From Nitrosopumilus sp. (GTDB lineage Archaea > Thermoproteota > Nitrososphaeria > Nitrososphaerales > Nitrosopumilaceae): a stretch of 64,000 bases of DNA. A program made the position numbers and the translations under genes. This document shows positions 1-64,000 of the stretch, in pieces (positions within the stretch are counted from its first letter, which is position 1; the number at the start of each line of letters is the position of its first letter). Location: positions 137,314 to 201,313 of the forward strand of contig JAOTWS010000004.1 in the NCBI GenBank assembly GCA_029862745.1, in the 5' to 3' direction. Below the pieces are notes generated by a model, which made no database searches, was not told the origin of the DNA, and saw nothing but the letters and a program-made list of their open reading frames with translations.

Positions 1-2034
1 TTAGAACTAGGAAATGCAGTCTTTACTGAATTTCAAGGAGAACTAGGAAAGCATACAACACTTGACCAGAGAGTAATTGATATGGGTGCAGGTCTTGAGA
101 GATTTGCATGGATTACAATGGGAACGCCTACTGCATACGATTGTTGCTTTGGTCCAATCAATCAGAAATTATTTAACACAATTGGAATTGATTCAGATTC
201 AGAAGTTTTACGAAGATACTTTACAGAGATTGCCAAAGCACTAGAAAAATTTGAGGATCTAAACGATGTAAGACGTCATGCAATAAAGAAAGCTGGACTA
301 ACAGATGACAAGATAACTAAAATGATCACACCGCTTGAAGGAGTATATCTAATTGCAGATCATCTTAGAACTTTGATATTTGCAATTACTGATGGTGCAT
401 TGCCAAGCAATGTTGGTGGCGGATACAATCTAAGAATGATGTTGCGAAGAATCAATGCAACAATTAGCAAGCTAAATCTCAAACTAGACATTGATGATCT
501 AATTGATACGCATATTGATTATCTCAAGGACACATATCCTGAGCTTGATGAGAAAAGAGAAGATGTCAAGAAAATTCTCAAGATAGAATCACAGAGATAT
601 GAAGAATCCAAAGTCCATATGAAGAAAAAGGCCGAAAAGATTCGTGAAAAAGGTGTACCTAGTGTCGATGATCTCATCACATTGTACGAATCAGATGGAA
701 TCACGCCTGAATATCTCAAGGAGGCCAATGCAATCTCTGAGATTCCATCTTCATTTTACTCCAGACTGTCAGACTTGCATCAATCTGAAAACAAAAAAGC
801 AGTTACAGAATTACCAGTAGACCAACTGCCAGAGACAGATGCTCTGTTTTACAAAGATGATCCAATGGAGTTTGAGGCAAAGGTAATCAAGATTTTTGAT
901 GACAAGGTTGTACTAGACAAGACTTCATTTTATGCAAGAGGTGGAGGGCAAGAGCCAGATCATGGAACCATTGCAGGATTTAATGTAATTAATGTAGACA
1001 AGCATGCACACATTATCGTTCACCAGCTAGAAGGTGGAGTTCCAAAAGAAGGAGATACTGTAAAGTGTGTTGTAAATGCAACAAGGCGTGCAAACATTAC
1101 TAAAAACCATACCAGCACTCACATCATTAACGCATCAGCAAGAGGAGTGTTGGGATCATGGATTTGGCAGCACTCTGCATTCAAAGACGATGATCATGCT
1201 AGACTAGACATCACACACCATTCATCATTGACTGATGAGCAGGTAAAGCAGATTGAAGATGCTGCAAATAGTATGGTAAAACAAAATCTTGAAGTCTCCA
1301 TTGAATACTTTGATAGAGGAGTTGCAGAGCAAAGATACGGATTTAGAATTTACCAGGGAGGAGTAGTTCCAGTAAAGGCAGTAAGAATTGTTTCAATTCA
1401 AGACAAAGACATTGAGGCTTGTGGAGGAACACATGTCAAAAAGACTGGAGATATAGAACTAATCAAGATTACAAAAACTAAACGAATTCAAGACGGCGTT
1501 GTTCGCATAGAGTTTGTCTCAGGCCCAACTGCATTTGAGTACATCAAACAACAAGAGATAGAACTAAAACAAAAAGAGCAAGAGAATGCACAAAAAGAGA
1601 TACTAGCAAAAAGAAGAGAAGAGAATAAACAAAAAGCAAGAGAAAAGATTCCAGTGTTGCTTGAAACAATTTTAGATGATGGAGAATCTGCTACTGCTGG
1701 TAGTGAAATTGATGAAATTATAATCAAAGATAAGCTATGCTTTACTGCAAGTCAACAGTATGATGAGTATTTTCATCAGAACTTTGGCAAAAAACTTGTA
1801 GTCAAGGATCCAAAGACTGCATTTTGTGGAATCTTTGAGTCAGGCCCAACTATTAGAATTATGGTACATGCAGGAGAGCAGTCAGGAGTCAACGCAGGCG
1901 TGATTGCCAAAGAAATATCATCAATTTTAGGTGGTTCAGGTGGGGGGGATGCCAAATTTGCCCAAGGCGGTGGAAAAGACACATCTAAAAAAGACGCTGC
2001 AATAGCCAAAGCAAAATCAATGATTTTAGGATAA
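1..2034 (+). CDS. alaS: Alanyl-tRNA synthetase, archaeal type (5' end cut by window)
   Basis: Charges tRNA-Ala with alanine and edits mischarged Ser/Gly. The reading frame is open from base 1, so the gene starts upstream; the first ATG inside the window (82, in MGAGLERF) is internal. The visible part holds the end of the aminoacylation core, a long helical tRNA-recognition region, and an editing domain with the zinc-type motifs HTSTH (near 1108) and CGGTH (near 1420). A charged coiled region and a Gly-rich C-terminal DHHA1-type domain (GGSGGGDAKFAQGGG) follow. leuS begins a few bases downstream on the same strand, so the two are probably cotranscribed. Identity is secure; only the N-terminal length is unknown. 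Confidence 0.96.
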   Translation, partial: LELGNAVFTEFQGELGKHTTLDQRVIDMGAGLERFAWITMGTPTAYDCCFGPINQKLFNTIGIDSDSEVLRRYFTEIAKALEKFEDLNDVRRHAIKKAGLTDDKITKMITPLEGVYLIADHLRTLIFAITDGALPSNVGGGYNLRMMLRRINATISKLNLKLDIDDLIDTHIDYLKDTYPELDEKREDVKKILKIESQRYEESKVHMKKKAEKIREKGVPSVDDLITLYESDGITPEYLKEANAISEIPSSFYSRLSDLHQSENKKAVTELPVDQLPETDALFYKDDPMEFEAKVIKIFDDKVVLDKTSFYARGGGQEPDHGTIAGFNVINVDKHAHIIVHQLEGGVPKEGDTVKCVVNATRRANITKNHTSTHIINASARGVLGSWIWQHSAFKDDDHARLDITHHSSLTDEQVKQIEDAANSMVKQNLEVSIEYFDRGVAEQRYGFRIYQGGVVPVKAVRIVSIQDKDIEACGGTHVKKTGDIELIKITKTKRIQDGVVRIEFVSGPTAFEYIKQQEIELKQKEQENAQKEILAKRREENKQKAREKIPVLLETILDDGESATAGSEIDEIIIKDKLCFTASQQYDEYFHQNFGKKLVVKDPKTAFCGIFESGPTIRIMVHAGEQSGVNAGVIAKEISSILGGSGGGDAKFAQGGGKDTSKKDAAIAKAKSMILG

Positions 2035-2046
2035 CAAGTGAGATTT

Positions 2047-4923
2047 ATGACAATTAATTGGAATGAGATTGAAAAAAAATGGAGGAGAAAATGGGATGAA
2101 ACCAAGGACTTTGATACAAATCCTAATGATAACAAGGATAAAAAATTCATAACAGTTGCATATCCATATCCCAACTCACCGCAGCATATTGGACATGGTA
2201 GGACATATACACTAGCTGATGTTCATTCAAGATTTTACAGAATGCAAGGATACAATGTATTGTTCCCAATGGGATTCCATTATACAGGAACGCCAGTACT
2301 TGGCATGGCAAAGAGAATTCAATCTCAAGAAAAGGAAATTTTAGATGGATTAAGAAACATCTACCACGTTCCAGAAGAGGACATCAAAACATTTGTAGAG
2401 CCAATAAAAATTGCAGACTATTTTCATGAAGAGATAAAATCTGGCATGATCGAGATGGGGTACTCCATTGATTGGCGTAGAGAGTTTACAACAATAGTTC
2501 CAGGCTATCAAAAGTTTATCGAGTGGCAAATAACTACTCTAAAAGAAAATGGCAAGATAATTCAAGGATCACATCCAGTTGGATGGTGTCCACGTGATCA
2601 AAACCCAGTATCACAACATGATACAATGGGTGATGTAGAGCCAAAGATTGATGATAAAAACTATCTAGTCAAATTCAAGTTAGATGATGATTACATATTT
2701 CCAATTACAACACTCCGACCTGAAACAATTTTTGGAATAACTAATCTCTGGGTCAACCCAAATACCACATACAAAAAGATCAGAGCAGACAATGAAAGAT
2801 GGATAGTATCACAAGAGTGCGCAAAGAAACTAGAGTTCTTTGAAAAAGAGATTTCAATTGAAGGAGACATTGCAGGAAGTGAGTTAGTTGGCAAATATGC
2901 AATTGCATTACATAATGAATCAAAAATCCCAATACTTGAGGCAGACTTTGTAGAGCCAGGTGTGGGAACAGGTTTGGTAATGTCAGTTCCAGCTCATGCA
3001 CCAAAAGACTATCAGGCATTAATGGATCTAAAGGCCAAAAATCATGAACTAGCCTTAAAAATTGAGCCTATTCCAATCATAACTACAGAAGGGTATGGCA
3101 AAATTCCAGCAAAAGATGTCTGTGAGAGACTGGGTGTAACTGATCAATCCGATAAAAAACTAGAAGAGGCAACAAATGAGCTATACCTCAAAGAGTTTAC
3201 CAGCGGAAAATTAAATGACAGATGTGGGAATTTCCAAGGCATCAAAGTAGAGTTTGGACGAGATAAGGTAAGAGAATGGTTGCAAGAAAATAATCATCTA
3301 GAAAAATTCCCAGTACTTGAGAACGGTCCGGTAAGATGTCGTTGTGGAACTGAGTGTGTTGTAAAGATACTATCAAATCAATGGTTCTTAAACTACGGAG
3401 ATGAAGAGTGGAAAGAAAAAGCAAGAGATTGTTTTGATGAGATGAACATTCTTCCTGGCAAAATCAAAACAGAGTTCAAAGATGTCATCAACTGGTTACA
3501 TGAGCGAGCATGTGCAAGACAGCAGGGACTAGGAACAAAACTTCCATGGGACAAAGATTGGATAGTAGAGAGTCTATCAGATAGTGTCATCTATATGGCA
3601 TATTACACTATTTCACGATTTGTCAATGAAGGAGTAGCAAGTCCTGATAATCTCACCAAAGAATTCTTTGACTATATCTTTTTAGACAAAGGAGACATTG
3701 ACTTGGCTATTCAGACTTCAAAGTTATCAAAAGATGTAATTGAGATGATCAAAAAAGAGTTTCAATATTTCTATCCAGTTGACTCTCGCCATTCAGGCAG
3801 AGATCTGGTTCAGAATCACTTGTCATTTTTTGTATTAAATCATGTTGCAATATTTGATAAAAAATACTGGCCAAAAGAAATTGTAGTAAATGGCTCTGTA
3901 ATGATGGATGGTGCTAAAATGTCAAAGAGCATGGGAAATATCATTCCACTTCGAGCAGCAATAAAAGATCACGGCGCAGATCCAATTAGACTGGCAATAA
4001 TATCATCAGCTGAGCTATTACAAGATGCTGATTTTAACATGGAGTCAGTCTTGGGTATTCAAAACAAGCTAGAGTCACTTCTTGAGGAATGCTCCAAGGT
4101 AAAAACAGGAGAAATTAACAATTTAGAGGCAGAAGACAGATGGATTTTATCAAAAACTCAGAGTCTGATATCTCAGGTGACTGATGCAATTGAGAAGATG
4201 AGGCTGCGTGAGGCTTTGCATGATATTTTATTTTCATTTGAATCAGACCTAAGTTGGTATCACAAAAGAGTAGAGGCAAAGAAAAGAGAAAACATTTCAG
4301 GAATTTTGCACAAGATAAATTCTATACGAGTTTCAATGTTGTCTCCGTTTGCACCACACATAGCAGAAGAAATGTGGCAAGAACTCGGATACACCAATCT
4401 AGTATCAAAATCATATTGGCCCAAATATTCCAAAGAAAGTGTTGATGCCGTATCGATTCAATCCGAAGAGTTGCTTGAATCAACAATTAATGATATTGCA
4501 AATATTCTCAAAGTAACAAAAATCACTCCACAAAAAATTGTAATCTATGTTAATTCAGACAAATTCAAATTAACAGTGTATCGCAAGATACTAGGAATTA
4601 TGGTAGGGGGTCAAAACAACATGGGAGTTGTAATGAAAGAGTTGATAGCAGATCCTCAAACTAGTGATGCCAAAAAGATGCCAGAGTATGTACAAAAAGT
4701 AATCAAAGATTTACACTCAGAGTCAGAAGTAATCAAAGAGATGAAACTAGAATCAAAGGATTTTGATGAAAAAGATTTCTTATATAAGGAATTAAAATCC
4801 ATAGGCAAAAAAGAGTTTGGAGTAGAAATAAAGGTGTATTCAGAATCAGATAGCGACATTTACGATCCTAAAGGAAAGGCAAGACATGCAAGACCATTCA
4901 AGCCTGCAATTTTGATAGAGTAA
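2047..4923 (+). CDS. leuS: Leucyl-tRNA synthetase
   Basis: Attaches leucine to tRNA-Leu in the cytoplasm. Class I signature PQHIGHG lies near residue 48, the CP1 editing insertion is in the middle (TTLRPETIFG), and the KMSKS loop (AKMSKSMGN) is near residue 624. About 958 residues is normal for archaeal LeuRS. The frame could open at GTG 2038, but ATG 2047 (MTINWNEIEKKW) matches how this family starts, so I use it. It follows alaS by 12 bases with no room for a separate promoter, implying a two-synthetase operon. The tRNA-Leu(GAG) gene at 52561 encodes one of its substrates. Confidence 0.95.
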   Translation: MTINWNEIEKKWRRKWDETKDFDTNPNDNKDKKFITVAYPYPNSPQHIGHGRTYTLADVHSRFYRMQGYNVLFPMGFHYTGTPVLGMAKRIQSQEKEILDGLRNIYHVPEEDIKTFVEPIKIADYFHEEIKSGMIEMGYSIDWRREFTTIVPGYQKFIEWQITTLKENGKIIQGSHPVGWCPRDQNPVSQHDTMGDVEPKIDDKNYLVKFKLDDDYIFPITTLRPETIFGITNLWVNPNTTYKKIRADNERWIVSQECAKKLEFFEKEISIEGDIAGSELVGKYAIALHNESKIPILEADFVEPGVGTGLVMSVPAHAPKDYQALMDLKAKNHELALKIEPIPIITTEGYGKIPAKDVCERLGVTDQSDKKLEEATNELYLKEFTSGKLNDRCGNFQGIKVEFGRDKVREWLQENNHLEKFPVLENGPVRCRCGTECVVKILSNQWFLNYGDEEWKEKARDCFDEMNILPGKIKTEFKDVINWLHERACARQQGLGTKLPWDKDWIVESLSDSVIYMAYYTISRFVNEGVASPDNLTKEFFDYIFLDKGDIDLAIQTSKLSKDVIEMIKKEFQYFYPVDSRHSGRDLVQNHLSFFVLNHVAIFDKKYWPKEIVVNGSVMMDGAKMSKSMGNIIPLRAAIKDHGADPIRLAIISSAELLQDADFNMESVLGIQNKLESLLEECSKVKTGEINNLEAEDRWILSKTQSLISQVTDAIEKMRLREALHDILFSFESDLSWYHKRVEAKKRENISGILHKINSIRVSMLSPFAPHIAEEMWQELGYTNLVSKSYWPKYSKESVDAVSIQSEELLESTINDIANILKVTKITPQKIVIYVNSDKFKLTVYRKILGIMVGGQNNMGVVMKELIADPQTSDAKKMPEYVQKVIKDLHSESEVIKEMKLESKDFDEKDFLYKELKSIGKKEFGVEIKVYSESDSDIYDPKGKARHARPFKPAILIE

Positions 4924-5072
4924 TTATCAAGACATCAAAGAAGAAGAAGATTAGAGAATTTTTTTGCAATCAACAAAATCTAATGATGATATGTACCATA
5001 AGGAAATCCTCAGATTAAAGAGATCTCAATTAGAAATTAAAAAAATATGTTTTAAAAAAGAATAAAGTTAAA

Positions 5073-5080
5073 CTTAATAC
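5073..5080 (+). promoter_or_regulatory. TATA-like box of the small AsnC-type gene
   Basis: CTTAATAC is centred about 26 bp before ATG 5102, the spacing expected between an archaeal TATA box and the start site of a leaderless mRNA. Confidence 0.5.
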
Positions 5081-5101
5081 ATAAAATCACACATATCTTA
5101 T

Positions 5102-5332
5102 ATGAATACAGCATTTGTTTTAGTTAATTGTGATATGGGATATGAGATGCAGACAGTCAAGAGACTCAAAGAGTTATGTGATGAAGTACAGGGAACCTAT
5201 GGACTGTATGATTTTATCTGTAAATTAAAGTATGACAGTATAGAATCTTTTGAACAAACTTTACAAAACATCAGACGTCTTCAAAACATTACACATACAA
5301 TTACCATACATACAATTCCAGAACAATCATAG
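5102..5332 (+). CDS. Stand-alone Lrp/AsnC ligand-binding (RAM) domain protein
   Basis: A 76-residue protein made only of the alpha-beta effector-binding domain of Lrp/AsnC regulators, without the N-terminal helix-turn-helix. The pattern AFVLVNCDMGYE ... V.GTYGLYDFICK ... IRRLQNITHT is the usual fold signature (beta strand, helix, G-x-YD strand, helix, final strand). In archaea such proteins assemble as oligomers that bind amino acids and may partner with full-length Lrp proteins; that role is family knowledge. A TATA box at 5073 supports the ATG start. It has a broken paralogue at 6056-6295. Confidence 0.85.
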   Translation: MNTAFVLVNCDMGYEMQTVKRLKELCDEVQGTYGLYDFICKLKYDSIESFEQTLQNIRRLQNITHTITIHTIPEQS

Positions 5333-5520
5333 AATAAGAAGAAGAAGGAATAATTGTTGTAATATTTTTCAAAGATATTATTATTAAAAAATACATATTC
5401 AGAATATAGATATTTTTTTCCTAAAGTCATTTCATAGCAAACAATTCAACAAGACGAATCTTTTGCAGTAACACAGGGCAAGTACTACACATATTGGAGT
5501 TTCATCTGAAATTCACATCA
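5333..5520. other. AT-rich gap with no recognised gene
   Basis: The bases after the small AsnC-type gene are AT-rich, with stops in all frames and no RNA gene that I can recognise. It leads into the remnant at 5521-5630. Confidence 0.5.
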
Positions 5521-5630
5521 TCATTCAAGGGTTTCAGGATGTCCTTTTCCACGAAGTCCAAATAATACTACTGCCAGAGTAATTCATACCCCATTACAGA
5601 ACCATATGCTGCAAGTCCAGCTTCTGCCAT
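5521..5630 (-). pseudogene. Frameshifted remnant of a small membrane protein
   Basis: Read on the minus strand from ATG 5630 the frame gives MAEAGLAAYGSVMG, then hits a stop. The adjacent frame continues with ITLAVVLFGLRGKGHPETLE and stops at 5521. Joined, these make one hydrophobic segment followed by a basic C-terminus, as in a small single-span membrane protein. A shift of one or two bases near 5578 would explain the break. I do not recognise the family. The junction is visible in the sequence; that it was once a gene is inference. Confidence 0.4.
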
Positions 5631-5729
5631 GAACTGCTTTACACAGAATTAACAATAAACATGACGGTATCAAAATAAAAAACTTGTTTGATTTAATGTT
5701 ACAAAATCTGACAAGTTTTCATTATTGTA

Positions 5730-5933
5730 TTGCTCTACTTTATTGAGGATATAACCAATACTAGTTTTAGATTGAACATATACGATACAAGATCAATTTC
5801 ATGTGTAGGCTGTGGAAAAGCAATTGGTGAAGTTGATTATGATGCAGAGATCATTCGTCCAAAGTGTGGTCAGTGCTCAAATCCTACTCCTGATATCAAA
5901 GATAAAATGCCTTATTTGATCTCTCACCAGTAG
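5730..5933 (+). CDS. Small zinc-ribbon protein (possibly truncated)
   Basis: 67 residues with two cysteine knuckles, CVGC and CGQC, about 22 residues apart, typical of a zinc ribbon. The only start in frame is TTG 5730; no ATG is available, so the N-terminus is uncertain and the gene may be a fragment. The first 20 residues show no motif. It lies between two decayed genes, which lowers trust that it is functional. Function unknown; zinc binding is inferred from the cysteines alone. Confidence 0.45.
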   Translation: MLYFIEDITNTSFRLNIYDTRSISCVGCGKAIGEVDYDAEIIRPKCGQCSNPTPDIKDKMPYLISHQ

Positions 5934-6027
5934 CAAAATTGCCTTAATGCCACACAAATAAACAATTTTCAAGTGTTTGTTTTTCTAATCAATAATCAAA
6001 TAATTTTTAAGTTATTCTATCATTTAC

Positions 6028-6034
6028 TTAAATA
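6028..6034 (+). promoter_or_regulatory. TATA-like box of the broken AsnC-type gene
   Basis: TTAAATA sits about 25 bp before ATG 6056. The promoter looks intact although the gene behind it carries a stop. Confidence 0.45.
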
Positions 6035-6055
6035 TTTTTTTGATATATCTGCTTC

Positions 6056-6295
6056 ATGGAAACAGCTTATGTTTTACTAAATTGTGATCTTGGTTCTGAA
6101 GTAGATGTTGTAGAAGGGCTAAAACAAATTGATTCAGTCAAGGAGATCCATGAAACATTTGGCGCATATGACATAATTGCAAAGATACAGAATTCAGAAA
6201 AAGATAAGATTAGAGAAACTATTATTTGAAATGTAAGAAAACTTGAACATGTTCGCTCAACTCTTACTTTGATGGGAATTCAGGGGCAAAATTAG
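6056..6295 (+). pseudogene. Lrp/AsnC ligand-binding domain protein broken by in-frame TGA
   Basis: From ATG 6056 the translation METAYVLLNCDLGSE ... ETFGAYDIIAK is a clear paralogue of the protein at 5102. An in-frame TGA at 6227-6229 interrupts it after residue 57. The same frame then continues with NVRKLEHVRSTLTLMGIQ and ends at TAG 6293-6295, giving the family's normal length of about 79. A single change (TGG to TGA, or CGA to TGA) would account for it. The sequence on both sides of the stop is well conserved, so the loss looks recent, or it could be a base-calling error. Confidence 0.8.
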
Positions 6296-6445
6296 AAGTA
6301 CTACTATTACCACGTTAATTGAGATCTTCTTCTTTTTTGAGACATCTAGCATTTAATTACAATACATTTTCTTCAAATATTTTACAAATTCTTCTGAGAT
6401 ATCATTGCACTTGCAATTACTTGATGGAAATAATTATTGTGGTAT

Positions 6446-7021
6446 ATTCTGAAAAACAACAAAAAAAACTTCAGATCTTATTACACAGATATCCGAAATT
6501 CAAACTGATCAATGGGAATATGAGATAGGAAAACAGAATTGGACTTATAGAGAAATAGAATTAGGCTTGCTTGAAACCTACACCAAAATAACAAATTCTA
6601 TTGAATTAATAACAAAAATCAAAGAATAATTAGTAAAATTAAAAGATGAAAAAATATTCCTCAAGATTTTGACCAAATTAATTCTAATATAGATGAATTC
6701 ATCAACAACATACAAACAATTAGGAATTTTTCAGATCGATGTTCTCAGCTTTTCGAACGATTTGGAAATATATTGGACATAGAAATACAAAACAAAGTCA
6801 AAAATTATTTGATGAATTTGAATTAGATGTAGTTGATCATAACATTGAGAATATACAAAAATCAACCAAAACATAACTGGAAATGTAGAAAAAACAATAG
6901 AAAATATTGAAGAAAAATGGAAAAAAGTATTATCTATTAATCATCCCGACTCAAGGAACTTAGAATCTTGACTGACGAGGAGTTTGTCAAGAAAAAGAAG
7001 AAAATGCTGGGCAGAATTTGA
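6446..7021 (+). pseudogene. Decayed coiled-coil protein gene with SHOCT-like tail
   Basis: Several consecutive pieces in shifting frames read like one charged helical protein. One frame gives TSDLITQISEIQTDQW ... ITKIKE and stops at 6627. The next gives IPQDFDQINSNIDEF ... FERFGNILDIEIQNK and stops at 6824, and a further frame gives LFDEFELDVVDHNIENI. The end, 6947-7021, reads RLKELRILTDEEFVKKKKKM and stops; this matches the short C-terminal oligomerisation motif known as SHOCT (L-x-x-L ... I-T-D-E-E-F-x-x-K-K). Each stop is visible. Grouping the pieces as one dead gene is my inference; its left end is approximate. Confidence 0.5.
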
Positions 7022-7026
7022 TTTAA

Positions 7027-7329
7027 ATGTCAAAGAATCTGATAATTTCTGCACTATCTATTATAATTGTAATCTTGGTTGGGATTTTAATAATTACAAA
7101 TTACAATTGGTTCTCACAAGAATGGTTGATTGGATTAGGTATTATAATGGCAAGTATGGCAAGAGGCTGGCATCTTGGCATATTTCAAGATAAGAAGATG
7201 ATTTCATCTCATTATTTTACAATCAATACAGGAATCTTCGATGTGTGGAGTATGTGGTTTGCAACACTTCCCAAATATGGTTCATCAGATGAACCAGCAC
7301 CCTTTGAACCAATTACAATTAGATCATAG
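7027..7329 (+). CDS. Possible small membrane protein running into uspA antisense
   Basis: Starts at ATG 7027, six bases after the dead coiled-coil gene, with a strong hydrophobic segment (IISALSIIIVILVGILIITN) and a second one (WLIGLGIIMASMA). From about 7212 the frame overlaps the 3' end of uspA on the other strand by 118 bases, and that part is probably only a shadow of uspA. Either the true stop has been lost or the ORF is a remnant. The N-terminal membrane spans look genuine; the C-terminus does not. Confidence 0.3.
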   Translation: MSKNLIISALSIIIVILVGILIITNYNWFSQEWLIGLGIIMASMARGWHLGIFQDKKMISSHYFTINTGIFDVWSMWFATLPKYGSSDEPAPFEPITIRS

Positions 7330-7640
7330 TTCCATCTGTTTGCAAAGTTAAGAATATCTTTTTTGGCAGAACCATGAATTATCTCACTATTCATGTCTGT
7401 GCCGTTTTTGGCAGCAGTATTTTTTGCCTTTTCTAAAAACGTATCAATTTGCTTTCTTTTAAAAGAATCCAGATCCTCGATGGTATCAAATCCATATCTT
7501 GATGGCTTTTGACTGATATACAGTCCTGTTAGTGTCGCATCACATTGTCTTGCAAAATAGATTGCCTTTTCCAATCCCCTAAAGGAGTTTTGCGAGCCAT
7601 CAAGTGGAACTAGTATTTTTTTGATCTCGTAGGATTGCAT
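7212..7640 (-). CDS. UspA-family universal stress protein
   Basis: 142 residues, one Usp domain. The N-terminal strand KKILVPLDGS and the nucleotide-binding motif G-x2-G-x9-G-S (G111, G114, G124, S125) are present, indicating the ATP-binding subclass. Such proteins act in the cytoplasm in stress tolerance; the exact role is not known for this lineage. It stands alone on the minus strand downstream of the mscS/DUF432 pair with a 55-base gap, so it may be cotranscribed with them. Confidence 0.9.
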   Translation of the reverse strand: MQSYEIKKILVPLDGSQNSFRGLEKAIYFARQCDATLTGLYISQKPSRYGFDTIEDLDSFKRKQIDTFLEKAKNTAAKNGTDMNSEIIHGSAKKDILNFANRWNYDLIVIGSKGAGSSDEPYLGSVANHILHTSKIPVLIVK

Positions 7641-7695
7641 CTTTTTTCACATGTTCTTAATTGTTAATTAACCAATTGAAAAATCATGCCTGTCA

Positions 7696-8514
7696 CTATT
7701 CATTTGAACTACCCTTCCACACTACCCTTTGCGGGAATGGAATCTCAATTCCTGCATCATCTAAAGCGTTTTTGATAACTTTGAGTAAATTGGGCATTAC
7801 TTCTGCTAGATCATCACGAGGATGCCATACACGAACCAATATGTTGACACTGTTATCTCCAAGTTCTGAGATCCAAAACTCAGGAGCAGGCTCCATGAGA
7901 GAATATACTACATTTTTCTCAATTGCATTTTTTATGGTTTTAATGGCATTATCCACATTTTCACCATATCCTATTCCCACTGACACCTCACTTCTTCTTA
8001 CCTCAGAAAGTGAGAATGTTCTGAGATTAGATGTAAACATTTTTTCATTAGGAATCCTAACAACAGTACCATCAAATTGTTGAATCTTTGATGAAAATGT
8101 ATTAATCTCAATTAACCTCCCAATAACATTTACATCTACAACCTCAACATTTTCACCCTGTCTAACAGGTTTCTCAATGAGCATAAACACACCAGAAATC
8201 ATATTGGATACAACTGATTGAGCAGCAAATCCAATCACAATTCCTAAGAATCCTGCACCAACTACTAATGCGCCAACATCTATTCCTTGACTTGCAGTTG
8301 CAGCAAGCAAGAAAATTATGATTATTCCATAATAGATTAGTTTGTCAAAGGTCTTTACTGTATCAACTGGCAAATTAGGTGCAAATTTTTTCTTAAATAT
8401 CATACGAACTATTTTGGCAACTATGACACCTGCAAATACAATAATTCCAGTAACAAGTAAACTCCAAATTGAGATTCCTTCAATTATTTGAGTGTCTAAA
8501 ATTTCAAAGACCAT
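7696..8514 (-). CDS. mscS: MscS-type mechanosensitive ion channel
   Basis: 272 residues. Three predicted membrane spans lie near residues 15-37, 60-80 and 84-105. The third is the Gly/Ala-rich pore helix (ALVVGAGFLGIVIGFAAQSV), followed by the beta domain starting at EKPVRQGENVEV. The cytoplasmic alpha-beta domain ends the protein. The family opens under membrane tension to release solutes on osmotic downshock. Its ATG overlaps the stop codon of the DUF432 gene by one base, implying cotranslation and a shared task. Confidence 0.92.
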   Translation of the reverse strand: MVFEILDTQIIEGISIWSLLVTGIIVFAGVIVAKIVRMIFKKKFAPNLPVDTVKTFDKLIYYGIIIIFLLAATASQGIDVGALVVGAGFLGIVIGFAAQSVVSNMISGVFMLIEKPVRQGENVEVVDVNVIGRLIEINTFSSKIQQFDGTVVRIPNEKMFTSNLRTFSLSEVRRSEVSVGIGYGENVDNAIKTIKNAIEKNVVYSLMEPAPEFWISELGDNSVNILVRVWHPRDDLAEVMPNLLKVIKNALDDAGIEIPFPQRVVWKGSSNE

Positions 8515-9275
8515 TAATTAAACCCCTTATCCATTGTGTAAATACTATCATCAGTAGTGAGATATGAGACTAATTTCAAACCAGCACCTTTGTTCACATA
8601 ACCTTTACGTTTAATGTCAATCAGTGATATTTTTGATTCCTGTTTTAGAGTCACTTCAATGTCATCAACATGTACCTCTGAGGAACCTTCTGAATAGTAA
8701 AAATTATGACTTCCAATTGGAAATACTAACTTACCAATTAATTTTCCCTCGTCCAAATTATTAGAAATATCTACCTTCATCCGTGCAAAAACATATGGAT
8801 CCACATCATTTTTTTCTAAAAGTTTTACTTTTGAATACATACAAAGATTACCCTTCTCAGGAGTTCCATATAATGCAAATCTAGAATGCATTGGTTCGCA
8901 AGTAAAGCAATCAAAAAGATCTTTTGTTTCATCTTGATTAATTATGTAAATCCCAATTTCCATTGGAAACTGTATCAGAATACTAGTTGTGGATTTTTTT
9001 TCAACAAAAATTGATTCTGCCAACCGGAGAAAAATTAAATCATTTGTCTTTTTTGCAGGAAGATTCATGGGTAAAATAGGACATAATTCAATCTTGATTT
9101 TTCCACTTGATTGTGGGATCGATTTTCTTATTTCTTGATCTTCGGAGTTTTTTCTGTAATATGAAAATCGGTTACCCTCTTTAATTTCAATATTGATCTC
9201 TGTTTTTGGCAATCTCAATTCTAATTTTTCTGAAATGTCATATTGACCAAATCCAGAATAATCATTTTTTTCCAT
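8514..9275 (-). CDS. DUF432 family protein
   Basis: 253 residues from ATG 9275 (MEKNDYSGFGQYDISEKLEL). The frame stays open to 9410, but the extra 45 residues look unlike the family. Diagnostic stretches include IELCPILPMNLPAKKTNDLI, the FPMEIGIYII strand and RFALYGTPEKGNLCMY. DUF432 is an archaeal family without a proven function that often stands next to mscS, as here with a one-base overlap. A role in osmotic response is inferred only from that pairing. No signal peptide or membrane span is seen. Confidence 0.8.
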   Translation of the reverse strand: MEKNDYSGFGQYDISEKLELRLPKTEINIEIKEGNRFSYYRKNSEDQEIRKSIPQSSGKIKIELCPILPMNLPAKKTNDLIFLRLAESIFVEKKSTTSILIQFPMEIGIYIINQDETKDLFDCFTCEPMHSRFALYGTPEKGNLCMYSKVKLLEKNDVDPYVFARMKVDISNNLDEGKLIGKLVFPIGSHNFYYSEGSSEVHVDDIEVTLKQESKISLIDIKRKGYVNKGAGLKLVSYLTTDDSIYTMDKGFN

Positions 9276-9437
9276 GTTTATTTTAGAACTCACAATTAAA
9301 GAGTTAATACAATTAATAACAATATTGATGCTTAGATAATTGTTCCATAATTGAAACGGACAACCCCCATTCCATTTAATGATGAAATAATTTGAGCACA
9401 AATTCATCAAGTTCTCATGTCTTGACAGAAAGTCTAA

Positions 9438-9456
9438 GATCCTCTTTAGGAGGATC
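9438..9456. repeat. Inverted repeat, 7-bp arms
   Basis: GATCCTC, a five-base spacer, then GAGGATC. It could be an operator or an RNA hairpin. Confidence 0.5.
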
Positions 9457-9474
9457 GGAGGGAAATCAAATGGT

Positions 9475-9488
9475 TAGTACAAGTACTA
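9475..9488. repeat. Inverted repeat TAGTAC-AA-GTACTA
   Basis: A perfect 6-bp inverted repeat with a two-base spacer, 18 bases from the preceding one. The symmetric form suits a dimeric DNA-binding protein, but no target is known. Confidence 0.45.
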
Positions 9489-9700
9489 GCCCTATCTACT
9501 GACATAGTGTGATAGATTTTCTTTGGAAATCAAATAGATTCTATTTAGGAGAATACAAGTGGAAGTTTCTGTAACTACACGTAGTATGGTGATATCATGA
9601 AAAATATTTCCTCTGAATTAAATTTAGAAATTCTTCTCTAGTTATTCCACAGTCACTTAAAATTACACCTAATCCAACCCAAAATTTTAATTGTCTAATT

Positions 9701-9898
9701 TTATTTCATTCCTTTCTCTAGTTTGATCTTTGCAATAACGTCTCTGACTAATTCATCATCTTTTAGAACTAATTCTTGCAGTTTTTTCTTGTATGTATCA
9801 TCACCCCATTTGTCTTGACTAAACATTTCTTTGACTAAATTTACAATGTCAGATTTATTTCTCTGATGTTCACGTTTTGCAATTTCAGAGTCTTCCAT
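9701..9898 (-). CDS. Small charged hypothetical protein
   Basis: 65 residues, mostly helical and highly charged (MEDSEIAKREHQRNK at the start, KIKLEKGMK at the end), no cysteines and no membrane span. The ATG is followed by codon use like the neighbouring genes, and the intact length in an AT-rich region argues it is real. I do not recognise a family. It is monocistronic as far as the flanks show. Confidence 0.6.
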   Translation of the reverse strand: MEDSEIAKREHQRNKSDIVNLVKEMFSQDKWGDDTYKKKLQELVLKDDELVRDVIAKIKLEKGMK

Positions 9899-9943
9899 GA
9901 ATTCCTTAAAATGGTTTTAAACTTAAGCGTAACTGTATAATTT

Positions 9944-10103
9944 ATGGTTAAAGTCAGATCATCATCTCTATTTGTTTCTTTTTTTCTAATTGTGATAGTT
10001 TCTCAGGCTTGACTTTCAAGATGCAAATTCAAAACCAAATATCAACAGTCCAATGAATTATGTAAATTGTAATTATATTGGCAGAGACCTATTTTTTCTT
10101 TAA
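9944..10103 (+). pseudogene. Possible frameshifted small secreted protein
   Basis: ATG 9944 opens MVKVRSSSLFVSFFLIVIVSQA, which looks like a signal peptide, then TGA at 10010. The next frame continues directly with DFQDANSKPNINSPMNYVN and ends at TAA 10101. A one-base insertion would explain this. A TATA-like TTTTAAAC at about 9915 has leaderless spacing. The tail overlaps the convergent gene at 10089 by 15 bases. It could equally be chance; no relatives are known to me. Confidence 0.25.
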
Positions 10104-10295
10104 TTTTTCAATGGCCTTGTTTATCTTCTCAACGTTTGAACTCCAAATCTTGATCATTTTCTCTTCTTGTGCGATGTCTTTTTCTGATCCCATACCTTTG
10201 AGTTGTTGCATCTTGTCCAAGTGTGTCTGAAGATTGTCTTGTGCTTCTGCCAGTTTCTTTTGTTGATACTCTAGAACCTTATCTGTAAAGCCCAT
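10089..10295 (-). CDS. Small coiled-coil hypothetical protein
   Basis: 68 residues that are almost entirely amphipathic helix (VLEYQQKKLAEAQDNLQTHL; later NKAIEKLKKK), suggesting a two-helix coiled coil. There are no cysteines or membrane spans. ATG 10295 is the first start in frame. I do not recognise the family. Confidence 0.65.
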   Translation of the reverse strand: MGFTDKVLEYQQKKLAEAQDNLQTHLDKMQQLKGMGSEKDIAQEEKMIKIWSSNVEKINKAIEKLKKK

Positions 10296-10378
10296 GGTTT
10301 TCTTTATTGATTATGAGTCTTAAGCGTATTGGGAAAACAGTCCAACATTCTTAAGACCACAATTTAGAGAAAACACAG

Positions 10379-10612
10379 ATGACATTATTTTGCAAGCAAT
10401 GCGATGGTAGACGACTACCAAAGTATATTCAAGCAGAAAAAAACACACTATGGCTATGCGAAAAATGTAAGAACTTTACAGATATTAATGATATCATTAT
10501 TCGTGAGCAGACAGATGAAGAAAGAGAGACAGTTAAAAGAAAAGACAAAGAATTCGAAGAATCTACAAATTTTCCAAAAGCAAATTTGAATAGAAGAAAG
10601 GGCGTAAACTAG
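10379..10612 (+). CDS. Small zinc-ribbon protein
   Basis: 77 residues. Two knuckles, CKQC (residues 5-8) and CEKC (27-30), form a compact zinc ribbon, followed by an acidic then basic helical tail. ATG 10379 is preceded by an AT-rich stretch. Comparable short ribbons are common in these archaea and usually act in transcription, translation or as adaptors, but nothing here assigns a role. Confidence 0.65.
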   Translation: MTLFCKQCDGRRLPKYIQAEKNTLWLCEKCKNFTDINDIIIREQTDEERETVKRKDKEFEESTNFPKANLNRRKGVN

Positions 10613-10918
10613 ATCAATAATAACAATACAAAAAATTCAATAATTTCATACAAAATTTGGAATTAATTTTAGATACCCTTGTAATAATTGAAAATTGCTC
10701 TTGTTGTGTATTAATGATTCTAGAAATCAAACGATAGATTGTCTGAAATCTTTTAGATATTTTTTTTCTTCTACCTTGTATCTAGATCTAGTTGTTTTTT
10801 ATTCAAATCAATGGTTGCTCTAAGTCCTAAAATTGTATTTTTAAAAATTATTATTTTTTGTTCTTTTGTTATCATGTTATACTAATAGGCAGTTCATCAT
10901 AGATAAAGATGACATATT
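10613..10918. other. 306-base AT-rich gap
   Basis: No gene that I trust. A 34-codon minus-strand ORF at 10771-10875 (MITKEQKIIIFKNTILGLRA...) has a plausible amphipathic helix, but it is short and lacks supporting signals. Confidence 0.4.
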
Positions 10919-11098
10919 CTAAACTCCAAACGAATTAGACTTACAGTTAGGACATTGAGAGCCATCTGTTTGCAATCCGCACTTTACACAGCGAATATTA
11001 ACTCCCACTATATCATGTCGACTAGTTTTTGATACCTTGACAATGAGAACTATAGCTAGTAAAACACCGATTGCAAGTCCTATCCATATCAGTACCAT
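10919..11098 (-). CDS. Membrane-anchored zinc-ribbon microprotein
   Basis: 59 residues from ATG 11098. An N-terminal membrane span (LIWIGLAIGVLLAIVLIV) is followed by a short basic linker and a C-terminal ribbon with CVKC (37-40) and CPNC (49-52). The arrangement places the ribbon at the cytoplasmic face if the basic residues after the span follow the positive-inside rule. The two cysteine pairs after a clear span make chance unlikely. Function unknown; no operon partner is evident. Confidence 0.65.
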   Translation of the reverse strand: MVLIWIGLAIGVLLAIVLIVKVSKTSRHDIVGVNIRCVKCGLQTDGSQCPNCKSNSFGV

Positions 11099-11297
11099 GA
11101 TTGATATTCTATACCCTTTATGCCTTAAAAACCAGTGATTATGAAATTATAAACAAAAAAAATCTAAAGACAGAGTTGCAGTATTTCTTTTCTCTATCTA
11201 GATGGGCACGCCAACAACAATAATAACATGTAAGACATCACGACAATGAAATTCAGTCTTTCAATGAGGATGATATGATATAGGATATATGACAAAT

Positions 11298-11900
11298 TTA
11301 GAATGTGTTCTCAAAAACTACATCAGATAGAGGTAATTGCCCGCCCCTTGCAGATGCTTCCTTGGTTTTCTTTCCCACAACTACCATCATAGATATGACA
11401 TAGTCTGGTGGCAGGTTAATCATATTTCCAACTGCATCATAGTCAAATCCCTTCATAGGACATGTATCATATCCCATAGATTTGGCTGCAAGCATTATAG
11501 TCTGAGCTGCCATTCCACAAGAGCGCATTGCCTCGTCTCGTTGTTGTTGAGGCTTTCCATTATACGAGTTTCTAATAGATTTAACTAATGCATTACGTGA
11601 CTCTAGTGGTATGTTTGCCCAGTATCTCTCAGGTTCTTTGTCCCAGGAATTCAAGTCAGCACATAGAATTATCACAAGTGATGCATCAGATACTTGTTGT
11701 TGTCCATGAGAGAGTTCAGATAGTTTATCTTTGATTGCCTGATCAGTTACTGTAACAAATCTCCAGTTTTGTATGTTGTATGATGTAGGAGACAAGACTG
11801 CAAGTTCCAAGAGTTTATCAATCTCATCTTTTGTCATCTTGTAGTTTTTATCAAAATTTTTCACAGAGCGTCGTTGATTAATTGCATCAAATGTATCCAT
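11298..11900 (-). CDS. Nitroreductase-family FMN oxidoreductase
   Basis: 200 residues, one nitroreductase domain. The N-terminal FMN-binding motif RRSVKNFD, the segment LSPTSYNIQNWRF, and the C-terminal GKKTKEASARGGQLPLSDVV are characteristic. The family uses NAD(P)H to reduce nitro compounds, quinones or flavins as a homodimer; the physiological substrate is not predictable. It stands alone and ends well before the flavoprotein gene on the opposite strand. Confidence 0.9.
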   Translation of the reverse strand: MDTFDAINQRRSVKNFDKNYKMTKDEIDKLLELAVLSPTSYNIQNWRFVTVTDQAIKDKLSELSHGQQQVSDASLVIILCADLNSWDKEPERYWANIPLESRNALVKSIRNSYNGKPQQQRDEAMRSCGMAAQTIMLAAKSMGYDTCPMKGFDYDAVGNMINLPPDYVISMMVVVGKKTKEASARGGQLPLSDVVFENTF

Positions 11901-12201
11901 AACACATCAAAGAAGATATTTACCAAATTTAAAAGATGATCAACATTAAGATTGGCACTAAAAAAAAGATTGTTAACGAGAGAAACATAGCTTAAGACCA
12001 GCGACGTTGTGTCTTCTGATGACAGCTATTATCTTAAGGTCTGAAACGTTTGTATTCAGACGACAGACTATCTCTCAAATTGTACTATGTGAATTTGATA
12101 TTTAAGCAGCGCTATTTTTTCCTACTACTAGTAGAATCAATTAACACTAGAAAAATTACCAGATAGTGTATTTATTAGGCATGAGGCGATCGCAGATCAT
12201 C
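11901..12201. other. Intergenic region with stem-loops and a TATA-like box
   Basis: This gap between divergent genes is less AT-rich than other gaps around 11993-12080. It contains GTCTGAA at 12039-12045 and TTCAGAC at about 12055-12061, a 7-bp hairpin with a nine-base loop. A TGATGA at 12017-12022 and CTGA at 12041-12044 resemble C and D' boxes. A TATA-like ATTTAAGC lies near 12099. A small RNA is possible but not established. Confidence 0.35.
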
Positions 12202-13215
12202 GTGAAGATTGCAGTAATGGGAATGGGTGTTGCAGGCTCTTATCTCATGGCCCGACTAAAAAATTCTGAACATGAAGTAGTAGGTTATGAGAGAAGTGTT
12301 GAAGAAAAGCATGATTCTATTTGTGCATGGGGAACAATCAAACCAGTACTAAAAGAGTTTTGTAAAAAGACAGGAAGAGACTTTGATGACTTTTTAATTC
12401 ATGATGGAAAAAATATGCATGTCAAGATGAACAATGATGTAAAATTTGATATTGGATTGAAGGGATTATGCACATATAACAAACTTGGATTAATCAAGGA
12501 TTTCATAAAAGACTCTAAGATAATTTATGGTAAAGCACCAAAGCTAGAAGAATTAGAAAAAGAATATGACATGATAGTTGACTGTACTGGATTTAACAGA
12601 GTATATCTTCCAAAATTAAAAGAAGATTTTTTCCTGCCAACATATGAGTACAAAGTAGAGTATGAAAATGGCGTACCATATGATGACTTTTACATTGAGC
12701 CATTTCCTGGAATGTCAGGATACTTTTGGTATTTCCCACTTGGTGAGAAAACAGCACACATTGGTGCAGGAGATTACAATAAACAACACATCAAAGCAAC
12801 TGATGAATTTTTGAAAAAACATGGAGGCAAAGTAGTTGCAACAAAAGGACGTCCAATTAGACTTGCAACACCAGATAGATGCAAGCCATACTATTCAGGC
12901 AAAGTAGTGGGGGTTGGTGAATCAATTGGAACAGTTTATGCGCTGCTAGGAGAAGGAATCATACCATCAATGCAGTGTGTTGAGATATTTTTAGAAAACA
13001 TGAATGACTTTAAGGCATATGAGAAAGCAGTGGAGAAACATTACAAAGTGTATGCTAAGGTGTTTAATTTTGTCAGGGCAAAAATTCACAAAGACTTTAG
13101 TTTTTTCAAGGCATTGCCAGACTTTATTGCAATATTTAGATACATGAAAAAGAATGAAGACAGGTTTGGAATGGATATTAAAATTGCCGACCTAATGAAA
13201 GTAGCTAAAGCCTAG
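12202..13215 (+). CDS. Geranylgeranyl-reductase-type FAD oxidoreductase
   Basis: 337 residues from GTG 12202, which places the FAD-binding Rossmann motif (GMGVAGSYLMARL) right at the N-terminus as usual; GTG 12166 or ATG 12181 would add 7-12 unmatched residues. Other family features are the segment GYFWYFPLGEKTAHIGAGDY (about 180-199) and GVGESIGTVYALLGEGI, the second FAD contact. Relatives saturate the isoprenoid chains of archaeal lipids; this one could act on another prenyl substrate. Its stop overlaps the convergent YkgJ-type gene by four bases. Confidence 0.75.
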   Translation: MKIAVMGMGVAGSYLMARLKNSEHEVVGYERSVEEKHDSICAWGTIKPVLKEFCKKTGRDFDDFLIHDGKNMHVKMNNDVKFDIGLKGLCTYNKLGLIKDFIKDSKIIYGKAPKLEELEKEYDMIVDCTGFNRVYLPKLKEDFFLPTYEYKVEYENGVPYDDFYIEPFPGMSGYFWYFPLGEKTAHIGAGDYNKQHIKATDEFLKKHGGKVVATKGRPIRLATPDRCKPYYSGKVVGVGESIGTVYALLGEGIIPSMQCVEIFLENMNDFKAYEKAVEKHYKVYAKVFNFVRAKIHKDFSFFKALPDFIAIFRYMKKNEDRFGMDIKIADLMKVAKA

Positions 13216-13916
13216 CTGAAACTAATTGAGCTGAATCCTTCTCTGCTTGTTCTGTTTGAGGCCATGTTGTAATCATAGATTGTCTTTGAGTACGCCTTGA
13301 ACTCATCTTTCATAGGATCTAAATTTTCTGCCAAGTAAAATCCAGGACAATCACCTGTAAACTGATAAGTTGCATGTACACGAGCCTTTCCCTTTTCATT
13401 TTCAAGCCAGCTGGAAAACGGATACAGATAACATACACCAGGTCTGTCTGGATGCATGCTGCATCCTCCCTCTTCATCTAAAAATCTACAAGAAATGTGT
13501 GTTCCATCCTCAGATTCAGTCTCATCAGTCTTTCTTTTTAGATTAATTGTAGTCATTGTAGTCATCTGACCAGAGGGGCCAGGTTCCTGATAGGTAGTAG
13601 TAATAGTTTCATTTTTTATAAAATCAGATGGCTTTTGGTATTTCAATCCTTTCCCAATTGTAATCAAGTCATCAGATGTTAATGGTAGTCTCCCTTGTCT
13701 ATCACAGCAATTATGACAGTCAGGCCAATAGCATTTCCACAGAATATATTTTTTCTCAGAGTTAAGATAAGGCACATGAAACACCACATCTTTGACTTTG
13801 ATTGGATAGTCAGATACATCTGTAATTTTACCTAGCATAAATTGGCGCAGAATTGGATCTACAGTCCAATCTTTTTCTAACAAATTCAGGGATTCTTCAA
13901 TTTCTTTTTGTGACAA
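13212..13916 (-). CDS. YkgJ-type Cys-cluster protein (putative Zn/Fe chelator)
   Basis: 234 residues. Cysteines form the typical YkgJ pattern: C62, C67, C70, C71 (CYWPDCHNCC), then C143 (ISCRFL), C152 (GCSMHP), C162 (GVCYLYPF), with the H-P-x-R-P-x-x-C motif. The family binds a metal or iron-sulfur cluster; some members act in modification or maturation reactions, but this one is unassigned. The N-terminal 60 residues are additional. It converges on the flavoprotein gene with a 4-bp overlap. Confidence 0.8.
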   Translation of the reverse strand: MSQKEIEESLNLLEKDWTVDPILRQFMLGKITDVSDYPIKVKDVVFHVPYLNSEKKYILWKCYWPDCHNCCDRQGRLPLTSDDLITIGKGLKYQKPSDFIKNETITTTYQEPGPSGQMTTMTTINLKRKTDETESEDGTHISCRFLDEEGGCSMHPDRPGVCYLYPFSSWLENEKGKARVHATYQFTGDCPGFYLAENLDPMKDEFKAYSKTIYDYNMASNRTSREGFSSISFS

Positions 13917-13955
13917 CTATTAAGTTATAACATCATTTGCAGATGTTATTAATGT

Positions 13956-14273
13956 TTGAGTGAAAAAGGAAAGTATGCCTCAGCGACAGAGAATAGGAGA
14001 TTTGTGTGGAGTGAAATTATTTGGCCTTTGATTTTAGAAATCAATGATATTACATTCTCATTAAAACAATTTCAAAAAAAGAGAGATCAGATATGTAAAG
14101 AAAAGAACATAACAATTACAATTCCATCAAGAGGACTTGCATCATTGATTCAGAAAGGGATATTATTAAAAGAAAAAAACATGTATTCAATTCACTATAG
14201 ATTGATTCCATATATGCGATTAAAAGCAGACTGTGACTATGGAACTGCAATTCATGAAGTTAGAGTAAAGTAG
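13956..14273 (+). CDS. Hypothetical protein, 105 aa
   Basis: Starts at TTG 13956 (MSEKGKYASATENRRFVW); no better ATG is in frame. It has no membrane span and no cysteine cluster. The central part (ITITIPSRGLASLIQKGILL then a hairpin-like MYSIHYRLIPYM) could be a winged-helix-like fold, but this is only a shape impression. It lies directly upstream of the tRNA-Gln gene on the same strand. Confidence 0.55.
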   Translation: MSEKGKYASATENRRFVWSEIIWPLILEINDITFSLKQFQKKRDQICKEKNITITIPSRGLASLIQKGILLKEKNMYSIHYRLIPYMRLKADCDYGTAIHEVRVK

Positions 14274-14318
14274 TTGCAGCAAATGATTATATGCTAAAAC
14301 ATTTGGATTTTGTTTAGT

Positions 14319-14423
14319 AGCCCGATAGTCTAGCGGTCAAATAATATTTTAGATCAAGGATTCTGCCCTCTGGATCTCAAGAGTGGATAGGCGGAGACGG
14401 CAGTTCGAATCTGCCTCGGGCTA
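14319..14423 (+). tRNA. tRNA-Gln (CTG) with two probable short introns
   Basis: Acceptor AGCCCGA (14319-14325) pairs with TCGGGCT (14416-14422), discriminator A 14423. The D stem GTCT/GGAT, anticodon stem CTGCC/GGCGG and T arm GGCAG-TTCGAAT-CTGCC are all intact. The locus is 105 bases, 32 too long. Removing 17 bases from the D loop (14341-14357, movable by up to 4 because of flanking TCAA repeats) and 15 bases after position 37 (14374-14388, canonical 37/38 site) gives exactly 73 bases with loop CTCTGGA, anticodon CTG. A1-U72 fits Gln rather than Glu. No CCA is encoded. Confidence 0.88.
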
Positions 14424-14436
14424 CTGGAAAAATTTT

Positions 14437-15036
14437 CTATCTAGATGCTTGTGCTATACGCTCTAATTCGTTTTTCTTTTTTACGGAAGGGGCATTAGGA
14501 TCATTGGCTGCTGCAAGCATTAGATGCTCTGCCATGTGCTCTTCGATTGGTTTTGGATTTGAAAACGTTGCTTCTTTAATTGCATCTGCAATAAACTTCA
14601 AGGCCAAGTCAACTCTTCTGAGAGGGGCAACATCAACTGATACATGGTAAACTGTACCACCATATACAATTCTGGTTGTATCCTCGTTTGGTGCAGAAAA
14701 TTCAACTGCTCTAACCAGAACTTCAACTGGATTTTGGCCAGTTTTAAGGGCAATAATATCAAATGCTGTTTTTACAGTATTGAGTAGTTTTGTTTTTTTA
14801 CCAGTCATTCTACCAGTGTTCTTTGCATACTTTTTTCCAAAGTGCATTGTTTTGTTGATTAATCGCTCAACGATATTAACATCAGCTTTGTTGAATCTCT
14901 TTAGTGCAGAGCGACCATAAGTATAAGGTAGAATTTGTTTTCTCAAAGAGATAGCAGTCTTTAGTCCAGGATCTTTTATCTCTATGTTAGATAAATCCCA
15001 TTTTCTAAATAATAATAAATTTTTAGTTTCAGCCAT
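14437..15036 (-). CDS. rps7: Ribosomal protein uS7
   Basis: 199 residues, archaeal S7 of the small subunit head. Binds the 3' domain of 16S rRNA near the decoding centre. Recognised by YGRSALKRFNKADVNIVERL, the MHFGKKYAKNTGRMTGKK loop and VRAVEFSAPNEDTTRIVYGG. It is the last gene of the rpl30e-nusA-rps12-rps7 run, 7 bases after rps12, and ends 13 bases from the tRNA-Gln gene on the opposite strand. Confidence 0.97.
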   Translation of the reverse strand: MAETKNLLLFRKWDLSNIEIKDPGLKTAISLRKQILPYTYGRSALKRFNKADVNIVERLINKTMHFGKKYAKNTGRMTGKKTKLLNTVKTAFDIIALKTGQNPVEVLVRAVEFSAPNEDTTRIVYGGTVYHVSVDVAPLRRVDLALKFIADAIKEATFSNPKPIEEHMAEHLMLAAANDPNAPSVKKKNELERIAQASR

Positions 15037-15043
15037 TTTCTAT

Positions 15044-15481
15044 CTATCTCCTTGGTTTCTCCTTCTTTCCAATCACCAATTCATGAAGTGATGTACCGTT
15101 AACTTTGAAAACTTTGAATCTAACACCAGGAATATCTCCCATTGCACCACCTTGAGTTGCACCCATACCTTGAATATGAACCTCGTCGTGTTCATCAATA
15201 AAGTTCATGGCACCGTCTCGTGGTAAGAATGCTGTAACTGTTTTACCGTTTTTAATTAATTGAACTCTAACACATTTTCTGATAGCAGAGTTTGGCTGTT
15301 TTGCTGCGATACCAACTTTTTCTAGAACAATACCTTTTGCTTGCGGAGCTCCACCAAGTGGATCAGCCTTTTTATCAATACCAAGTTTTCTTCTTTTGTA
15401 AGTTGAGATGGCCCAGCGTTGTGTCTTCTTTTTTGAAGTCAAAACTCTGCCAGCAAATAATCCAAGTGGTGATTTTCTCAT
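15044..15481 (-). CDS. rps12: Ribosomal protein uS12
   Basis: 145 residues. Decoding-site protein of the small subunit, with the conserved [15 protein letters not shown] and the second loop [17 protein letters not shown]. Length and termini are standard for archaea. It lies 3 bases after nusA and 7 bases before rps7, so the three are one transcript. Confidence 0.98.
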
Positions 15482-15484
15482 GTC

Positions 15485-15949
15485 TTACATCTCCAAAGTT
15501 GCGCGTTCAGGACTGTTAATCAATACGCTACTAATATCAAAATATCGTTTTGCAAGTAATCTTGCTTTCTCGGCATTTCTGCCTTCTCTTCCAACAACTA
15601 TTCCTTTTTTTCTCGGGTCGACCATGACTATTGCTTGTTTTGATCCATCTGCTCGTGTATTTATTTTTACTTCTGAGATTAGTTTTGAATTAAGCAAAGT
15701 TGATAAAAATTTGGCCGGATCCTCATCAAATTCAACTAATTCAACATTTCTTTTAACAATATTTTGTAAGGATTTAATGTGAACACCGCCCTTACCAATT
15801 GCAAGTCCCATTTTACCAGAATTAACCACAAAAATTACTCTATCTTGTTTTTCATCTTCCACACAATCACGAGCTGTTGCACCTGTTACGTTTTGGAAAA
15901 GAGACATCATACGCATCTGATCAGTTGTTAGTTTAATTGATTGTGTCAT
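15485..15949 (-). CDS. nusA: Archaeal NusA-like KH-domain protein
   Basis: 154 residues containing two KH RNA-binding domains, with the GKGGVHIKSLQNIV loop in the first and VGREGRNAEKARLLA in the second. It lacks the S1 and N-terminal domains of bacterial NusA, as normal in archaea. Thought to act in transcription termination or rRNA transcription. Position between rpl30e and rps12 follows the classical archaeal order. Confidence 0.93.
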   Translation of the reverse strand: MTQSIKLTTDQMRMMSLFQNVTGATARDCVEDEKQDRVIFVVNSGKMGLAIGKGGVHIKSLQNIVKRNVELVEFDEDPAKFLSTLLNSKLISEVKINTRADGSKQAIVMVDPRKKGIVVGREGRNAEKARLLAKRYFDISSVLINSPERATLEM

Positions 15950-16012
15950 TAGAAGTCCTATCTCACTCCAAACAAGAAAGTCTCATTTAAACTTACATTA
16001 CAGAAAATACAA

Positions 16013-16336
16013 TTATTCATGTTTTTCCTCAGCTTCTGTATCTTTTAAAATTGATTTGATGTTTGCGTCATCGATTGATGTAAATGATATTGTTGAAATT
16101 CTAAATTGTAAGCCGCATAACCTACCTAATGCAACTGATGTTCCTTGAAAGTTTACTAAAGGTATTTTTTCTTTTTTTGCATCTAATTCAATTTTCTCGA
16201 GTGTTTCTTTTTTTACCGAACGAGACAATACAATTAGCCTGGAATTTTTTAAAGAGTTCAAAACTTGTCTAGTACCTATTGTTAACGCATCTTCTTTATG
16301 CGCATCTCTTAATGATTTTTCAAGTATCTTACTCAT
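16013..16336 (-). CDS. rpl30e: Ribosomal protein eL30
   Basis: 107 residues of the L7Ae/L30e RNA-binding fold, with TIGTRQVLNSLKNSRLIVLSR and the VNFQGTSVALGRLCG region. Normally follows the RNA polymerase genes in archaea; here two surface-protein genes lie between. The upstream TATA-like box at 16369-16380 shows that it starts its own transcript with nusA, rps12 and rps7. Confidence 0.93.
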   Translation of the reverse strand: MSKILEKSLRDAHKEDALTIGTRQVLNSLKNSRLIVLSRSVKKETLEKIELDAKKEKIPLVNFQGTSVALGRLCGLQFRISTISFTSIDDANIKSILKDTEAEEKHE

Positions 16337-16368
16337 GTTGTTCCCTTATGTCGATGGTCATTACAGGG

Positions 16369-16380
16369 CTTTATAGGTTT
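16369..16380 (-). promoter_or_regulatory. TATA-like box of the rpl30e-nusA-rps12-rps7 unit
   Basis: Read on the minus strand AACCTATAAAG lies about 38 bases before the rpl30e ATG (16336), predicting a leader of about 10 bases. Confidence 0.5.
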
Positions 16381-16411
16381 ATTGAAAAACTATACATCTT
16401 TTAAAATAAAA

Positions 16412-18121
16412 TCAGTTCAGAAATCCAAATAGAGAGCCCAAAGTAGAAAACACACGACCTATTTCGCCAATAAAGTCAGCTGACTCTTGTGTTTTCTGAT
16501 TGTTTTGAATCGTTTTTTTAGATGATTCTACAAAAACAAAATTTTCAGCATCAGAGTTTGTTTGTGTAGAAACTAAATTATCAGTATCCATATTTAACAA
16601 TAAAACAGTATCAAGATTTTTTTTGGCAGTTAGATAATCTGGACTTTTCTCTAAGATTTCATTATATAATAAAATGGCAGCATCATAATTTTGGAGATTT
16701 GCAAGGGCGTTTGCCTTGTTATTTTTAGCAGGCAGAAAATCAGGATCAAGTTTTATGGCCTGATCATAGTATGCTATTGCCTCAGAGAAGTACCCTAATT
16801 TACCCAAGGTAGAACCCTTGTTTGTAATAACTTCTACATCATTAGGGTTTTTGACTAATGACTCATTAAAAAAACTCAGAGAACTATCAAATTTACATAG
16901 CCTATACAAAGCAGGACCCATTCCATCATAATATGAAATAGTATCAGTTAAGATACTAGAATCACAATTTAAATTAATTTCATTTAGCATTATTCCAAGT
17001 TCTATATCTTCAACAGATAGATTGTTTTGTTTGTTAATTTCTTTATTGTTATTAATTTTGTTATTAGTATTTTTTTCATCAATAGTTTTTGTTTCAATAA
17101 TTTTAGAATCATTTGTTTTTTCAGATGTAATGTTTTCTGAAGGGGTTTTAATTATTGGATCATTAGTTTTTGATTTGGGATCATTTGTAATTGAAATATT
17201 ATTGTTATTATTTTTATTATCAATTTTTTCAGATAATGTAGTAGAAGAAGAAGATTTAGGGATAACATCAACACTGGTTTTAGTTGTTGGTACTTTGGTA
17301 GACTCTTTTTCTTTTTCTTCTACTACTGTGACATCATCTTGAGTCTTTGTAGTTGTGTCTTTAGTTGTGTCTTGAGTCTTTGTAGTTGTGTCTTGAGTCT
17401 TTGTAGTTGTGTCTTTAGTTGTGTCTTGAGGAGTTGCATAATAATCAAAAAAAGATACTTCTTCTGTTTCTCCATAGTGAGCTTTAATCGAGTATGTTCC
17501 TTCAGCTACAAAATTAACTCCAGACTTTACAAGAAAACTTGTAGAAAATTCCAGATTAGAATCAACTGTACCAAAGTAAAATCCTCCTGGCATTCCAGAT
17601 GGATCATAAATTCCAATTAACACAGATGGAGAATCTAGCGCAGAGACCAGACCCGTAATTTCAATTACATCATTGTTAGTATATTTTTTTTTATCAGTGT
17701 ATAGTAAAATTATTTCAGGGTCCTCAAAGGTTTCAATAACTATTTCAGGTTCTTCAATATCAGAGTCATCTATGAGAAAAAAATAATCTTCAGAGATTTC
17801 TCCATAGCTTACCTTTACCATGTATTCTCCAGACTTTTTATAAAATGGAGAATCCAAAACAAATTTTTTTGAAAATGTATTGTCAGGCAAAATTTCTAAA
17901 TCATCAGTAGATAGTATTTTTCCATCAGGATCATAAATGCTCATGGCAATTACTGGCATTCCAAAGTCAAGAATATCACCTGATATAGTGATTGAATCGC
18001 CAGTACTGTACATTATCTTGTCAAAAGTTATAGTAAATGATTCAGCAAATGCATCTTCAAAAATCAATGGAGATAAGATGACTGCTAACACTAGGGTAAT
18101 TGCTGCAAAGTACACTAACAC
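16412..18121 (-). CDS. Secreted surface protein: two Ig-like domains, low-complexity linker, TPRs
   Basis: 569 residues. The N-terminal signal peptide (LVYFAAITLVLAVILSPLIF ending AFA) is followed by two copies of a beta-sandwich domain (about 30-116 and 140-225; pattern TxDKxxYxxGDxIxIxG ... GxYxVKxxYGE). A Thr/Lys/Gln/Asp repeat linker and an Asn/Lys-rich spacer lead to three TPR motifs (about 410-510: ITNKGSTLGKLGYFSEAIAY, AKNNKANALANLQNYDAAIL). The same Ig-like domain occurs in the PEFG-tailed proteins at 27221-30774 and in two others here. No C-terminal anchor is obvious. Its place inside the RNA polymerase/ribosomal cluster is unusual. Confidence 0.75.
   Translation of the reverse strand: MLVYFAAITLVLAVILSPLIFEDAFAESFTITFDKIMYSTGDSITISGDILDFGMPVIAMSIYDPDGKILSTDDLEILPDNTFSKKFVLDSPFYKKSGEYMVKVSYGEISEDYFFLIDDSDIEEPEIVIETFEDPEIILLYTDKKKYTNNDVIEITGLVSALDSPSVLIGIYDPSGMPGGFYFGTVDSNLEFSTSFLVKSGVNFVAEGTYSIKAHYGETEEVSFFDYYATPQDTTKDTTTKTQDTTTKTQDTTKDTTTKTQDDVTVVEEKEKESTKVPTTKTSVDVIPKSSSSTTLSEKIDNKNNNNNISITNDPKSKTNDPIIKTPSENITSEKTNDSKIIETKTIDEKNTNNKINNNKEINKQNNLSVEDIELGIMLNEINLNCDSSILTDTISYYDGMGPALYRLCKFDSSLSFFNESLVKNPNDVEVITNKGSTLGKLGYFSEAIAYYDQAIKLDPDFLPAKNNKANALANLQNYDAAILLYNEILEKSPDYLTAKKNLDTVLLLNMDTDNLVSTQTNSDAENFVFVESSKKTIQNNQKTQESADFIGEIGRVFSTLGSLFGFLN
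17341..17427 (-). repeat. Tandem 21-bp and 12-bp repeats inside the surface-protein gene
   Basis: Order 21-12-21-21-12: the unit GAGTCTTTGTAGTTGTGTCTT and its shortened form TAGTTGTGTCTT alternate. All lengths are multiples of three, so the frame is kept and copies encode T-T-K-T-Q-D / T-K-D-T blocks. Confidence 0.85.
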
Positions 18122-18172
18122 ATAACTAAAAACATAATTTTCTATTTAATAATCACGTAGAAATTATACTAT

Positions 18173-19363
18173 TCAATCAACTGCTATTGATGTAGACATT
18201 AGATCAGATAGAGGTGTTGGATCATTTAGTGAATTCCAAACAAACGTTTCAACATAATATTCTCCAGATTTATCAGGAGTCCAAGATTGTGAAACATCTA
18301 AACTTTGTTTTGGTGAGAGTTCACCTTGAATCCACGAAATTGATTCTACTGAATTATTTACGTTCTTGACTTGAAAGATATAAACAAAATTTTGGTTGTA
18401 CTCTTGGTCATTTTGTACGGTTCCAACTATTTGCAATTGGCTATTTGCTGAAAATGACTCAAGCTTGTTTGAAAAGCTGTCAGAGAAAGTAATTGGCAAG
18501 CTAGTCAGTCGTTGAGTTGAAGGAACAGATGAATCAACCACAGCAAAGGTTTCAATTAGTTGATTATCAGATTTGGAGAATGGCTTTGGCAATGTATGAT
18601 CATCGTATTTTGCAGATATCTTATCTCCAGGTATGGCATAAAGCCTATTTCCACTAGAAGGCGAGCTTTGAGATAATAATACTGTTCCAACAAAAGAGCC
18701 AGACCTTTCAGATGTTTCTATTCCCTCAATTTCAATTCCTGCTGAATCCGAACTTGAGAATAATTGTATTGGGACATGATCCAAGGCCTCAGGATTCAGA
18801 TTCATGTCAGGATCAACTACACTGATCATTACTGAAGAATTAGACAAGAGATTTTCTTTCAGAAATGAGATAGAACCAATATTCCAACTGACAGGAACAG
18901 ACTTGACTAGTACTACACCATCTGCAAATTCAAATGATATGGTAACTGAAGAATCTCTATCAGCTTCTAAAAATCCACTGGTAGGACCACTACCTATTGT
19001 TCGTGGGGTGGTGTCAATCTTTCCATCACCATTTGCATCATGAGTAAAACCTGTAAGAGTAACCTCAGCAGTAAAGATTCCAGAGTTTACATCGGTCTCA
19101 GTGAATCTATAAGAGTCCAGAGAGTTCTCAGATGTACCAACGTTAATTGCGTGGTGTGTGCTACCACCAATTGAATCAATCAGATGTCTATCAGTATTCC
19201 AACTAGGTGAATGGATTGTCATCTTTATTTTATCAGTCCAAGAGTATACTGGCTTGTCTGTAAAAATTGGAGCATACGGATTATTATAATCTGGATTTGA
19301 TTGAGCAAATGCAGGAAGAAAGATTAGTGGTAGGAATAATAATAATAAAAAAAACAAGTGCAT
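18173..19363 (-). CDS. Secreted surface-layer-like protein
   Basis: 396 residues with a strong signal peptide (FFLLLLFLPLIFLPAFAQ). The mature part is rich in beta strands, Ser and Asp. Segments such as TETDVNSGIFTAEVTLTGF, ISVVDPDMNLNPEALDHVPI and ETSERSGSFVGTVLLSQSSP recur in the large surface protein at 39009-42218 (NSGIFxxxF, DPDxNLN), so both use the same repeat domain. No C-terminal membrane anchor is visible, suggesting attachment through other surface proteins. It lies 50 bases from the LSm gene within the polymerase cluster. Role in the envelope is inferred. Confidence 0.75.
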   Translation of the reverse strand: MHLFFLLLLFLPLIFLPAFAQSNPDYNNPYAPIFTDKPVYSWTDKIKMTIHSPSWNTDRHLIDSIGGSTHHAINVGTSENSLDSYRFTETDVNSGIFTAEVTLTGFTHDANGDGKIDTTPRTIGSGPTSGFLEADRDSSVTISFEFADGVVLVKSVPVSWNIGSISFLKENLLSNSSVMISVVDPDMNLNPEALDHVPIQLFSSSDSAGIEIEGIETSERSGSFVGTVLLSQSSPSSGNRLYAIPGDKISAKYDDHTLPKPFSKSDNQLIETFAVVDSSVPSTQRLTSLPITFSDSFSNKLESFSANSQLQIVGTVQNDQEYNQNFVYIFQVKNVNNSVESISWIQGELSPKQSLDVSQSWTPDKSGEYYVETFVWNSLNDPTPLSDLMSTSIAVD

Positions 19364-19412
19364 AATAAAAAATACTGTTCTATAGAATTTAATGTTTGAC
19401 GAATAATACTAA

Positions 19413-19643
19413 CTAAGAGTTCTCTTCAGGCAAGGATATTGCCAGTATATTGTCACCACGGAGTAAAATTTTCCCGAGTTTTTCTACTTTGTCTTCAGAG
19501 ACGTCCTCAGCATTTTCCAGAGTTAGATTCATGTGAATATCAAAATCAATCAAAGCACCCTGAACGGTTCTTGTGTTTCTCAGTCGGAGTAAAACGACCT
19601 TACCTTTACTGTTATTCATTAATGTTGTAATTTCATCTGCCAT
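19413..19643 (-). CDS. Sm-like (LSm) archaeal RNA-binding protein
   Basis: 76 residues from ATG 19643, which is preceded by AGGTGAT at Shine-Dalgarno distance; the frame extends to GTG 19652 but that would nearly touch the rpoA stop. Sm1 (KVVLLRLRNTRTVQGALIDFDIHMNLTLEN) and Sm2 (LGKILLRGDNILAISL) motifs are both present, so a heptameric ring binding U-rich RNA is expected. It follows rpoA directly. Confidence 0.93.
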   Translation of the reverse strand: MADEITTLMNNSKGKVVLLRLRNTRTVQGALIDFDIHMNLTLENAEDVSEDKVEKLGKILLRGDNILAISLPEENS

Positions 19644-19652
19644 AATTATCAC

Positions 19653-22600
19653 CTATTTCTTCTTGCTTACTTGCATGTACAGATCAACTGTACCACTTCC
19701 AATTGGAATATTACTTCCAACAATAACGTTTTCAGTGATTCCTTTGAGACTTTCAATCTCTCCACCAAGTGCAGCATGTGCAATTGTTGGAACTGTAATT
19801 TCGAATGCTGCTCTTGCAAGAACACTATCTTTAGTACCTGCAATTCCGTGTCTACCAATTTGTTGCATGTAACCTCTTGAACACATCAGATCAGATACTA
19901 GCATAATGTATCTATTATCGACTTCTAATCCTTGGTCTCCCAAAGTATTGTTAAGCTCATCAATCAATGAATTTCGTGCAGCCTCAATGCCCAAAGTTCC
20001 TGCAATTTCAAAAACGTTGTTTGTTCTAACATTTCTTTTATCAATTCCTTTAACCTCTAATACTTTGGCAACATTAGAACCAGTTGTTTGTATCACCCAT
20101 TCATCATCCTTTTGAACTAGTGTGACACGTTCAATATCTGGAACTCCCTTTACGGTAGTATTTAGAACCTTATTTCTAATTGCAATTACAGTTGCAGTAT
20201 CAGACTCTTCAACTAGTTTTAGTGTGATTAATTCGCCAGTTGTCTCTGTTTTGAATTTCTTGTTAGATGAGAGTGAAGCCTCTACTTCAGCTATGGAGCA
20301 TCCTCTTTCTTTGAGTCTGTTTGGACTTAGAATTAATGTAATTTGAGTAGAATAGTCAGTCTCGCTGTTTGAGATCAATGCACTTACTTTTGTTTGTAAA
20401 ACATTTCTTGCTACTTCAATTGCTTTTTCTCTAGACTTTTTTGATTCTTCATTAAGGTAGATATCCATAGTTGGAGTAACTGGTTTCTTTCTTGCATCAA
20501 CTAATTCAATTAGTCTTGGCAATCCTAATGTTACGTTTCTTTCTTTAATTCCTGCAAAGTGGAATGTTCTCAAAGTCATCTGAGTACCTGGCTCACCAAT
20601 TGACTGTGCAGTGATAATTCCTACTGCTTGACCAGGTTCTACTTTTGCTTTATCGTATAATGAAAGTCCTTTCTTACATACAGCCTCTACACCTTCTTTA
20701 CTTAGATTTGAGTGAAGCAATGCATCAGTTACAAGTGAAGTTAGTCTTGGATTGAATGTCTTTGTATATTTCTTGGTAAGTGTCTCTATCTCAGCTTTTG
20801 TTGCCTTGGCTCCAGAATCTGTAATAGTTTGAGATTCTGCCAATCTACTTGGATTAAATGCCTCACCATGATCACTTTTTTGCACATCTATACCATCCTC
20901 ACCATAAAGGAATTGAATGATGTGTCCGTGTGGATCTCTTACAGTTCCATCATATTCTAGTCTAATGTGTTCTAATGCGTTAATCAATCTACGTTGCATG
21001 TAACCACTTTGTTGTGTTCTAACTGCAGTATCTACAAGTCCTTCACGACCTCCCATTGCATGGAAGAAGAACTCTAATGCCGAAAGACCTTCTCTATAAT
21101 TTGATTTTACAAATCCATGTGCGTCAGGATTACTATCATGTTCTGCAAAGTGAGTTAATGCACGGTTTTGAAAACCATCATGTAATCTGTTACCTCTTCT
21201 TGATTGTTGACCCAATGCGCCTGCCATCTGTCCAATATTCAAAGATGAACCTCGTGCACCAGTAGTAGCCATGATTCTTCCAGCATTGGTTTGATCAAGG
21301 GATTGATCTGCAGTAGAACCAGCTTTGTCTCTTGCTTTACCTAATTCATTAACAATGTATGCCTCTAATGCTTCTTCAGCCTTCATACCTCTAGTAAGTT
21401 TGAGAGTTCCTTTCTCATATTGGTCAGTCAAATCAGAAATAATGTCATAAGTTTCTTGAATGTCAGTTAGAATTTGTTGTCTTTCTTTTTCTGGAACTTC
21501 AAGATCACCATATCCATAACTAAAGCCATAGTGTGTAATGAATTGTTTTACCATAATCAGAATAGAGTTAAGGAATACTTTTCCTACACTGTTACCATAG
21601 TCTTTAGTAATTCTATGAAGAACACTTTCTGGCTCTTCTGCTCCGATTGAGGCTTTGTCAATTACACCACTGATTAATTGACCATTTTTAATTACAACGT
21701 CTTTTTGTGCGCCTTGTGTACCCTTTGACCATTTGGATGTGAGGACATAGTTGAAGTCTTTTGGAAGGAATAGTGAGAATAGTTGTTTTCCAGTATATGC
21801 AGGACCGTCTTTTGTTTTGGTGGCAGGTTTTGGAAGAGCATCAGTATAACCGCCAAGCATTGCATAGTTGGAAAATTCTTGAACAGTCAAAACGGTATCG
21901 TCCTTAGTTAGAAGGTATGCTCCTGTGACAAAGTCTCTTAGTGCTCCAATAATTGGACCACCATATCTTGGAGAAATAATTTGATCTTGAACTCGCATCA
22001 AAAGAATTGCTTCTGCTCTAGCTTCCTCACTTTGAGGAACATGGAGGTTCATTTCATCACCATCAAAATCTGCGTTGTATGGAGGACATACAGATGGGTG
22101 TAATCTGAAAGTCTTACCAGGAAGTACACGAACATAGTGTGCCATGATAGACATTTGATGCAGTGATGGTTGTCTGTTAAACATAACAATATCACCGTCT
22201 GCCAAATGTCTTTCAATTAAATATCCAATCTCAAGGGATTCGGCTATAATAGAACGATCTTCAACAAAATCTAATCTAATCTTTACACCATCAGGTCTGA
22301 CGATATAGTTTACACCTGGGAACTTCTCAGGTCCGTTGATTACTAGTTTTCTCATTCTATCAATATTCCATTCTGTAACAATTTCAGGAATGGTTAATTT
22401 CATTGCAACTTGTTCAGGTACACCAACTTCAGACAGATCTAAGTTTGGATCTGGTGAAATTACAGTTCTACTTGAAAAGTCAACTCTTTTTCCAGATAAT
22501 GATCCTCTGAATCTGCCTTCTTTTCCTTTTAGTCTTTGTGTTAATGTTTTAAGTGGACGGCCAGAGCGATGATGAGCTTGTGGGATTCCAGAAACTTCAT

Positions 22601-23444
22601 TATCAAAATATGTTGTAGAGTGATATTGTAATAGATCAACTAAGTCTTGAACAATTAGTGGTGGAGTTCCTGCTTCCTTGCTTTCCTTTAGTCTTTGATT
22701 TACTCTAATGATATCTACCATTTTGTGTGTCAAGTCATCTTCAGATCTAATTCCTGTTTCAAGAATTATTGATGGTCTAACAGTAACAGGTGGAACAGGT
22801 AATGCTTGCAGAATAAACCATTCTGGTCTAGCAGTACGAGGATCATATGACAATAGTTCTAAATCAGCATCAGAGATTTGTGAGAATCTCTCTCTAATTG
22901 TAATAGGAAGTAATCTGTGTTCACCAACTTCTGTCTTTTCAACAAAGATAGTTGGCTTTGTAAAGACTAGCTCGTATTGCGTTTTTCCACAGTGTGGACA
23001 TTCTTTTGCTTTCTTTGCTTTTTCTATAATTTGTTCTGGAATGCGTTTTTGTGAAATTACAGTATAAGCTGCATGTTTATCTTTAATTTTTTGGAATGTT
23101 TCTAAATCTTCTTGAGGAACTTTGAGTCTTGCACAAGAACGACATGTTGATTGGAGTAGTTTGTAGATGTTATCAATAAATGCAATGTGCAGTATTGGTT
23201 CTGCAAGTTCAATATGTCCAAAGTGTCCAGGACATCTTGCAGCAGTATTTCCACATGTAAGACATTTTTGACCTGGCTCAAGTGTGCCCAGTCTACCATC
23301 CATAAGACCTCCTTGAACTGGCATTCCATCTTCATCATATGTTTCAGGAGCAGTAACTTCTGCAACAGAATATTTTCTTATTTCAGTTGGAGACCATACT
23401 GAGAATTGAATACCATCAATTGCTTTAATTGCTTGAACAGACAT
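19653..23444 (-). CDS. rpoA: DNA-directed RNA polymerase subunit A, unsplit (A' + A'')
   Basis: 1263 residues in one frame. N-terminal zinc motif CLTCGNTAARCPGHFGHIEL, the catalytic magnesium loop NADFDGDEMNLH near residue 457-468, and near the C-terminal third GQAVGIITAQSIGEPGTQMT of the A'' part. In most archaea A' and A'' are separate genes; the fused form is a thaumarchaeal mark. The ATG overlaps the rpoB stop by one base. LSm follows immediately. Confidence 0.98.
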   Translation of the reverse strand: MSVQAIKAIDGIQFSVWSPTEIRKYSVAEVTAPETYDEDGMPVQGGLMDGRLGTLEPGQKCLTCGNTAARCPGHFGHIELAEPILHIAFIDNIYKLLQSTCRSCARLKVPQEDLETFQKIKDKHAAYTVISQKRIPEQIIEKAKKAKECPHCGKTQYELVFTKPTIFVEKTEVGEHRLLPITIRERFSQISDADLELLSYDPRTARPEWFILQALPVPPVTVRPSIILETGIRSEDDLTHKMVDIIRVNQRLKESKEAGTPPLIVQDLVDLLQYHSTTYFDNEVSGIPQAHHRSGRPLKTLTQRLKGKEGRFRGSLSGKRVDFSSRTVISPDPNLDLSEVGVPEQVAMKLTIPEIVTEWNIDRMRKLVINGPEKFPGVNYIVRPDGVKIRLDFVEDRSIIAESLEIGYLIERHLADGDIVMFNRQPSLHQMSIMAHYVRVLPGKTFRLHPSVCPPYNADFDGDEMNLHVPQSEEARAEAILLMRVQDQIISPRYGGPIIGALRDFVTGAYLLTKDDTVLTVQEFSNYAMLGGYTDALPKPATKTKDGPAYTGKQLFSLFLPKDFNYVLTSKWSKGTQGAQKDVVIKNGQLISGVIDKASIGAEEPESVLHRITKDYGNSVGKVFLNSILIMVKQFITHYGFSYGYGDLEVPEKERQQILTDIQETYDIISDLTDQYEKGTLKLTRGMKAEEALEAYIVNELGKARDKAGSTADQSLDQTNAGRIMATTGARGSSLNIGQMAGALGQQSRRGNRLHDGFQNRALTHFAEHDSNPDAHGFVKSNYREGLSALEFFFHAMGGREGLVDTAVRTQQSGYMQRRLINALEHIRLEYDGTVRDPHGHIIQFLYGEDGIDVQKSDHGEAFNPSRLAESQTITDSGAKATKAEIETLTKKYTKTFNPRLTSLVTDALLHSNLSKEGVEAVCKKGLSLYDKAKVEPGQAVGIITAQSIGEPGTQMTLRTFHFAGIKERNVTLGLPRLIELVDARKKPVTPTMDIYLNEESKKSREKAIEVARNVLQTKVSALISNSETDYSTQITLILSPNRLKERGCSIAEVEASLSSNKKFKTETTGELITLKLVEESDTATVIAIRNKVLNTTVKGVPDIERVTLVQKDDEWVIQTTGSNVAKVLEVKGIDKRNVRTNNVFEIAGTLGIEAARNSLIDELNNTLGDQGLEVDNRYIMLVSDLMCSRGYMQQIGRHGIAGTKDSVLARAAFEITVPTIAHAALGGEIESLKGITENVIVGSNIPIGSGTVDLYMQVSKKK

Positions 23445-26400
23445 TAAATTTTCTCCTTTATCAACAAACGTGGTGCAACATTAAGACTTTGCATTTCTTG
23501 TAATAATAATTTGAATGCATATGCTACAGATACAGATGAGACCTTAGCTTTATCTCCACATACTCTACAGACATATTTTCTTTGTTTAACATCATGATAG
23601 GCTACCAAACCACATCTTTCACATACAAAGATATCAGATTTATCAGACTCATCTAGTAATCTATCCTTTAAGATCATTGAAGCACCATAAGCAATCAAAC
23701 AGTCTCTTTCCATCTCACCAAATCTCAATCCACCACCTCTTGCTCTTCCTTCAGTTGGTTGTTTGGTTAACATCTGAACTTGTCCACGAGCTCTTGCATG
23801 GATTTTATCTGCAACCATATGATGAAGTTTTTGATAGTATACAACTCCAATAAAGACTTCAACTGGAAATGGTTTTCCAGTTCTTCCATCATACATTATT
23901 TCTTTACCAGAATATTTGAAGTTGTGTGCATCCATTACTTCTTTGACCTCATCCATTTTCTCTCCAACAAATGCAGAGCCATCAAATCGTTTACCACGAA
24001 ATGCCGCAGCTTTACCACAGATTGATTCCATCATCATTCCAACAGTCATTCTTGAAGGGAATGCATGTGGGTTAATCAAAACATCAGGTGATATTCCTTC
24101 TGCAGTGTATGGTAAGTCTTCAGCTTTTGCCAGAATTCCCAGTACACCTTTTTGTCCGTGTCTTGATGCAAACTTGTCACCAATCTCAGGAATTCTCATA
24201 TCTCTTGCTCTAATTTTATACATTTTTCCACCTTCATTAGATTGAGTCATAACTATAGTATCAATTACTCCAGCTTCAGATGGTCTTACACCAATAGAAG
24301 TATCTCGTCTATATGGACCAGATGATTCAAACTCCCTGTATTCTTCCATAAATCTAGGAGGGCTTGTTTTTCCAATCAAAATATCTCCTCCTTTAACTGG
24401 AGCTTCGGATGCAACTACTCCATCCTCTTCAAGTAATCTGTATGCACGTTCTCCTTTGTAGCCTCTAATGTTATCTTCAGCATTAGGAATTTCAAAGGCA
24501 TCACGCATTCCACCTGGATATTGTTTTGCCTCAGCATCATAGATTCTATAGAAGAAAGTTCTTCCTAATCCTCGATCAACTGATGCTTTACTCAATACAA
24601 TAGCATCTTCAATATTATAACCGTCAAATGGTAATACTGCAACAACACAGTTCTGTCCTGCTGGTCTGTCTTCTAGTCCTAAGAGTTTCATTGCTTTTGT
24701 ATTAACGATTGGGACTTGTGGATACAGCATAAAGTGTTGTCTAACGTAAGTACTTGTGTTCATCATAGGTGTAGAGAAACCTAAACTCTGTTTTGCCATT
24801 GCAGATTCGTAAGTATTTCTTGGAGATTGGTTATGTTCAGGATATGGAATGATAGAAGCTCCTGCACCAAGAATTGCTGGTGAAAATACCTCTAGGTGAG
24901 TGAATTTCTTTGTGTCTTTATCATCTAGTGTAACATAACAATTTTCTTCCTCATTTGCATCAATCATTTCTAGCACACCCATTCTCAAAAGATCAACCCA
25001 AGAAAGTAATTTTTTTGAAATTTTATCTAACAGTTCTGCTGTTAGTAGTGGCTTGTTATCTTTGATAATTATTAACGGTCTTAAAACTCGCCCTGCATTA
25101 CAATTTACATAAAGTCTTCTTGTGGATCCTTCAATATCGGATTTATGATACGAGATTCCAATGTGAGGATGAATCTTTGAGTTTCTTCTTAGGTCTCTAA
25201 GTGACTCAGCTAGTTCAGAGCCATCTTTGTAATATCCAATTAAACGTCCATCAACAAATACTCTAGTTCCATCTTTTTTGAGATCTTCTTTTGCATCAAA
25301 GAAATGAACTGTTCCAAGATCGTAGATTTTTTCTATGATCTCTTCAGAAGGTACATTAATTGATATAATTCCAGATAGTGCCAAATTTTTTACCAGACCA
25401 CAATTAGATCCTTCAGGAGTTTCACTTGGACAGATTCTTCCAAAGTGTGTTGCATGCAAATCTCTTGCCTCAAAGTTTGGTTGAGTTCTACTAAGAGGAG
25501 ATTGAATTCTTCTCAGATGGCTAATTGTTGAAAGATAATTAGTTCTATCAAGTAATTGAGTAACACCAACACGTCCACGTCCCCAGTTACCAGTTGCAAT
25601 AGCATTGTTTAGTTTATCAGTAATTATTCCAGGACGAATGGCTGCTGCAACTGCATTGATTCCACGTTTTTGACCAGATCTTTCTAATTGGTATTTCATA
25701 TCTCTAACTAAATTTCTAAACGCAGTTCTAAACAAATCTGCTAACATCTGTCCTGCAAATTTGATTACTTTATTTCCATAATGATCCTTATCATCAGGAG
25801 TAATCCAGCCAAGTTTTAATTCTAATAATTTACATGCTGCTTCACCTAAGAATTGTGCTTTCTCTTTTCTATTTTCAGGATGTTTTCCTAAATGTGGTAA
25901 TAATCCCCAATCAAGTAAAGTCTCAGCACGTTTAATTTGGAATTCTTCTAACATTCCAGGTGCAATTCTTTTACTGATGTAAACAATAGCATCTTTTGAT
26001 GTTGGAACATCTCCTGCTTTTTCAAATGAACCTTCCAATTCATCTTGAAGATCATCAACTAATGAAACGACAGAGGCAATTTCTCTATCAGACTCTAATC
26101 CAAGTGCTCTCATCAAGGTAACAACTGGAATGTCAACAGGTGATCCAGGAATTCTAGCAACAATCAAACCATCATTTTTCATTACAAGTTCTAATTTTGC
26201 ACGATAACCAACAATTGATGAATACACTTTAGCTTTGAAAACAATATTTCCACCAACAGTTTCTCTATCAACAATTATTTTGTTGTAAGAAAGATCTTCT
26301 AATCCAACAATAACTCTTTCAGAACCATTAATGATAAAGTAACCACCAGGATCATTTGGATCTTCACCGTGTTCAATTAATTTTTGAGTGGAGAAATTAT

Positions 26401-26791
26401 GTAAAATACAAGCATTTGATTTTGCCATTACTGGAACGTCTCCAACGTGGACAAATCTAGATTCTAAAATCTTTCCATCTTCTACAACACTAGCTTCCAT
26501 CATTACAGGTGCAGAGTATGAAACATTTCTTAGTCTTGCTTCAGCTGGTGTGATGTGAGTGATAGAACCATCTAGTTCCATCATTCTTGGTTGTTGAAGT
26601 TTTACTTTACCTAGTTGAATCTTGTAAGGATATTCAGCATTTTCAATGTCAATTTGTCCGACTTCGTTAATGATACTTTGTAATCCTCTTTCTAAAAATT
26701 CATCAAATGAATTCAAATGTTGACGTGCTATACCTTCACGTTTTAAAATATCCTGAATTACTGGCCAACGTTTAGTTGAAGGATCTGTCAT
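23444..26791 (-). CDS. rpoB: DNA-directed RNA polymerase subunit B, unsplit
   Basis: 1115 residues in a single chain (not B'/B''). Landmarks: NGSERVIVGLEDL, ETPEGSNCGLVKNLAL, GYNIEDAIVLSKASVDRGLG, RHGQKGVLG, and the C-terminal zinc ribbon CERCGLVAY ... CRVCGDKAKV. Its start abuts the rpoH stop and its end overlaps rpoA by one base, so the three are one transcript. Confidence 0.98.
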   Translation of the reverse strand: MTDPSTKRWPVIQDILKREGIARQHLNSFDEFLERGLQSIINEVGQIDIENAEYPYKIQLGKVKLQQPRMMELDGSITHITPAEARLRNVSYSAPVMMEASVVEDGKILESRFVHVGDVPVMAKSNACILHNFSTQKLIEHGEDPNDPGGYFIINGSERVIVGLEDLSYNKIIVDRETVGGNIVFKAKVYSSIVGYRAKLELVMKNDGLIVARIPGSPVDIPVVTLMRALGLESDREIASVVSLVDDLQDELEGSFEKAGDVPTSKDAIVYISKRIAPGMLEEFQIKRAETLLDWGLLPHLGKHPENRKEKAQFLGEAACKLLELKLGWITPDDKDHYGNKVIKFAGQMLADLFRTAFRNLVRDMKYQLERSGQKRGINAVAAAIRPGIITDKLNNAIATGNWGRGRVGVTQLLDRTNYLSTISHLRRIQSPLSRTQPNFEARDLHATHFGRICPSETPEGSNCGLVKNLALSGIISINVPSEEIIEKIYDLGTVHFFDAKEDLKKDGTRVFVDGRLIGYYKDGSELAESLRDLRRNSKIHPHIGISYHKSDIEGSTRRLYVNCNAGRVLRPLIIIKDNKPLLTAELLDKISKKLLSWVDLLRMGVLEMIDANEEENCYVTLDDKDTKKFTHLEVFSPAILGAGASIIPYPEHNQSPRNTYESAMAKQSLGFSTPMMNTSTYVRQHFMLYPQVPIVNTKAMKLLGLEDRPAGQNCVVAVLPFDGYNIEDAIVLSKASVDRGLGRTFFYRIYDAEAKQYPGGMRDAFEIPNAEDNIRGYKGERAYRLLEEDGVVASEAPVKGGDILIGKTSPPRFMEEYREFESSGPYRRDTSIGVRPSEAGVIDTIVMTQSNEGGKMYKIRARDMRIPEIGDKFASRHGQKGVLGILAKAEDLPYTAEGISPDVLINPHAFPSRMTVGMMMESICGKAAAFRGKRFDGSAFVGEKMDEVKEVMDAHNFKYSGKEIMYDGRTGKPFPVEVFIGVVYYQKLHHMVADKIHARARGQVQMLTKQPTEGRARGGGLRFGEMERDCLIAYGASMILKDRLLDESDKSDIFVCERCGLVAYHDVKQRKYVCRVCGDKAKVSSVSVAYAFKLLLQEMQSLNVAPRLLIKEKI

Positions 26792-27043
26792 TTAGATTTC
26801 CACCACATATCTGTAATAGAGACTTTCACCTGCAGTTGGACTTTTTCGAGTGATCTTAATCATATCTCCAGGTTTAACACCTAGTCCCAAAATAGCAGGA
26901 TCATTAACAAAGATTAATGGTAACTCAGTTGGTTTACAATTGTATTTTTTTAAGACATCTTCAGCCTCTTGTTTAGAAATAATTTCATGTATTGGAACAT
27001 AGATATGATCAGGTACTAGGACTTGGTTTTTCTTAGTTGCCAT
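26792..27043 (-). CDS. rpoH: DNA-directed RNA polymerase subunit H (Rpb5-like)
   Basis: 83 residues; HIYVPIHEIISKQEAEDVL, then LPLIFVNDPAILGLGVKPGDMIKI and YYRYVV are characteristic of archaeal RpoH, the C-terminal half of eukaryotic Rpb5. First gene of the rpoH-rpoB-rpoA-LSm unit; preceded by a strong Shine-Dalgarno site at 27051-27056. Confidence 0.97.
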   Translation of the reverse strand: MATKKNQVLVPDHIYVPIHEIISKQEAEDVLKKYNCKPTELPLIFVNDPAILGLGVKPGDMIKITRKSPTAGESLYYRYVVEI

Positions 27044-27050
27044 TTAGAAT

Positions 27051-27056
27051 ACCTCC
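27051..27056 (-). promoter_or_regulatory. Strong Shine-Dalgarno site of rpoH
   Basis: GGAGGT on the minus strand ends 7 bases before ATG 27043. Most first genes in this window look leaderless, so a full SD here is notable. A TATA-like TTTTTTATAG lies further upstream near 27097-27106. Confidence 0.7.
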
Positions 27057-27190
27057 AGATCGAACATTAAATGTAACAGAGAATAACACACACAAACTAT
27101 AAAAAATCCACGCTCAGGTTAATATATATCTAATCTGAAATTCGTTAAAAAATCTGTTTTTCTATTTTGTCAACAAATTTTATCACAACC

Positions 27191-27197
27191 TTAAATA
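27191..27197 (+). promoter_or_regulatory. TATA-like box of the first PEFG-tailed gene
   Basis: TTAAATA is centred 27 bp before ATG 27221, which supports that ATG rather than the more upstream start at 27167. Confidence 0.55.
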
Positions 27198-27220
27198 GGA
27201 TAAATTTAGGCGTAGAATTG

Positions 27221-28045
27221 ATGAAAGATCATCTATCGGTGTTTGCCCTATCTGCAATTTTAATTGCAAGTATTGGTATTGCACCAGCATTTGGACAAGT
27301 ACAAAACTCAATTGTTGTTACTACAGACAAATCATCTTACTTAGAAGGTGATGTTATTTTAGTAACAGGAGAAGTAAGAGAGCTGTATTCAGGAACTCCA
27401 GTAAGTTTGATAATTCAAAACGACATGGCAGTTGTTGCTCTTGCTCAACTAACAGTAGGTGCTGATAAAAAATTCAGTACTGAAATTACTGCAGGTGGAA
27501 CAATGAGAGTATCTGGAACTTATACAGTGGAAGTCACATATGGAAGCCAAAATCGCATGGCAACAACAACATTTGAATTCCAAGGATCTACAATTAAACC
27601 AGTTGGTAATCCAAGAATAACGGATACCACAGTTGCAATTGAAGGTTCTAGTGATTTGATAGGATACAAGATCACAGGCGGAAAATTACTCGATATTATG
27701 CCTGACGTAAAAGCAAAATCATTGATCGTATCTATTGATGCTACAAGCGACGGTTCGTTGACCCTTACAATCCCAAGAACCATATTGGATTCAACAATGA
27801 ATGGTGAAGATGACGACTTTTTCATCTTAATTGATGGAGAAGAAGTAGACTTTGATGAAACAATAACATCAAAAGACAGAACACTTACCATAGCATTCCA
27901 AGCAGGTGCTGAGGAGATTGAAATAATTGGTACATTTGTAATCCCAGAATTTGGTACGATCGCAGCTATGATTCTAGCAGTGGCAATTATCTCAATAATT
28001 GCAATATCTGCAAAATCAAGACTTAGTATTATACCAAGATACTAA
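27221..28045 (+). CDS. Surface protein with Ig-like domain and PEFG-CTERM tail (copy 1)
   Basis: 274 residues from ATG 27221, chosen from the TATA spacing and because the signal peptide (LSVFALSAILIASIGIAPAFG) then starts normally. An Ig-like beta domain (about 28-115, TTDKSSYLEGDVILVTGEV) is followed by a second beta domain with ITGGKLLDIMPDVKAKSLIV. The C-terminus PEFGTIAAMILAVAIISIIA plus a basic tail is the thaumarchaeal PEFG-CTERM signal, comparable to exosortase/archaeosortase sorting tails. It is first of four tandem relatives. Confidence 0.85.
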   Translation: MKDHLSVFALSAILIASIGIAPAFGQVQNSIVVTTDKSSYLEGDVILVTGEVRELYSGTPVSLIIQNDMAVVALAQLTVGADKKFSTEITAGGTMRVSGTYTVEVTYGSQNRMATTTFEFQGSTIKPVGNPRITDTTVAIEGSSDLIGYKITGGKLLDIMPDVKAKSLIVSIDATSDGSLTLTIPRTILDSTMNGEDDDFFILIDGEEVDFDETITSKDRTLTIAFQAGAEEIEIIGTFVIPEFGTIAAMILAVAIISIIAISAKSRLSIIPRY

Positions 28046-28064
28046 ATTTCTTCTTTTTTCTATT
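28046..28064 (+). terminator. T-rich terminator after PEFG copy 1
   Basis: Runs of T directly after the stop codon, typical of factor-independent archaeal termination; the next promoter follows immediately. Confidence 0.4.
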
Positions 28065-28083
28065 TTTAAATATACATAAATAG
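28065..28083 (+). promoter_or_regulatory. Duplicated promoter element before PEFG copy 2
   Basis: TTTAAATATACATAAATAG is identical to the element at 28982-29000, and both begin exactly 42 bases before an ATG (28107 and 29024). The ACATAAATAG part is centred about 27 bp before the ATG, fitting a leaderless mRNA. Confidence 0.7.
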
Positions 28084-28106
28084 CAATAATGCTGGATTCA
28101 ATTAAG

Positions 28107-28961
28107 ATGGAGTTTAAACGTTCTACAACATCAATGGCAATAGCCCTTATGGCCCTGTCATTAATTTCTATGACCTCAATTCAGCAAGATGCTTTTGCTC
28201 AAAGTGCAGGCATGTCCATTACGGCAACAGCCGATAAAGGATCAAACACCATTGTAGTTACAGGTAAGACAGTTTCAAAATTCACAGATGTTACATTTTC
28301 TGTAATATCACCAAGTGGAAGTAATCTTGTAGCTGCATGGCAAGTTACACCAGATGCTAGCGGTAACTTTGGTACTGAATTCAAAGTTGGTCCAACATGG
28401 ACTGAGAATGGATTCTACATTATAACAGCAAAACAAGGCAGTTCATCACTATACACACTAGATGTTCCTGTCGAAATAGCAAATGGTAAGACTGGAAGAA
28501 TTTCTGTAACTGAATCTAATTTACAAGGAATTTTCAAACCAAATGTGAATAATGCTGGAACATACAGAGGAATCACACTAGACGAATTAATTGTCGTGGA
28601 GGGTTCTACAATGTTTGAGGTTACTGGAGTGACAGACAGAGTGAATCAAGATATCACATTAAAGGTGATCGCACCAAATGGAAATGTGGTAAAAGTAGCT
28701 CAATTAACACCAATGCTTAGTGGAGAATTTGCTACCGAAATCACAGTGGGTGGACCATTATGGAAACAAGATGGATTTTACACTGTAACAGTACAACAAT
28801 TTGAGGATCCAAAATATACTGCTTCAACTAAAGTAGATATCAAAGATGGCGTTGTGGTACCAGAATTTGGTGCAATTGCAGCTATGATTCTAGCAGTAGC
28901 AATTATCTCAATAATTGCAATCTCTGCAAAATCAAGACTTAGCATTATGCCAAGATACTAA
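28107..28961 (+). CDS. Surface protein with Ig-like domains and PEFG-CTERM tail (copy 2)
   Basis: 284 residues. The frame opens at ATG 28089, but 28107 is preferred because the duplicated promoter element is at the same distance as in copy 3. Signal peptide MAIALMALSLISMTSIQQDA ending FAQ. Two Ig-like modules follow (about 30-115 and 165-250; each ends G-F-Y-x-x-T-x-x-Q). The tail PEFGAIAAMILAVAIISIIA and basic end are nearly identical in DNA to copies 1 and 3. No cysteines. Probably lipid- or membrane-anchored at the cell surface after tail processing; the enzyme is not in this window. Confidence 0.85.
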   Translation: MEFKRSTTSMAIALMALSLISMTSIQQDAFAQSAGMSITATADKGSNTIVVTGKTVSKFTDVTFSVISPSGSNLVAAWQVTPDASGNFGTEFKVGPTWTENGFYIITAKQGSSSLYTLDVPVEIANGKTGRISVTESNLQGIFKPNVNNAGTYRGITLDELIVVEGSTMFEVTGVTDRVNQDITLKVIAPNGNVVKVAQLTPMLSGEFATEITVGGPLWKQDGFYTVTVQQFEDPKYTASTKVDIKDGVVVPEFGAIAAMILAVAIISIIAISAKSRLSIMPRY

Positions 28962-28965
28962 GTTC

Positions 28966-28981
28966 ACAACTTTTTTCTCTT
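28966..28981 (+). terminator. T-rich terminator after PEFG copy 2
   Basis: ACTTTTTTCTCTTT follows the stop; the same layout as after copy 1. Confidence 0.4.
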
Positions 28982-29000
28982 TTTAAATATACATAAATAG
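28982..29000 (+). promoter_or_regulatory. Duplicated promoter element before PEFG copy 3
   Basis: Second identical 19-base copy of the element at 28065-28083, 42 bases before ATG 29024. Confidence 0.7.
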
Positions 29001-29023
29001 AGACAGGTATAAAACGCAACAAG

Positions 29024-29893
29024 ATGAACAGCCGTACGTCGTTCGCGCTACTAGCCATTTTGACTGCAGTCGGTACCTTAACTATATCAACAGCATATGC
29101 CGCAGAAGATCTTCCTCAAGCATGTGTAGGATGTTCCATGGAAGATGCTAGAGTAACAGCCAATGAGATGTTACTTAGAGATATTCCAATATCAGTATGG
29201 GCAGATAAAAAAGAGTATAATCGAGGTGATATGATTATGGTAAAAGGCCAAGTAGCAAATACTTCTGGATTTCCAGTAACAGTAACTGTTGTTAGTCCAA
29301 CAAATGTTATTTCTGCAATTGATCAACTTGTTGTAGCAAAAGATGGAAGTTTTATGACTACAATAAACACAACAGGTCCATTGTGGAAGTATGACGGTAC
29401 CTACACCATTAAAGTAAACTATGGCAATTCTGAAAAAAGTAACAGAGTCAAAGTTGAAATGACTGGTGGAGTTGTAACAGGTCCAACACCAAGTAACCAA
29501 TGCAAAATGAATGAACTTGCCATAATTGGTAATTGTGTACCATATAGCATAACTGGTGGAGTGGTAACTGGTGCAACTGTCAATACTAATGAAAACTCAA
29601 TTGTCATTAGCATCAACGCTAAAGAAGATGGACAATTAACCATCACCCCATCAAAAACAGTTCTAGACGGTATCTTCATGGTATTAGTTGATGGAGAAGA
29701 ATCAAATGATGAGGAAATTGTTGGAAACAAAGTAACAGTAATGTTCCCAGCTGGCACTGAGAAAATTGAAATAATTGGTACCTATGTGATTCCAGAATTT
29801 GGTGCAATTGCAGCCATGATTCTAGCAGTGGCAATTATAACAACAATTGCAATATCTGCAAGATCAAGACTTAGTATTATACCAAGATACTAA
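29024..29893 (+). CDS. Surface protein with Ig-like domain and PEFG-CTERM tail (copy 3)
   Basis: 289 residues. Signal peptide (SFALLAILTAVGTLTISTAYA), then an extra segment with a C-x2-C pair (QACVGCSMEDARV) that the other copies lack, the Ig-like domain (about 62-145), a linker with two more cysteines (NQCKMNELAIIGNC), and a second beta domain. The tail PEFGAIAAMILAVAIITTIA ends in the shared basic SRLSIIPRY. The C-x2-C directly after the signal peptide could bind a metal or form a disulfide; this is a guess. Confidence 0.85.
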   Translation: MNSRTSFALLAILTAVGTLTISTAYAAEDLPQACVGCSMEDARVTANEMLLRDIPISVWADKKEYNRGDMIMVKGQVANTSGFPVTVTVVSPTNVISAIDQLVVAKDGSFMTTINTTGPLWKYDGTYTIKVNYGNSEKSNRVKVEMTGGVVTGPTPSNQCKMNELAIIGNCVPYSITGGVVTGATVNTNENSIVISINAKEDGQLTITPSKTVLDGIFMVLVDGEESNDEEIVGNKVTVMFPAGTEKIEIIGTYVIPEFGAIAAMILAVAIITTIAISARSRLSIIPRY

Positions 29894-29895
29894 AA

Positions 29896-29926
29896 TCGCA
29901 CAACTTTTTTCATTTTTTCATTTTTG
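29896..29926 (+). terminator. T-rich terminator after PEFG copy 3
   Basis: Three runs of five to six T shortly after the stop, like those after copies 1 and 2. Confidence 0.4.
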
Positions 29927-29964
29927 ATAGTAAGAGAAATATACAAATTCATAGTCGTAAGTTT

Positions 29965-30774
29965 GTGGAATTAAAAATATTTTATAGTATCATAACGATA
30001 ATGTTGATTTCAATTGGAACTGCGTTTGCACAAGAGTCACTAATTTCAGTTCAAACTGATGACAACAATTATGATGAAGGAGATATAATTTTAATCTCTG
30101 GAAAAATATCTACAATCGTAGGTGTTACACCTGTAACATTACAATTGTTTTCTCAGGGTAATTTAATAGACATAGCACAGATAACAGTAGCACAAGATGG
30201 AAGCTATTCTCATACAATAATTGCAGAAGGTCCATTGTGGAAAAAAGAAGGAACATATATAGTCAGAGTTTTATACGGAGATGGAAATTCTGCAGAAACT
30301 GAATTTGATTATTCTCCAAGTTCAAGTGCAATTGGGGCAACAACCAATTTCGAAGTAGATGCTGGAAGTCATGGTACATTTGATGTAAAATACACAATCA
30401 AAGGAGGAACAGTCAAGAACATGATAGTAGATGCAAATATTTTTGCATTAATAGTACAAATAGATACAATAGATGATGGGGTAATCACACTGGAATTACC
30501 CAGAGAATTCATAGATGCTGTAAAACAAGATGGTAAAGATGAAAAATTTATCATTCTAATTGATGGAATGGAAGTGTCTTATGAAGAACAACCTATAACG
30601 ACTTTAGAATTTAGAACAATCACAATTAACTTCGAAGAAGACGATTCAGACATCGAGATTATTGGAACCTATGCGATTCCAGAATTTAGTTCCATAGTAA
30701 TGATGATTTTAATTGTCGGGATTATGATAACAATTCTAGCCACTAAAAATAGACTCCAAATTACTAAGTTTTAG
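29965..30774 (+). CDS. Surface protein with Ig-like domain and divergent PEFS tail (copy 4)
   Basis: 269 residues from GTG 29965; an ATATACAAAT box about 27 bp upstream supports this start. Signal peptide FYSIITIMLISIGTAFA, Ig-like domain (about 27-112: VQTDDNNYDEGDIILISGKI), second beta domain as in copies 1 and 3. The C-terminal signal is altered to PEFSSIVMMILIVGIMITIL with a basic end, so the Gly of PEFG is Ser. DNA identity with the other copies is lost here. The stop lies inside the 3' end of the convergent desulfurase gene (11-bp overlap). Confidence 0.8.
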   Translation: MELKIFYSIITIMLISIGTAFAQESLISVQTDDNNYDEGDIILISGKISTIVGVTPVTLQLFSQGNLIDIAQITVAQDGSYSHTIIAEGPLWKKEGTYIVRVLYGDGNSAETEFDYSPSSSAIGATTNFEVDAGSHGTFDVKYTIKGGTVKNMIVDANIFALIVQIDTIDDGVITLELPREFIDAVKQDGKDEKFIILIDGMEVSYEEQPITTLEFRTITINFEEDDSDIEIIGTYAIPEFSSIVMMILIVGIMITILATKNRLQITKF

Positions 30775-31933
30775 AAACAAAAGAATATTTTTCTTTGAAT
30801 GGTGAAAATGATCTAAGTTCTTCAACGATTTTTTTGAGAATATTTACTGTTTCATCAATTTCATTCTTATTATTAAAAATCCCAACAGTTAATCTCAGAG
30901 AACCTGTTATCTGTTCATGTGAAAATCCCATGGCTTGTAATACATGTGAGGCTCTTTGTGTATTAACAGAACATGCAGATCCCGTTGATGCCGCAATTCC
31001 ATGTTCATCAAGTTTGATAATAAGATCTTCACCGTTTATGCCAAGAAATGTAAAGTGAGCATTGTTTGGAAGTCTTAATTGAGGATTGCCATTCAAAGTT
31101 GTTACTGGAATTTCATCTAATATTCTCCTAACAAGAAGGTCTCGAAGTTCTTTCACATAAGACGTGTTAGCATCTAAATTATTTTTTGCAATTTCGCATG
31201 CCTTACCAAATCCAACAATATTTGCAACATTTTCAGTACCTGAACGTAAACCACGTTCTTGCCCTCCACCTAAAATAGCAGGAACAATATTGATGCCATT
31301 TTTTATGTATAATGCACCAATCCCTTTTGGTCCATTAAGTTTATGAGAAGACATTGACAATAAATCAATACCATATTCTTTAACATCAATTGGGATTTTA
31401 CCAATTGCTTGTACAGCATCAGTGTGAAATGGAATCTTTCTTTCATTACAAAATTTAGCAATTTCTTGAATTGGCTGGATTGTACCAACCTCGTTATTTC
31501 CAAACATGATAGAGACTAAACATGTTTTATCAGATAGTTGATTTTTCAAATCAGATATAGAAACCATACCAAATTTATCAACTGGCAGATAAACTACATC
31601 TATTCCATTTTGAGATAATTTTTTACAAGGTTCTAGTATTGCGTCATGTTCAATTGACGATGTAATAATTTGACATGATGTGTTTTTCATAGATAGTCCT
31701 GCCAGAGCAGCATTGTTAGATTCAGTACCACCAGAAGTAAGCAAAATCTCAGAAGGATCGGCGTTGATTAATGATGCAATTTGTTTTCTTGCTTTTTCAA
31801 CAGCTTTGCGAGCTAATCTACCATATCGATGAATCGAAGATGGGTTTCCATATTGCTCCTTAAGATATGGAAGCATTGAATTTAGAACATCTTCATGAAT
31901 TTGAGTGGATGCAGCATTATCTAAGTAGATCAA
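30764..31933 (-). CDS. Cysteine desulfurase (NifS/IscS-like)
   Basis: 389 residues, PLP enzyme converting cysteine to alanine with persulfide formation. Features: YLDNAAST start, H96, D172 in HTDAVQAIGK, PLP lysine K198 in SSHKLNGPKG, and the loop STGSACSVN with active C321, a group I (IscS-type) loop. The ATG overlaps the LarE stop by four bases, so translation is coupled to the NPN-cofactor genes. It may serve LarE specifically, or also Fe-S assembly and tRNA thiolation. Confidence 0.93.
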   Translation of the reverse strand: MIYLDNAASTQIHEDVLNSMLPYLKEQYGNPSSIHRYGRLARKAVEKARKQIASLINADPSEILLTSGGTESNNAALAGLSMKNTSCQIITSSIEHDAILEPCKKLSQNGIDVVYLPVDKFGMVSISDLKNQLSDKTCLVSIMFGNNEVGTIQPIQEIAKFCNERKIPFHTDAVQAIGKIPIDVKEYGIDLLSMSSHKLNGPKGIGALYIKNGINIVPAILGGGQERGLRSGTENVANIVGFGKACEIAKNNLDANTSYVKELRDLLVRRILDEIPVTTLNGNPQLRLPNNAHFTFLGINGEDLIIKLDEHGIAASTGSACSVNTQRASHVLQAMGFSHEQITGSLRLTVGIFNNKNEIDETVNILKKIVEELRSFSPFKEKYSFVSKT

Positions 31934-32730
31934 TCTGCAATCACATTTATTTTTCCAGGTCTATATCCTTCTTGATCTACTTTAACATCAGTAAAACCAA
32001 TCATCTTTAATTTTTCAGTAATATGTTCCAAGATTATATTATCATCAAACAAATAGATCATTTCCTTATCAACTTCAATTTTTGCTAAGCCATTTAGATC
32101 ACGTACTCTAACATGATCTAGATTTGTGAGTTGTTTAACAATGCCTTCTGCTAATTCAATTCGAGTTAACTTTTCAGCAGTAACCCTTTGACCCCAAGGA
32201 ATTCGCGAAGCTAAACATGAATTTGATGGCTTGTTAAAAACAGATAAACCTACAAATTTTGCTGCTTCTCTAATTTGTGATTTTGAAAAGTTAGTCTCCA
32301 CTAGTGGACTTCTAATCCCATTTTGTTTAAGAGCTTCAATTCCAGGCCTATAATCTCCCAAATCATCAATATTTGTTCCATCAACTATAATCTCAACATT
32401 ATTTTCTTTTGCCAACTTTATCAAATGATCACCTAATTCCAGTCTACAATGAAAACATCGTTTTAAATCATTTTTTGCAAAGTCTTCATTTTTTAGTTCA
32501 TCATAATCCAACAAAATTTGTTGAATTCCAATCTCAGAGCATATCTGTTTAGCAGTTTCAAGTTCTTCTTTTGAGAGTGTTTTATAGTCAGCAGTAACTG
32601 CAATAGCAGAAGAGCCTAATTTTTTAAATGCAGCATATGCAACAAGAGCGCTATCAACACCGCCAGATAAAGCGATCATTACTTTGTTTTTACCCTCAAA
32701 CCAATTTACAAGATCATTAAGATGAGTCAT
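31930..32730 (-). CDS. larE: LarE-type sulfur transferase of nickel-pincer cofactor synthesis
   Basis: 266 residues from ATG 32730 (ATG 32751 also possible). The PP-loop SGGVDSA (residues 22-28) adenylates the carboxylates of the pyridinium precursor, and sulfur is then transferred. GTNIDDLGDYRPG and PSNSCLASRIPWG are LarE signatures. Three cysteines, C92, C95 (RCFHCR) and C172 (SNSCLAS), match the LarE subclass described as holding a [4Fe-4S] cluster, in contrast to single-cysteine sacrificial LarE. Overlaps larC upstream by 14 bases and the desulfurase downstream by 4. Confidence 0.88.
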   Translation of the reverse strand: MTHLNDLVNWFEGKNKVMIALSGGVDSALVAYAAFKKLGSSAIAVTADYKTLSKEELETAKQICSEIGIQQILLDYDELKNEDFAKNDLKRCFHCRLELGDHLIKLAKENNVEIIVDGTNIDDLGDYRPGIEALKQNGIRSPLVETNFSKSQIREAAKFVGLSVFNKPSNSCLASRIPWGQRVTAEKLTRIELAEGIVKQLTNLDHVRVRDLNGLAKIEVDKEMIYLFDDNIILEHITEKLKMIGFTDVKVDQEGYRPGKINVIAD

Positions 32731-33952
32731 TAGAATTCTCCAATTTTTCAATCTCTTTTCTTAATAATAATTCTGTTTCTTTGATAGATTTATCCAAAAT
32801 ACTAGATATTCTTTTTAAATCATCAAATTCTATTTTAAAATTAGTTTTTTGTTTATATGAAAATTGTTTATAACGCACCTGAAAAGATTGTCCATCTAAA
32901 ATTATAGAAACATCATAGATTTTTCTAGGAATAATAAAGCGGTTAGAATCTAAAACCCTTATTCCCAAAGTGCCAGTTTCCATCACTAAGATATCAATAA
33001 TTTTATCAACATTTTCCTCAGTGCAGATTACAGAAATAAGGTTAGTAGGTCTTCCTTTTTTAGAGATTCCAGTATAAATTGAAACATCTCTTGCTCCTTT
33101 TTCCATCATTGTTTCAATTAAATTTCCTAGAATTTCTCCTGAAACATCATCTACATTTGTTTCAAGAATTTTTACAGTATCGATTTCAAAATTATTTTCA
33201 GAGCCTAAAACAATTTTAAGCACATTTGAAAAAGTTTCAAAATTTTTCTGGCCTGCGCCATAACCAATTGAGTTAATCTTCATTTGAGGATAATAATCAA
33301 CAGGTGTTATGGCTAAGTTTACCAAAATACAAGCACCTGTAGGTGTGGTTAATTCTTCATTTGCATTGTTTCCTTTTATAATTAAATTTGAGTTTTTAAA
33401 AATTTCAAGAATAGCACTTGCCGGATTAGACATTGTACCATGCGAAAATGTTACAGAGCCACCACCCACAGATACTGGAAGACAAACTATTTTGTGATCA
33501 AATAATGCCAAATCATCTAATGCAATTGCAATACCAACAATATCTACAAGAGTATCAATGCTAGAAGATTCATGAAAATGAACCGAGTCTTCAGGAATCC
33601 CATGAATTTTTGATTCTGAAGAAATAAGTGTATCAATACAAGATTCTGCAAACAATTTTGCTTTTTCAGAAAGTCCAATGGCTTGTGTAGAATCATTAAT
33701 TGCTTTTTTGATTTCCAAACCTTTTCTTTCATGAACATCTTCGTTAATTTCTAAAATTAGTTGAATAGAGTCAATTCCATGTTTCTGAATTTTTTGAAAA
33801 TTAATTTTCATTATAGAAGAACCAGCAAGAAATTTTTCGGCCTGTTTAATTCCATCAAGTATTCTATTTTTGTTAGCACCTAAATCTACTAGGCTACAAA
33901 GTAGCATATCTCCAGAGATACCAGCGATCTGCGGATCTATTACGAGCACCAT
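32717..33952 (-). CDS. larC: LarC-type nickel insertion protein (nickel-pincer cofactor)
   Basis: 411 residues, one uninterrupted frame, unlike Lactobacillus larC, which needs a frameshift. LarC uses CTP to insert nickel into the dithio-pyridinium nucleotide. Recognised by IDPQIAGISGDMLLCSLVDLG, HFHESSSIDTLVDIVG, LPVSVGGGSVTFSHGTMSNP and ETNVDDVSGEILGNLIE. First gene of the larC-larE-desulfurase unit. A minus-strand TATA at 33974-33983 sits about 26 bp before its ATG. Confidence 0.9.
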   Translation of the reverse strand: MVLVIDPQIAGISGDMLLCSLVDLGANKNRILDGIKQAEKFLAGSSIMKINFQKIQKHGIDSIQLILEINEDVHERKGLEIKKAINDSTQAIGLSEKAKLFAESCIDTLISSESKIHGIPEDSVHFHESSSIDTLVDIVGIAIALDDLALFDHKIVCLPVSVGGGSVTFSHGTMSNPASAILEIFKNSNLIIKGNNANEELTTPTGACILVNLAITPVDYYPQMKINSIGYGAGQKNFETFSNVLKIVLGSENNFEIDTVKILETNVDDVSGEILGNLIETMMEKGARDVSIYTGISKKGRPTNLISVICTEENVDKIIDILVMETGTLGIRVLDSNRFIIPRKIYDVSIILDGQSFQVRYKQFSYKQKTNFKIEFDDLKRISSILDKSIKETELLLRKEIEKLENSNDSS

Positions 33953-33973
33953 GATTCAAAATTATCAAAAATG

Positions 33974-33983
33974 TTTATAAATT
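33974..33983 (-). promoter_or_regulatory. TATA-like box of larC
   Basis: On the minus strand AATTTATAAAC lies about 26 bp before ATG 33952, consistent with a leaderless mRNA. Confidence 0.55.
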
Positions 33984-34009
33984 CGCCTAATTGTTGGCTA
34001 ATTTCATTA

Positions 34010-34020
34010 GATTTAATAAA
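34010..34020 (+). promoter_or_regulatory. TATA-like box of the malate dehydrogenase gene
   Basis: TTTAATAAATC lies about 27 bp before ATG 34042. With the larC box it forms a compact divergent promoter of 89 bases between the two starts. Confidence 0.5.
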
Positions 34021-34041
34021 TCAAAATCAACGAGACTTTTC

Positions 34042-34956
34042 ATGATCACAATTATTGGTTCTGGAAAAGTAGGTGGAGATGCAGCATTATTCTCAGCGTT
34101 AAAGAGGTTAGATGATCAAATACTGTTGCTAGATGTTGCTAAAGGACTTCCACAAGGAGAGGCAATGGATATCAACCATATGCTATCAGAACAAGGAATT
34201 GATGTAGAGGTAAAGGGTTCTAATAATTTTGAAGATATGAAAGGTTCAAACGTTGTAGTAGTAGTTGCAGGCTCTGGAAGAAAACCAGGGATGACAAGAA
34301 TGGATCTCTTAAAAATTAATGCAACAATTGTAAAAAGTGTAGTTGAAAATATCAAAAAATATGCAGACAATTCTATGATCATTCCAGTTACAAATCCACT
34401 AGATCCAATGGCATACATCACATACAAAGTGTCAGGATTTGACAGAAGTAGAATTTTTGGAATGGGTGGAATGCTTGATTTATCAAGATTTAGACAATTT
34501 ATTCATGAGGCAACAGGCCATTCTCGTGATTCCATTAGAGCACTAGTAATTGGAGAACATGGCGAAAACATGTTGCCATTGCCAAGGTTTTCATCCGTAT
34601 CAGGAATCCCATTATCATCATTTCTTCCAAAAGAGAAATTAGATGAGTTGGTTCAAAACACAAAACAAGTTGCAGCAAAAGTCATAGAATTGAAAGGTGC
34701 AACAGTTCACGCACCAGGAAATGCAATCTCTGCAATGATTGAATCAGTGGTAAGAGATAGAAAACAAGTAATTCCAGTTGCAACATATCTTGACGGCGAA
34801 TATGGTCATTCAGATGTAACAATCGGAGTTCCGGCAATTATTGGAAAGAAAGGAGTAGAAAAGATCATTGAGCTAGACCTAAATAATGAAGAAAGACAAG
34901 CATTTGATCGAGCCGTTAAGAATGTCAAAGACGCAATCTCGGGTATTGAGATCTAA
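34042..34956 (+). CDS. mdh: Malate dehydrogenase (LDH-like family)
   Basis: 304 residues from ATG 34042; the TATA position and the immediate Rossmann motif ([12 protein letters not shown]) rule out the longer frame from 33991. Substrate loop [14 protein letters not shown] with the arginines expected for malate, NPLDPMAY, the catalytic His in [10 protein letters not shown]. It oxidises malate to oxaloacetate in the TCA or 3-hydroxypropionate/4-hydroxybutyrate context. It is followed 33 bases later by larB, an unexpected partner. Confidence 0.92.
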
Positions 34957-34989
34957 GCATTTTTTTATCATAACAGAGAAAAAACATTA

Positions 34990-35784
34990 TTGGAACTTCA
35001 AGAAATTTTAGAGTCATTAAAGGCAGGTAAGACCTCAGTTAGTAATGCAAAAAAGCTCCTTTCACTATACACAATTGAAGAAGTCGAAGAGTTTGCAAAA
35101 ATCGATATTAACCGAAGAAAAAGAAGAGGTATTCCAGAAGTAATTTTTGCTGAAACAAAACAATTAGAGGAGACTAAAAAAATTATTGAAAAAACTCTAG
35201 AGAAAACAAATGTAGTAATCGTGTCAAGACTTAAGAAAAACGACTATCCAAAGATCATAGAGTTTGCAAAGAAATTAAAAGTCAAAATAGAGATTGGGAA
35301 AAATTCATCGTCGTTATTGCTATTCAAAAACCCAATTAAATTTCACGGGGGAAAAGTTGGAATTTTAACTGCAGGTACATCCGATATTGGAGTTGCAGAA
35401 GAATCAAGATTAATGTGCCAAGCAATGAATTGTAAATGTATTACAAGTTATGATGTAGGAGTTGCAGGCATACAAAGAATTTTTCCAGTTTTGAAAAAAA
35501 TGATAAAAGAAGATGTAGATTGCATAATAGTTGCTGCAGGAATGGAAGGGGCTTTAGCTACTCTTGTATCCACTATGGTAGATATTCCAATAATAGGAAT
35601 TCCAACATCTGTAGGATATGGATATGGCGGAAAAGGCATAGCAGCACTTGCTTCAATGCTTCAAAGTTGTTCGTTAGGATTATCAGTTGTAAATATCGAT
35701 AATGGAATTGCAGCTGGAGGAATAGCTGCAAACATTGCAAATAGAGCATCTAAAAAACATCCGATTCATAATTTAAAAAAATAA
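34990..35784 (+). CDS. larB: LarB-type carboxylase/hydrolase of nickel-pincer cofactor synthesis
   Basis: 264 residues from TTG 34990. The PurE-like C-terminal domain has TAGTSDIGVAEESR, DVGVAGIQRIF, AAGMEGALATLVSTM and VGYGYGGKGIAALASMLQSC; the cysteine in the last segment corresponds in position to the one reported to bind the NaAD substrate. LarB carboxylates NaAD at C5 and releases AMP, the first step of the cofactor route. It is downstream of mdh, divergent from larC-larE. Confidence 0.92.
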   Translation: MELQEILESLKAGKTSVSNAKKLLSLYTIEEVEEFAKIDINRRKRRGIPEVIFAETKQLEETKKIIEKTLEKTNVVIVSRLKKNDYPKIIEFAKKLKVKIEIGKNSSSLLLFKNPIKFHGGKVGILTAGTSDIGVAEESRLMCQAMNCKCITSYDVGVAGIQRIFPVLKKMIKEDVDCIIVAAGMEGALATLVSTMVDIPIIGIPTSVGYGYGGKGIAALASMLQSCSLGLSVVNIDNGIAAGGIAANIANRASKKHPIHNLKK

Positions 35785-35836
35785 GAGCATTTATTCTCGT
35801 AAATGATATATAAGATACTTTAACAAAGTCTGATAA

Positions 35837-37417
35837 TTGGCTGGGAAACGTATTGTACTTACTGCGGATCGTAGTTTGATGACAAATTATAGAGGGAATT
35901 TTCTTTATGGATTTATTGCGTGTGGACCATATGAGGTCCTTCCAGAATGGGTTTTTGATAAAGTATTTTGTCCTTCTGTAGAAACAGATCCAGTTACAGG
36001 TGAAGTTAAGGTTGCTCAAGTAGGATTAAGAAGAATTGAGAGTTCATTAATTCAAGGAGGATACAAAAGAGAGGATGTATTTCTTGCACATCCTGAAATG
36101 TTACAGAAATCAATTGGTCCAGATACTAAAGTTGTCGGAATTAATGTAATGGACCCATTAGGAATGGCGCCAGTTACAACAACAATGTCTCCTGAAAAAT
36201 TGTCATATGTTGCAATGAAATTCAAGAAAATGTGTGCAAGCATAATTCAACTCAAAAAGAAATATGATTTCAAAGTAGTAGTTGGAGGCAATGGCGCATG
36301 GGAGCTAGCTAAATCTGATAGGATGAAAATACATGGAATTGATACAGTTGTTGTTGGTGAGGCCGACGAGTTAGCTGTTGATTTGTTCCAAGATCTAGAA
36401 AAAAATGATGCTCCAGAAATGATGCATTGTTTTGTGAGAAATCTTGAGAACATACCAATAATTGAAGGTCCAACAATTAATTCACTAATTGAAGCAATGA
36501 GAGGCTGTGGTAGAGGTTGCGATTTTTGTGATGTAAACAAAAGATCAAAGAAGGATCTTCCACTAGAGAGATTACAACATGAAGCAAAAATTAATTTAGA
36601 TTACGGATTTGATTCAATTTGGTTACATTCAGATGAAATGTTACTTTATGGATGTGACAATAGAGACTTTGTTCCAAACAGAGATGCAATAGTAGATTTA
36701 TGGAAAGGACTCAAAGGTCTAGGAGCTAATTTTATTGGAACAACGCACATGACATTTTCAGCAGTAGCTGCTGATCCTACGTTGATGCAACAAATTTCAC
36801 ATATCAATGAGCAAGATAAGACAGGAAGATGGCTAGCAACTAATTTAGGAATTGAAACAGTTGCGCCGGCAATGGTAAAAAAACACCTAGGTGTAAAAAC
36901 AAAACCATTTGCACCTGAAGAATGGGGAAGTGTCGTAAGAGAAGGTGCAAAGATTCTAAATGAGAATCACTGGTTCCCTGCTGCAACAATCATTATTGGT
37001 TGGCCAGATGAAACGCCAGATGATATTCAATATACTATTGATATGATGAGCGATTTCAGAGAGATGGATTTCAGAGGTCTAGTTGCACCATTACTTTATC
37101 AAGACTTTAGCGAGAAAAACTCAATGCACTTTGGAAACCTAAATGAGGCACAATTTACATTATTTTGGAAATGTTGGGAGAACAATTTACGCGTGATCAA
37201 TGACATCATTCCAATTATTCTCAGAAACAAAACATATGGACCACCAATGAAAGTATTCATGTATGGAATTCTTAAAGCAGGTACTTGGGCAATTATGAGA
37301 TACCTACGAGGACTATGTAAGGATCTCTTCAATGGAAGAACACCTGATGAGATTATTGATAAATATGCAAGAAGTAGATCAGTATCTGCACCAAAAATTC
37401 AAACAAAGAAATTATAG
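35837..37417 (+). CDS. B12-binding-type radical SAM protein
   Basis: 526 residues from TTG 35837, the first start after in-frame stops. N-terminal half looks like a cobalamin-binding domain (VVGINVMDPLGMAPVT, VVVGGNGAWELAK, VVGEADELAVDL). The radical SAM cluster motif is C224-x3-C228-x2-C231 (CGRGCDFC), followed by a TIM-barrel-like part (GFDSIWLHSDEMLLYG, ATNLGIETVAPAM, ATIIIGWPDE). C-terminal helices are rich in hydrophobics. Archaeal proteins of this layout include the GDGT ring synthases (Grs) and other lipid-modifying enzymes; a lipid role is a hypothesis. Monocistronic, 53 bases after larB. Confidence 0.8.
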   Translation: MAGKRIVLTADRSLMTNYRGNFLYGFIACGPYEVLPEWVFDKVFCPSVETDPVTGEVKVAQVGLRRIESSLIQGGYKREDVFLAHPEMLQKSIGPDTKVVGINVMDPLGMAPVTTTMSPEKLSYVAMKFKKMCASIIQLKKKYDFKVVVGGNGAWELAKSDRMKIHGIDTVVVGEADELAVDLFQDLEKNDAPEMMHCFVRNLENIPIIEGPTINSLIEAMRGCGRGCDFCDVNKRSKKDLPLERLQHEAKINLDYGFDSIWLHSDEMLLYGCDNRDFVPNRDAIVDLWKGLKGLGANFIGTTHMTFSAVAADPTLMQQISHINEQDKTGRWLATNLGIETVAPAMVKKHLGVKTKPFAPEEWGSVVREGAKILNENHWFPAATIIIGWPDETPDDIQYTIDMMSDFREMDFRGLVAPLLYQDFSEKNSMHFGNLNEAQFTLFWKCWENNLRVINDIIPIILRNKTYGPPMKVFMYGILKAGTWAIMRYLRGLCKDLFNGRTPDEIIDKYARSRSVSAPKIQTKKL

Positions 37418-37532
37418 ATTATTATCATAACAATAATAATATAAAAAAAATAATCATTATTTAGCAATAATCTTAATTTAATTAGACATAACATAAAATC
37501 ACGCCTACAAATAGTGTGTGAGGTAAGAGATT

Positions 37533-37862
37533 CTATTTTTGCAGGGTTTCAATAGCTTTGTCTGCTATTGTATTTCGTTTTGGTGTTAGAGAAATAAAAT
37601 AAACTTTATCAGCTCTCTCAATAGTTTCGACTTTTTTGTATGATTTTGATTTTACATCAAATTCATAGATTCCAGGGTCAAGTGAACCCTTTGCATAAAG
37701 CATAAGATATGTTTCTCCCGTTGATGGACTAAGTGGAATGAAAGACAACACATAGCCTTTGTAAGAGTTTATTGGCATAGTATTTTTCATCGGAGGAGCA
37801 GCTGATGTCATATACATTAGAAGATCGTCAACTGTATCAAATTCTTCATATTCTGTATGCAT
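37533..37862 (-). CDS. Hypothetical protein, 109 aa
   Basis: No signal peptide, no cysteines. Alternating hydrophobic stretches (GYVLSFIPLS, TYLMLYAKG, GIYEFDVK, KVYFISLT) suggest a small beta-rich fold. Codon use resembles its neighbours. I do not recognise a family. Stands alone between the radical SAM gene and the CFI-box surface protein. Confidence 0.6.
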   Translation of the reverse strand: MHTEYEEFDTVDDLLMYMTSAAPPMKNTMPINSYKGYVLSFIPLSPSTGETYLMLYAKGSLDPGIYEFDVKSKSYKKVETIERADKVYFISLTPKRNTIADKAIETLQK

Positions 37863-37910
37863 AAAATAGGTTAATTGGTTTCAATATAATAACCTATTAA
37901 GAAATTTGGA

Positions 37911-38948
37911 TTATTTTCTGGACTTGATATGATTATGAACTTTGATTCCAATTAATGCAGGTGCTGCAATGTACATTCCCAAATTAAGAGCAATTACAGA
38001 GATTCCCAATCCTAACACTTCAACTTCTGAACCTTCATCAGCTAAAGCCATTATAGATAATGTTGAAATCATTGGAGTGATAAATGCTCTAACTGCCTCT
38101 TGGAACAATGGGTTTTCTCTTTCCATATCAGCTATTGATGGGGCAAATGAGTAGTATATTGAATTAAATCCACTCATGAATGCTGCACCAGAAGCAGTGC
38201 TAAGTACAGTGTTATCTCTAACCTCTCTGAGGAATTGTACTTGTGGTGCTAACTCAGTTCCATATGCTGCTGTTGCAATTAAACATCCACCTGTATCAGG
38301 TTTTTCAGTTTGAATCACTTGGCAAACACCATTTACTAATTCAGTACCAGCGCCACATATTGGTTCTTGAATAACTGGTGGTTCTTTATCAATACATTTA
38401 CCATTTATCAAGTCTTGATCAGGAGTACATGTTACTGGTGCTGGTGGTTCTTTATCAATACATTTACCATTTATCAATTCTTGGTTAGAAGGACATGTTA
38501 CGGGTACTGGTGGTTCAGTTACTACTGGTGGTTTTGGTTTAGAGATAACTGCTTCTCCACCAACATAATTTATTGTAGTTTCAGCCTCATTTGAGCCAAA
38601 ATGTAATTCAAGTGTATAATCACCATTTATTTTCCATAGTGGTCCACCTGCAATGAATGTGCGCTCAAAAGTACCATCAGACTTTGGGGTAAATTGTCCA
38701 ATTGTTACAAGATTATTCTCAGGGGATTTTAAAATGAAAGTAATTGCTTTTCCAGAATCAGTTGATGAATCATAATCTCGGATTTTTCCAGTAACAACTA
38801 CAGTGCTACCATTTGCATATATTTTTGTATCAGTAGTTACTGAAAGCGGTGGAATATTATGACTGTCTGCAAATGCAACACCGCTCATGCCATAAGATAA
38901 AATTGTTGTAGATAATAATATGAATGCAAGTAACCCCATTAATCTCAT
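37911..38948 (-). CDS. Surface protein: Ig-like domain, Cys repeats, CFI-box-type C-terminus
   Basis: 345 residues from ATG 38948 (TTG 38954 also open). Signal peptide (GLLAFILLSTTILSYGMSGV ... AFA), Ig-like domain (about 37-125) of the kind in the PEFG proteins, then three near-repeats C-x8-10-L-x-N-G-x-C separated by Pro-rich linkers, and a C-terminal module GGCLIATAAYGTELAPQV ... LREVRDNTVL, which matches the CFI-box-CTERM domain (Cys-Phe/Leu-Ile-A-T-A-A-Y-G). Two hydrophobic helices follow. The CFI-box is seen on secreted proteins of many prokaryotes with no proven function. Confidence 0.8.
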   Translation of the reverse strand: MRLMGLLAFILLSTTILSYGMSGVAFADSHNIPPLSVTTDTKIYANGSTVVVTGKIRDYDSSTDSGKAITFILKSPENNLVTIGQFTPKSDGTFERTFIAGGPLWKINGDYTLELHFGSNEAETTINYVGGEAVISKPKPPVVTEPPVPVTCPSNQELINGKCIDKEPPAPVTCTPDQDLINGKCIDKEPPVIQEPICGAGTELVNGVCQVIQTEKPDTGGCLIATAAYGTELAPQVQFLREVRDNTVLSTASGAAFMSGFNSIYYSFAPSIADMERENPLFQEAVRAFITPMISTLSIMALADEGSEVEVLGLGISVIALNLGMYIAAPALIGIKVHNHIKSRK

Positions 38949-39008
38949 TTTCAATTTGAATCAGGTTTGTGAGTATTTATATTTTCAATGAAATAAAAAT
39001 TGACCAGA

Positions 39009-42000
39009 TTATACTCTAATTATGCCTTTTTTGATCAGATATTGAATTGATTGAATAAAATCTTCATCAGATATTTTATCATCACCCCACCATTTGGCAT
39101 TATTTTTTACCCAATCAGGAATCATCATCTTATCTCCAATATTATTTACATTTGAGGTAGATAATGAAATAATTCCTTGTTCAACTAAATATTCCAAGTC
39201 ATTGATAAATTGTGAATCAGATATCGATGATAAAGACCATGACTTGGCATTATTTTTTATCCAACTAGGCATGTCAGGAGATGTTACAGTAAAAGAAGTG
39301 ATTCCAACATCAGTTCCTGCATGTGAAAGCTTTATTGTGTATATTCCTGGAAGTGAGTTTTCATTTATTGTAAAGACTGTTTTGTATGCACCACTATTTG
39401 TTAAAGAAGCTCCAAAATTCTGAGTTTTACCATTGGGATCTGCTAATGTAATGACTAAAGGCATTCCTCTTTTGTAATTTTGGATACTACCAGAGAGAAT
39501 TATGCTCTCTGTATTACCAGGTGAGGGTTTAGAGATATTATTTGTACTTAAATCTGGTTTAGAAGTATTAGTTGTACTTAAGTTGGGTTGAGTTGAAAAA
39601 GATGAAGTTAGTTTGTTTTTAGACATCGTAAAGATATTTGGATTGCCGGATTTATCACGAGAGTCATAATATTTTGCATCAAGGCTACCACCTGCAGTGG
39701 AGATTAATTTAGTGCCGGATTTATCACACATTTGAGATGGCATTTTAAATACACCTGTAAAGATTCCGGTGCTAGGACCAGTTTCTACCAGTGTGAAACC
39801 AGTATCAGCCAAACCTCCATATTCAATTCCATTAATTGTACAACGCTTATATCTAATATCCTTGATTAAAATTTCCAATAAAATATTTCCATCTTTGCCA
39901 ACTGTATCTACGCTAGGGGAATTTGGATTATCGACAGTATAGTAAATGTCAATTATATCACTTTTTAGATTTAGATCAGGATCGTTTAGGGTAAATGTTA
40001 CTGGCTGACCAAAACGATATGATGAAGAAGTCGTAGATACAACACCAGAATTTGTGAGAATGTCAGATTTTGAGGAAGTTATAGTGAAAACACCTACTTT
40101 ATCTAAATCAGAATAAGAGAGTGCAATTCCTTTTTCGTCAATTAATCTGTTAGTGACAATAATTTTTATCTCATCTCCAATGGTCTTTATTGTTTTGATA
40201 AAATTAGGATCTAGTATGTTCAGTTGATTTGTAACTGCGTATTCAAAAGTACCATCAAAAGTAGAAGAATTATCCAAAGTCTCCTCTAGCTCAAAACGAT
40301 AAATAGAATGGTTTATGCTTTTATCATTTTGCAATCCAAAAGAAAAGAAATCAAAAACAATAGGTTGTTTATTGATTTCATTAGAAACAGACAGCGCATC
40401 TGAAGAATTAAAATCAATTACAAGAAATACAGTCCCACTTTGATCAGAAATATTTGCTACATCAGATTTATCGATTTGGATAAACCCACGTGATGATGAG
40501 ACATCTCCTGCATCAGCTATAGTTATTGTTGGACCTGTAAGAGATCCAAAATAAAGAGTGAAAGTGGTATTACTAAAGTTAGATATCTCTAAATCATTTT
40601 GAAAGGATCTCAAATCATAATTTATCCAATTTGTACCATATGTGTTAGGGTCAGAAACATCAAGCAAAACAGATGATAATGCAGATGCGGAGACTCCCAA
40701 GTTTATTGAAATCATTTCAAATGTGGTGTTATTTGGTATTCCAGATGTGTCAATAATCAATCGATCAGAATTAGAGTCAGGCACTGAAGAATTTACAGAT
40801 TCAAAAATATTGAAAACATTAGAAGTTGGATAAAATAAGACGTTTTGAGCACGCTCCAAAGTAACTGGATTTCCAATAGTTATTGTTGGAATTATGGCTG
40901 TGCTTCTAAATACATCTAAGTGATCACGTGCACCAGTGTTTAGATTTTGATCAGGATCTATCAAAATTACAGGATACTTAGTACCAGGAGATAGAGTTTG
41001 AGAATTAGAACCAATTGTCAAAGTTGGTTTATTGATAGAAACAGACGCTGAAGAAGATCCACTTAAAACAGATAGAGATTTTTGATTATATTCAATTTGT
41101 CCTGTTTGTCCACGAGGTGCATTTACAAGTGTACCTATTACTGATTGATCACTAGAGTCAAAGCTTTCAAAGATTCCAGAATTTGGTCCTTTTTCAACTA
41201 ATGTGACAATTTTAGAATATGTGTTTGAAACCCCATCAACGTCAACTGAAGAATAACGTTGCTCACTGTTAGTTTTTAGTTTCAAAACGTTTCCAAGTTT
41301 CAAAGAAAGTTCACCGTTATTATCAAACCCTAATCTTGAAAGATGCGGAAGTAAATTTACCAATCCTGCATTTCCGCTTGCAGCTTTATTTCCAGAACTA
41401 TCAAATGCCTGGTAAAAAGTAGCTCTCGGAGATTCGATGTTAAATGTCCAAGAATCTTCATCGGTTGGATCCTGATTTAATTGAAAATCATTTACAGTTA
41501 GAAAGACTTCAGCATTGTTTGGATAAAGTGCCCTATCAATACTAAAAGAAATATTTGGAATTTCATCATATTTTAAATCAACTCGTTGTGGCGTACCAGA
41601 TGGATTGTATTGAATAGTTACATCATTAAATGAAAATAATTGAATAAATGGCCATGTATCATTAACAATGCCTATTTGACCAGATAATCCTGCAGTATTA
41701 GGTATTGTAGGGTTGGGGGTTTTTGCTTTTCTAACAACATTGATGTTATCATTAAACACGCCATTACAACTATCATAGGGATATGCTACACCATCAGCAT
41801 CATTAAGATCAACACCTATGACAGCACTAGCTTCTGCTGCGCTACAGATGGAGCCAAAGTCTAATCCTTGTTTTGTTATGCTATTAGGTAATGTAGAATC
41901 TGCAATCTTTGCTTTGTCTATATTTGCAAAATATGCATACCAGTTCCCATCAGTTGCCTGAACCATTCGTAGTATTTTGCCATTTATCGTAACGTCAGGT

Positions 42001-42218
42001 TCGCCCTTACCTTGATCCGTATCTCGTATATTGTTATCACGGATAACTACTTCAATTACCATAGAGCCTGAAAAATGATTGTTAAACTTGGAATTTTCTG
42101 CAGAAACAAACAAGTTAGCATTACCAGCAGCCTCTGCCTGAATAATTGGAATTAAAGAAATTATGAAAAATAGCATCAAAAATGCATGAATACTCTTTAA
42201 CATATCGAATAATCTCAT
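39009..42218 (-). CDS. Large surface-layer-like protein with two C-terminal W-repeat motifs
   Basis: 1069 residues. Signal peptide AFLMLFFIISLIPIIQA. A long beta-rich body contains recurrent pieces (VEKGPNSGIFESF, VETGPSTGIFTGVF; DPDQNLNTGARDHLD, DPDLNLKSDIID), as in the protein at 18173-19363. One Ig-like domain of the PEFG type lies near 905-985 (ILSGSIQNYKRGMPLVITLA). The end has two copies of a 36-residue motif, W-x-K-N-N-A-K-x-W ... I-S-D-x-x-F-I-x-x-x-x-Y-L-x-x-x-G-I-I, common in thaumarchaeal surface proteins. Probably an S-layer component or S-layer-bound protein; it could be a paralogue rather than the main lattice protein. Divergent from the CDF gene. Confidence 0.8.
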   Translation of the reverse strand: MRLFDMLKSIHAFLMLFFIISLIPIIQAEAAGNANLFVSAENSKFNNHFSGSMVIEVVIRDNNIRDTDQGKGEPDVTINGKILRMVQATDGNWYAYFANIDKAKIADSTLPNSITKQGLDFGSICSAAEASAVIGVDLNDADGVAYPYDSCNGVFNDNINVVRKAKTPNPTIPNTAGLSGQIGIVNDTWPFIQLFSFNDVTIQYNPSGTPQRVDLKYDEIPNISFSIDRALYPNNAEVFLTVNDFQLNQDPTDEDSWTFNIESPRATFYQAFDSSGNKAASGNAGLVNLLPHLSRLGFDNNGELSLKLGNVLKLKTNSEQRYSSVDVDGVSNTYSKIVTLVEKGPNSGIFESFDSSDQSVIGTLVNAPRGQTGQIEYNQKSLSVLSGSSSASVSINKPTLTIGSNSQTLSPGTKYPVILIDPDQNLNTGARDHLDVFRSTAIIPTITIGNPVTLERAQNVLFYPTSNVFNIFESVNSSVPDSNSDRLIIDTSGIPNNTTFEMISINLGVSASALSSVLLDVSDPNTYGTNWINYDLRSFQNDLEISNFSNTTFTLYFGSLTGPTITIADAGDVSSSRGFIQIDKSDVANISDQSGTVFLVIDFNSSDALSVSNEINKQPIVFDFFSFGLQNDKSINHSIYRFELEETLDNSSTFDGTFEYAVTNQLNILDPNFIKTIKTIGDEIKIIVTNRLIDEKGIALSYSDLDKVGVFTITSSKSDILTNSGVVSTTSSSYRFGQPVTFTLNDPDLNLKSDIIDIYYTVDNPNSPSVDTVGKDGNILLEILIKDIRYKRCTINGIEYGGLADTGFTLVETGPSTGIFTGVFKMPSQMCDKSGTKLISTAGGSLDAKYYDSRDKSGNPNIFTMSKNKLTSSFSTQPNLSTTNTSKPDLSTNNISKPSPGNTESIILSGSIQNYKRGMPLVITLADPNGKTQNFGASLTNSGAYKTVFTINENSLPGIYTIKLSHAGTDVGITSFTVTSPDMPSWIKNNAKSWSLSSISDSQFINDLEYLVEQGIISLSTSNVNNIGDKMMIPDWVKNNAKWWGDDKISDEDFIQSIQYLIKKGIIRV

Positions 42219-42294
42219 TCGTAACAGATAATCTTGTCGTATGATTTCTTTTTAGAACAGTTGTAATACATGATCAAACCAACAGTTAGAAGAA

Positions 42295-43647
42295 ATGTTT
42301 GTTCAAAGATCACGAGTTTTAGGAATATCACTTATAGCCATATTTTCTGCATTTGTGGTAGAATTTGTCTTTGGATTATTATCAAATAGTTTAGGTCTTA
42401 TCACAGACAGCATTCATGCGTTACTGGATAGTGTTGTAACAATCATACTTCTTTTAGCCGCAAGATTGGCAATCAAGCCACCAGATGAAGAGCATACATA
42501 CGGACATGGGAAAGTTGAGTCATTAGGTGGCTTGATCGGAGGAATTGCAATTTTTATAATTGCAATATTTTTCATTTATGAATCAATCCATAGATTACAA
42601 AGTCCACCGCCAAACATTCTTCCAGGAATTTTTGCAATTATTGCAGGTGTGTACACTATTGGAATTGATATTTTTAGAATAATTTTATTGCGAAGGTCGA
42701 TTAAAAAAATTGGAGGAAGTACTCTCAAAGCAGATTTTTACCATGCATTCATGGATTTGGGATCTACTCTTGTTGCAATTGGAGGAATCATTTTTGTAAC
42801 ATATGGATTTTATAATGGAGATTTTATTGCGGCATTAATCCTAGGAGTTCTCTTAGTAGCTCTAAGTATTAAATTAATTTACAAAACTGCACAAGATCTT
42901 ACAGATATTATTTCTCCAGAAATTGTAAGAAATGTAAAGGAGATTATTAAAAATACAGAAGGAGTAATAGATGTACAAGCCATACTTATGCGAAGATCAG
43001 GAGATACGATATTTGCAGACATTACCATTTCACTTAGAGGGGATGCAAGTTTTGAAAATGCTCATAAAATTAGCAATGATGTTGAAAAAAATATCATAAA
43101 TGAAATTCCAAATGCAGCAATTACGATTCATTTTGAACCAAATTGGGAGAATGTTCCATTAGATGCAAAAATTTTAGATATTGTAAAAAGTGTGGATGGG
43201 GTAAAAGGAGTACACAATGTCATAACACATAATTCTAAAGGTAAAATATTTGCCAACTTACATGTCATGGTAAATAGAGAAATTAACCTATATTCTGCGC
43301 ATAAAATTTCTGAGATAGTAGAAGAAAAAATTCAAAAAAATGTTCCTAATATTGAGCATGTAACTATTCATTTAGAACCATTCCTAGATGTACCAGAAAA
43401 TTTCAACATCAGAGATAGAGAGACTGAAAGAAAAATCAGAGGAATTTTAGAGAAATATGAACAAATCAAAAAGATTGGACGAATAGTTTCACTAAATTTT
43501 GAGAATATTTTGAAAATAGATATTGATTGCTCATTTGATAAAGAATTATCAATCGAGAAAGTACATGATTTGACATCAGAGATAGAGCATGTAATTAGAA
43601 CAGAAATTCAAGATGCTGTAATTACAATACATCCAGAGCCAATTTAA
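42295..43647 (+). CDS. CDF-family metal efflux transporter with three C-terminal dimer domains
   Basis: 450 residues. Six predicted membrane spans in the first 200 residues. Metal site: D38-x2-H41-x3-D45 in span 2 and HAFMD in span 5, the standard tetrahedral Zn/Mn/Fe site. The cytoplasmic part is unusually long and contains three successive ZT-dimer modules (about 210-285, 290-365, 378-450), each ending in A/V-T-I-H-x-E-P. The usual number is one. Exports divalent cations by proton exchange; the metal cannot be told. Start ATG 42295, 76 bases from the divergent surface gene. Confidence 0.92.
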   Translation: MFVQRSRVLGISLIAIFSAFVVEFVFGLLSNSLGLITDSIHALLDSVVTIILLLAARLAIKPPDEEHTYGHGKVESLGGLIGGIAIFIIAIFFIYESIHRLQSPPPNILPGIFAIIAGVYTIGIDIFRIILLRRSIKKIGGSTLKADFYHAFMDLGSTLVAIGGIIFVTYGFYNGDFIAALILGVLLVALSIKLIYKTAQDLTDIISPEIVRNVKEIIKNTEGVIDVQAILMRRSGDTIFADITISLRGDASFENAHKISNDVEKNIINEIPNAAITIHFEPNWENVPLDAKILDIVKSVDGVKGVHNVITHNSKGKIFANLHVMVNREINLYSAHKISEIVEEKIQKNVPNIEHVTIHLEPFLDVPENFNIRDRETERKIRGILEKYEQIKKIGRIVSLNFENILKIDIDCSFDKELSIEKVHDLTSEIEHVIRTEIQDAVITIHPEPI

Positions 43648-43802
43648 TTAAATTAGAATACTACTACTACTTGTAGCACACATAATCAACATGTCAATAG
43701 CAAATCTAGACATAATAAAACTACTAGACAATAGTGTATCATAAGAGAATTGTAGTCTGATCTAACTGTTGTGCAAAATAACATGAAATTTTGGAAAAAA
43801 TT

Positions 43803-43812
43803 AGGTTTAAAC
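43803..43812 (+). promoter_or_regulatory. TATA-like box of the two-span membrane protein gene
   Basis: AGGTTTAAAC lies about 27 bp before GTG 43835, supporting that start. Confidence 0.45.
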
Positions 43813-43834
43813 TAAAGAAAGCAAAATTTAATCT

Positions 43835-44341
43835 GTGCAAAAACTAGGATTAGTCATTGTTGTTTTAGGATTATTCATAGTATCAGGATTAATAGTATCA
43901 ATTTTTGAAAATCAAATTACACTAGAGGGAATAAAGCAAGAAAATGGAAGAGTAAGCACAACAGAAAAATTAATTATTTCAACTGATTTTGATATTGAAA
44001 AAACACCTATAGGAATTTTTGCAATTCAAATAATGGATTTTAAAAAAAACACATTTTCTTTTAAAGTGTTAGATCCATCAGATATTGAAATCATATCTCA
44101 ACAGATAGATAGTGATACTATTGAGGAAGAATTTGATATTCGGGATACTGGAGTTTACAAATTACTAATTGAGAGTTCAAGTGATGACGGAATTTATGTA
44201 GCAGGTGCAATCGGACCACTTCCGGATCCCTACAAAAAATATATCATGTCTATTATATCTACATCTTTGATTATGATTGGCATGATAGGGTTAGTTGTAA
44301 TTGGAATATATGGCATCAAGAATAGAAAAAAATCAGTTTAG
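43835..44341 (+). CDS. Membrane protein with two spans and an extracytoplasmic beta domain
   Basis: 168 residues from GTG 43835. Spans at about 4-24 (LGLVIVVLGLFIVSGLIVSI) and 137-160 (SIISTSLIMIGMIGLVVIGI) enclose a beta-rich domain (about 45-130: IISTDFDIEKTPIGIFAIQI ... DTGVYKLLIESSSDDG) that probably faces outside, with a short basic tail inside. The fold resembles an emp24/GOLD-like sandwich only loosely. Function unknown. The stop overlaps the convergent winged-helix gene by 9 bases. Confidence 0.7.
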   Translation: MQKLGLVIVVLGLFIVSGLIVSIFENQITLEGIKQENGRVSTTEKLIISTDFDIEKTPIGIFAIQIMDFKKNTFSFKVLDPSDIEIISQQIDSDTIEEEFDIRDTGVYKLLIESSSDDGIYVAGAIGPLPDPYKKYIMSIISTSLIMIGMIGLVVIGIYGIKNRKKSV

Positions 44342-44644
44342 ATAGGTATCCATTTTTTCAAGACCATTAATTGTTGCATCAAAATTTTCACCATGTTCAA
44401 CAATACTTTCAAGTTTATCAGAATTAGCAGTAAGTAAACATTTTCCGTTATCAGAGTTTTTTGAAACAAACCCATGAACAATTAGATAAGAAAGTCTTTC
44501 AAGAACCTCAGATTCAGATACAGAGGAATGTTGTGCCAAATAGGAGCATTCCTTTTCACCATCCTCCAAATCTGCTAAAATAGAGGATGTAACTGGATCA
44601 AACATACATTCTATAATTTTTTCGCGATCAAATGTTTCATCCAT
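44333..44644 (-). CDS. Winged-helix DNA-binding protein (ArsR-like)
   Basis: 103 residues. Helix-turn-helix: ECMFDPVTSSILADLEDGEK then CSYLAQHSSVSESEVLERL, and wing LIVHGFVSKNSDNGKCLLTA. This is the layout of archaeal ArsR/MarR-type small regulators. The C-terminal helix could mediate dimers. Its target may be the neighbouring genes; no operator was identified. Confidence 0.72.
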   Translation of the reverse strand: MDETFDREKIIECMFDPVTSSILADLEDGEKECSYLAQHSSVSESEVLERLSYLIVHGFVSKNSDNGKCLLTANSDKLESIVEHGENFDATINGLEKMDTYLN

Positions 44645-44729
44645 GTATATGAGATGTGGAATTGGAAGTTATAACTTTTTGAACATATTATTCCAATAAG
44701 ATAATTAAGAAAATAGCATAAATTACATC

Positions 44730-44882
44730 ATGCAGAAACTTTGTAGTCAAGATTCATCAGGTAAAGGTGAACACTGTTTTTGCATAGACATTGATGCTCA
44801 GAGAGGAGTTAAAAAATGCTGTAAATGCAATATATGGAATGTTCAAGGTAATGATTGGACTGAAGATGAAGATTTTAGATAA
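44730..44882 (+). CDS. Cys-rich microprotein (50 aa)
   Basis: ATG 44730 to TAA 44880. Six cysteines: C5, C16, C18, C30, C31, C33 (HCFCID ... KKCCKCNIWNVQG), then an acidic tail (NDWTEDEDF). The CxC and CCxC pairs suggest a single zinc site or two. Spacing to the downstream rps13 is about 125 bases, so it may be separate. Unknown function; the cysteine pattern makes it a likely real gene. Confidence 0.65.
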   Translation: MQKLCSQDSSGKGEHCFCIDIDAQRGVKKCCKCNIWNVQGNDWTEDEDFR

Positions 44883-45007
44883 TTTCCAATTAAAATTTGC
44901 ATGAATTAGGCTGTAAGATAGAGGTCATAAAATTTTGTCATTTTAAAAATATCCAAATTTGGTACCTAGTATGGTTTTTATCGGGGTTTCTTAGAATTTT
45001 GGAATAC

Positions 45008-45598
45008 TTGAGTACGCAAGAATATAGACATATTGTTAGGATTGTGGGAAACGACATTCCTGGAGAAAGAAAGATGATCGTGGGATTAACCCAGATCAAA
45101 GGAATAGGCAATAGTTTTGCAACTGCAATTTTAGATACTCTTAAAATTAATAGCAATGCTAACATCGGCGACCTTACCGAGTCTGATGTTCAAGCGATTG
45201 AAAAATTAATAACAGATCCAGTTGGCGGAAATTTTCCGGTATGGTTCCTCAATAGAAGAAAAGATATTGAGACAGGGGCAGATTTACATTTATTGACATC
45301 AGACATTCCATTTACATTAAGAAATGATATAGAAAGAGAAAGAATTACTGCAAGTTGGAGAGGTTATAGACATCTATCAGGTCTTAAAGTTAGAGGACAA
45401 AGAACAAGGACATCGGGTAGAAAAAGTGGTGCAGTTGGAGTTGCAAAAGGAGGATTGGCAGCACCAGCAAAGAAAGGTGGTGCAGGTGCACCAGCAGCAG
45501 AAGCTAAACCAGCAGCAGCTGCAACGGCAGAAGCTAAACCAGCAGCAGAAGCTAAACCAGCAGCAGCTGCAAAAGCTAAACCAGAGGAAAAAAAATAG
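45008..45598 (+). CDS. rps13: Ribosomal protein uS13 with Ala/Lys-rich C-terminal tail
   Basis: 196 residues from TTG 45008 ([20 protein letters not shown]); the longer frame from 44897 is not part of the family. Helix-two-turns-helix [18 protein letters not shown] and the basic [20 protein letters not shown] are normal. After about residue 145 a low-complexity tail follows, made of repeats of P-A-A-E-A-K / A-A-A-A, about 45 residues beyond the normal archaeal end. Followed 9 bases later by rps4. Confidence 0.95.
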
Positions 45599-45607
45599 GT
45601 GTATTAG

Positions 45608-46258
45608 ATGGGAGATCCAAAATATCCACGTAAAGTTTGGAGAAAACCAAAAAGACCTTTTAATTATGAATTAAAAATGGAGGAGTTGAAAACTCTTGGT
45701 ACATTTGGATTAAGAACTAAAAGAGAGTTATGGAAAGCACATACAGAATTATCACGTGTTAGACATCAAGCAAGATCATTACTTGCGTTAAGACAGGAAG
45801 TAAGAGAAGAAAAAGAACCAATTTTAATGAAATCACTTGCAAGAATAGGATTAGTAAGTAGTGATGCAACACTAGATGATGTACTAAATCTAAACGCAAA
45901 CGATTTACTATCACGAAGATTACAGACTTTAGTTACAAAGAAATTTGGATTCAAATCACCATATCAAGCAAGGCAAGCAGTAATTCATGGCCATATTATG
46001 ATTGGTGATAGAAAAGTAGACATTCCATCTTATACAGTCACAGTGGAAGAAGAAGATAGTGTCCATTTTACACCGGAATCTAAGATTCCAGAAATGTTAG
46101 AAAAGACAAAATCAAAAACTCCTTCTCCGGAGCCATCATCTGAAGAGACTGCAGAGGAATCTAAAGAGCAAAGTTCTTCTGCGGAACAATCAAAAGAGCA
46201 AAGTTCTTCTGCGGAACAATCAAAAGAGCAAAGTTCTTCTGCGGAACAATCAAAGTAA
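45608..46258 (+). CDS. rps4: Ribosomal protein uS4 with Ser/Glu/Gln repeat tail
   Basis: 216 residues. YPRKVWRKPKRPFN start, S4 RNA-binding domain (RRLQTLVTKKFGFKSPYQAR ... HIMIGDRKVDIPSYTVTVEE). From about residue 175 an acidic low-complexity tail with three copies of S-K-E-Q-S-S-S-A-E-Q follows, encoded by 30-bp DNA repeats. Usual archaeal uS4 ends near 170-190 residues. rps11 and rpoD, which often follow in archaea, are absent; glmS follows instead. Confidence 0.96.
   Translation: MGDPKYPRKVWRKPKRPFNYELKMEELKTLGTFGLRTKRELWKAHTELSRVRHQARSLLALRQEVREEKEPILMKSLARIGLVSSDATLDDVLNLNANDLLSRRLQTLVTKKFGFKSPYQARQAVIHGHIMIGDRKVDIPSYTVTVEEEDSVHFTPESKIPEMLEKTKSKTPSPEPSSEETAEESKEQSSSAEQSKEQSSSAEQSKEQSSSAEQSK
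46161..46250 (+). repeat. Three 30-bp direct repeats at the 3' end of rps4
   Basis: Units 46161-46190, 46191-46220 and 46221-46250 are identical but for one base (T/A at the second position of the first unit). Each encodes a ten-residue block of S, K, E, Q, A. A length-variable tract is expected. Confidence 0.92.
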
Positions 46259-46300
46259 TAGGTTATCAGTAAATACCCCCAATAATCATATAGAATTATC

Positions 46301-48070
46301 ATGTGTTCAATAATAGGTTACTTTGGAAAAGAAAATGCAGCTCCAATAATAGTAAAGGGATTAAAAAGAATGGAATATCGTGGATACGATAGTGTAGGAG
46401 TTGCAACAGAATCAGACCATCAAATTGAACTAAAAAAAGGAATTGGGAAAGTAAGTGAAGTAAATTCAAAAATTCAATTAGATATACTTCCAGGAAAAGT
46501 AGGCATTGGTCATACCAGATGGGCAACTCATGGAAAAGTAACCGATGCCAATGCACATCCACATTCAAGTAATTCTGGAAGAATTGCAATAGTACATAAT
46601 GGAATAATAGAGAATTTTGAAGAATTAAAAAAACAATTAGAAAGTGAAGGGTATTATTTCAAGAGCGATACAGATAGTGAAATTATTGCAAATCTAATTC
46701 AGAAATATTATGAGAAAACTCAGGATGTAAAAGAAACAATTTTGAAAACAGTTGCGAAAATTAAAGGACATTATGCATTTGTTGCAATGTTTGAAAATGG
46801 TCAACTTGCAGCAGCGAGATTTCATGAACCACTAATCATAGGAGTTGTTGGGCAAAATGATTTTTTTTTATCAAGCGATGTTTTGGGATTCATTGAGTAT
46901 ACTGATAATGTAATATATGTTGAAAATGGAAATTTTGTAATTTTAGATAAAGACAAATTTCAAATTATAGATTTTAATGGTGAACATGCAAAGTACGAAA
47001 TAGTAAAAGTTTCTAAGGAATTTGGTGATGCATACAAAGGCGATTATGCACATTTTACATTAAAAGAGATTTATGAACAACATAAAACGGTTCTAAAAGC
47101 AGGAGAGAGAACTATCGATGCGATTGAAAAAGCTGCAGATCATATCAAACATGCAAAAAATATCTACATCACAGGAAGTGGTACAAGTTATAATTCAGCA
47201 TTAATTGCAAAACAGATTTTATTAAAATACATTAAAATCAAGTCAGAACCGATCATGTCAAGCGAACTTCAATTTGCACCAAATAGTATCGAAGATAATT
47301 CCATCATGATTGCAATATCTCAAAGTGGTGAAAGTGCAGATGTTTTGGAAGCAGTCAAGATTGCAAAAAAAGCTAAATGTAAAACAATAGCAATTGTTAA
47401 TTTGTTAACATCATCACTTGCACGTGAATCAGACATTGTAATAGGAATGAATTGTGGACCTGAAATAGGAGTTGCAGCAACAAAGAGTTTCACAACACAG
47501 CTTGTAATACTCTACAAAATTATTCAAAAATTAAGTGATAATAATAATAAGATAGATATTGATTTTGTGAAAATTTCTGAACTAATATCAGGAATATTAA
47601 AAAATCCTAAAAAAATTCAAAGAATTGCAAATGAAATAAAAGATATTTCAGATATCTATGTACTTGGAAGAGGAATGCATTATCCAATTGCAATAGAGGC
47701 AGCTTTGAAACTAAAAGAATTAACTTACATTCACGCAGAAGGAATTCCAGGAGGGGAGTTAAAGCATGGACCTCTTGCTTTAATGGATTCTAACGTATTT
47801 GTCATAATCATAAATCCAAATGATTCAACTTACTTGGATACACTAACAAGTGCAAGAGAGATCAAAGCACGAGGTGCAAAAATTATTGGTATATCCGATA
47901 TAGAAAGTGATGTGTATGATTTTTGGATTGAACTTCCTAAATCAGATGAGGTAGGATATCCAATTTTAGAAATTATCCCTATTCAGCTATTAGCATATTA
48001 CGCAGCGCTAGAAAAAAATACAGATCCTGATTATCCTAGAAATCTTGCAAAATCAGTTACAGTGAAGTAA
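46301..48070 (+). CDS. glmS: Glutamine-fructose-6-phosphate aminotransferase
   Basis: 589 residues. Forms glucosamine-6-phosphate for UDP-GlcNAc, hence N-glycans of surface proteins. N-terminal nucleophile C2 (CSIIGYFG), GHTRWATHG, HNGIIENFEEL of the glutaminase domain; two SIS domains (YITGSGTSYNSALIAK, ISQSGESADVLEAV, GMHYPIAIEAALKLKEL) and the end LAKSVTVK typical of GlmS. Downstream of rps4 by 42 bases. The stop overlaps the convergent CobT-like gene by 14 bases. Confidence 0.96.
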   Translation: MCSIIGYFGKENAAPIIVKGLKRMEYRGYDSVGVATESDHQIELKKGIGKVSEVNSKIQLDILPGKVGIGHTRWATHGKVTDANAHPHSSNSGRIAIVHNGIIENFEELKKQLESEGYYFKSDTDSEIIANLIQKYYEKTQDVKETILKTVAKIKGHYAFVAMFENGQLAAARFHEPLIIGVVGQNDFFLSSDVLGFIEYTDNVIYVENGNFVILDKDKFQIIDFNGEHAKYEIVKVSKEFGDAYKGDYAHFTLKEIYEQHKTVLKAGERTIDAIEKAADHIKHAKNIYITGSGTSYNSALIAKQILLKYIKIKSEPIMSSELQFAPNSIEDNSIMIAISQSGESADVLEAVKIAKKAKCKTIAIVNLLTSSLARESDIVIGMNCGPEIGVAATKSFTTQLVILYKIIQKLSDNNNKIDIDFVKISELISGILKNPKKIQRIANEIKDISDIYVLGRGMHYPIAIEAALKLKELTYIHAEGIPGGELKHGPLALMDSNVFVIIINPNDSTYLDTLTSAREIKARGAKIIGISDIESDVYDFWIELPKSDEVGYPILEIIPIQLLAYYAALEKNTDPDYPRNLAKSVTVK

Positions 48071-49121
48071 ATAATCTATGATATTCTTTTTCAGCTAGTT
48101 CTAAAAAATTTTTAGAATTATTTCCAGTTTTGAGCATCGATGCTATGATACTTCCACCAGCACCTACACCTTCTTTTGCAAACCCTTCTGAAAATGCTCT
48201 TAATCCAGGGTGTTTTGAATCTTTTAGGCCAGGATCTACAGAAATTATTGGTATATCAGCAATTTGTTTAACAACATCTACAAAATTTGCACTTTTATCA
48301 TGTGTTATGTAAGAAGTTGTTCCAATCACAGTATTTTCTTCATTGAATCCAATTTTTGATGCAAATGCCAACACTGCAGACATCTGAGTTCCTCCAGCAA
48401 GCATTACTTTAGACATGTTTGAAACAGAGCTTAGCATTCCTGCTACAAAAGGAATCATAGGGTCACCAATTTTAGCAATTATACTATAAGGATGATCAGA
48501 ATCAATTCTTTTAAGTGCAGAAGTAACAATTTGATTTTTCAATTCAACGGGATTGTTTGGGATGCTAGAACTTACTTTAGCATCAAACCCTAATGCACGT
48601 AATACAGCTAAAGCAGTAGTTGTTCCACCAGGAATACTTTCTCCTATTACCAGAAAATCAGTTAGAGAGGCCATGCTCCTTCCTACAATTCTACCATAGT
48701 CAACAGCATGTGATACTTGAGAATCAGTCATTGCGTCTTGGATTGAAATATTTTTTCCACTAGACATACATGTTTCAATAAAAGGTAATTTCGGTGAAAC
48801 TTTACTTCCAGCATTTACGGTTAGATGAGGAATGCTTGCAGATTCTAAAGCTGTTTTTGTTAATAATGCAGGAGTTGGTTTTCCATCAGGAGTCATTGGG
48901 ATTTTATCAATTGATTTACAATATCCATAGTGAAGATATTCAGCATCAGCTGGAGGAGTAAGTTTTATTGAATCTGTATCTGCACCTGCAAAAGTAATTC
49001 CTGGAATCTCACATGTTTCAGTATAAGATATGACAAGTGAAAAAAGAAATCTTCCTGAATTTACAGTTTGAATAAAATTTTGAGCCTGATCTATGTTACC
49101 AAATAATTCAAAATTTTCCAA
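48057..49121 (-). CDS. Archaeal CobT-like (UPF0284) nicotinate-nucleotide phosphoribosyltransferase
   Basis: 354 residues. Related to CobT, which activates the lower ligand base for cobamide assembly from nicotinate mononucleotide. Landmarks: ITFAGADTDSIKLTPPADAE, IPHLTVNAGSKVSPKLP, DFLVIGESIPGGTTTALAVL and VMLAGGTQMSAVLAFA. Thaumarchaea make cobalamin, so a role in the lower-ligand step is plausible; the archaeal family has been less studied than bacterial CobT. It is 7 bases downstream of the MBL-fold gene at 49129. Confidence 0.85.
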   Translation of the reverse strand: MENFELFGNIDQAQNFIQTVNSGRFLFSLVISYTETCEIPGITFAGADTDSIKLTPPADAEYLHYGYCKSIDKIPMTPDGKPTPALLTKTALESASIPHLTVNAGSKVSPKLPFIETCMSSGKNISIQDAMTDSQVSHAVDYGRIVGRSMASLTDFLVIGESIPGGTTTALAVLRALGFDAKVSSSIPNNPVELKNQIVTSALKRIDSDHPYSIIAKIGDPMIPFVAGMLSSVSNMSKVMLAGGTQMSAVLAFASKIGFNEENTVIGTTSYITHDKSANFVDVVKQIADIPIISVDPGLKDSKHPGLRAFSEGFAKEGVGAGGSIIASMLKTGNNSKNFLELAEKEYHRLFTSL

Positions 49122-49128
49122 AAAAAAC

Positions 49129-49740
49129 TCACTGACCCATCATTTCAAGGAATTGTTGCTCTGGTCGTTTTTGCATAACAGGATTGGTGGTTTTTTCTTG
49201 GCCAAGAGAAGATATCTCTTTACTTCCATAATTATGTCCTGGATATAGGACTAGACTGTCATCTAATGAATAAAGTACGTCAAAGAGACTATGATAGAGT
49301 TCTTTTGCACTACCTCCAGGCAAATCAATTCGGCCACAATTTCCAACAAATAATGTATCACCTGAAAAAATCTTTCCATCTCCAACTAGACAGATACTGT
49401 CCTTAGAATGTCCAGGAGTATGAAATACTTTTAATTTTGACTTTCCAAATTCAATAAAATCTCCATCCTTTACTGCAATATCGTGTTTCAGTTCTGAATT
49501 TTCATGCTGGATTATAGGAGCTTTGGTAGATTCCACCATGGCTTCATTGCCCAATGTATGATCAAAATGATGATGAGTGTTTACAACATATTTAATTTTT
49601 AAATTATTTTTTTTAATGATCATCTCTAATTCGATCAAGTCCCACGAAGGATCAATGATGATTGCTTCGTTAGTACTCTCATCTTCAACAATATAGGAAA
49701 AATTTTGCATATTTCCAACTTGTATTTGATGGACTTTCAT
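49129..49740 (-). CDS. MBL-fold hydrolase, glyoxalase II-like
   Basis: 203 residues. Metal-binding motif H56-x-H58-x-D60-H61 (THHHFDHTLG), then FHTPGHSKDSICLV, FSGDTLFVGNCGRIDLPGG and LYPGHNYGS: the glyoxalase II / persulfide dioxygenase layout with a two-metal site. It could hydrolyse a thioester or oxidise a persulfide; the sequence does not decide. Its ATG overlaps the epimerase stop by four bases. Confidence 0.85.
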   Translation of the reverse strand: MKVHQIQVGNMQNFSYIVEDESTNEAIIIDPSWDLIELEMIIKKNNLKIKYVVNTHHHFDHTLGNEAMVESTKAPIIQHENSELKHDIAVKDGDFIEFGKSKLKVFHTPGHSKDSICLVGDGKIFSGDTLFVGNCGRIDLPGGSAKELYHSLFDVLYSLDDSLVLYPGHNYGSKEISSLGQEKTTNPVMQKRPEQQFLEMMGQ

Positions 49741-50384
49741 AGAATTCCCTCCTCTGCTTCTGGAGGAATTCCAATTTTTTCAGCAAACAGTTCCCCAGTC
49801 AAATCTTTTCTTTTAGGAATACCCTGTTTCATTTTATGAAATGTTACAGTCATATCACATTTTGAGTAAATATTTGCAGTCTCCCCTGTTTGTGGATCTA
49901 ATCCAGATGGAACGTCAACTGCGAATTTGTAACAATTTGTTTGATTAATGTAATTTATTGCAGATGTATATGGTTCTCTAATATCTCCAGATATTCCGGT
50001 TCCAAATATTGCATCAACAATTATGTCAGGCTGAAAATCAAATTCAATAGAGTCACCATACAATAGTTTCACAGAAGGCATCTTCTGTAAGATAGACCAG
50101 TTCCAATTGCTTTCCTCAGTTTTGATCTTGTCAGGAGAACCAAGCAACATTACAGTAACTTTTGCTCCATAGCCAGACAGATGTCTAGCCATTACCAATC
50201 CATCACCTCCATTATTTCCCAAGCCTGCAAAGATTACAATATTTTTAGATTCGACACTGCCAAGTTTATCAACTAATCTTCTTACTGATGCAGCACCAGC
50301 ATTTTCCATCATAAATTTTTTTAAAAATCCCATATCATGGCCTTTGTTTTCGATTTTATACATTTGATCAACAGTAATTTCCAT
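49737..50384 (-). CDS. nnrE: NAD(P)H-hydrate epimerase (YjeF N-terminal domain)
   Basis: 215 residues: only the epimerase half of the YjeF pair, which repairs damaged NAD(P)HX. Motifs VFAGLGNNGGDGLVMARHL, DAIFGTGISGDIREPY, AVDVPSGLDPQTGE. The C-terminal ADP-dependent dehydratase half is not fused; it must be encoded elsewhere if present. Starts 69 bases after the Cys-rich microprotein stop. Confidence 0.88.
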   Translation of the reverse strand: MEITVDQMYKIENKGHDMGFLKKFMMENAGAASVRRLVDKLGSVESKNIVIFAGLGNNGGDGLVMARHLSGYGAKVTVMLLGSPDKIKTEESNWNWSILQKMPSVKLLYGDSIEFDFQPDIIVDAIFGTGISGDIREPYTSAINYINQTNCYKFAVDVPSGLDPQTGETANIYSKCDMTVTFHKMKQGIPKRKDLTGELFAEKIGIPPEAEEGIL

Positions 50385-50414
50385 AAAGATCCTAAAATCA
50401 TATCCAAAATAAGA

Positions 50415-50455
50415 GCTTTGAAAATATGAAATATGTCTAAAATGGCACTAAATTA
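50415..50455. repeat. 41-bp direct repeat, copy 1
   Basis: Matches 50601-50641 at 33 of 41 positions without gaps. On the minus strand it begins with the microprotein stop codon and runs TAATTTAGTG ... TTTTCAAAGC. Confidence 0.7.
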
Positions 50456-50554
50456 GCAGTTACAATTACTATTTTTATTCAATTTAAGATTACAAATTTT
50501 ACAATCTAAGAGACAGGTATCCTCAGGACAATATCCACAAAATTGCTTCTTCAT
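50453..50554 (-). CDS. Cys-rich microprotein (33 aa)
   Basis: From ATG 50554 the frame reads MKKQFCGYCPEDTCLLDCKI and ends CNC. Seven of 33 residues are cysteine: C6, C9, C14, C18, C21, C31, C33. Such density in a low-G+C genome is unlikely by chance and suggests a metal-binding or disulfide-rich peptide. It lies between the secreted MBL-fold gene and the NAD(P)HX epimerase on the same strand, flanked by two copies of a 41-bp repeat. Unknown function. Confidence 0.5.
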   Translation of the reverse strand: MKKQFCGYCPEDTCLLDCKICNLKLNKNSNCNC

Positions 50555-50600
50555 GCAGAATATAGAAAAAATAAAGAATTAAAGACATTGCCCAAATTTT

Positions 50601-50641
50601 GCTTTGAAAATGCAAATTATGCCTAAAATATGACTAAATTA
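50601..50641. repeat. 41-bp direct repeat, copy 2
   Basis: Second copy of 50415-50455. On the minus strand it begins with the stop codon of the secreted MBL-fold protein, so both copies are placed from stop codon into the 3' flank. Confidence 0.7.
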
Positions 50642-51787
50642 ATCGATTCTTTGAGATTCTGAAATCTTCCAGCAGTGATCATAAGTGAACAAATCAACAC
50701 CACCAAGTCTATCAATCCATTTTGGAACAATTTCATCAGTACATTGTTGTGTTATAGAATCAGCATAGATTTGGAATACTAGCCAAGGATTTGAGAAACC
50801 GACTTCCTGTCCTATTGCCATAAAGGAGATTTCCTGGTTTGCTTTATCAGCACTTGTTTGAATATCTTCAAAGTATTCTTTTTGAATTTCTACATCTTCA
50901 GGGGTTCCTAGACGTGTAAGATGACCTCCAATAAATGTATCAAAATCATATTCTAGAACTTTGTCATGTGCTGCAAGAAATTCTGTTACATCTTGTGCCA
51001 TTGCTAAATCCTTGAATGGAGTCCATCCAGGAAATATCACATCAACTAACATCAAAACTTTTTGATTTGGTGCATAGATGAAGATGTTTCCAGGTTCATG
51101 CATTGGCCCATAATATGCTAATTCTAATTTTTGATTTCCAACCTCTAGTGCGTATTTGTCTTCAAACGTTACAGTTGGTACTGGTCTGTTAGGATCATTT
51201 CTTTTTGATAGAGTATCAGTAATTTCTTGATGTGCAATGTATACTGCATCATCAGGGAACATACTGATTGAACCAACATGATCATTGTGAGTATGACTGT
51301 AAATTACATGGGTTACTGGTTCTTCAGTAACTTCTGCTATTGCTTTGAGATAGTTTTCTCCAATAGATGGAGGGGCGTCAACTACAATTACTCCTTGACC
51401 AGTTGTTAGAAACATTGCTTGATATGCGCCATCAGTTACCCAGTAAAGCCCGTCTTTAATTTCCTCAACCAAATATCCTTTAGAATAATCAATTTGAGGG
51501 CCCATTGAAGTTTCTGGAAGTGCTGCTGCAGTTCTCATTTTTTCAGGATGAACCGCAAACATGGATGCTATAACTTGCATGTTAGTAGAATCTTCTAGAA
51601 TCGTTCCCCATCCACGTTCTACTAATGCGGATGCAGTAGATGGTGTAACACATGCAATTTTTCCTTTGTTGTTTTCTATCCAAACTTTGTCAATGCATAT
51701 TTGATTATTTTCAACTGCAAATGCTTCTGTTGAAACTATACCCAATGACAAAACAAGAGGAATTAATACAAAAATTATCAGGTTCAC
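50639..51787 (-). CDS. Secreted MBL-fold metallohydrolase
   Basis: 382 residues from GTG 51787. Signal peptide FVLIPLVLSLGIVSTEAFA, then a conserved N-terminal module (ICIDKVWIENNKGKIACVTP ... ALVERGWGTIL) seen on several thaumarchaeal secreted proteins. The metallo-beta-lactamase domain carries H165-x-H167-x-D169-H170 (SHTHNDHVG), MHEPGNIFIY and GGHLTRLG. Substrate unknown; this subgroup is often annotated as beta-lactamase-like or quinoprotein-relay protein. Acts outside the membrane. Confidence 0.82.
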   Translation of the reverse strand: MNLIIFVLIPLVLSLGIVSTEAFAVENNQICIDKVWIENNKGKIACVTPSTASALVERGWGTILEDSTNMQVIASMFAVHPEKMRTAAALPETSMGPQIDYSKGYLVEEIKDGLYWVTDGAYQAMFLTTGQGVIVVDAPPSIGENYLKAIAEVTEEPVTHVIYSHTHNDHVGSISMFPDDAVYIAHQEITDTLSKRNDPNRPVPTVTFEDKYALEVGNQKLELAYYGPMHEPGNIFIYAPNQKVLMLVDVIFPGWTPFKDLAMAQDVTEFLAAHDKVLEYDFDTFIGGHLTRLGTPEDVEIQKEYFEDIQTSADKANQEISFMAIGQEVGFSNPWLVFQIYADSITQQCTDEIVPKWIDRLGGVDLFTYDHCWKISESQRID

Positions 51788-51922
51788 GAGGAGTGACTAT
51801 TTTAAATCAAATTTAAAGGATTGTGAAATTTGTATCTAAAAGTTCTACTTTGGGAATAGTTTCTATGATATTCCTAAGAGTTTAGCAAACGACTTTATCC
51901 TAGTTTTGAAACATCATCAAAT

Positions 51923-52537
51923 ATGACATTAAAGAACGTCAAATCATCGCTTAATAAAATTGCAAAAAGTTTAGGAGAGATTCAAGATTCAAGGGAATTT
52001 TTATTAAAAAATACAAGAGAGATAGTCATTTTATGTAGCAAATCAATCATTGCAGTACATAAAGGAGATTTAGTGAATGGAAAAAAGAATTTGAACAAAG
52101 CAGGGAAATTATTGAAGATGTATAAGAAAAAAGCAACTGGAGATCTGCGAAGGTATCTAATTACTCCAGAGCAAGAATTTGTAGAGGCTGCATGTCTTAT
52201 TGCAATTGTAGAACAAAAAGAAATACCTTCAGATAAAATGTTATCAGTAATGCCAGAATCATATGTACTGGGATTATTAGATTGTGTAGGCGAATTAAAA
52301 AGACAAGTGTTTGATAAAATTAGAATTGGTGAAATAGATGAATCAATAAGGATTTTTGATACAATGGAAAATTTGTATCTTCAACTATACACATTTTCAA
52401 TGTATGATAAAGTCGTTAAAGAAGCTCGAAGAAAGGTAGATGTTAATAGAATACTTGTAGATGATGTGAGATCGGTAATAACAGAAGAGAAGAGAAGAAT
52501 GGAATTAATCAAAGTTTTAGAAAAATTACAAAAATAA
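51923..52537 (+). CDS. Translin-family protein
   Basis: 204 residues, all-helical. MLSVMPESYVLGLLDCVGEL, IFDTMENLYLQLYTF and ARRKVDVNRILVDDVRSVIT match archaeal translin-like proteins (COG2178), relatives of translin/TRAX that bind single-stranded RNA or DNA. ATG 51923. Directly before the tRNA-Leu gene on the other strand. The acidic residues needed for TRAX nuclease activity cannot be judged with certainty here. Confidence 0.78.
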   Translation: MTLKNVKSSLNKIAKSLGEIQDSREFLLKNTREIVILCSKSIIAVHKGDLVNGKKNLNKAGKLLKMYKKKATGDLRRYLITPEQEFVEAACLIAIVEQKEIPSDKMLSVMPESYVLGLLDCVGELKRQVFDKIRIGEIDESIRIFDTMENLYLQLYTFSMYDKVVKEARRKVDVNRILVDDVRSVITEEKRRMELIKVLEKLQK

Positions 52538-52560
52538 TCATCATCATCATCATTATAAAA

Positions 52561-52645
52561 TGCGGGCGATGGGATTTGAACCCACGAACTCCTGAGAGAC
52601 TAGCCCCTCAAGCTAGCGCCTTTGGCCAGGCTGGGCGACGCCCGC
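52561..52645 (-). tRNA. tRNA-Leu (GAG)
   Basis: On the minus strand the acceptor GCGGGCG pairs with CGCCCGC, discriminator A. Anticodon stem CTAGC/GCTAG with loop TTGAGGG gives anticodon GAG. A long variable arm (class II) and T arm GTGGG-TTCAAAT-CCCAT confirm Leu. No intron, no encoded CCA, 85 bases. Confidence 0.96.
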
Positions 52646-52695
52646 AATGAAAACTCTTTGCATGGTTTTTATAATCCTTGATTACTTTTTTGTTT

Positions 52696-52932
52696 GTGTT
52701 AATTCCTGTTAGATGTTTTACATGTGGGAATTTGGTTGCAGACAAATTTGACGATTATCAAAGTAAATTAAAGGCCGGAGAAGATGCAGTAAAGACTCTT
52801 GATTCCTTAGGAATCACAAGATATTGTTGCAGACGAATGCTTTTGACTACTGTTGAAACAATTCAACAAGTAATTCCATTCTACGAAGCAATTCAGAGAA
52901 GAAAACAAGAAGTTGAATTGGAACTAGAATAA
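52696..52932 (+). CDS. rpoN: DNA-directed RNA polymerase subunit N (Rpb10-like)
   Basis: 78 residues from GTG 52696, giving the standard start (M)LIPVRCFTCG; the frame from 52678 adds six residues not in the family. Zinc-binding C7-x2-C10 and C44-C45 (RYCCRRMLL). Heads the run rpoN-eno-rps2-mvk-ipk-idi-idsA-gltX. Eno starts directly after its stop. Confidence 0.96.
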   Translation: MLIPVRCFTCGNLVADKFDDYQSKLKAGEDAVKTLDSLGITRYCCRRMLLTTVETIQQVIPFYEAIQRRKQEVELELE

Positions 52933-52933
52933 A

Positions 52934-54172
52934 TTGACCAAGATTTCTTCAATTGAAGGAAGGGTTATCTATAACAGTAGAGGAAGTAAAACAATCGAAG
53001 TAGACGTTAAATCTGATGGTAATTTTTTAGGAAGGGTTTGTGCTCCATCTGGAGCAAGTGTTGGAAAATATGAAGCAGTCAGTTTTCCAAATGGAAAACC
53101 TGAATCAAGTCTTAAAATTTTAAGAGAAAATGCTCAGAAATTCATAGGCATCGAATCTTCAGATCTCAAAGCAATTCAGGAGGTATTGAAAAATTTGGAC
53201 AACTCTACAAATTACTCAGTCATTGGTGGCGCACTTGCTTTTGCAATAACAATTGCATCAATGGAATCAGCATCAAAAGCATTAGGAGAACCATTGTTTA
53301 AGACACTCTCATCTGAATCGTCGTTCAAATTTCCATTTCCATTGGGAAATATTTTAGGTGGCGGAGCACATGCAGGACCAGGAACACCTGACATTCAAGA
53401 GATTTTGATTTGTGCTACAGGTTCAAAAACAATAGAGGAAGCAATTGAAACTAATTTGCTTGTACATAGTGAATTACGTCGTGTTTTAGAAAAAGAGGAT
53501 CCTACTTTTACAAATGGGAGAGGTGATGAAGGTGGATGGGCTCCAAAATTAGAAAACCAAAAAGCATTAGAAGTATCTGCAAAAGCATGTGAAAATTTAG
53601 GATTTACCTTAGGAAAAGAAGTATCGTTAGGAGTAGATTTTGCATCATCAACACAATGGAATGAAGAGAAAGGAAAATATATTTACGATAGGGCTGGGTT
53701 TGAAAATTCTACATCAGAGCAAATAGATTTTGCAGCAGACATCATTGAAAAATACAAGTTGATTTATGCAGAGGATGCAGTTCACGAAGAAGCATTTGAA
53801 GATATGGCCGAGCTTACATCTAAATTCCCAGATACATTAGTTACAGGAGATGATCTTACGGTTACAAATAAGAATATTCTAGCAAAGGCAATTAAAGCAA
53901 AATCATGTAATGCAGCAATTTTAAAAGTGAACCAAGCTGGTAGTCTTTTTGATGCATTGGAATTTGCTAATTTGGCAAATCAAAATAATATTCGATTAAT
54001 AACATCACATAGATCTGGCGAATCCATAGATTCCCAAATATCTCACATAGGCATTGCAACAAAGTCAAAAATGCTCAAAGTTGGTGTAGTTGGAGGAGAA
54101 AGAATATCAAAACTAAACGAGTTATTGCGACTATCAGGGGATGATTTAATATGTGGCATGGCAGAGATTTAA
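52934..54172 (+). CDS. eno: Enolase
   Basis: 412 residues from TTG 52934. Interconverts 2-phosphoglycerate and phosphoenolpyruvate, here mainly in gluconeogenesis. Conserved: APSGASVGKYEAV, GRGDEGGWAP, YAEDAVHEEAFEDM, TGDDLTVTN, LKVNQAGSL with the base lysine, and SHRSGES. The region normally reading KTGAPCRSER is KVGVVGGERISK, so this is a divergent archaeal enolase. Overlaps no neighbour; rps2 follows 7 bases later. Confidence 0.93.
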   Translation: MTKISSIEGRVIYNSRGSKTIEVDVKSDGNFLGRVCAPSGASVGKYEAVSFPNGKPESSLKILRENAQKFIGIESSDLKAIQEVLKNLDNSTNYSVIGGALAFAITIASMESASKALGEPLFKTLSSESSFKFPFPLGNILGGGAHAGPGTPDIQEILICATGSKTIEEAIETNLLVHSELRRVLEKEDPTFTNGRGDEGGWAPKLENQKALEVSAKACENLGFTLGKEVSLGVDFASSTQWNEEKGKYIYDRAGFENSTSEQIDFAADIIEKYKLIYAEDAVHEEAFEDMAELTSKFPDTLVTGDDLTVTNKNILAKAIKAKSCNAAILKVNQAGSLFDALEFANLANQNNIRLITSHRSGESIDSQISHIGIATKSKMLKVGVVGGERISKLNELLRLSGDDLICGMAEI

Positions 54173-54179
54173 AATCGCA

Positions 54180-54803
54180 ATGAGTGAACTAACTGAGAAA
54201 ACAGACATCAAAAAAAAGGTTCTAGCTACCGGAATTAGGGTAGGAACACAAGTAAAGACAAAATTCATGAAACCATTCATCACAAAAGCTAGTCCCGAAG
54301 GGCTCTACATGCTTGATTTAGACATCACACTAGAGCGCATTAAAACAGCAGCAAAATTCATCAATAGACTAGGAACAGATAATCTCATTGTATGTTCTGC
54401 AAGACAATACGCAGAAACACCCATTGAAAAGTTCTGTGAGATGCTAGATTCAAAGAATCTTTTAAGAAGATTCATGCCAGGCACATTAACAAATCCATCA
54501 CTGCCATATTATATTGAACCAAAACTAGTTTTGATTTCAGATCCACAAGTTGATGAACAAGCAATTATTGAAGCAACTAATGCAGGAATTCCAATCATAG
54601 GCATTGCAAATACAGACAACATTACATCAAACCTAGATGTGATCATTCCAGCAAACAATAGAGGAAGAAAAGCTCTTGCAACTGTTTATTGGTTATTGGT
54701 TCGTCAAATTCTAATCGAACGTGGTGAATTAAAAGAGGATGAAGCAATGAAGTATGAAATTGATGATTTTGAGACAAAAGCTACTGAAGAGGAAATAGAA
54801 TAA
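54180..54803 (+). CDS. rps2: Ribosomal protein uS2
   Basis: 207 residues from ATG 54180; the longer frame (54153) would overlap eno. ATGIRVGTQVKTKFMKPFI, LIVCSARQYAETPIEKF, FMPGTLTNP, IIGIANTDN and an acidic C-terminus are normal for archaeal S2. The eno-rps2-mvk order is a common archaeal neighbourhood. Confidence 0.96.
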   Translation: MSELTEKTDIKKKVLATGIRVGTQVKTKFMKPFITKASPEGLYMLDLDITLERIKTAAKFINRLGTDNLIVCSARQYAETPIEKFCEMLDSKNLLRRFMPGTLTNPSLPYYIEPKLVLISDPQVDEQAIIEATNAGIPIIGIANTDNITSNLDVIIPANNRGRKALATVYWLLVRQILIERGELKEDEAMKYEIDDFETKATEEEIE

Positions 54804-54829
54804 ATCAATTATAATTTTAAAGTATTTAA

Positions 54830-55771
54830 TTGAAATCTAAAGCTTCAGCTCCAGGAAAAGTGATTCTTTTTGGAGAGCATTTTGTAGTATATGGAATCAA
54901 AGCAGTTCTTTGTGCAATAAATAAAAGAATCACAGTAACGGCTGAAAAAGTTGATGGGGACAAGATATCAATAAAATCAAACATAGGGAATTTAGAATTA
55001 GGTCCAAATAAATCAATTTCAGAAATTAATTCACCATTAAAACCATTTTATTATTTAGCAGACAAAATGATAAAAAATCAAAGCACTGGAATTGACATTA
55101 AGATAGAATCAGATATTCCGTTAGGAGTTGGGTTGGGTTCTTCATCTGCATGCTGTGTTGCAGGTGCTGCTGCAATTTCTAGATTATTTAAAGATACAAC
55201 CAAAAAGGAAATTTTAGAAATGGCAATTGAAGCTGAAAAGACAATTTTTGAAAATACATCTGGAGCTGACTGTACTGTATGCACATATGGAGGAATAATG
55301 GAGTATGATAAAAAAAATGGATTTACCAAAATAGAATCCCAACCTAATTTCCATCTTGTAATAGCAAATTCAAATACAGAACATTCCACAAAATCAATAG
55401 TTGCAAAAGTAAAAAAATTCAAAGATAGAAATGAAGAAGAGTTTTCCAGATTATGTGATAATGAATCAAGACTAGTTGAAGATGTTTTAAAACTATTAAA
55501 AATTAATAATGTTGAGGAATTGGGCAGTAAAATAACAGAGAATCAAAAGTATCTTGAAACAATAGGAGTCTCAAACAATAAATTAAAAGATATGATCCAG
55601 GTGGGTCAAAAAGTATCTTTTGGTGCAAAAATTACAGGTGCAGGAGGCGGTGGTTGTATTTTTGCCTTGACAGACACATCAAATTTAGATCAAACCATGA
55701 ATGAATTTCAATCTAAAAACTATGATTGTTTTTCAGTAAAAATTGATTTTAAAGGACTGGATACTTTTTAA
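54830..55771 (+). CDS. mvk: Mevalonate kinase
   Basis: 313 residues from TTG 54830. GHMP kinase: SAPGKVILFGEHFVVYG, ATP loop PLGVGLGSSSACCVAGAAA, and C-terminal GAKITGAGGGGCIFAL. Phosphorylates mevalonate, the start of the late isoprenoid branch that ends in ether-lipid chains. 26 bases after rps2; ipk follows 14 bases later. Confidence 0.95.
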   Translation: MKSKASAPGKVILFGEHFVVYGIKAVLCAINKRITVTAEKVDGDKISIKSNIGNLELGPNKSISEINSPLKPFYYLADKMIKNQSTGIDIKIESDIPLGVGLGSSSACCVAGAAAISRLFKDTTKKEILEMAIEAEKTIFENTSGADCTVCTYGGIMEYDKKNGFTKIESQPNFHLVIANSNTEHSTKSIVAKVKKFKDRNEEEFSRLCDNESRLVEDVLKLLKINNVEELGSKITENQKYLETIGVSNNKLKDMIQVGQKVSFGAKITGAGGGGCIFALTDTSNLDQTMNEFQSKNYDCFSVKIDFKGLDTF

Positions 55772-55794
55772 TTGACTATATAATTGTGAACAGC

Positions 55795-56538
55795 ATGATT
55801 CTGATAAAATTAGGCGGATCAATAATCACAAATAAAGAAAAACCACTATCAACACGAAGAAAAACAATAAACAATATTTCTAAAAGTTTAAGAAAAATTG
55901 ATGAGCCCATAATTATTGTTCATGGAGGCGGCTCATATGGACACTATTGGTCTGTCAAATATAATATGCACACAAAAGAAAGAAAATATGATCTGAGAGG
56001 TGTTGCGATTGTTAAAAATTCAATGATTGAATTAAATAAAATTATTTTAGATTCATTGTTAAAAAATAATCTAAATCCATATTGTCTTCCACCGACTGAT
56101 TTTATGTCAGGAAATAAACCAATTTTGAAAAAAATTAAAGAGATTGAAAAAATAGCTAAATCAGGTTTTATTCCAGTCACATATGGAGATGCACTATGGT
56201 ATGGTCAGAAAAAGACATACATTTTATCAGGAGACAAAATAATGACTCATCTAGCAAAAATACTAAAACCAAGACTCTGTATTTTTGCATTAAATGAAGA
56301 CGGGTTATACTCAGATCTAAAATCAAAAAAATTAATTTATGAATTAAAAAATGAACTTCCATCAATAACTAAAAATAAAATGGATGTAACAGGTGGAATG
56401 ACAAGAAAATTAGAAGAAGCATTAAAGATTTCAAAGAGTGGGATAAACGTCTTCTTTGCAAATGGAAATAAACCCGAAAGAATTGTAAAAGCGATTAAAA
56501 ATAGGACATTTGAGGGAACATTGTTTAGAGGTAAATAA
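55795..56538 (+). CDS. ipk: Isopentenyl phosphate kinase
   Basis: 247 residues from ATG 55795 (GTG 55786 is possible). Amino-acid-kinase fold: MILIKLGGSIITNKEKP, IIVHGGGSYGHYW (with the His that contacts isopentenyl phosphate), DVTGGMTRKLEEAL. Phosphorylates isopentenyl phosphate to IPP in the archaeal mevalonate variant. One base separates its stop from the next ATG. Confidence 0.93.
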   Translation: MILIKLGGSIITNKEKPLSTRRKTINNISKSLRKIDEPIIIVHGGGSYGHYWSVKYNMHTKERKYDLRGVAIVKNSMIELNKIILDSLLKNNLNPYCLPPTDFMSGNKPILKKIKEIEKIAKSGFIPVTYGDALWYGQKKTYILSGDKIMTHLAKILKPRLCIFALNEDGLYSDLKSKKLIYELKNELPSITKNKMDVTGGMTRKLEEALKISKSGINVFFANGNKPERIVKAIKNRTFEGTLFRGK

Positions 56539-56539
56539 A

Positions 56540-57190
56540 ATGTCCGAAGAATTAGTAATTTTAGTTGATGAAAACGATAATCCAATAGGCAGTGAAGAAA
56601 AGGTGAAGTGTCATTTACCAAATGGAAAACTACACAGAGCATTTACTGCATTATTGTTTGATAATGATGGAAGATTAGTGCTTACAAAGAGAGCAAAGGA
56701 GAAAATGTTGTGGCCTAATGATTGGGATGGAACATTTGCTAGTCATCCAAGAGAATCAGAAACTTATGTGTCATCAGGAGAAAGAAGAATGCCAGAAGAA
56801 TTAGGAATTAAGGGGACTTTAGATTATTTACATAAATTTGAATATCATGTTCCATACAGAGATATTGGTTCTGAAAATGAAATTTGCGGAACTCTAATTG
56901 GTGTGATTGACAAAGCCACAAAATTAAAAGAGATCGAATGCGAGATTGACGAAATTAAATGGATTTCGGCAAAAGAGTTACTTTTAGAATTAAAAGCAAA
57001 TCCACAAATTTATTGCCCTTGGATGCTAATTGCGCTAAGATTATTAGACAAATCTGAGAAATCAATGCTAGAAAAATATGCAAGTGTTTTATCCACATGG
57101 ATGGATAGTAAAATAAAAGATGAGTTACAAAAAGCGATTAAAAATCATCTACCAGATAATCAATGGAGAATAGTAAATGGAAAAAACTAA
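56540..57190 (+). CDS. idi: Type I isopentenyl-diphosphate isomerase-like Nudix protein
   Basis: 216 residues from ATG 56540. Nudix fold with LHRAFTALLFDNDGRLVLTK, metal-site HPRESETYVSSGERRMPEEL, and ENEICGTLIGVI with the catalytic-type Glu; YCPWMLIAL near the end. The segment that normally holds the catalytic cysteine (N-x-x-C-x-H-P) reads DGTFASHP, so the Cys is Ala. Either these archaea use another acid or the protein is a different Nudix hydrolase. Genomic context (ipk before, prenyl synthase after with a 14-bp overlap) favours an isoprenoid role. Confidence 0.8.
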   Translation: MSEELVILVDENDNPIGSEEKVKCHLPNGKLHRAFTALLFDNDGRLVLTKRAKEKMLWPNDWDGTFASHPRESETYVSSGERRMPEELGIKGTLDYLHKFEYHVPYRDIGSENEICGTLIGVIDKATKLKEIECEIDEIKWISAKELLLELKANPQIYCPWMLIALRLLDKSEKSMLEKYASVLSTWMDSKIKDELQKAIKNHLPDNQWRIVNGKN

Positions 57191-58157
57191 GCAGATTGAA
57201 GAAAATGCAATAATTATAAACAAATATCTAAATTCAAAACTAAAAGGTGATCCTAAGAAACTATATGATGCGGCAGGACATCTAATTGTAAACGGCGGGA
57301 AAAGACTCAGACCATATATGGTAATCAAGAGCTGTCAAATTCTAAAAGGAAAAATATCTAATGCAATGCCAGCTGCAAGTGCTGTGGAGATGGTTCATAA
57401 CTTTACGTTAGTTCATGATGACATTATGGATAATGATGAAATGCGTCATGGTGTTCCAACAGTACATAAGAAATTTGGAATACCAATAGCAATTCTTGCA
57501 GGTGATGTTTTATTTTCAAAAGCATTTCAAATAGTCACAGATACAAAATTATCGACTAGTTCTACCGCTCAATTAGTTTCTAGACTTGCTAAAGCTTGTG
57601 TAGATGTATGTGAGGGACAATTACTAGATGTAGAAATGGCTGAAAAAAGGAAAATTCCATCACAAGCAGAATACATAACAATGATTGAAAAAAAAACTGC
57701 AGCATTATTTGATGTATCATGTGCAATGGGAGCAATTTGTGCAACGACCAAAATTAGTGATATTTCAAATCTCTCATCATTTGGAAGAAATTTAGGAATA
57801 GCATTTCAAATAACAGATGATCTCATAGGAGTAATGGGAGATCCAAAAATTACTAAAAAACCTGTAGGAAATGATCTTAGAGAGGGCAAAAAATCACTGC
57901 CAATTCTAATGGCAATAAAATTAGCAAAAGGTAATGATAAAAAAATAATTCTCAAAGCATTTGGAAATTCAAAAGCATCTAAAAAAGATCTTAACAAGGC
58001 AGTTGATGTTATTAGATCTTTAGGAATAGAAGAAAGTGTAAGAAAACAGGCTCTAAAATATTCATGTAAAGCCAAAAAATCATTATCAAAATATTCTGGT
58101 TCTGCTAAAGTTGAATTAATTTCATTACTAGATTTTGTTGTTAAAAGAAGTTTATAA
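57177..58157 (+). CDS. idsA: Polyprenyl diphosphate synthase (GGPP-synthase type)
   Basis: 326 residues. First Asp-rich motif D81-D82-x-x-D85 (LVHDDIMDND), second QITDDLIGVMGD (D214, D215), plus GGKRLRP, and KSLPI. Condenses IPP with allylic diphosphates to make C15-C20 (or longer) chains for archaeal lipids. Chain length cannot be read with certainty; Asn-Phe-Thr before the first motif suggests C20. Overlaps idi by 14 bases. Confidence 0.92.
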   Translation: MEKTKQIEENAIIINKYLNSKLKGDPKKLYDAAGHLIVNGGKRLRPYMVIKSCQILKGKISNAMPAASAVEMVHNFTLVHDDIMDNDEMRHGVPTVHKKFGIPIAILAGDVLFSKAFQIVTDTKLSTSSTAQLVSRLAKACVDVCEGQLLDVEMAEKRKIPSQAEYITMIEKKTAALFDVSCAMGAICATTKISDISNLSSFGRNLGIAFQITDDLIGVMGDPKITKKPVGNDLREGKKSLPILMAIKLAKGNDKKIILKAFGNSKASKKDLNKAVDVIRSLGIEESVRKQALKYSCKAKKSLSKYSGSAKVELISLLDFVVKRSL

Positions 58158-58178
58158 TTACAATATATGATGATCTAA

Positions 58179-59888
58179 ATGGATGAAGAATTAAAGACAG
58201 AGATAAAAAAAATGGCTCTTCAAAATGCATATGAGCATAAAGGAGAGACTAGAGATAAAATAATTTTGGGAAAAATTCTTGGAACAAAACCAGAATTTAG
58301 AAACAAAGTAAAAGAAATCACAGATGATATTTCTGATATTGTTACACAAGTTAATCAAATGTCATTAGAAGAGCAAAAAAAAGAAATTGAGAAAAACTTT
58401 CCAGAAATTTTAATACCTAAAGAAAAAATTGAAGAAAGAGAAGGCTTTCCAGAATTAAAAGATGCAGTGTATGGTAAAATAATCACAAGATTTCCTCCAG
58501 AACCCAATGGTTATCCCCATATCGGTCACGCAAAAGCAGCTATCATTAATTCTGAATATGCAAAGATGTATGGTGGGAAATTTATTTTAAGAATGGATGA
58601 TACAAATCCAGAAGCAGAACGCATGGAATATCATGCTGCCATCAAAGTTGGATTAGAATGGTTGGGAATAAAATTTGATGTGATTAAAAATACATCAGAT
58701 GATATGGAGATATTTTACGAGAAGGGAACAGAATTAATTAATTCAGGAAAAGCTTACGTTTGTACTTGTAAAAGAGAAGACATTAGCAAAAATAGAAGAG
58801 AGCGAAAAGCATGCAAATGCAGTATGGGAGATGTTGATAAAAATTATAAAAATTGGGAAAAAATGAGTAATAAATTCAAACCAGGCGATGCAATTGTCAG
58901 ATTTCGCGGAGATATGAAAGCAGATAATGCAGTTATGCGAGATCCAGTATTATTCAGAATCATTGAAGGTAAACATTACACATTAGGGGAAAAATACAGA
59001 ATTTGGCCTAGTTATGATATGGCAGTTGCAATTGAAGATAGTATTGATGGTGTAACTCATGCATTTCGTTCAAAAGAATTTGAACTAAGAGAGGAGCTAA
59101 TTAATGCAATTTTAGATGCGTTAAACATGAGAAAACCAGTGCAAGGATTCTTCTCCAGATTAGAATTCAAAGGAATGCCTATTTCAAAGAGAATTATTAA
59201 ACCATTGATTGAAGAAGGTAAAATTTCATGGTATGACGATCCAAGGTTACCAACACTTGAAGCATTACGTAGAAGAGGAATCAAACCTGAAGCCATAAGG
59301 AAATTTATCATGTCATTAGGGTTGACCAAAGCAAATACCCTAGCACCATTTGACTCACTAGAAGCATTTAATCGTAAATTTGTAGATGCAAGTAGTATTA
59401 GATTATTCATGGTAAGTAATGCAAAAAAACTAACAGTAAAAAATTTACCAATTTCATCTATTGAGATTCCTAACCATCCAGTTAATAACATGGGAAAAAG
59501 AGAAATCAAGATTGATGGAGATTTTTACATTTCTGGAGATGATGCTCAAACAATCAAAACAGGAACACAAATTCGCCTTTTAGGTTTAGGGAATATATCC
59601 ATAACAAAAGAAGGTAGTGAGTTAGAAGGTGAGTTTATTGAGAATGGTAAAACAGATGATATTTTAAAAATTCAATGGGTCTCTCAAAAAACAGCATATC
59701 AAATCAAGATGATTATTCCAAAAGCATTGTTTATCAATGATGAGTTTAACGAAGATAGTTTAGAAGAATTAGACGTTTATACAGAACCACATTACTTACA
59801 ATTAAAAGAAGGTGAAGAAGTACAATTTGTTAGATTTGGATATTGCAGAAAAGATTCACAAAATCAAGCAATTTTCACACACAAGTGA
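58179..59888 (+). CDS. gltX: Glutamyl-tRNA synthetase, archaeal type
   Basis: 569 residues. Class I signature PEPNGYPHIGHAKAA near residue 107-121 and the KMSKS equivalent MPISKRI. The C-terminal anticodon domain is beta-barrel, as in archaeal/eukaryotic GluRS. Archaea commonly charge tRNA-Gln with Glu and then amidate it with GatDE; no GlnRS is seen here, so the tRNA-Gln gene at 14319 is a likely second substrate (inference). Last of the long plus-strand run; 21 bases after idsA. Confidence 0.95.
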   Translation: MDEELKTEIKKMALQNAYEHKGETRDKIILGKILGTKPEFRNKVKEITDDISDIVTQVNQMSLEEQKKEIEKNFPEILIPKEKIEEREGFPELKDAVYGKIITRFPPEPNGYPHIGHAKAAIINSEYAKMYGGKFILRMDDTNPEAERMEYHAAIKVGLEWLGIKFDVIKNTSDDMEIFYEKGTELINSGKAYVCTCKREDISKNRRERKACKCSMGDVDKNYKNWEKMSNKFKPGDAIVRFRGDMKADNAVMRDPVLFRIIEGKHYTLGEKYRIWPSYDMAVAIEDSIDGVTHAFRSKEFELREELINAILDALNMRKPVQGFFSRLEFKGMPISKRIIKPLIEEGKISWYDDPRLPTLEALRRRGIKPEAIRKFIMSLGLTKANTLAPFDSLEAFNRKFVDASSIRLFMVSNAKKLTVKNLPISSIEIPNHPVNNMGKREIKIDGDFYISGDDAQTIKTGTQIRLLGLGNISITKEGSELEGEFIENGKTDDILKIQWVSQKTAYQIKMIIPKALFINDEFNEDSLEELDVYTEPHYLQLKEGEEVQFVRFGYCRKDSQNQAIFTHK

Positions 59889-59894
59889 TCAATA

Positions 59895-60764
59895 ATGAAA
59901 ATTGCACGATTGTTACACAATAATAATGAGACATATGGTTTCATAAAAGGAGATAAAGTATCTACAAAAGATGAGATTACTTATTTAACAGGAGTTCCAA
60001 TCCCTCAAACTGTAAAAGATTTCCTTTTTGATGGATGGTATGATGAAATTAAAAATAAAATAAACGATTTGCCCTATGGAGAAGATATTTCAAAATACAA
60101 ATTATTAGCACCAATTGCAAATCCAAGTAAAATAATTTGCTTGGCATTTAATTATATGGATCATGCCAAAGAGCAGGGATTGAGCCCACCAGAAGATCCT
60201 GCGCTAGTAATGAAACCACGAACTGCACTAAACAACACTGAGTCAGATATCGTATGCCCTGATTTTGTAACACAATTAGATTATGAGATAGAGTTAGCCC
60301 TAATTATTGGAAAAAACTGTAAAAATGTTAGCATTGATGAGGCATCAAAAGTAATATTTGGATACATGATACTTAACGACGTTTCTGCAAGAGACATTCA
60401 ATTCAAAGATAAACAGTTCACTAGAGGAAAAAGTTTTGACTCATTTGCTCCATGTGGTCCATGGATAACAACTACCGATGAGATCAAGGATGTTCAAAAC
60501 CTAAAAATGACAACCAAGGTCAATGGTAATTTGAGACAAAATTCTTCTACAAACAACATGTTCATAAAAATTCCAGAAATTGTTTCAAAAATTTCACGAG
60601 TAATGACATTAGAAAAGGGAGACATTATTTCTACTGGAACACCAGCAGGTGTAATGCTAAACAAACCAAATGCTGTATTCTTAAAGGATGGAGATAAAAT
60701 AGAAATGGAGATTGAGGGACTTGGGTTTTTAAAGAATACTGTACGATTTGCAAAATCTAATTAG
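59895..60764 (+). CDS. Fumarylacetoacetate hydrolase family protein
   Basis: 289 residues. N-terminal cap, then the FAH fold: IICLAFNYMDHAKEQG, PALVMKPRTALN, LDYEIELALIIGKNC (metal-binding E-x-E), VSARDIQFKD, GKSFDSFAPCGPW and ISTGTPAGV. Enzymes of this family are hydrolases or decarboxylases of 2-oxo acids, e.g. oxaloacetate or acylpyruvates. 6 bases after gltX. Its stop overlaps the GNAT gene by four bases. Confidence 0.9.
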   Translation: MKIARLLHNNNETYGFIKGDKVSTKDEITYLTGVPIPQTVKDFLFDGWYDEIKNKINDLPYGEDISKYKLLAPIANPSKIICLAFNYMDHAKEQGLSPPEDPALVMKPRTALNNTESDIVCPDFVTQLDYEIELALIIGKNCKNVSIDEASKVIFGYMILNDVSARDIQFKDKQFTRGKSFDSFAPCGPWITTTDEIKDVQNLKMTTKVNGNLRQNSSTNNMFIKIPEIVSKISRVMTLEKGDIISTGTPAGVMLNKPNAVFLKDGDKIEMEIEGLGFLKNTVRFAKSN

Positions 60765-61549
60765 AGTAAATATTTTTTCATTAGATGAAAAGAAATTTTA
60801 TGTTCTAAAGTATCAAATTTAGGTAGTTTTTCAATTGTTAAAATTTGAATACGTTGATAATTTTTGTTTAAAGCATAATTTTGTAAAAATGAAAGTATTT
60901 GAATCACAGTAACATCATGAGCTGAAAATAATGTGACTATCATTGTCCTATCAAAATGCTCCGAATCAGTAATGATTGCCAAAGATGTATTTCCATCTAC
61001 ACTAGATTTAATAATTTTATTTTGTTGAGAAAACAAGGACACCAGTTCATCATACAATGGAATCCATCTCCAAGACTTTACATAATGTGTGTATAATTTA
61101 CAATCAAGGGATTTTTCAAAATCAATATTGTTATGATTTGAATTTGTTTTAGGATCAAGTGAATAAAAATTCCAAGTTTGAAAAATATCATAATTTAATG
61201 AATTTGCCATGGAAAGAGAATTAGTATTTTGTGTATCAATGAGCATATAAGAAAATGAGATGTTTTTTTCTTTTCCAGTAGATTCTACATGTTTTACTAA
61301 TTTAGATGCTATTTTCTTTCTACGAAAATTTGGATCAACCCTTATACCTTCAATCCAAATTTGATCTTTTGAATAAAATGCATGACATATTCCAATTGGA
61401 AATTGATTTTCACATACAAACAAATTTCCTTCTGATAACCAATAATCCCATACTTGAGGTATATAATCACCCCAAGAAAAAGTGTCAGTACAAAATTTTA
61501 AAACATGAATTTTATCTTCAATATTTGCTTCTCTTATAATCAAATCCAT
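60761..61549 (-). CDS. GNAT-family N-acetyltransferase
   Basis: 262 residues from ATG 61549 (MDLIIREANIEDKIHVLKF); ATG 61558 is equally open. Acetyl-CoA motif VDPNFRRKKIASKLVKHVES and the following SYMLIDTQNTNSLSMANSL. The C-terminal third (about 140-262) is not GNAT core and is of unknown kind. Substrate unknown. Diverges from the Rieske gene with 33-41 bases between starts. Confidence 0.82.
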   Translation of the reverse strand: MDLIIREANIEDKIHVLKFCTDTFSWGDYIPQVWDYWLSEGNLFVCENQFPIGICHAFYSKDQIWIEGIRVDPNFRRKKIASKLVKHVESTGKEKNISFSYMLIDTQNTNSLSMANSLNYDIFQTWNFYSLDPKTNSNHNNIDFEKSLDCKLYTHYVKSWRWIPLYDELVSLFSQQNKIIKSSVDGNTSLAIITDSEHFDRTMIVTLFSAHDVTVIQILSFLQNYALNKNYQRIQILTIEKLPKFDTLEHKISFHLMKKYLL

Positions 61550-61590
61550 AACATACAAAAAAATATTAAGAATAATAAGATAAAACTACA

Positions 61591-61899
61591 ATGGGAAAAA
61601 TAATAGTTGGTAAAACATCAGATATTCCAGCTGGAAAGATGATTAAGGTATCTGTTGACGGAAGAGACATTTTAGTTGCAAATATCAATGGTGAGTACTG
61701 TGCTACAGATGATTCATGTACACATTCAGGCTCCAGTTTATCTGAAGGAAAATTAGATGGATGCATAATCACATGTGGATGGCATGCAGCTGAATTTGAT
61801 TGTAAGACTGGAAAACTAGTTAAATTTCCCGCAAAAATTAGAGATTTAACATCATACAATATTGTTGTAGATTCAGATAATGTATTTGTGGAGATGTAA
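61591..61899 (+). CDS. Rieske-type [2Fe-2S] ferredoxin
   Basis: 102 residues. Cluster ligands C43-x-H45 (CTHSGSSLSEG) and C62-x2-H65 (TCGWHAAEFD). Soluble: no signal peptide or membrane span. It resembles the ferredoxins of Rieske oxygenase systems or NirD-like proteins; no oxygenase is adjacent. An AT-rich 33-base spacer separates it from the divergent GNAT. Confidence 0.93.
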   Translation: MGKIIVGKTSDIPAGKMIKVSVDGRDILVANINGEYCATDDSCTHSGSSLSEGKLDGCIITCGWHAAEFDCKTGKLVKFPAKIRDLTSYNIVVDSDNVFVEM

Positions 61900-61935
61900 C
61901 TATATACCTCTAATTTTTAACAAAAGGTGTAAGAA

Positions 61936-62205
61936 ATGGCAGATAAGAATCAAAATAAAGAAGCAATGAAAGAAGCAATTGAAACATTAAATCAAATTGT
62001 TTCAAGTAATTCTACGCCAAAAACAATTAAAAAATCTATTACAGATTTGATTGTAGATCTAAATAATCAAGAGTATTCATTGTCAGTAAGAGCAGCAAAC
62101 ACAATTAGCTTATTAGATGACGTTACACAAGATCCCAATATGCCTTCATATGTTAGAACCCAATTATGGCAAGCAGTTTCAAAATTAGAAAGTATAAGAG
62201 AATAA
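61936..62205 (+). CDS. UPF0147 family protein
   Basis: 89 residues, all helical: AIETLNQIVSSNSTPKTIKK, LSVRAANTISLLDDVTQDPN, PSYVRTQLWQAVSKLE. An archaeal family of unknown function folding as a small helical bundle. Starts 36 bases after the Rieske stop and precedes the methyltransferase by 25 bases. Confidence 0.9.
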   Translation: MADKNQNKEAMKEAIETLNQIVSSNSTPKTIKKSITDLIVDLNNQEYSLSVRAANTISLLDDVTQDPNMPSYVRTQLWQAVSKLESIRE

Positions 62206-62230
62206 ATTCACGCTTGCTTTAAAAATAATA

Positions 62231-62992
62231 ATGAAAATTGAAGAGTATTTAGAGAAACTTCCAAAGAATGTACTAAGCGGGGAAGATATTCAATTACCTG
62301 AAAAATCTTTTAGAGAGATTTTTGAATTTGTGAATTTAGGCAAAAATGATAATTTTTATCATTTGGGTTGTGGCGATGGAAGAGGAATTGAGATTGCAGT
62401 TAAGGAGTTTAAAGTGAAAAAGGCTGTAGGCATTGATAATAATCCTAAAAAAATAAGTGATGGAAAAAAAAATCTAGACGAAAAAAAGATTCAAGGAGAA
62501 ATGATATGTCAAAATATAGAGAACTCAGATTTTTCAGATGCCTCAGTAATTTTGTTCTGGTTTACAGATGAAAAGATAATAAGTCAAATGCTAGAAAAAT
62601 TTGAAAAATTAAAACCAGGAACAAAAGTAATCACAATTTGGGGACCGTTACAAGATTGTCTTCCTGATAAAGTAAGGTTTCCATATATTATCAATAAAAC
62701 GCCATTCAAGAAAGCGCCTAGCCTACAAGATCAATTACTAGCAATTTTTGGTGTGAAATGTGTAGATTTTGTAACGGCGTGGGAATTTGCAGAAAGATAC
62801 ACCAAATCTATAGGGTCTCCTGAAATTAAAAATGATCGTTTTTTAACAATTATACAAACATTAGTTATTTGGATTAACGCTAAAAAATTAGGTGTTGCGT
62901 GTGGTGAAGAAATTCCTGAATCGATCCAAACATACATGAATATCATGAAAATGCATTTTGATATAGATTTTGAATATATGTTAAAGGAGTAA
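62231..62992 (+). CDS. SAM-dependent methyltransferase-like protein
   Basis: 253 residues. Class I SAM-binding motif FYHLGCGDGRGIEIAVKEF with motif II VGIDNNPKKI and motif IV VILFWFTDEK. The N-terminal 40 residues and C-terminal 100 residues (KAPSLQDQLLAIFGV, WEFAERYTKSIG) are specific and unassigned. DOT1-like proteins have a comparable start, but nothing decides the substrate. ATG 62231. Confidence 0.8.
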   Translation: MKIEEYLEKLPKNVLSGEDIQLPEKSFREIFEFVNLGKNDNFYHLGCGDGRGIEIAVKEFKVKKAVGIDNNPKKISDGKKNLDEKKIQGEMICQNIENSDFSDASVILFWFTDEKIISQMLEKFEKLKPGTKVITIWGPLQDCLPDKVRFPYIINKTPFKKAPSLQDQLLAIFGVKCVDFVTAWEFAERYTKSIGSPEIKNDRFLTIIQTLVIWINAKKLGVACGEEIPESIQTYMNIMKMHFDIDFEYMLKE

Positions 62993-63033
62993 AACTGTGT
63001 AATCCTTTTATTTTGTTTTCATATATCAATACC

Positions 63034-63381
63034 ATGGAAAACAGGATTAATATCAACGTCTCTACAGTAGATTATGACAAAACAAGTAAGGCACTAACTC
63101 ATCAACTACTGCTTTTAGAAGAGATGGTTCATAGTAATGAAGATTTTGTAATGACAGATTCAGAATTTGCTTTTGGTTGGCACTTTTTTGTATTGAGTGT
63201 AAATAAGTCGCTAGTAGAAAAATTAACAGATGTTATGGGATCAGACTTTGAAAAATTAAAGGGAAAAGGAATTGAGAAAAAATTTCTTACATGGCTTACA
63301 AAAAATATAGAAAGCAAATCTCCTAGATTCAAACTTGCGATCAAAGAAGAGATGGAATCTAGTAAATTTGGTATATTTTAA
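63034..63381 (+). CDS. Hypothetical protein, 115 aa
   Basis: From ATG 63034 (MENRININVSTVDYDKTSKA); the frame opens at TTG 63013 but that start is less likely. Predominantly helical, no cysteines, no membrane span. A Phe/Trp-rich middle (FAFGWHFFVLSV) and basic C-terminus. I do not recognise the family; it stands between the methyltransferase and sod. Confidence 0.6.
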   Translation: MENRININVSTVDYDKTSKALTHQLLLLEEMVHSNEDFVMTDSEFAFGWHFFVLSVNKSLVEKLTDVMGSDFEKLKGKGIEKKFLTWLTKNIESKSPRFKLAIKEEMESSKFGIF

Positions 63382-63503
63382 AATAATAAAAAACAATATG
63401 CACTTGTCTAATTTAAAGTCCTTTAATTTTAGATATTAAAGTAAGTACAGATAGAGAGGTGAATAATTTATTCTTGCTTTACTTTACCATGATAAAAAAA
63501 TTG

Positions 63504-63510
63504 TTTATAT
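63504..63510 (+). promoter_or_regulatory. TATA-like box of the superoxide dismutase gene
   Basis: TTTATAT is centred about 27 bp before TTG 63534, which supports that start and a leaderless mRNA. Confidence 0.55.
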
Positions 63511-63533
63511 GGGAAAAGTTATGATATAGTACA

Positions 63534-64000
63534 TTGTCAGATTTTCTATTACCTAAACTACCATATGCATATGATGCATTAGAACCTCACATTGATGCAC
63601 AGACTATGGAGATACATCATTCAAAACACCATCAAGCATATACCAATGGATTAAATGATGCATGGGAAGATATGTCAAAAGAAAATCAAGACCAAGGATT
63701 ACTCATGATACTTGCAGACTTGGATCAACTTAAACCTGAAGTTAGAGATAGAATCAACTTTCATGGCGGTGGGTACAACAATCATGAACTATTTTGGGAG
63801 AGTATGAAACCAAATGGTGGTGGAGAGCCTAGCGGCGCACTAAAAGATGAAATAGTTAAGGAATTCGGAAGTTTTGAGAAATTCAAAGAGACATTCTCTG
63901 TAAACACAGCAGCCATTCAAGGTAGTGGTTGGGGATGGCTAGTTTATGAACCAAAATCAAAGAAAATTAAATTTAAAACAACAGCAAATCAAGACAGTCC
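63534..64000 (+). CDS. sod: Superoxide dismutase, Fe/Mn type (3' end cut by window)
   Basis: Opens at TTG 63534 (MSDFLLPKLPYAYDALEPHI) and runs to the end of the window, 155 full codons. Features: LPYAYDALEPHIDAQTMEIH with the first metal His, HHSKHHQAY, NFHGGGYNNHELFWESM with the second His, and GSGWGWLVYEP. The remaining metal ligands (D-x-W-x-H) lie beyond the end. Removes superoxide in the cytoplasm. Iron or manganese cannot be told. Confidence 0.95.
   Translation, partial: MSDFLLPKLPYAYDALEPHIDAQTMEIHHSKHHQAYTNGLNDAWEDMSKENQDQGLLMILADLDQLKPEVRDRINFHGGGYNNHELFWESMKPNGGGEPSGALKDEIVKEFGSFEKFKETFSVNTAAIQGSGWGWLVYEPKSKKIKFKTTANQDS

Follow-up and report, generated by a model that had tools for sequence, protein, structure and literature searches.

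Does the stretch of Nitrosopumilus DNA at positions 14319-14423 of the window (the whole 64,000-nt stretch that was analysed) encode a functional tRNA-Gln(CTG) interrupted twice, once in the D loop and once in the anticodon loop, and, if so, where would the transcript be cut and how did the D-loop insert come to be present in some relatives and absent from others? We put a probability of about 95% on the reading that this is a functional, single-copy tRNA-Gln(CTG) gene on the plus strand with two protein-spliced archaeal introns.

The tRNA-Gln(CTG) gene and its two inserts

The gene is 105 nt long with both inserts and 73 nt long without them, and all of its parts lie on the plus strand. Exon 1 (tRNA positions 1-21; 14319-14340) carries G18, G19, U20 and C20a at 14335-14338, followed by A20b and A21, and is separated by a 17-nt insert at site 21/22 of the D loop (14341-14357) from exon 2 (positions 22-37; 14358-14373), which contains the anticodon CTG at 14370-14372. 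A 15-nt insert at the canonical anticodon-loop site 37/38 (14374-14388, or alternatively 14375-14389 with an identical product) precedes exon 3 (positions 38-73; 14389-14423). The acceptor stem is AGCCCGA/TCGGGCT with discriminator A, the D stem GTCT/GGAT includes two G-U pairs, the anticodon stem CTGCC/GGCGG includes one, and the T arm reads GGCAG-TTCGAAT-CTGCC. The initial annotation had stated that taking 17 nt out of the D loop and 15 nt out at 37/38 leaves a 73-base tRNA with all stems paired; ARAGORN indeed calls the 73-nt form tRNA-Gln(ctg), and the stems are paired as claimed, G-U pairs included. If only the 17 nt are removed, ARAGORN, with introns permitted, reports a tRNA-Gln(ctg) interrupted by an intron of 15 nt.

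The locus with both inserts in place was missed by ARAGORN with bacterial settings in the window and by an Rfam cmscan across the 64-kb window. An Rfam tRNA search of the organism's own genome (1,811,954 bases) matched the whole gene at 38.7 bits (G000:C4:151632-151736). Other insert-bearing genes scored 38.5 and 41.4 bits, with L036 and L064 not found at the same threshold, and three naturally insert-free genes of 88 nt scored 45.5, 47.8 and 49.4 bits. A DNA search of the own genome at E 0.001 gave no second match to the gene. ARAGORN recognized 41 tRNAs among the remaining 43 of the 44 places found with Rfam, and the sole Gln among them is tRNA-Gln(TTG) (L014), which has the same D loop, AGCGGTCAA, with the insert absent. 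In the window the gene is convergent with a neighbour that we read as rps7; the names rps7, rps12 and nusA used here for the neighbouring genes are those we take them to bear. Orientation relative to the rps7-like neighbour varies, being convergent in the window (L034) and, in L037 and L038, such that the neighbour lies upstream in the same direction.

Removal of 15 nt at 37/38 leaves the loop CTCTGGA, with the join at the canonical position. By eye, the pairing CTCT (32-35) with GTGG in the window has one mismatch, C34-U, and GGGG stands at the corresponding place in several other families and in G020. A register one base on, TCTG:TGGA, is fully paired, yields the same mature loop and ranks fifth when the 105 nt are scanned for bulge-helix-bulge (BHB) motifs.

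Empty sites and the history of the D-loop intron

A DNA search of 61 genomes included 37 from the same genus, the window's own among them, and 34 of these 37 contain the gene (G005, G014 and G028 gave no match). In 26 of the 34 genes, otherwise near-identical, the D-loop insert is precisely absent: GTCTAGYGGTCAAGGAT. The remaining eight carry an insert, which is the identical 17 nt in G000, G015, G016 and G034, 20 nt in G021, 15 nt in G018, 14 nt in G029 and 21 nt in G020. Throughout the first four of these genomes the full 105 nt are identical and the flanks differ. In the BHB scan, which covered introns of 12-20 nt, the 17-nt D-loop excision ranks first. Given that 26 of the 34 same-genus genomes with the gene hold a near-identical version free of the 17 nt, and that the scan places exactly this excision at the top, we conclude that the D-loop insert is not a product of chance.

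Wider searches extended this picture. A pattern scan of our collection returned 102 records, 44 with a D-loop insert and 58 without. When 200 genomes of the family were searched with an exact pattern, 80 matched; the other 120, all from other genera, gave no match and are uninformative either way. By hand count, the own genus accounted for 45 matched genomes (7 with the insert, 38 without), and the insert was present in all 35 matched genomes of other genera, five genera in number. An insert at the same site was also found in genomes of five other families. The window's 17-nt insert recurs unchanged in L153, L163 and L183, which lie in a separate part of the tree described below, and in G116, a genome of another genus. 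As for the anticodon-loop insert, it is present in 34/34 same-genus genes, and in 101 of the 102 collection records it is 14-18 nt long (69 identical to the window's; L199 is cut off there), although the collection-scan pattern includes the first three bases of this intron and cannot speak on its absence. A search for a gene without the 37/38 intron, allowing up to 2 mismatches, found none in the 200 family genomes, a result that speaks mainly for the 80 that match the exact pattern.

Two observations stand apart from these counts. In L095 and L097, from two further families, tRNA-Gln(CTG) has by eye a D-arm insert elsewhere than at 21/22. Record L185, titled 'Candidatus Rhodobacter lobularis', contains this archaeal tRNA, falls among Nitrosopumilus in the tree and probably represents a mislabelled or contaminated assembly.

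Presence and absence were placed on an unrooted tree built by a quick method from the DNA of a single region (rps7, rps12 and nusA) for 91 of 103 records (L034 and the 102 of the scan), 12 with fewer than 500 bases having been left out. The tree includes 38 records with the insert and 53 without, and requires eight changes at the fewest, at least four of them forced by well-supported branches, against a mean of 29.3 when the states are shuffled. In it the window's genome clusters with two relatives that carry the insert, and the insert-free N. salaria is their sister (SH-aLRT 99). Since other genera and families carry the insert at this same site, loss is the simpler direction of change, and on the distribution of sequences the D-loop intron is probably ancestral and has been lost repeatedly.

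The same patchy pattern could have been produced by repeated gain, or by transfer of alleles between lineages, and we regard this as unlikely, though it is the alternative that deserves most weight. The tree counts changes and not their directions, is unrooted and draws on three neighbouring genes only, and the recurrence of the window's 17-nt insert in L153, L163, L183 and G116 would fit transfer, although old shared sequence explains it equally well. Repeated gain or transfer is harder to reconcile with the finding that every matched genome from the five other genera, 35 in all, has an insert and that five further families have one at the same place, and most of the other inserts follow clades (by eye, a 15-nt group, a 16-17-nt group with UGA and an A-rich group of 18-22 nt).

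That the insert is instead a fresh insertion of DNA, by a mobile element or a templated duplication, we judge to be very improbable. Such an event might be read from the sequence TCAA, which stands once on each side of a 13-nt core in the window and would be a target-site duplication, and from the empty site in 26 of 34 same-genus genomes; the presence of the insert at the same site in all 35 matched other-genus genomes and in five other families argues against it. A mobile-element target-site duplication was rejected, as the flanking repeat in homologous introns is 4, 3, 2 or 0 bases long and tracks the sequence of the central helix.

Bulge-helix-bulge pairing, predicted cut sites and proposed splicing

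The pairing of the D-loop intron was analysed in 31 distinct insert-bearing D-loop segments, taken from the collection-scan records, the same-genus-search loci and ten further loci (one from the own genus, nine from five other families); tRNA-Gln(TTG) genes, insert-free genes and the tRNA-Gln(CTG) genes in which the D-arm insert is, by eye, at another place (L095, L097) were left out of the set. With the cuts placed after the second base of each bulge, a 4-bp central helix in which the intron pairs with exon GGYC (18-20a) is complete in 30 of the 31 segments, and it is complete in none of the 31 at any of seven shifted registers (-4 to -1 and +1 to +3). The exception, L079, a degenerate-looking second copy in G056, forms three of the four pairs. 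In the window the central helix is 14335-14338/14352-14355 and the inner stem 14342-14344/14349-14351. The combinations observed are GGTC:GATC (13 segments), GGTC:GGCC (5), GGCC:GGCT (5), GGTC:GGCT (3), GGTC:GACT (2) and, once each, GGTC:GATT, GGCC:GGTT and TGCC:GGCT, the last in L079. Changes on both sides of a pair are seen at the third central pair, where U-A (GGUC:GAUC) is replaced by C-G (GGCC:GGUU), and at the inner pair, where A-U is replaced by G-C (UAA/UUA to UGA/UCA). Across the six families represented the introns measure 13-22 nt, varying in their middle and length with constant ends, and have inner stems of 1-5 bp; the outer D stem is set off by a 3/2 internal loop. Because this internal loop intervenes between the motif and the outer helix, the motif reads as a relaxed BHB and not as a strict one.

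Both inserts behave as BHB introns, as the claim of two introns had supposed, and the D-loop site, at 21/22, is non-canonical, again as proposed. The covariation by itself is modest evidence: when the 3' strands were shuffled among the 31 segments, a mean of 26.9 remained fully paired and 30 was reached in 32 of 5000 shuffles. Its weakness comes from GGUC and GGCC pairing with most intron strands, and the shuffle takes no account of the segments being related by descent. The BHB folding that the initial annotation had suggested as a check gave a divided answer, in that the minimum-energy fold of the window retains GGUC:GAUC but is not a BHB, pairing AAA with UUU in place of a 3-nt bulge. For the GC-rich relative L064 the minimum-energy fold is a BHB, and for L117 a BHB-like form comes second by 0.1 kcal/mol.

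The TCAA repeats had been thought to leave the cut sites open by up to four bases. The flanking repeats are indeed present, but the ambiguity is resolved by the geometry of the motif and by relatives with a shorter repeat or none: in L065, L067, L080 and L070 there is no repeat, and the cut that gives the insert-free D loop is unambiguous, at 21/22. Cuts at AA^A and AA^G yield exactly the GGTCAA|GGAT of insert-free relatives. If the window shares its relatives' motif, its transcript would be cut after A14340 and after A14357, at site 21/22. As the pairing is drawn here, the TCAA repeats arise as a side effect of the motif, in which the central-helix strands and the AA bulges that follow them overlap in sequence (GGUC-AA and GAUC-AA).

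We attach very little probability, less still than to a fresh insertion, to a mature tRNA that keeps the insert as an enlarged D loop. The full gene does score above the Rfam gathering threshold (38.7 versus 29 bits). A retained insert, however, would sequester G18-G19; moreover, the ends of the insert show BHB pairing in 30 of 31 segments while its length floats between 13 and 22 nt, and the organism's own tRNA-Gln(TTG) has the same D loop with no insert. Least credible of all is a pseudogene or an assembly error, for although the gene escapes both ARAGORN and the window-wide cmscan, its 105 nt are identical in four genomes with differing flanks, its stems are all paired, no other match exists in the genome and a promoter-like element is conserved upstream.

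That element is the TATA-box-like TTATAT at 14287-14292 (plus strand; -32 to -27), which is identical to the column consensus of 102 upstream stretches, where each base exceeds 70%. A separate hexamer count, with a stricter pattern to which TTATATG of the window itself does not conform, placed the start at -31 in 51/102 and at -32 in 26/102. The conservation of this consensus and its presence in the window support transcription of the gene from a putative promoter of its own. A run of four Ts within 25 bases downstream is found in only 34 of 101 records.

The own genome contains two genes matching PF01974, the splicing endonuclease family. For the 178-aa product the best matches are chains 2cv8, 3p1z, 3ajv and 2zyz; its Tyr, His and Lys, presumably the catalytic residues, lie in FAVYEK, IDHAPF and TVRKQF, and a Lys of its GMPKPK (residues 32-37) aligns to residue 44 of 3p1z, which we take to be the key residue of the specificity loop. 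The best match of the 206-aa product is 1a79, and it has Gly where 1a79 has His. From the sequences, one gene of catalytic type and one without the catalytic His, the pair would fit an (alpha-beta)2 endonuclease. As described in PMC6379350, 3p1z, 3ajv and 2zyz come from Aeropyrum and Pyrobaculum and are broad-specificity enzymes of the (alpha-beta)2 type; that account ties efficient removal of relaxed-BHB introns, the D loop included, to (alpha-beta)2 enzymes, and links broad specificity to 'the conserved Lys residue' of the loop, which it leaves unnumbered. Thaumarchaeota are assigned alpha2beta2-type endonucleases in PMC4090602.

We can envisage the maturation of the tRNA as follows. In the precursor, G18-G19-U20-C20a of the exon would pair with GAUC of the intron to form a 4-bp central helix, with the 5' bulge A-A^A and the 3' bulge A-A^G next to it. 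UAA/UUA would close the motif towards the intron and the D stem, set off by a small internal loop, would close it towards the exon, giving a relaxed BHB. An endonuclease of two kinds of subunit would cut after the second base of each bulge and release 17 nt; the relaxed motif at 37/38 would also be cut, releasing 15 nt, and a ligase would join the three exons. G18-G19 later dock into the T loop. While present, the D-loop intron would tie up these two residues, and since it holds them, the final L fold probably depends on its excision.

Apparent inserts were also seen in other tRNA genes. L092 (G000:C12, about 25100-25190, minus strand) is a CAT tRNA resembling initiator tRNA-Met that seems to have a 15-nt D-loop intron with the central helix AGCC:GGCT; ARAGORN misses it, the Rfam match is partial, and an equal-scoring reading of the scan would remove part of the D arm. 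In L084 (G000:C9:2-96, minus strand), a tRNA-Val(CAC), 20 nt are inserted close to the variable loop and make a full BHB (TGCG:CGCA, 5-bp inner stem) that tops its scan. In another family, the tRNA-Gln(CTG) genes L098 and L070 apparently have three inserts, near 7/8, in the D loop and at 37/38 (the first and last by eye), and in other families the tRNA-Gln(TTG) genes L074-L077 have apparent inserts in the acceptor region and D arm (by eye).

Known archaeal introns and a possible route of intron loss

Introns of this class are already known, those described here are of ordinary size, and tRNA-Gln(CTG) adds a member. Section 4 of PMC4090602 gives 11-129 nt for archaeal tRNA introns, with isodecoder medians mostly of 12-25 nt, and against that range 15 and 17 nt are ordinary, contrary to the suggestion of the initial annotation that both introns lie near the lower size limit. 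The non-canonical BHB introns treated there resemble the present one in exon-intron pairing, 4-bp helix, two 3-nt bulges and size, in D-loop location (20/21 and 22/23 are given) and in coexistence with a 37/38 intron; they differ in that site 21/22 is absent from the list of sites printed there, which is open-ended ('etc.'), and in that the outer helix here is relaxed. Non-canonical introns across archaeal phyla, Thaumarchaeota included, are recorded in PMC3218864, and PMC8450103 describes multiple non-canonical introns in Thaumarchaeota tRNAs, 107 in all, and a dedicated BHB model in tRNAscan-SE 2.0; phylum and motif are shared with ours. A term search of PMC3293823 found no Thaumarchaeota passage. 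Among the matches listed in the openly licensed literature there was no paper on this tRNA-Gln D-loop intron, which may be among the 107 of PMC8450103. Thermoproteales (Sugahara 2008 and Fujishima 2010, as cited in PMC4090602 and PMC4033280) likewise have several introns per tRNA with lineage-specific presence and absence, but the emphasis in those accounts is on gain and transposition, whereas the pattern here suggests that one old intron was lost precisely and more than once.

How could such loss be so precise? One idea, which we offer tentatively and hold to be doubtful, is that the splice motif itself makes the D-loop intron easily lost, by slippage between the TCAA repeats. Both bulges begin with AA and the central-helix strands share UC, which would give rise to the TCAA direct repeats, and their collapse by slippage would delete exactly the intron and leave a perfect tRNA. 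Were the TGGAT repeats that flank the 37/38 intron to collapse, the anticodon loop would be left two bases too long. Against this, 25 of the 35 matched other-genus genomes share the 4-base repeat and none has lost the intron (hand count), so that the repeat is insufficient on its own. If the idea is correct, slippage would explain why the D-loop intron has been lost recurrently and precisely in one genus with the 37/38 intron kept, and replication slippage, not reverse transcription of spliced tRNA, would be a route of archaeal tRNA intron loss.

The locus is an example of a tRNA gene overlooked both by ARAGORN with bacterial settings and by a window-wide Rfam scan, and the clean comparison of genes with and without the insert allows the likely cut sites to be read from DNA alone. 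One intron has probably been lost precisely again and again while the other stays, and this series of genes with and without the intron, at one locus in one genus, would provide an unusually clean set for studying the loss of archaeal tRNA introns.
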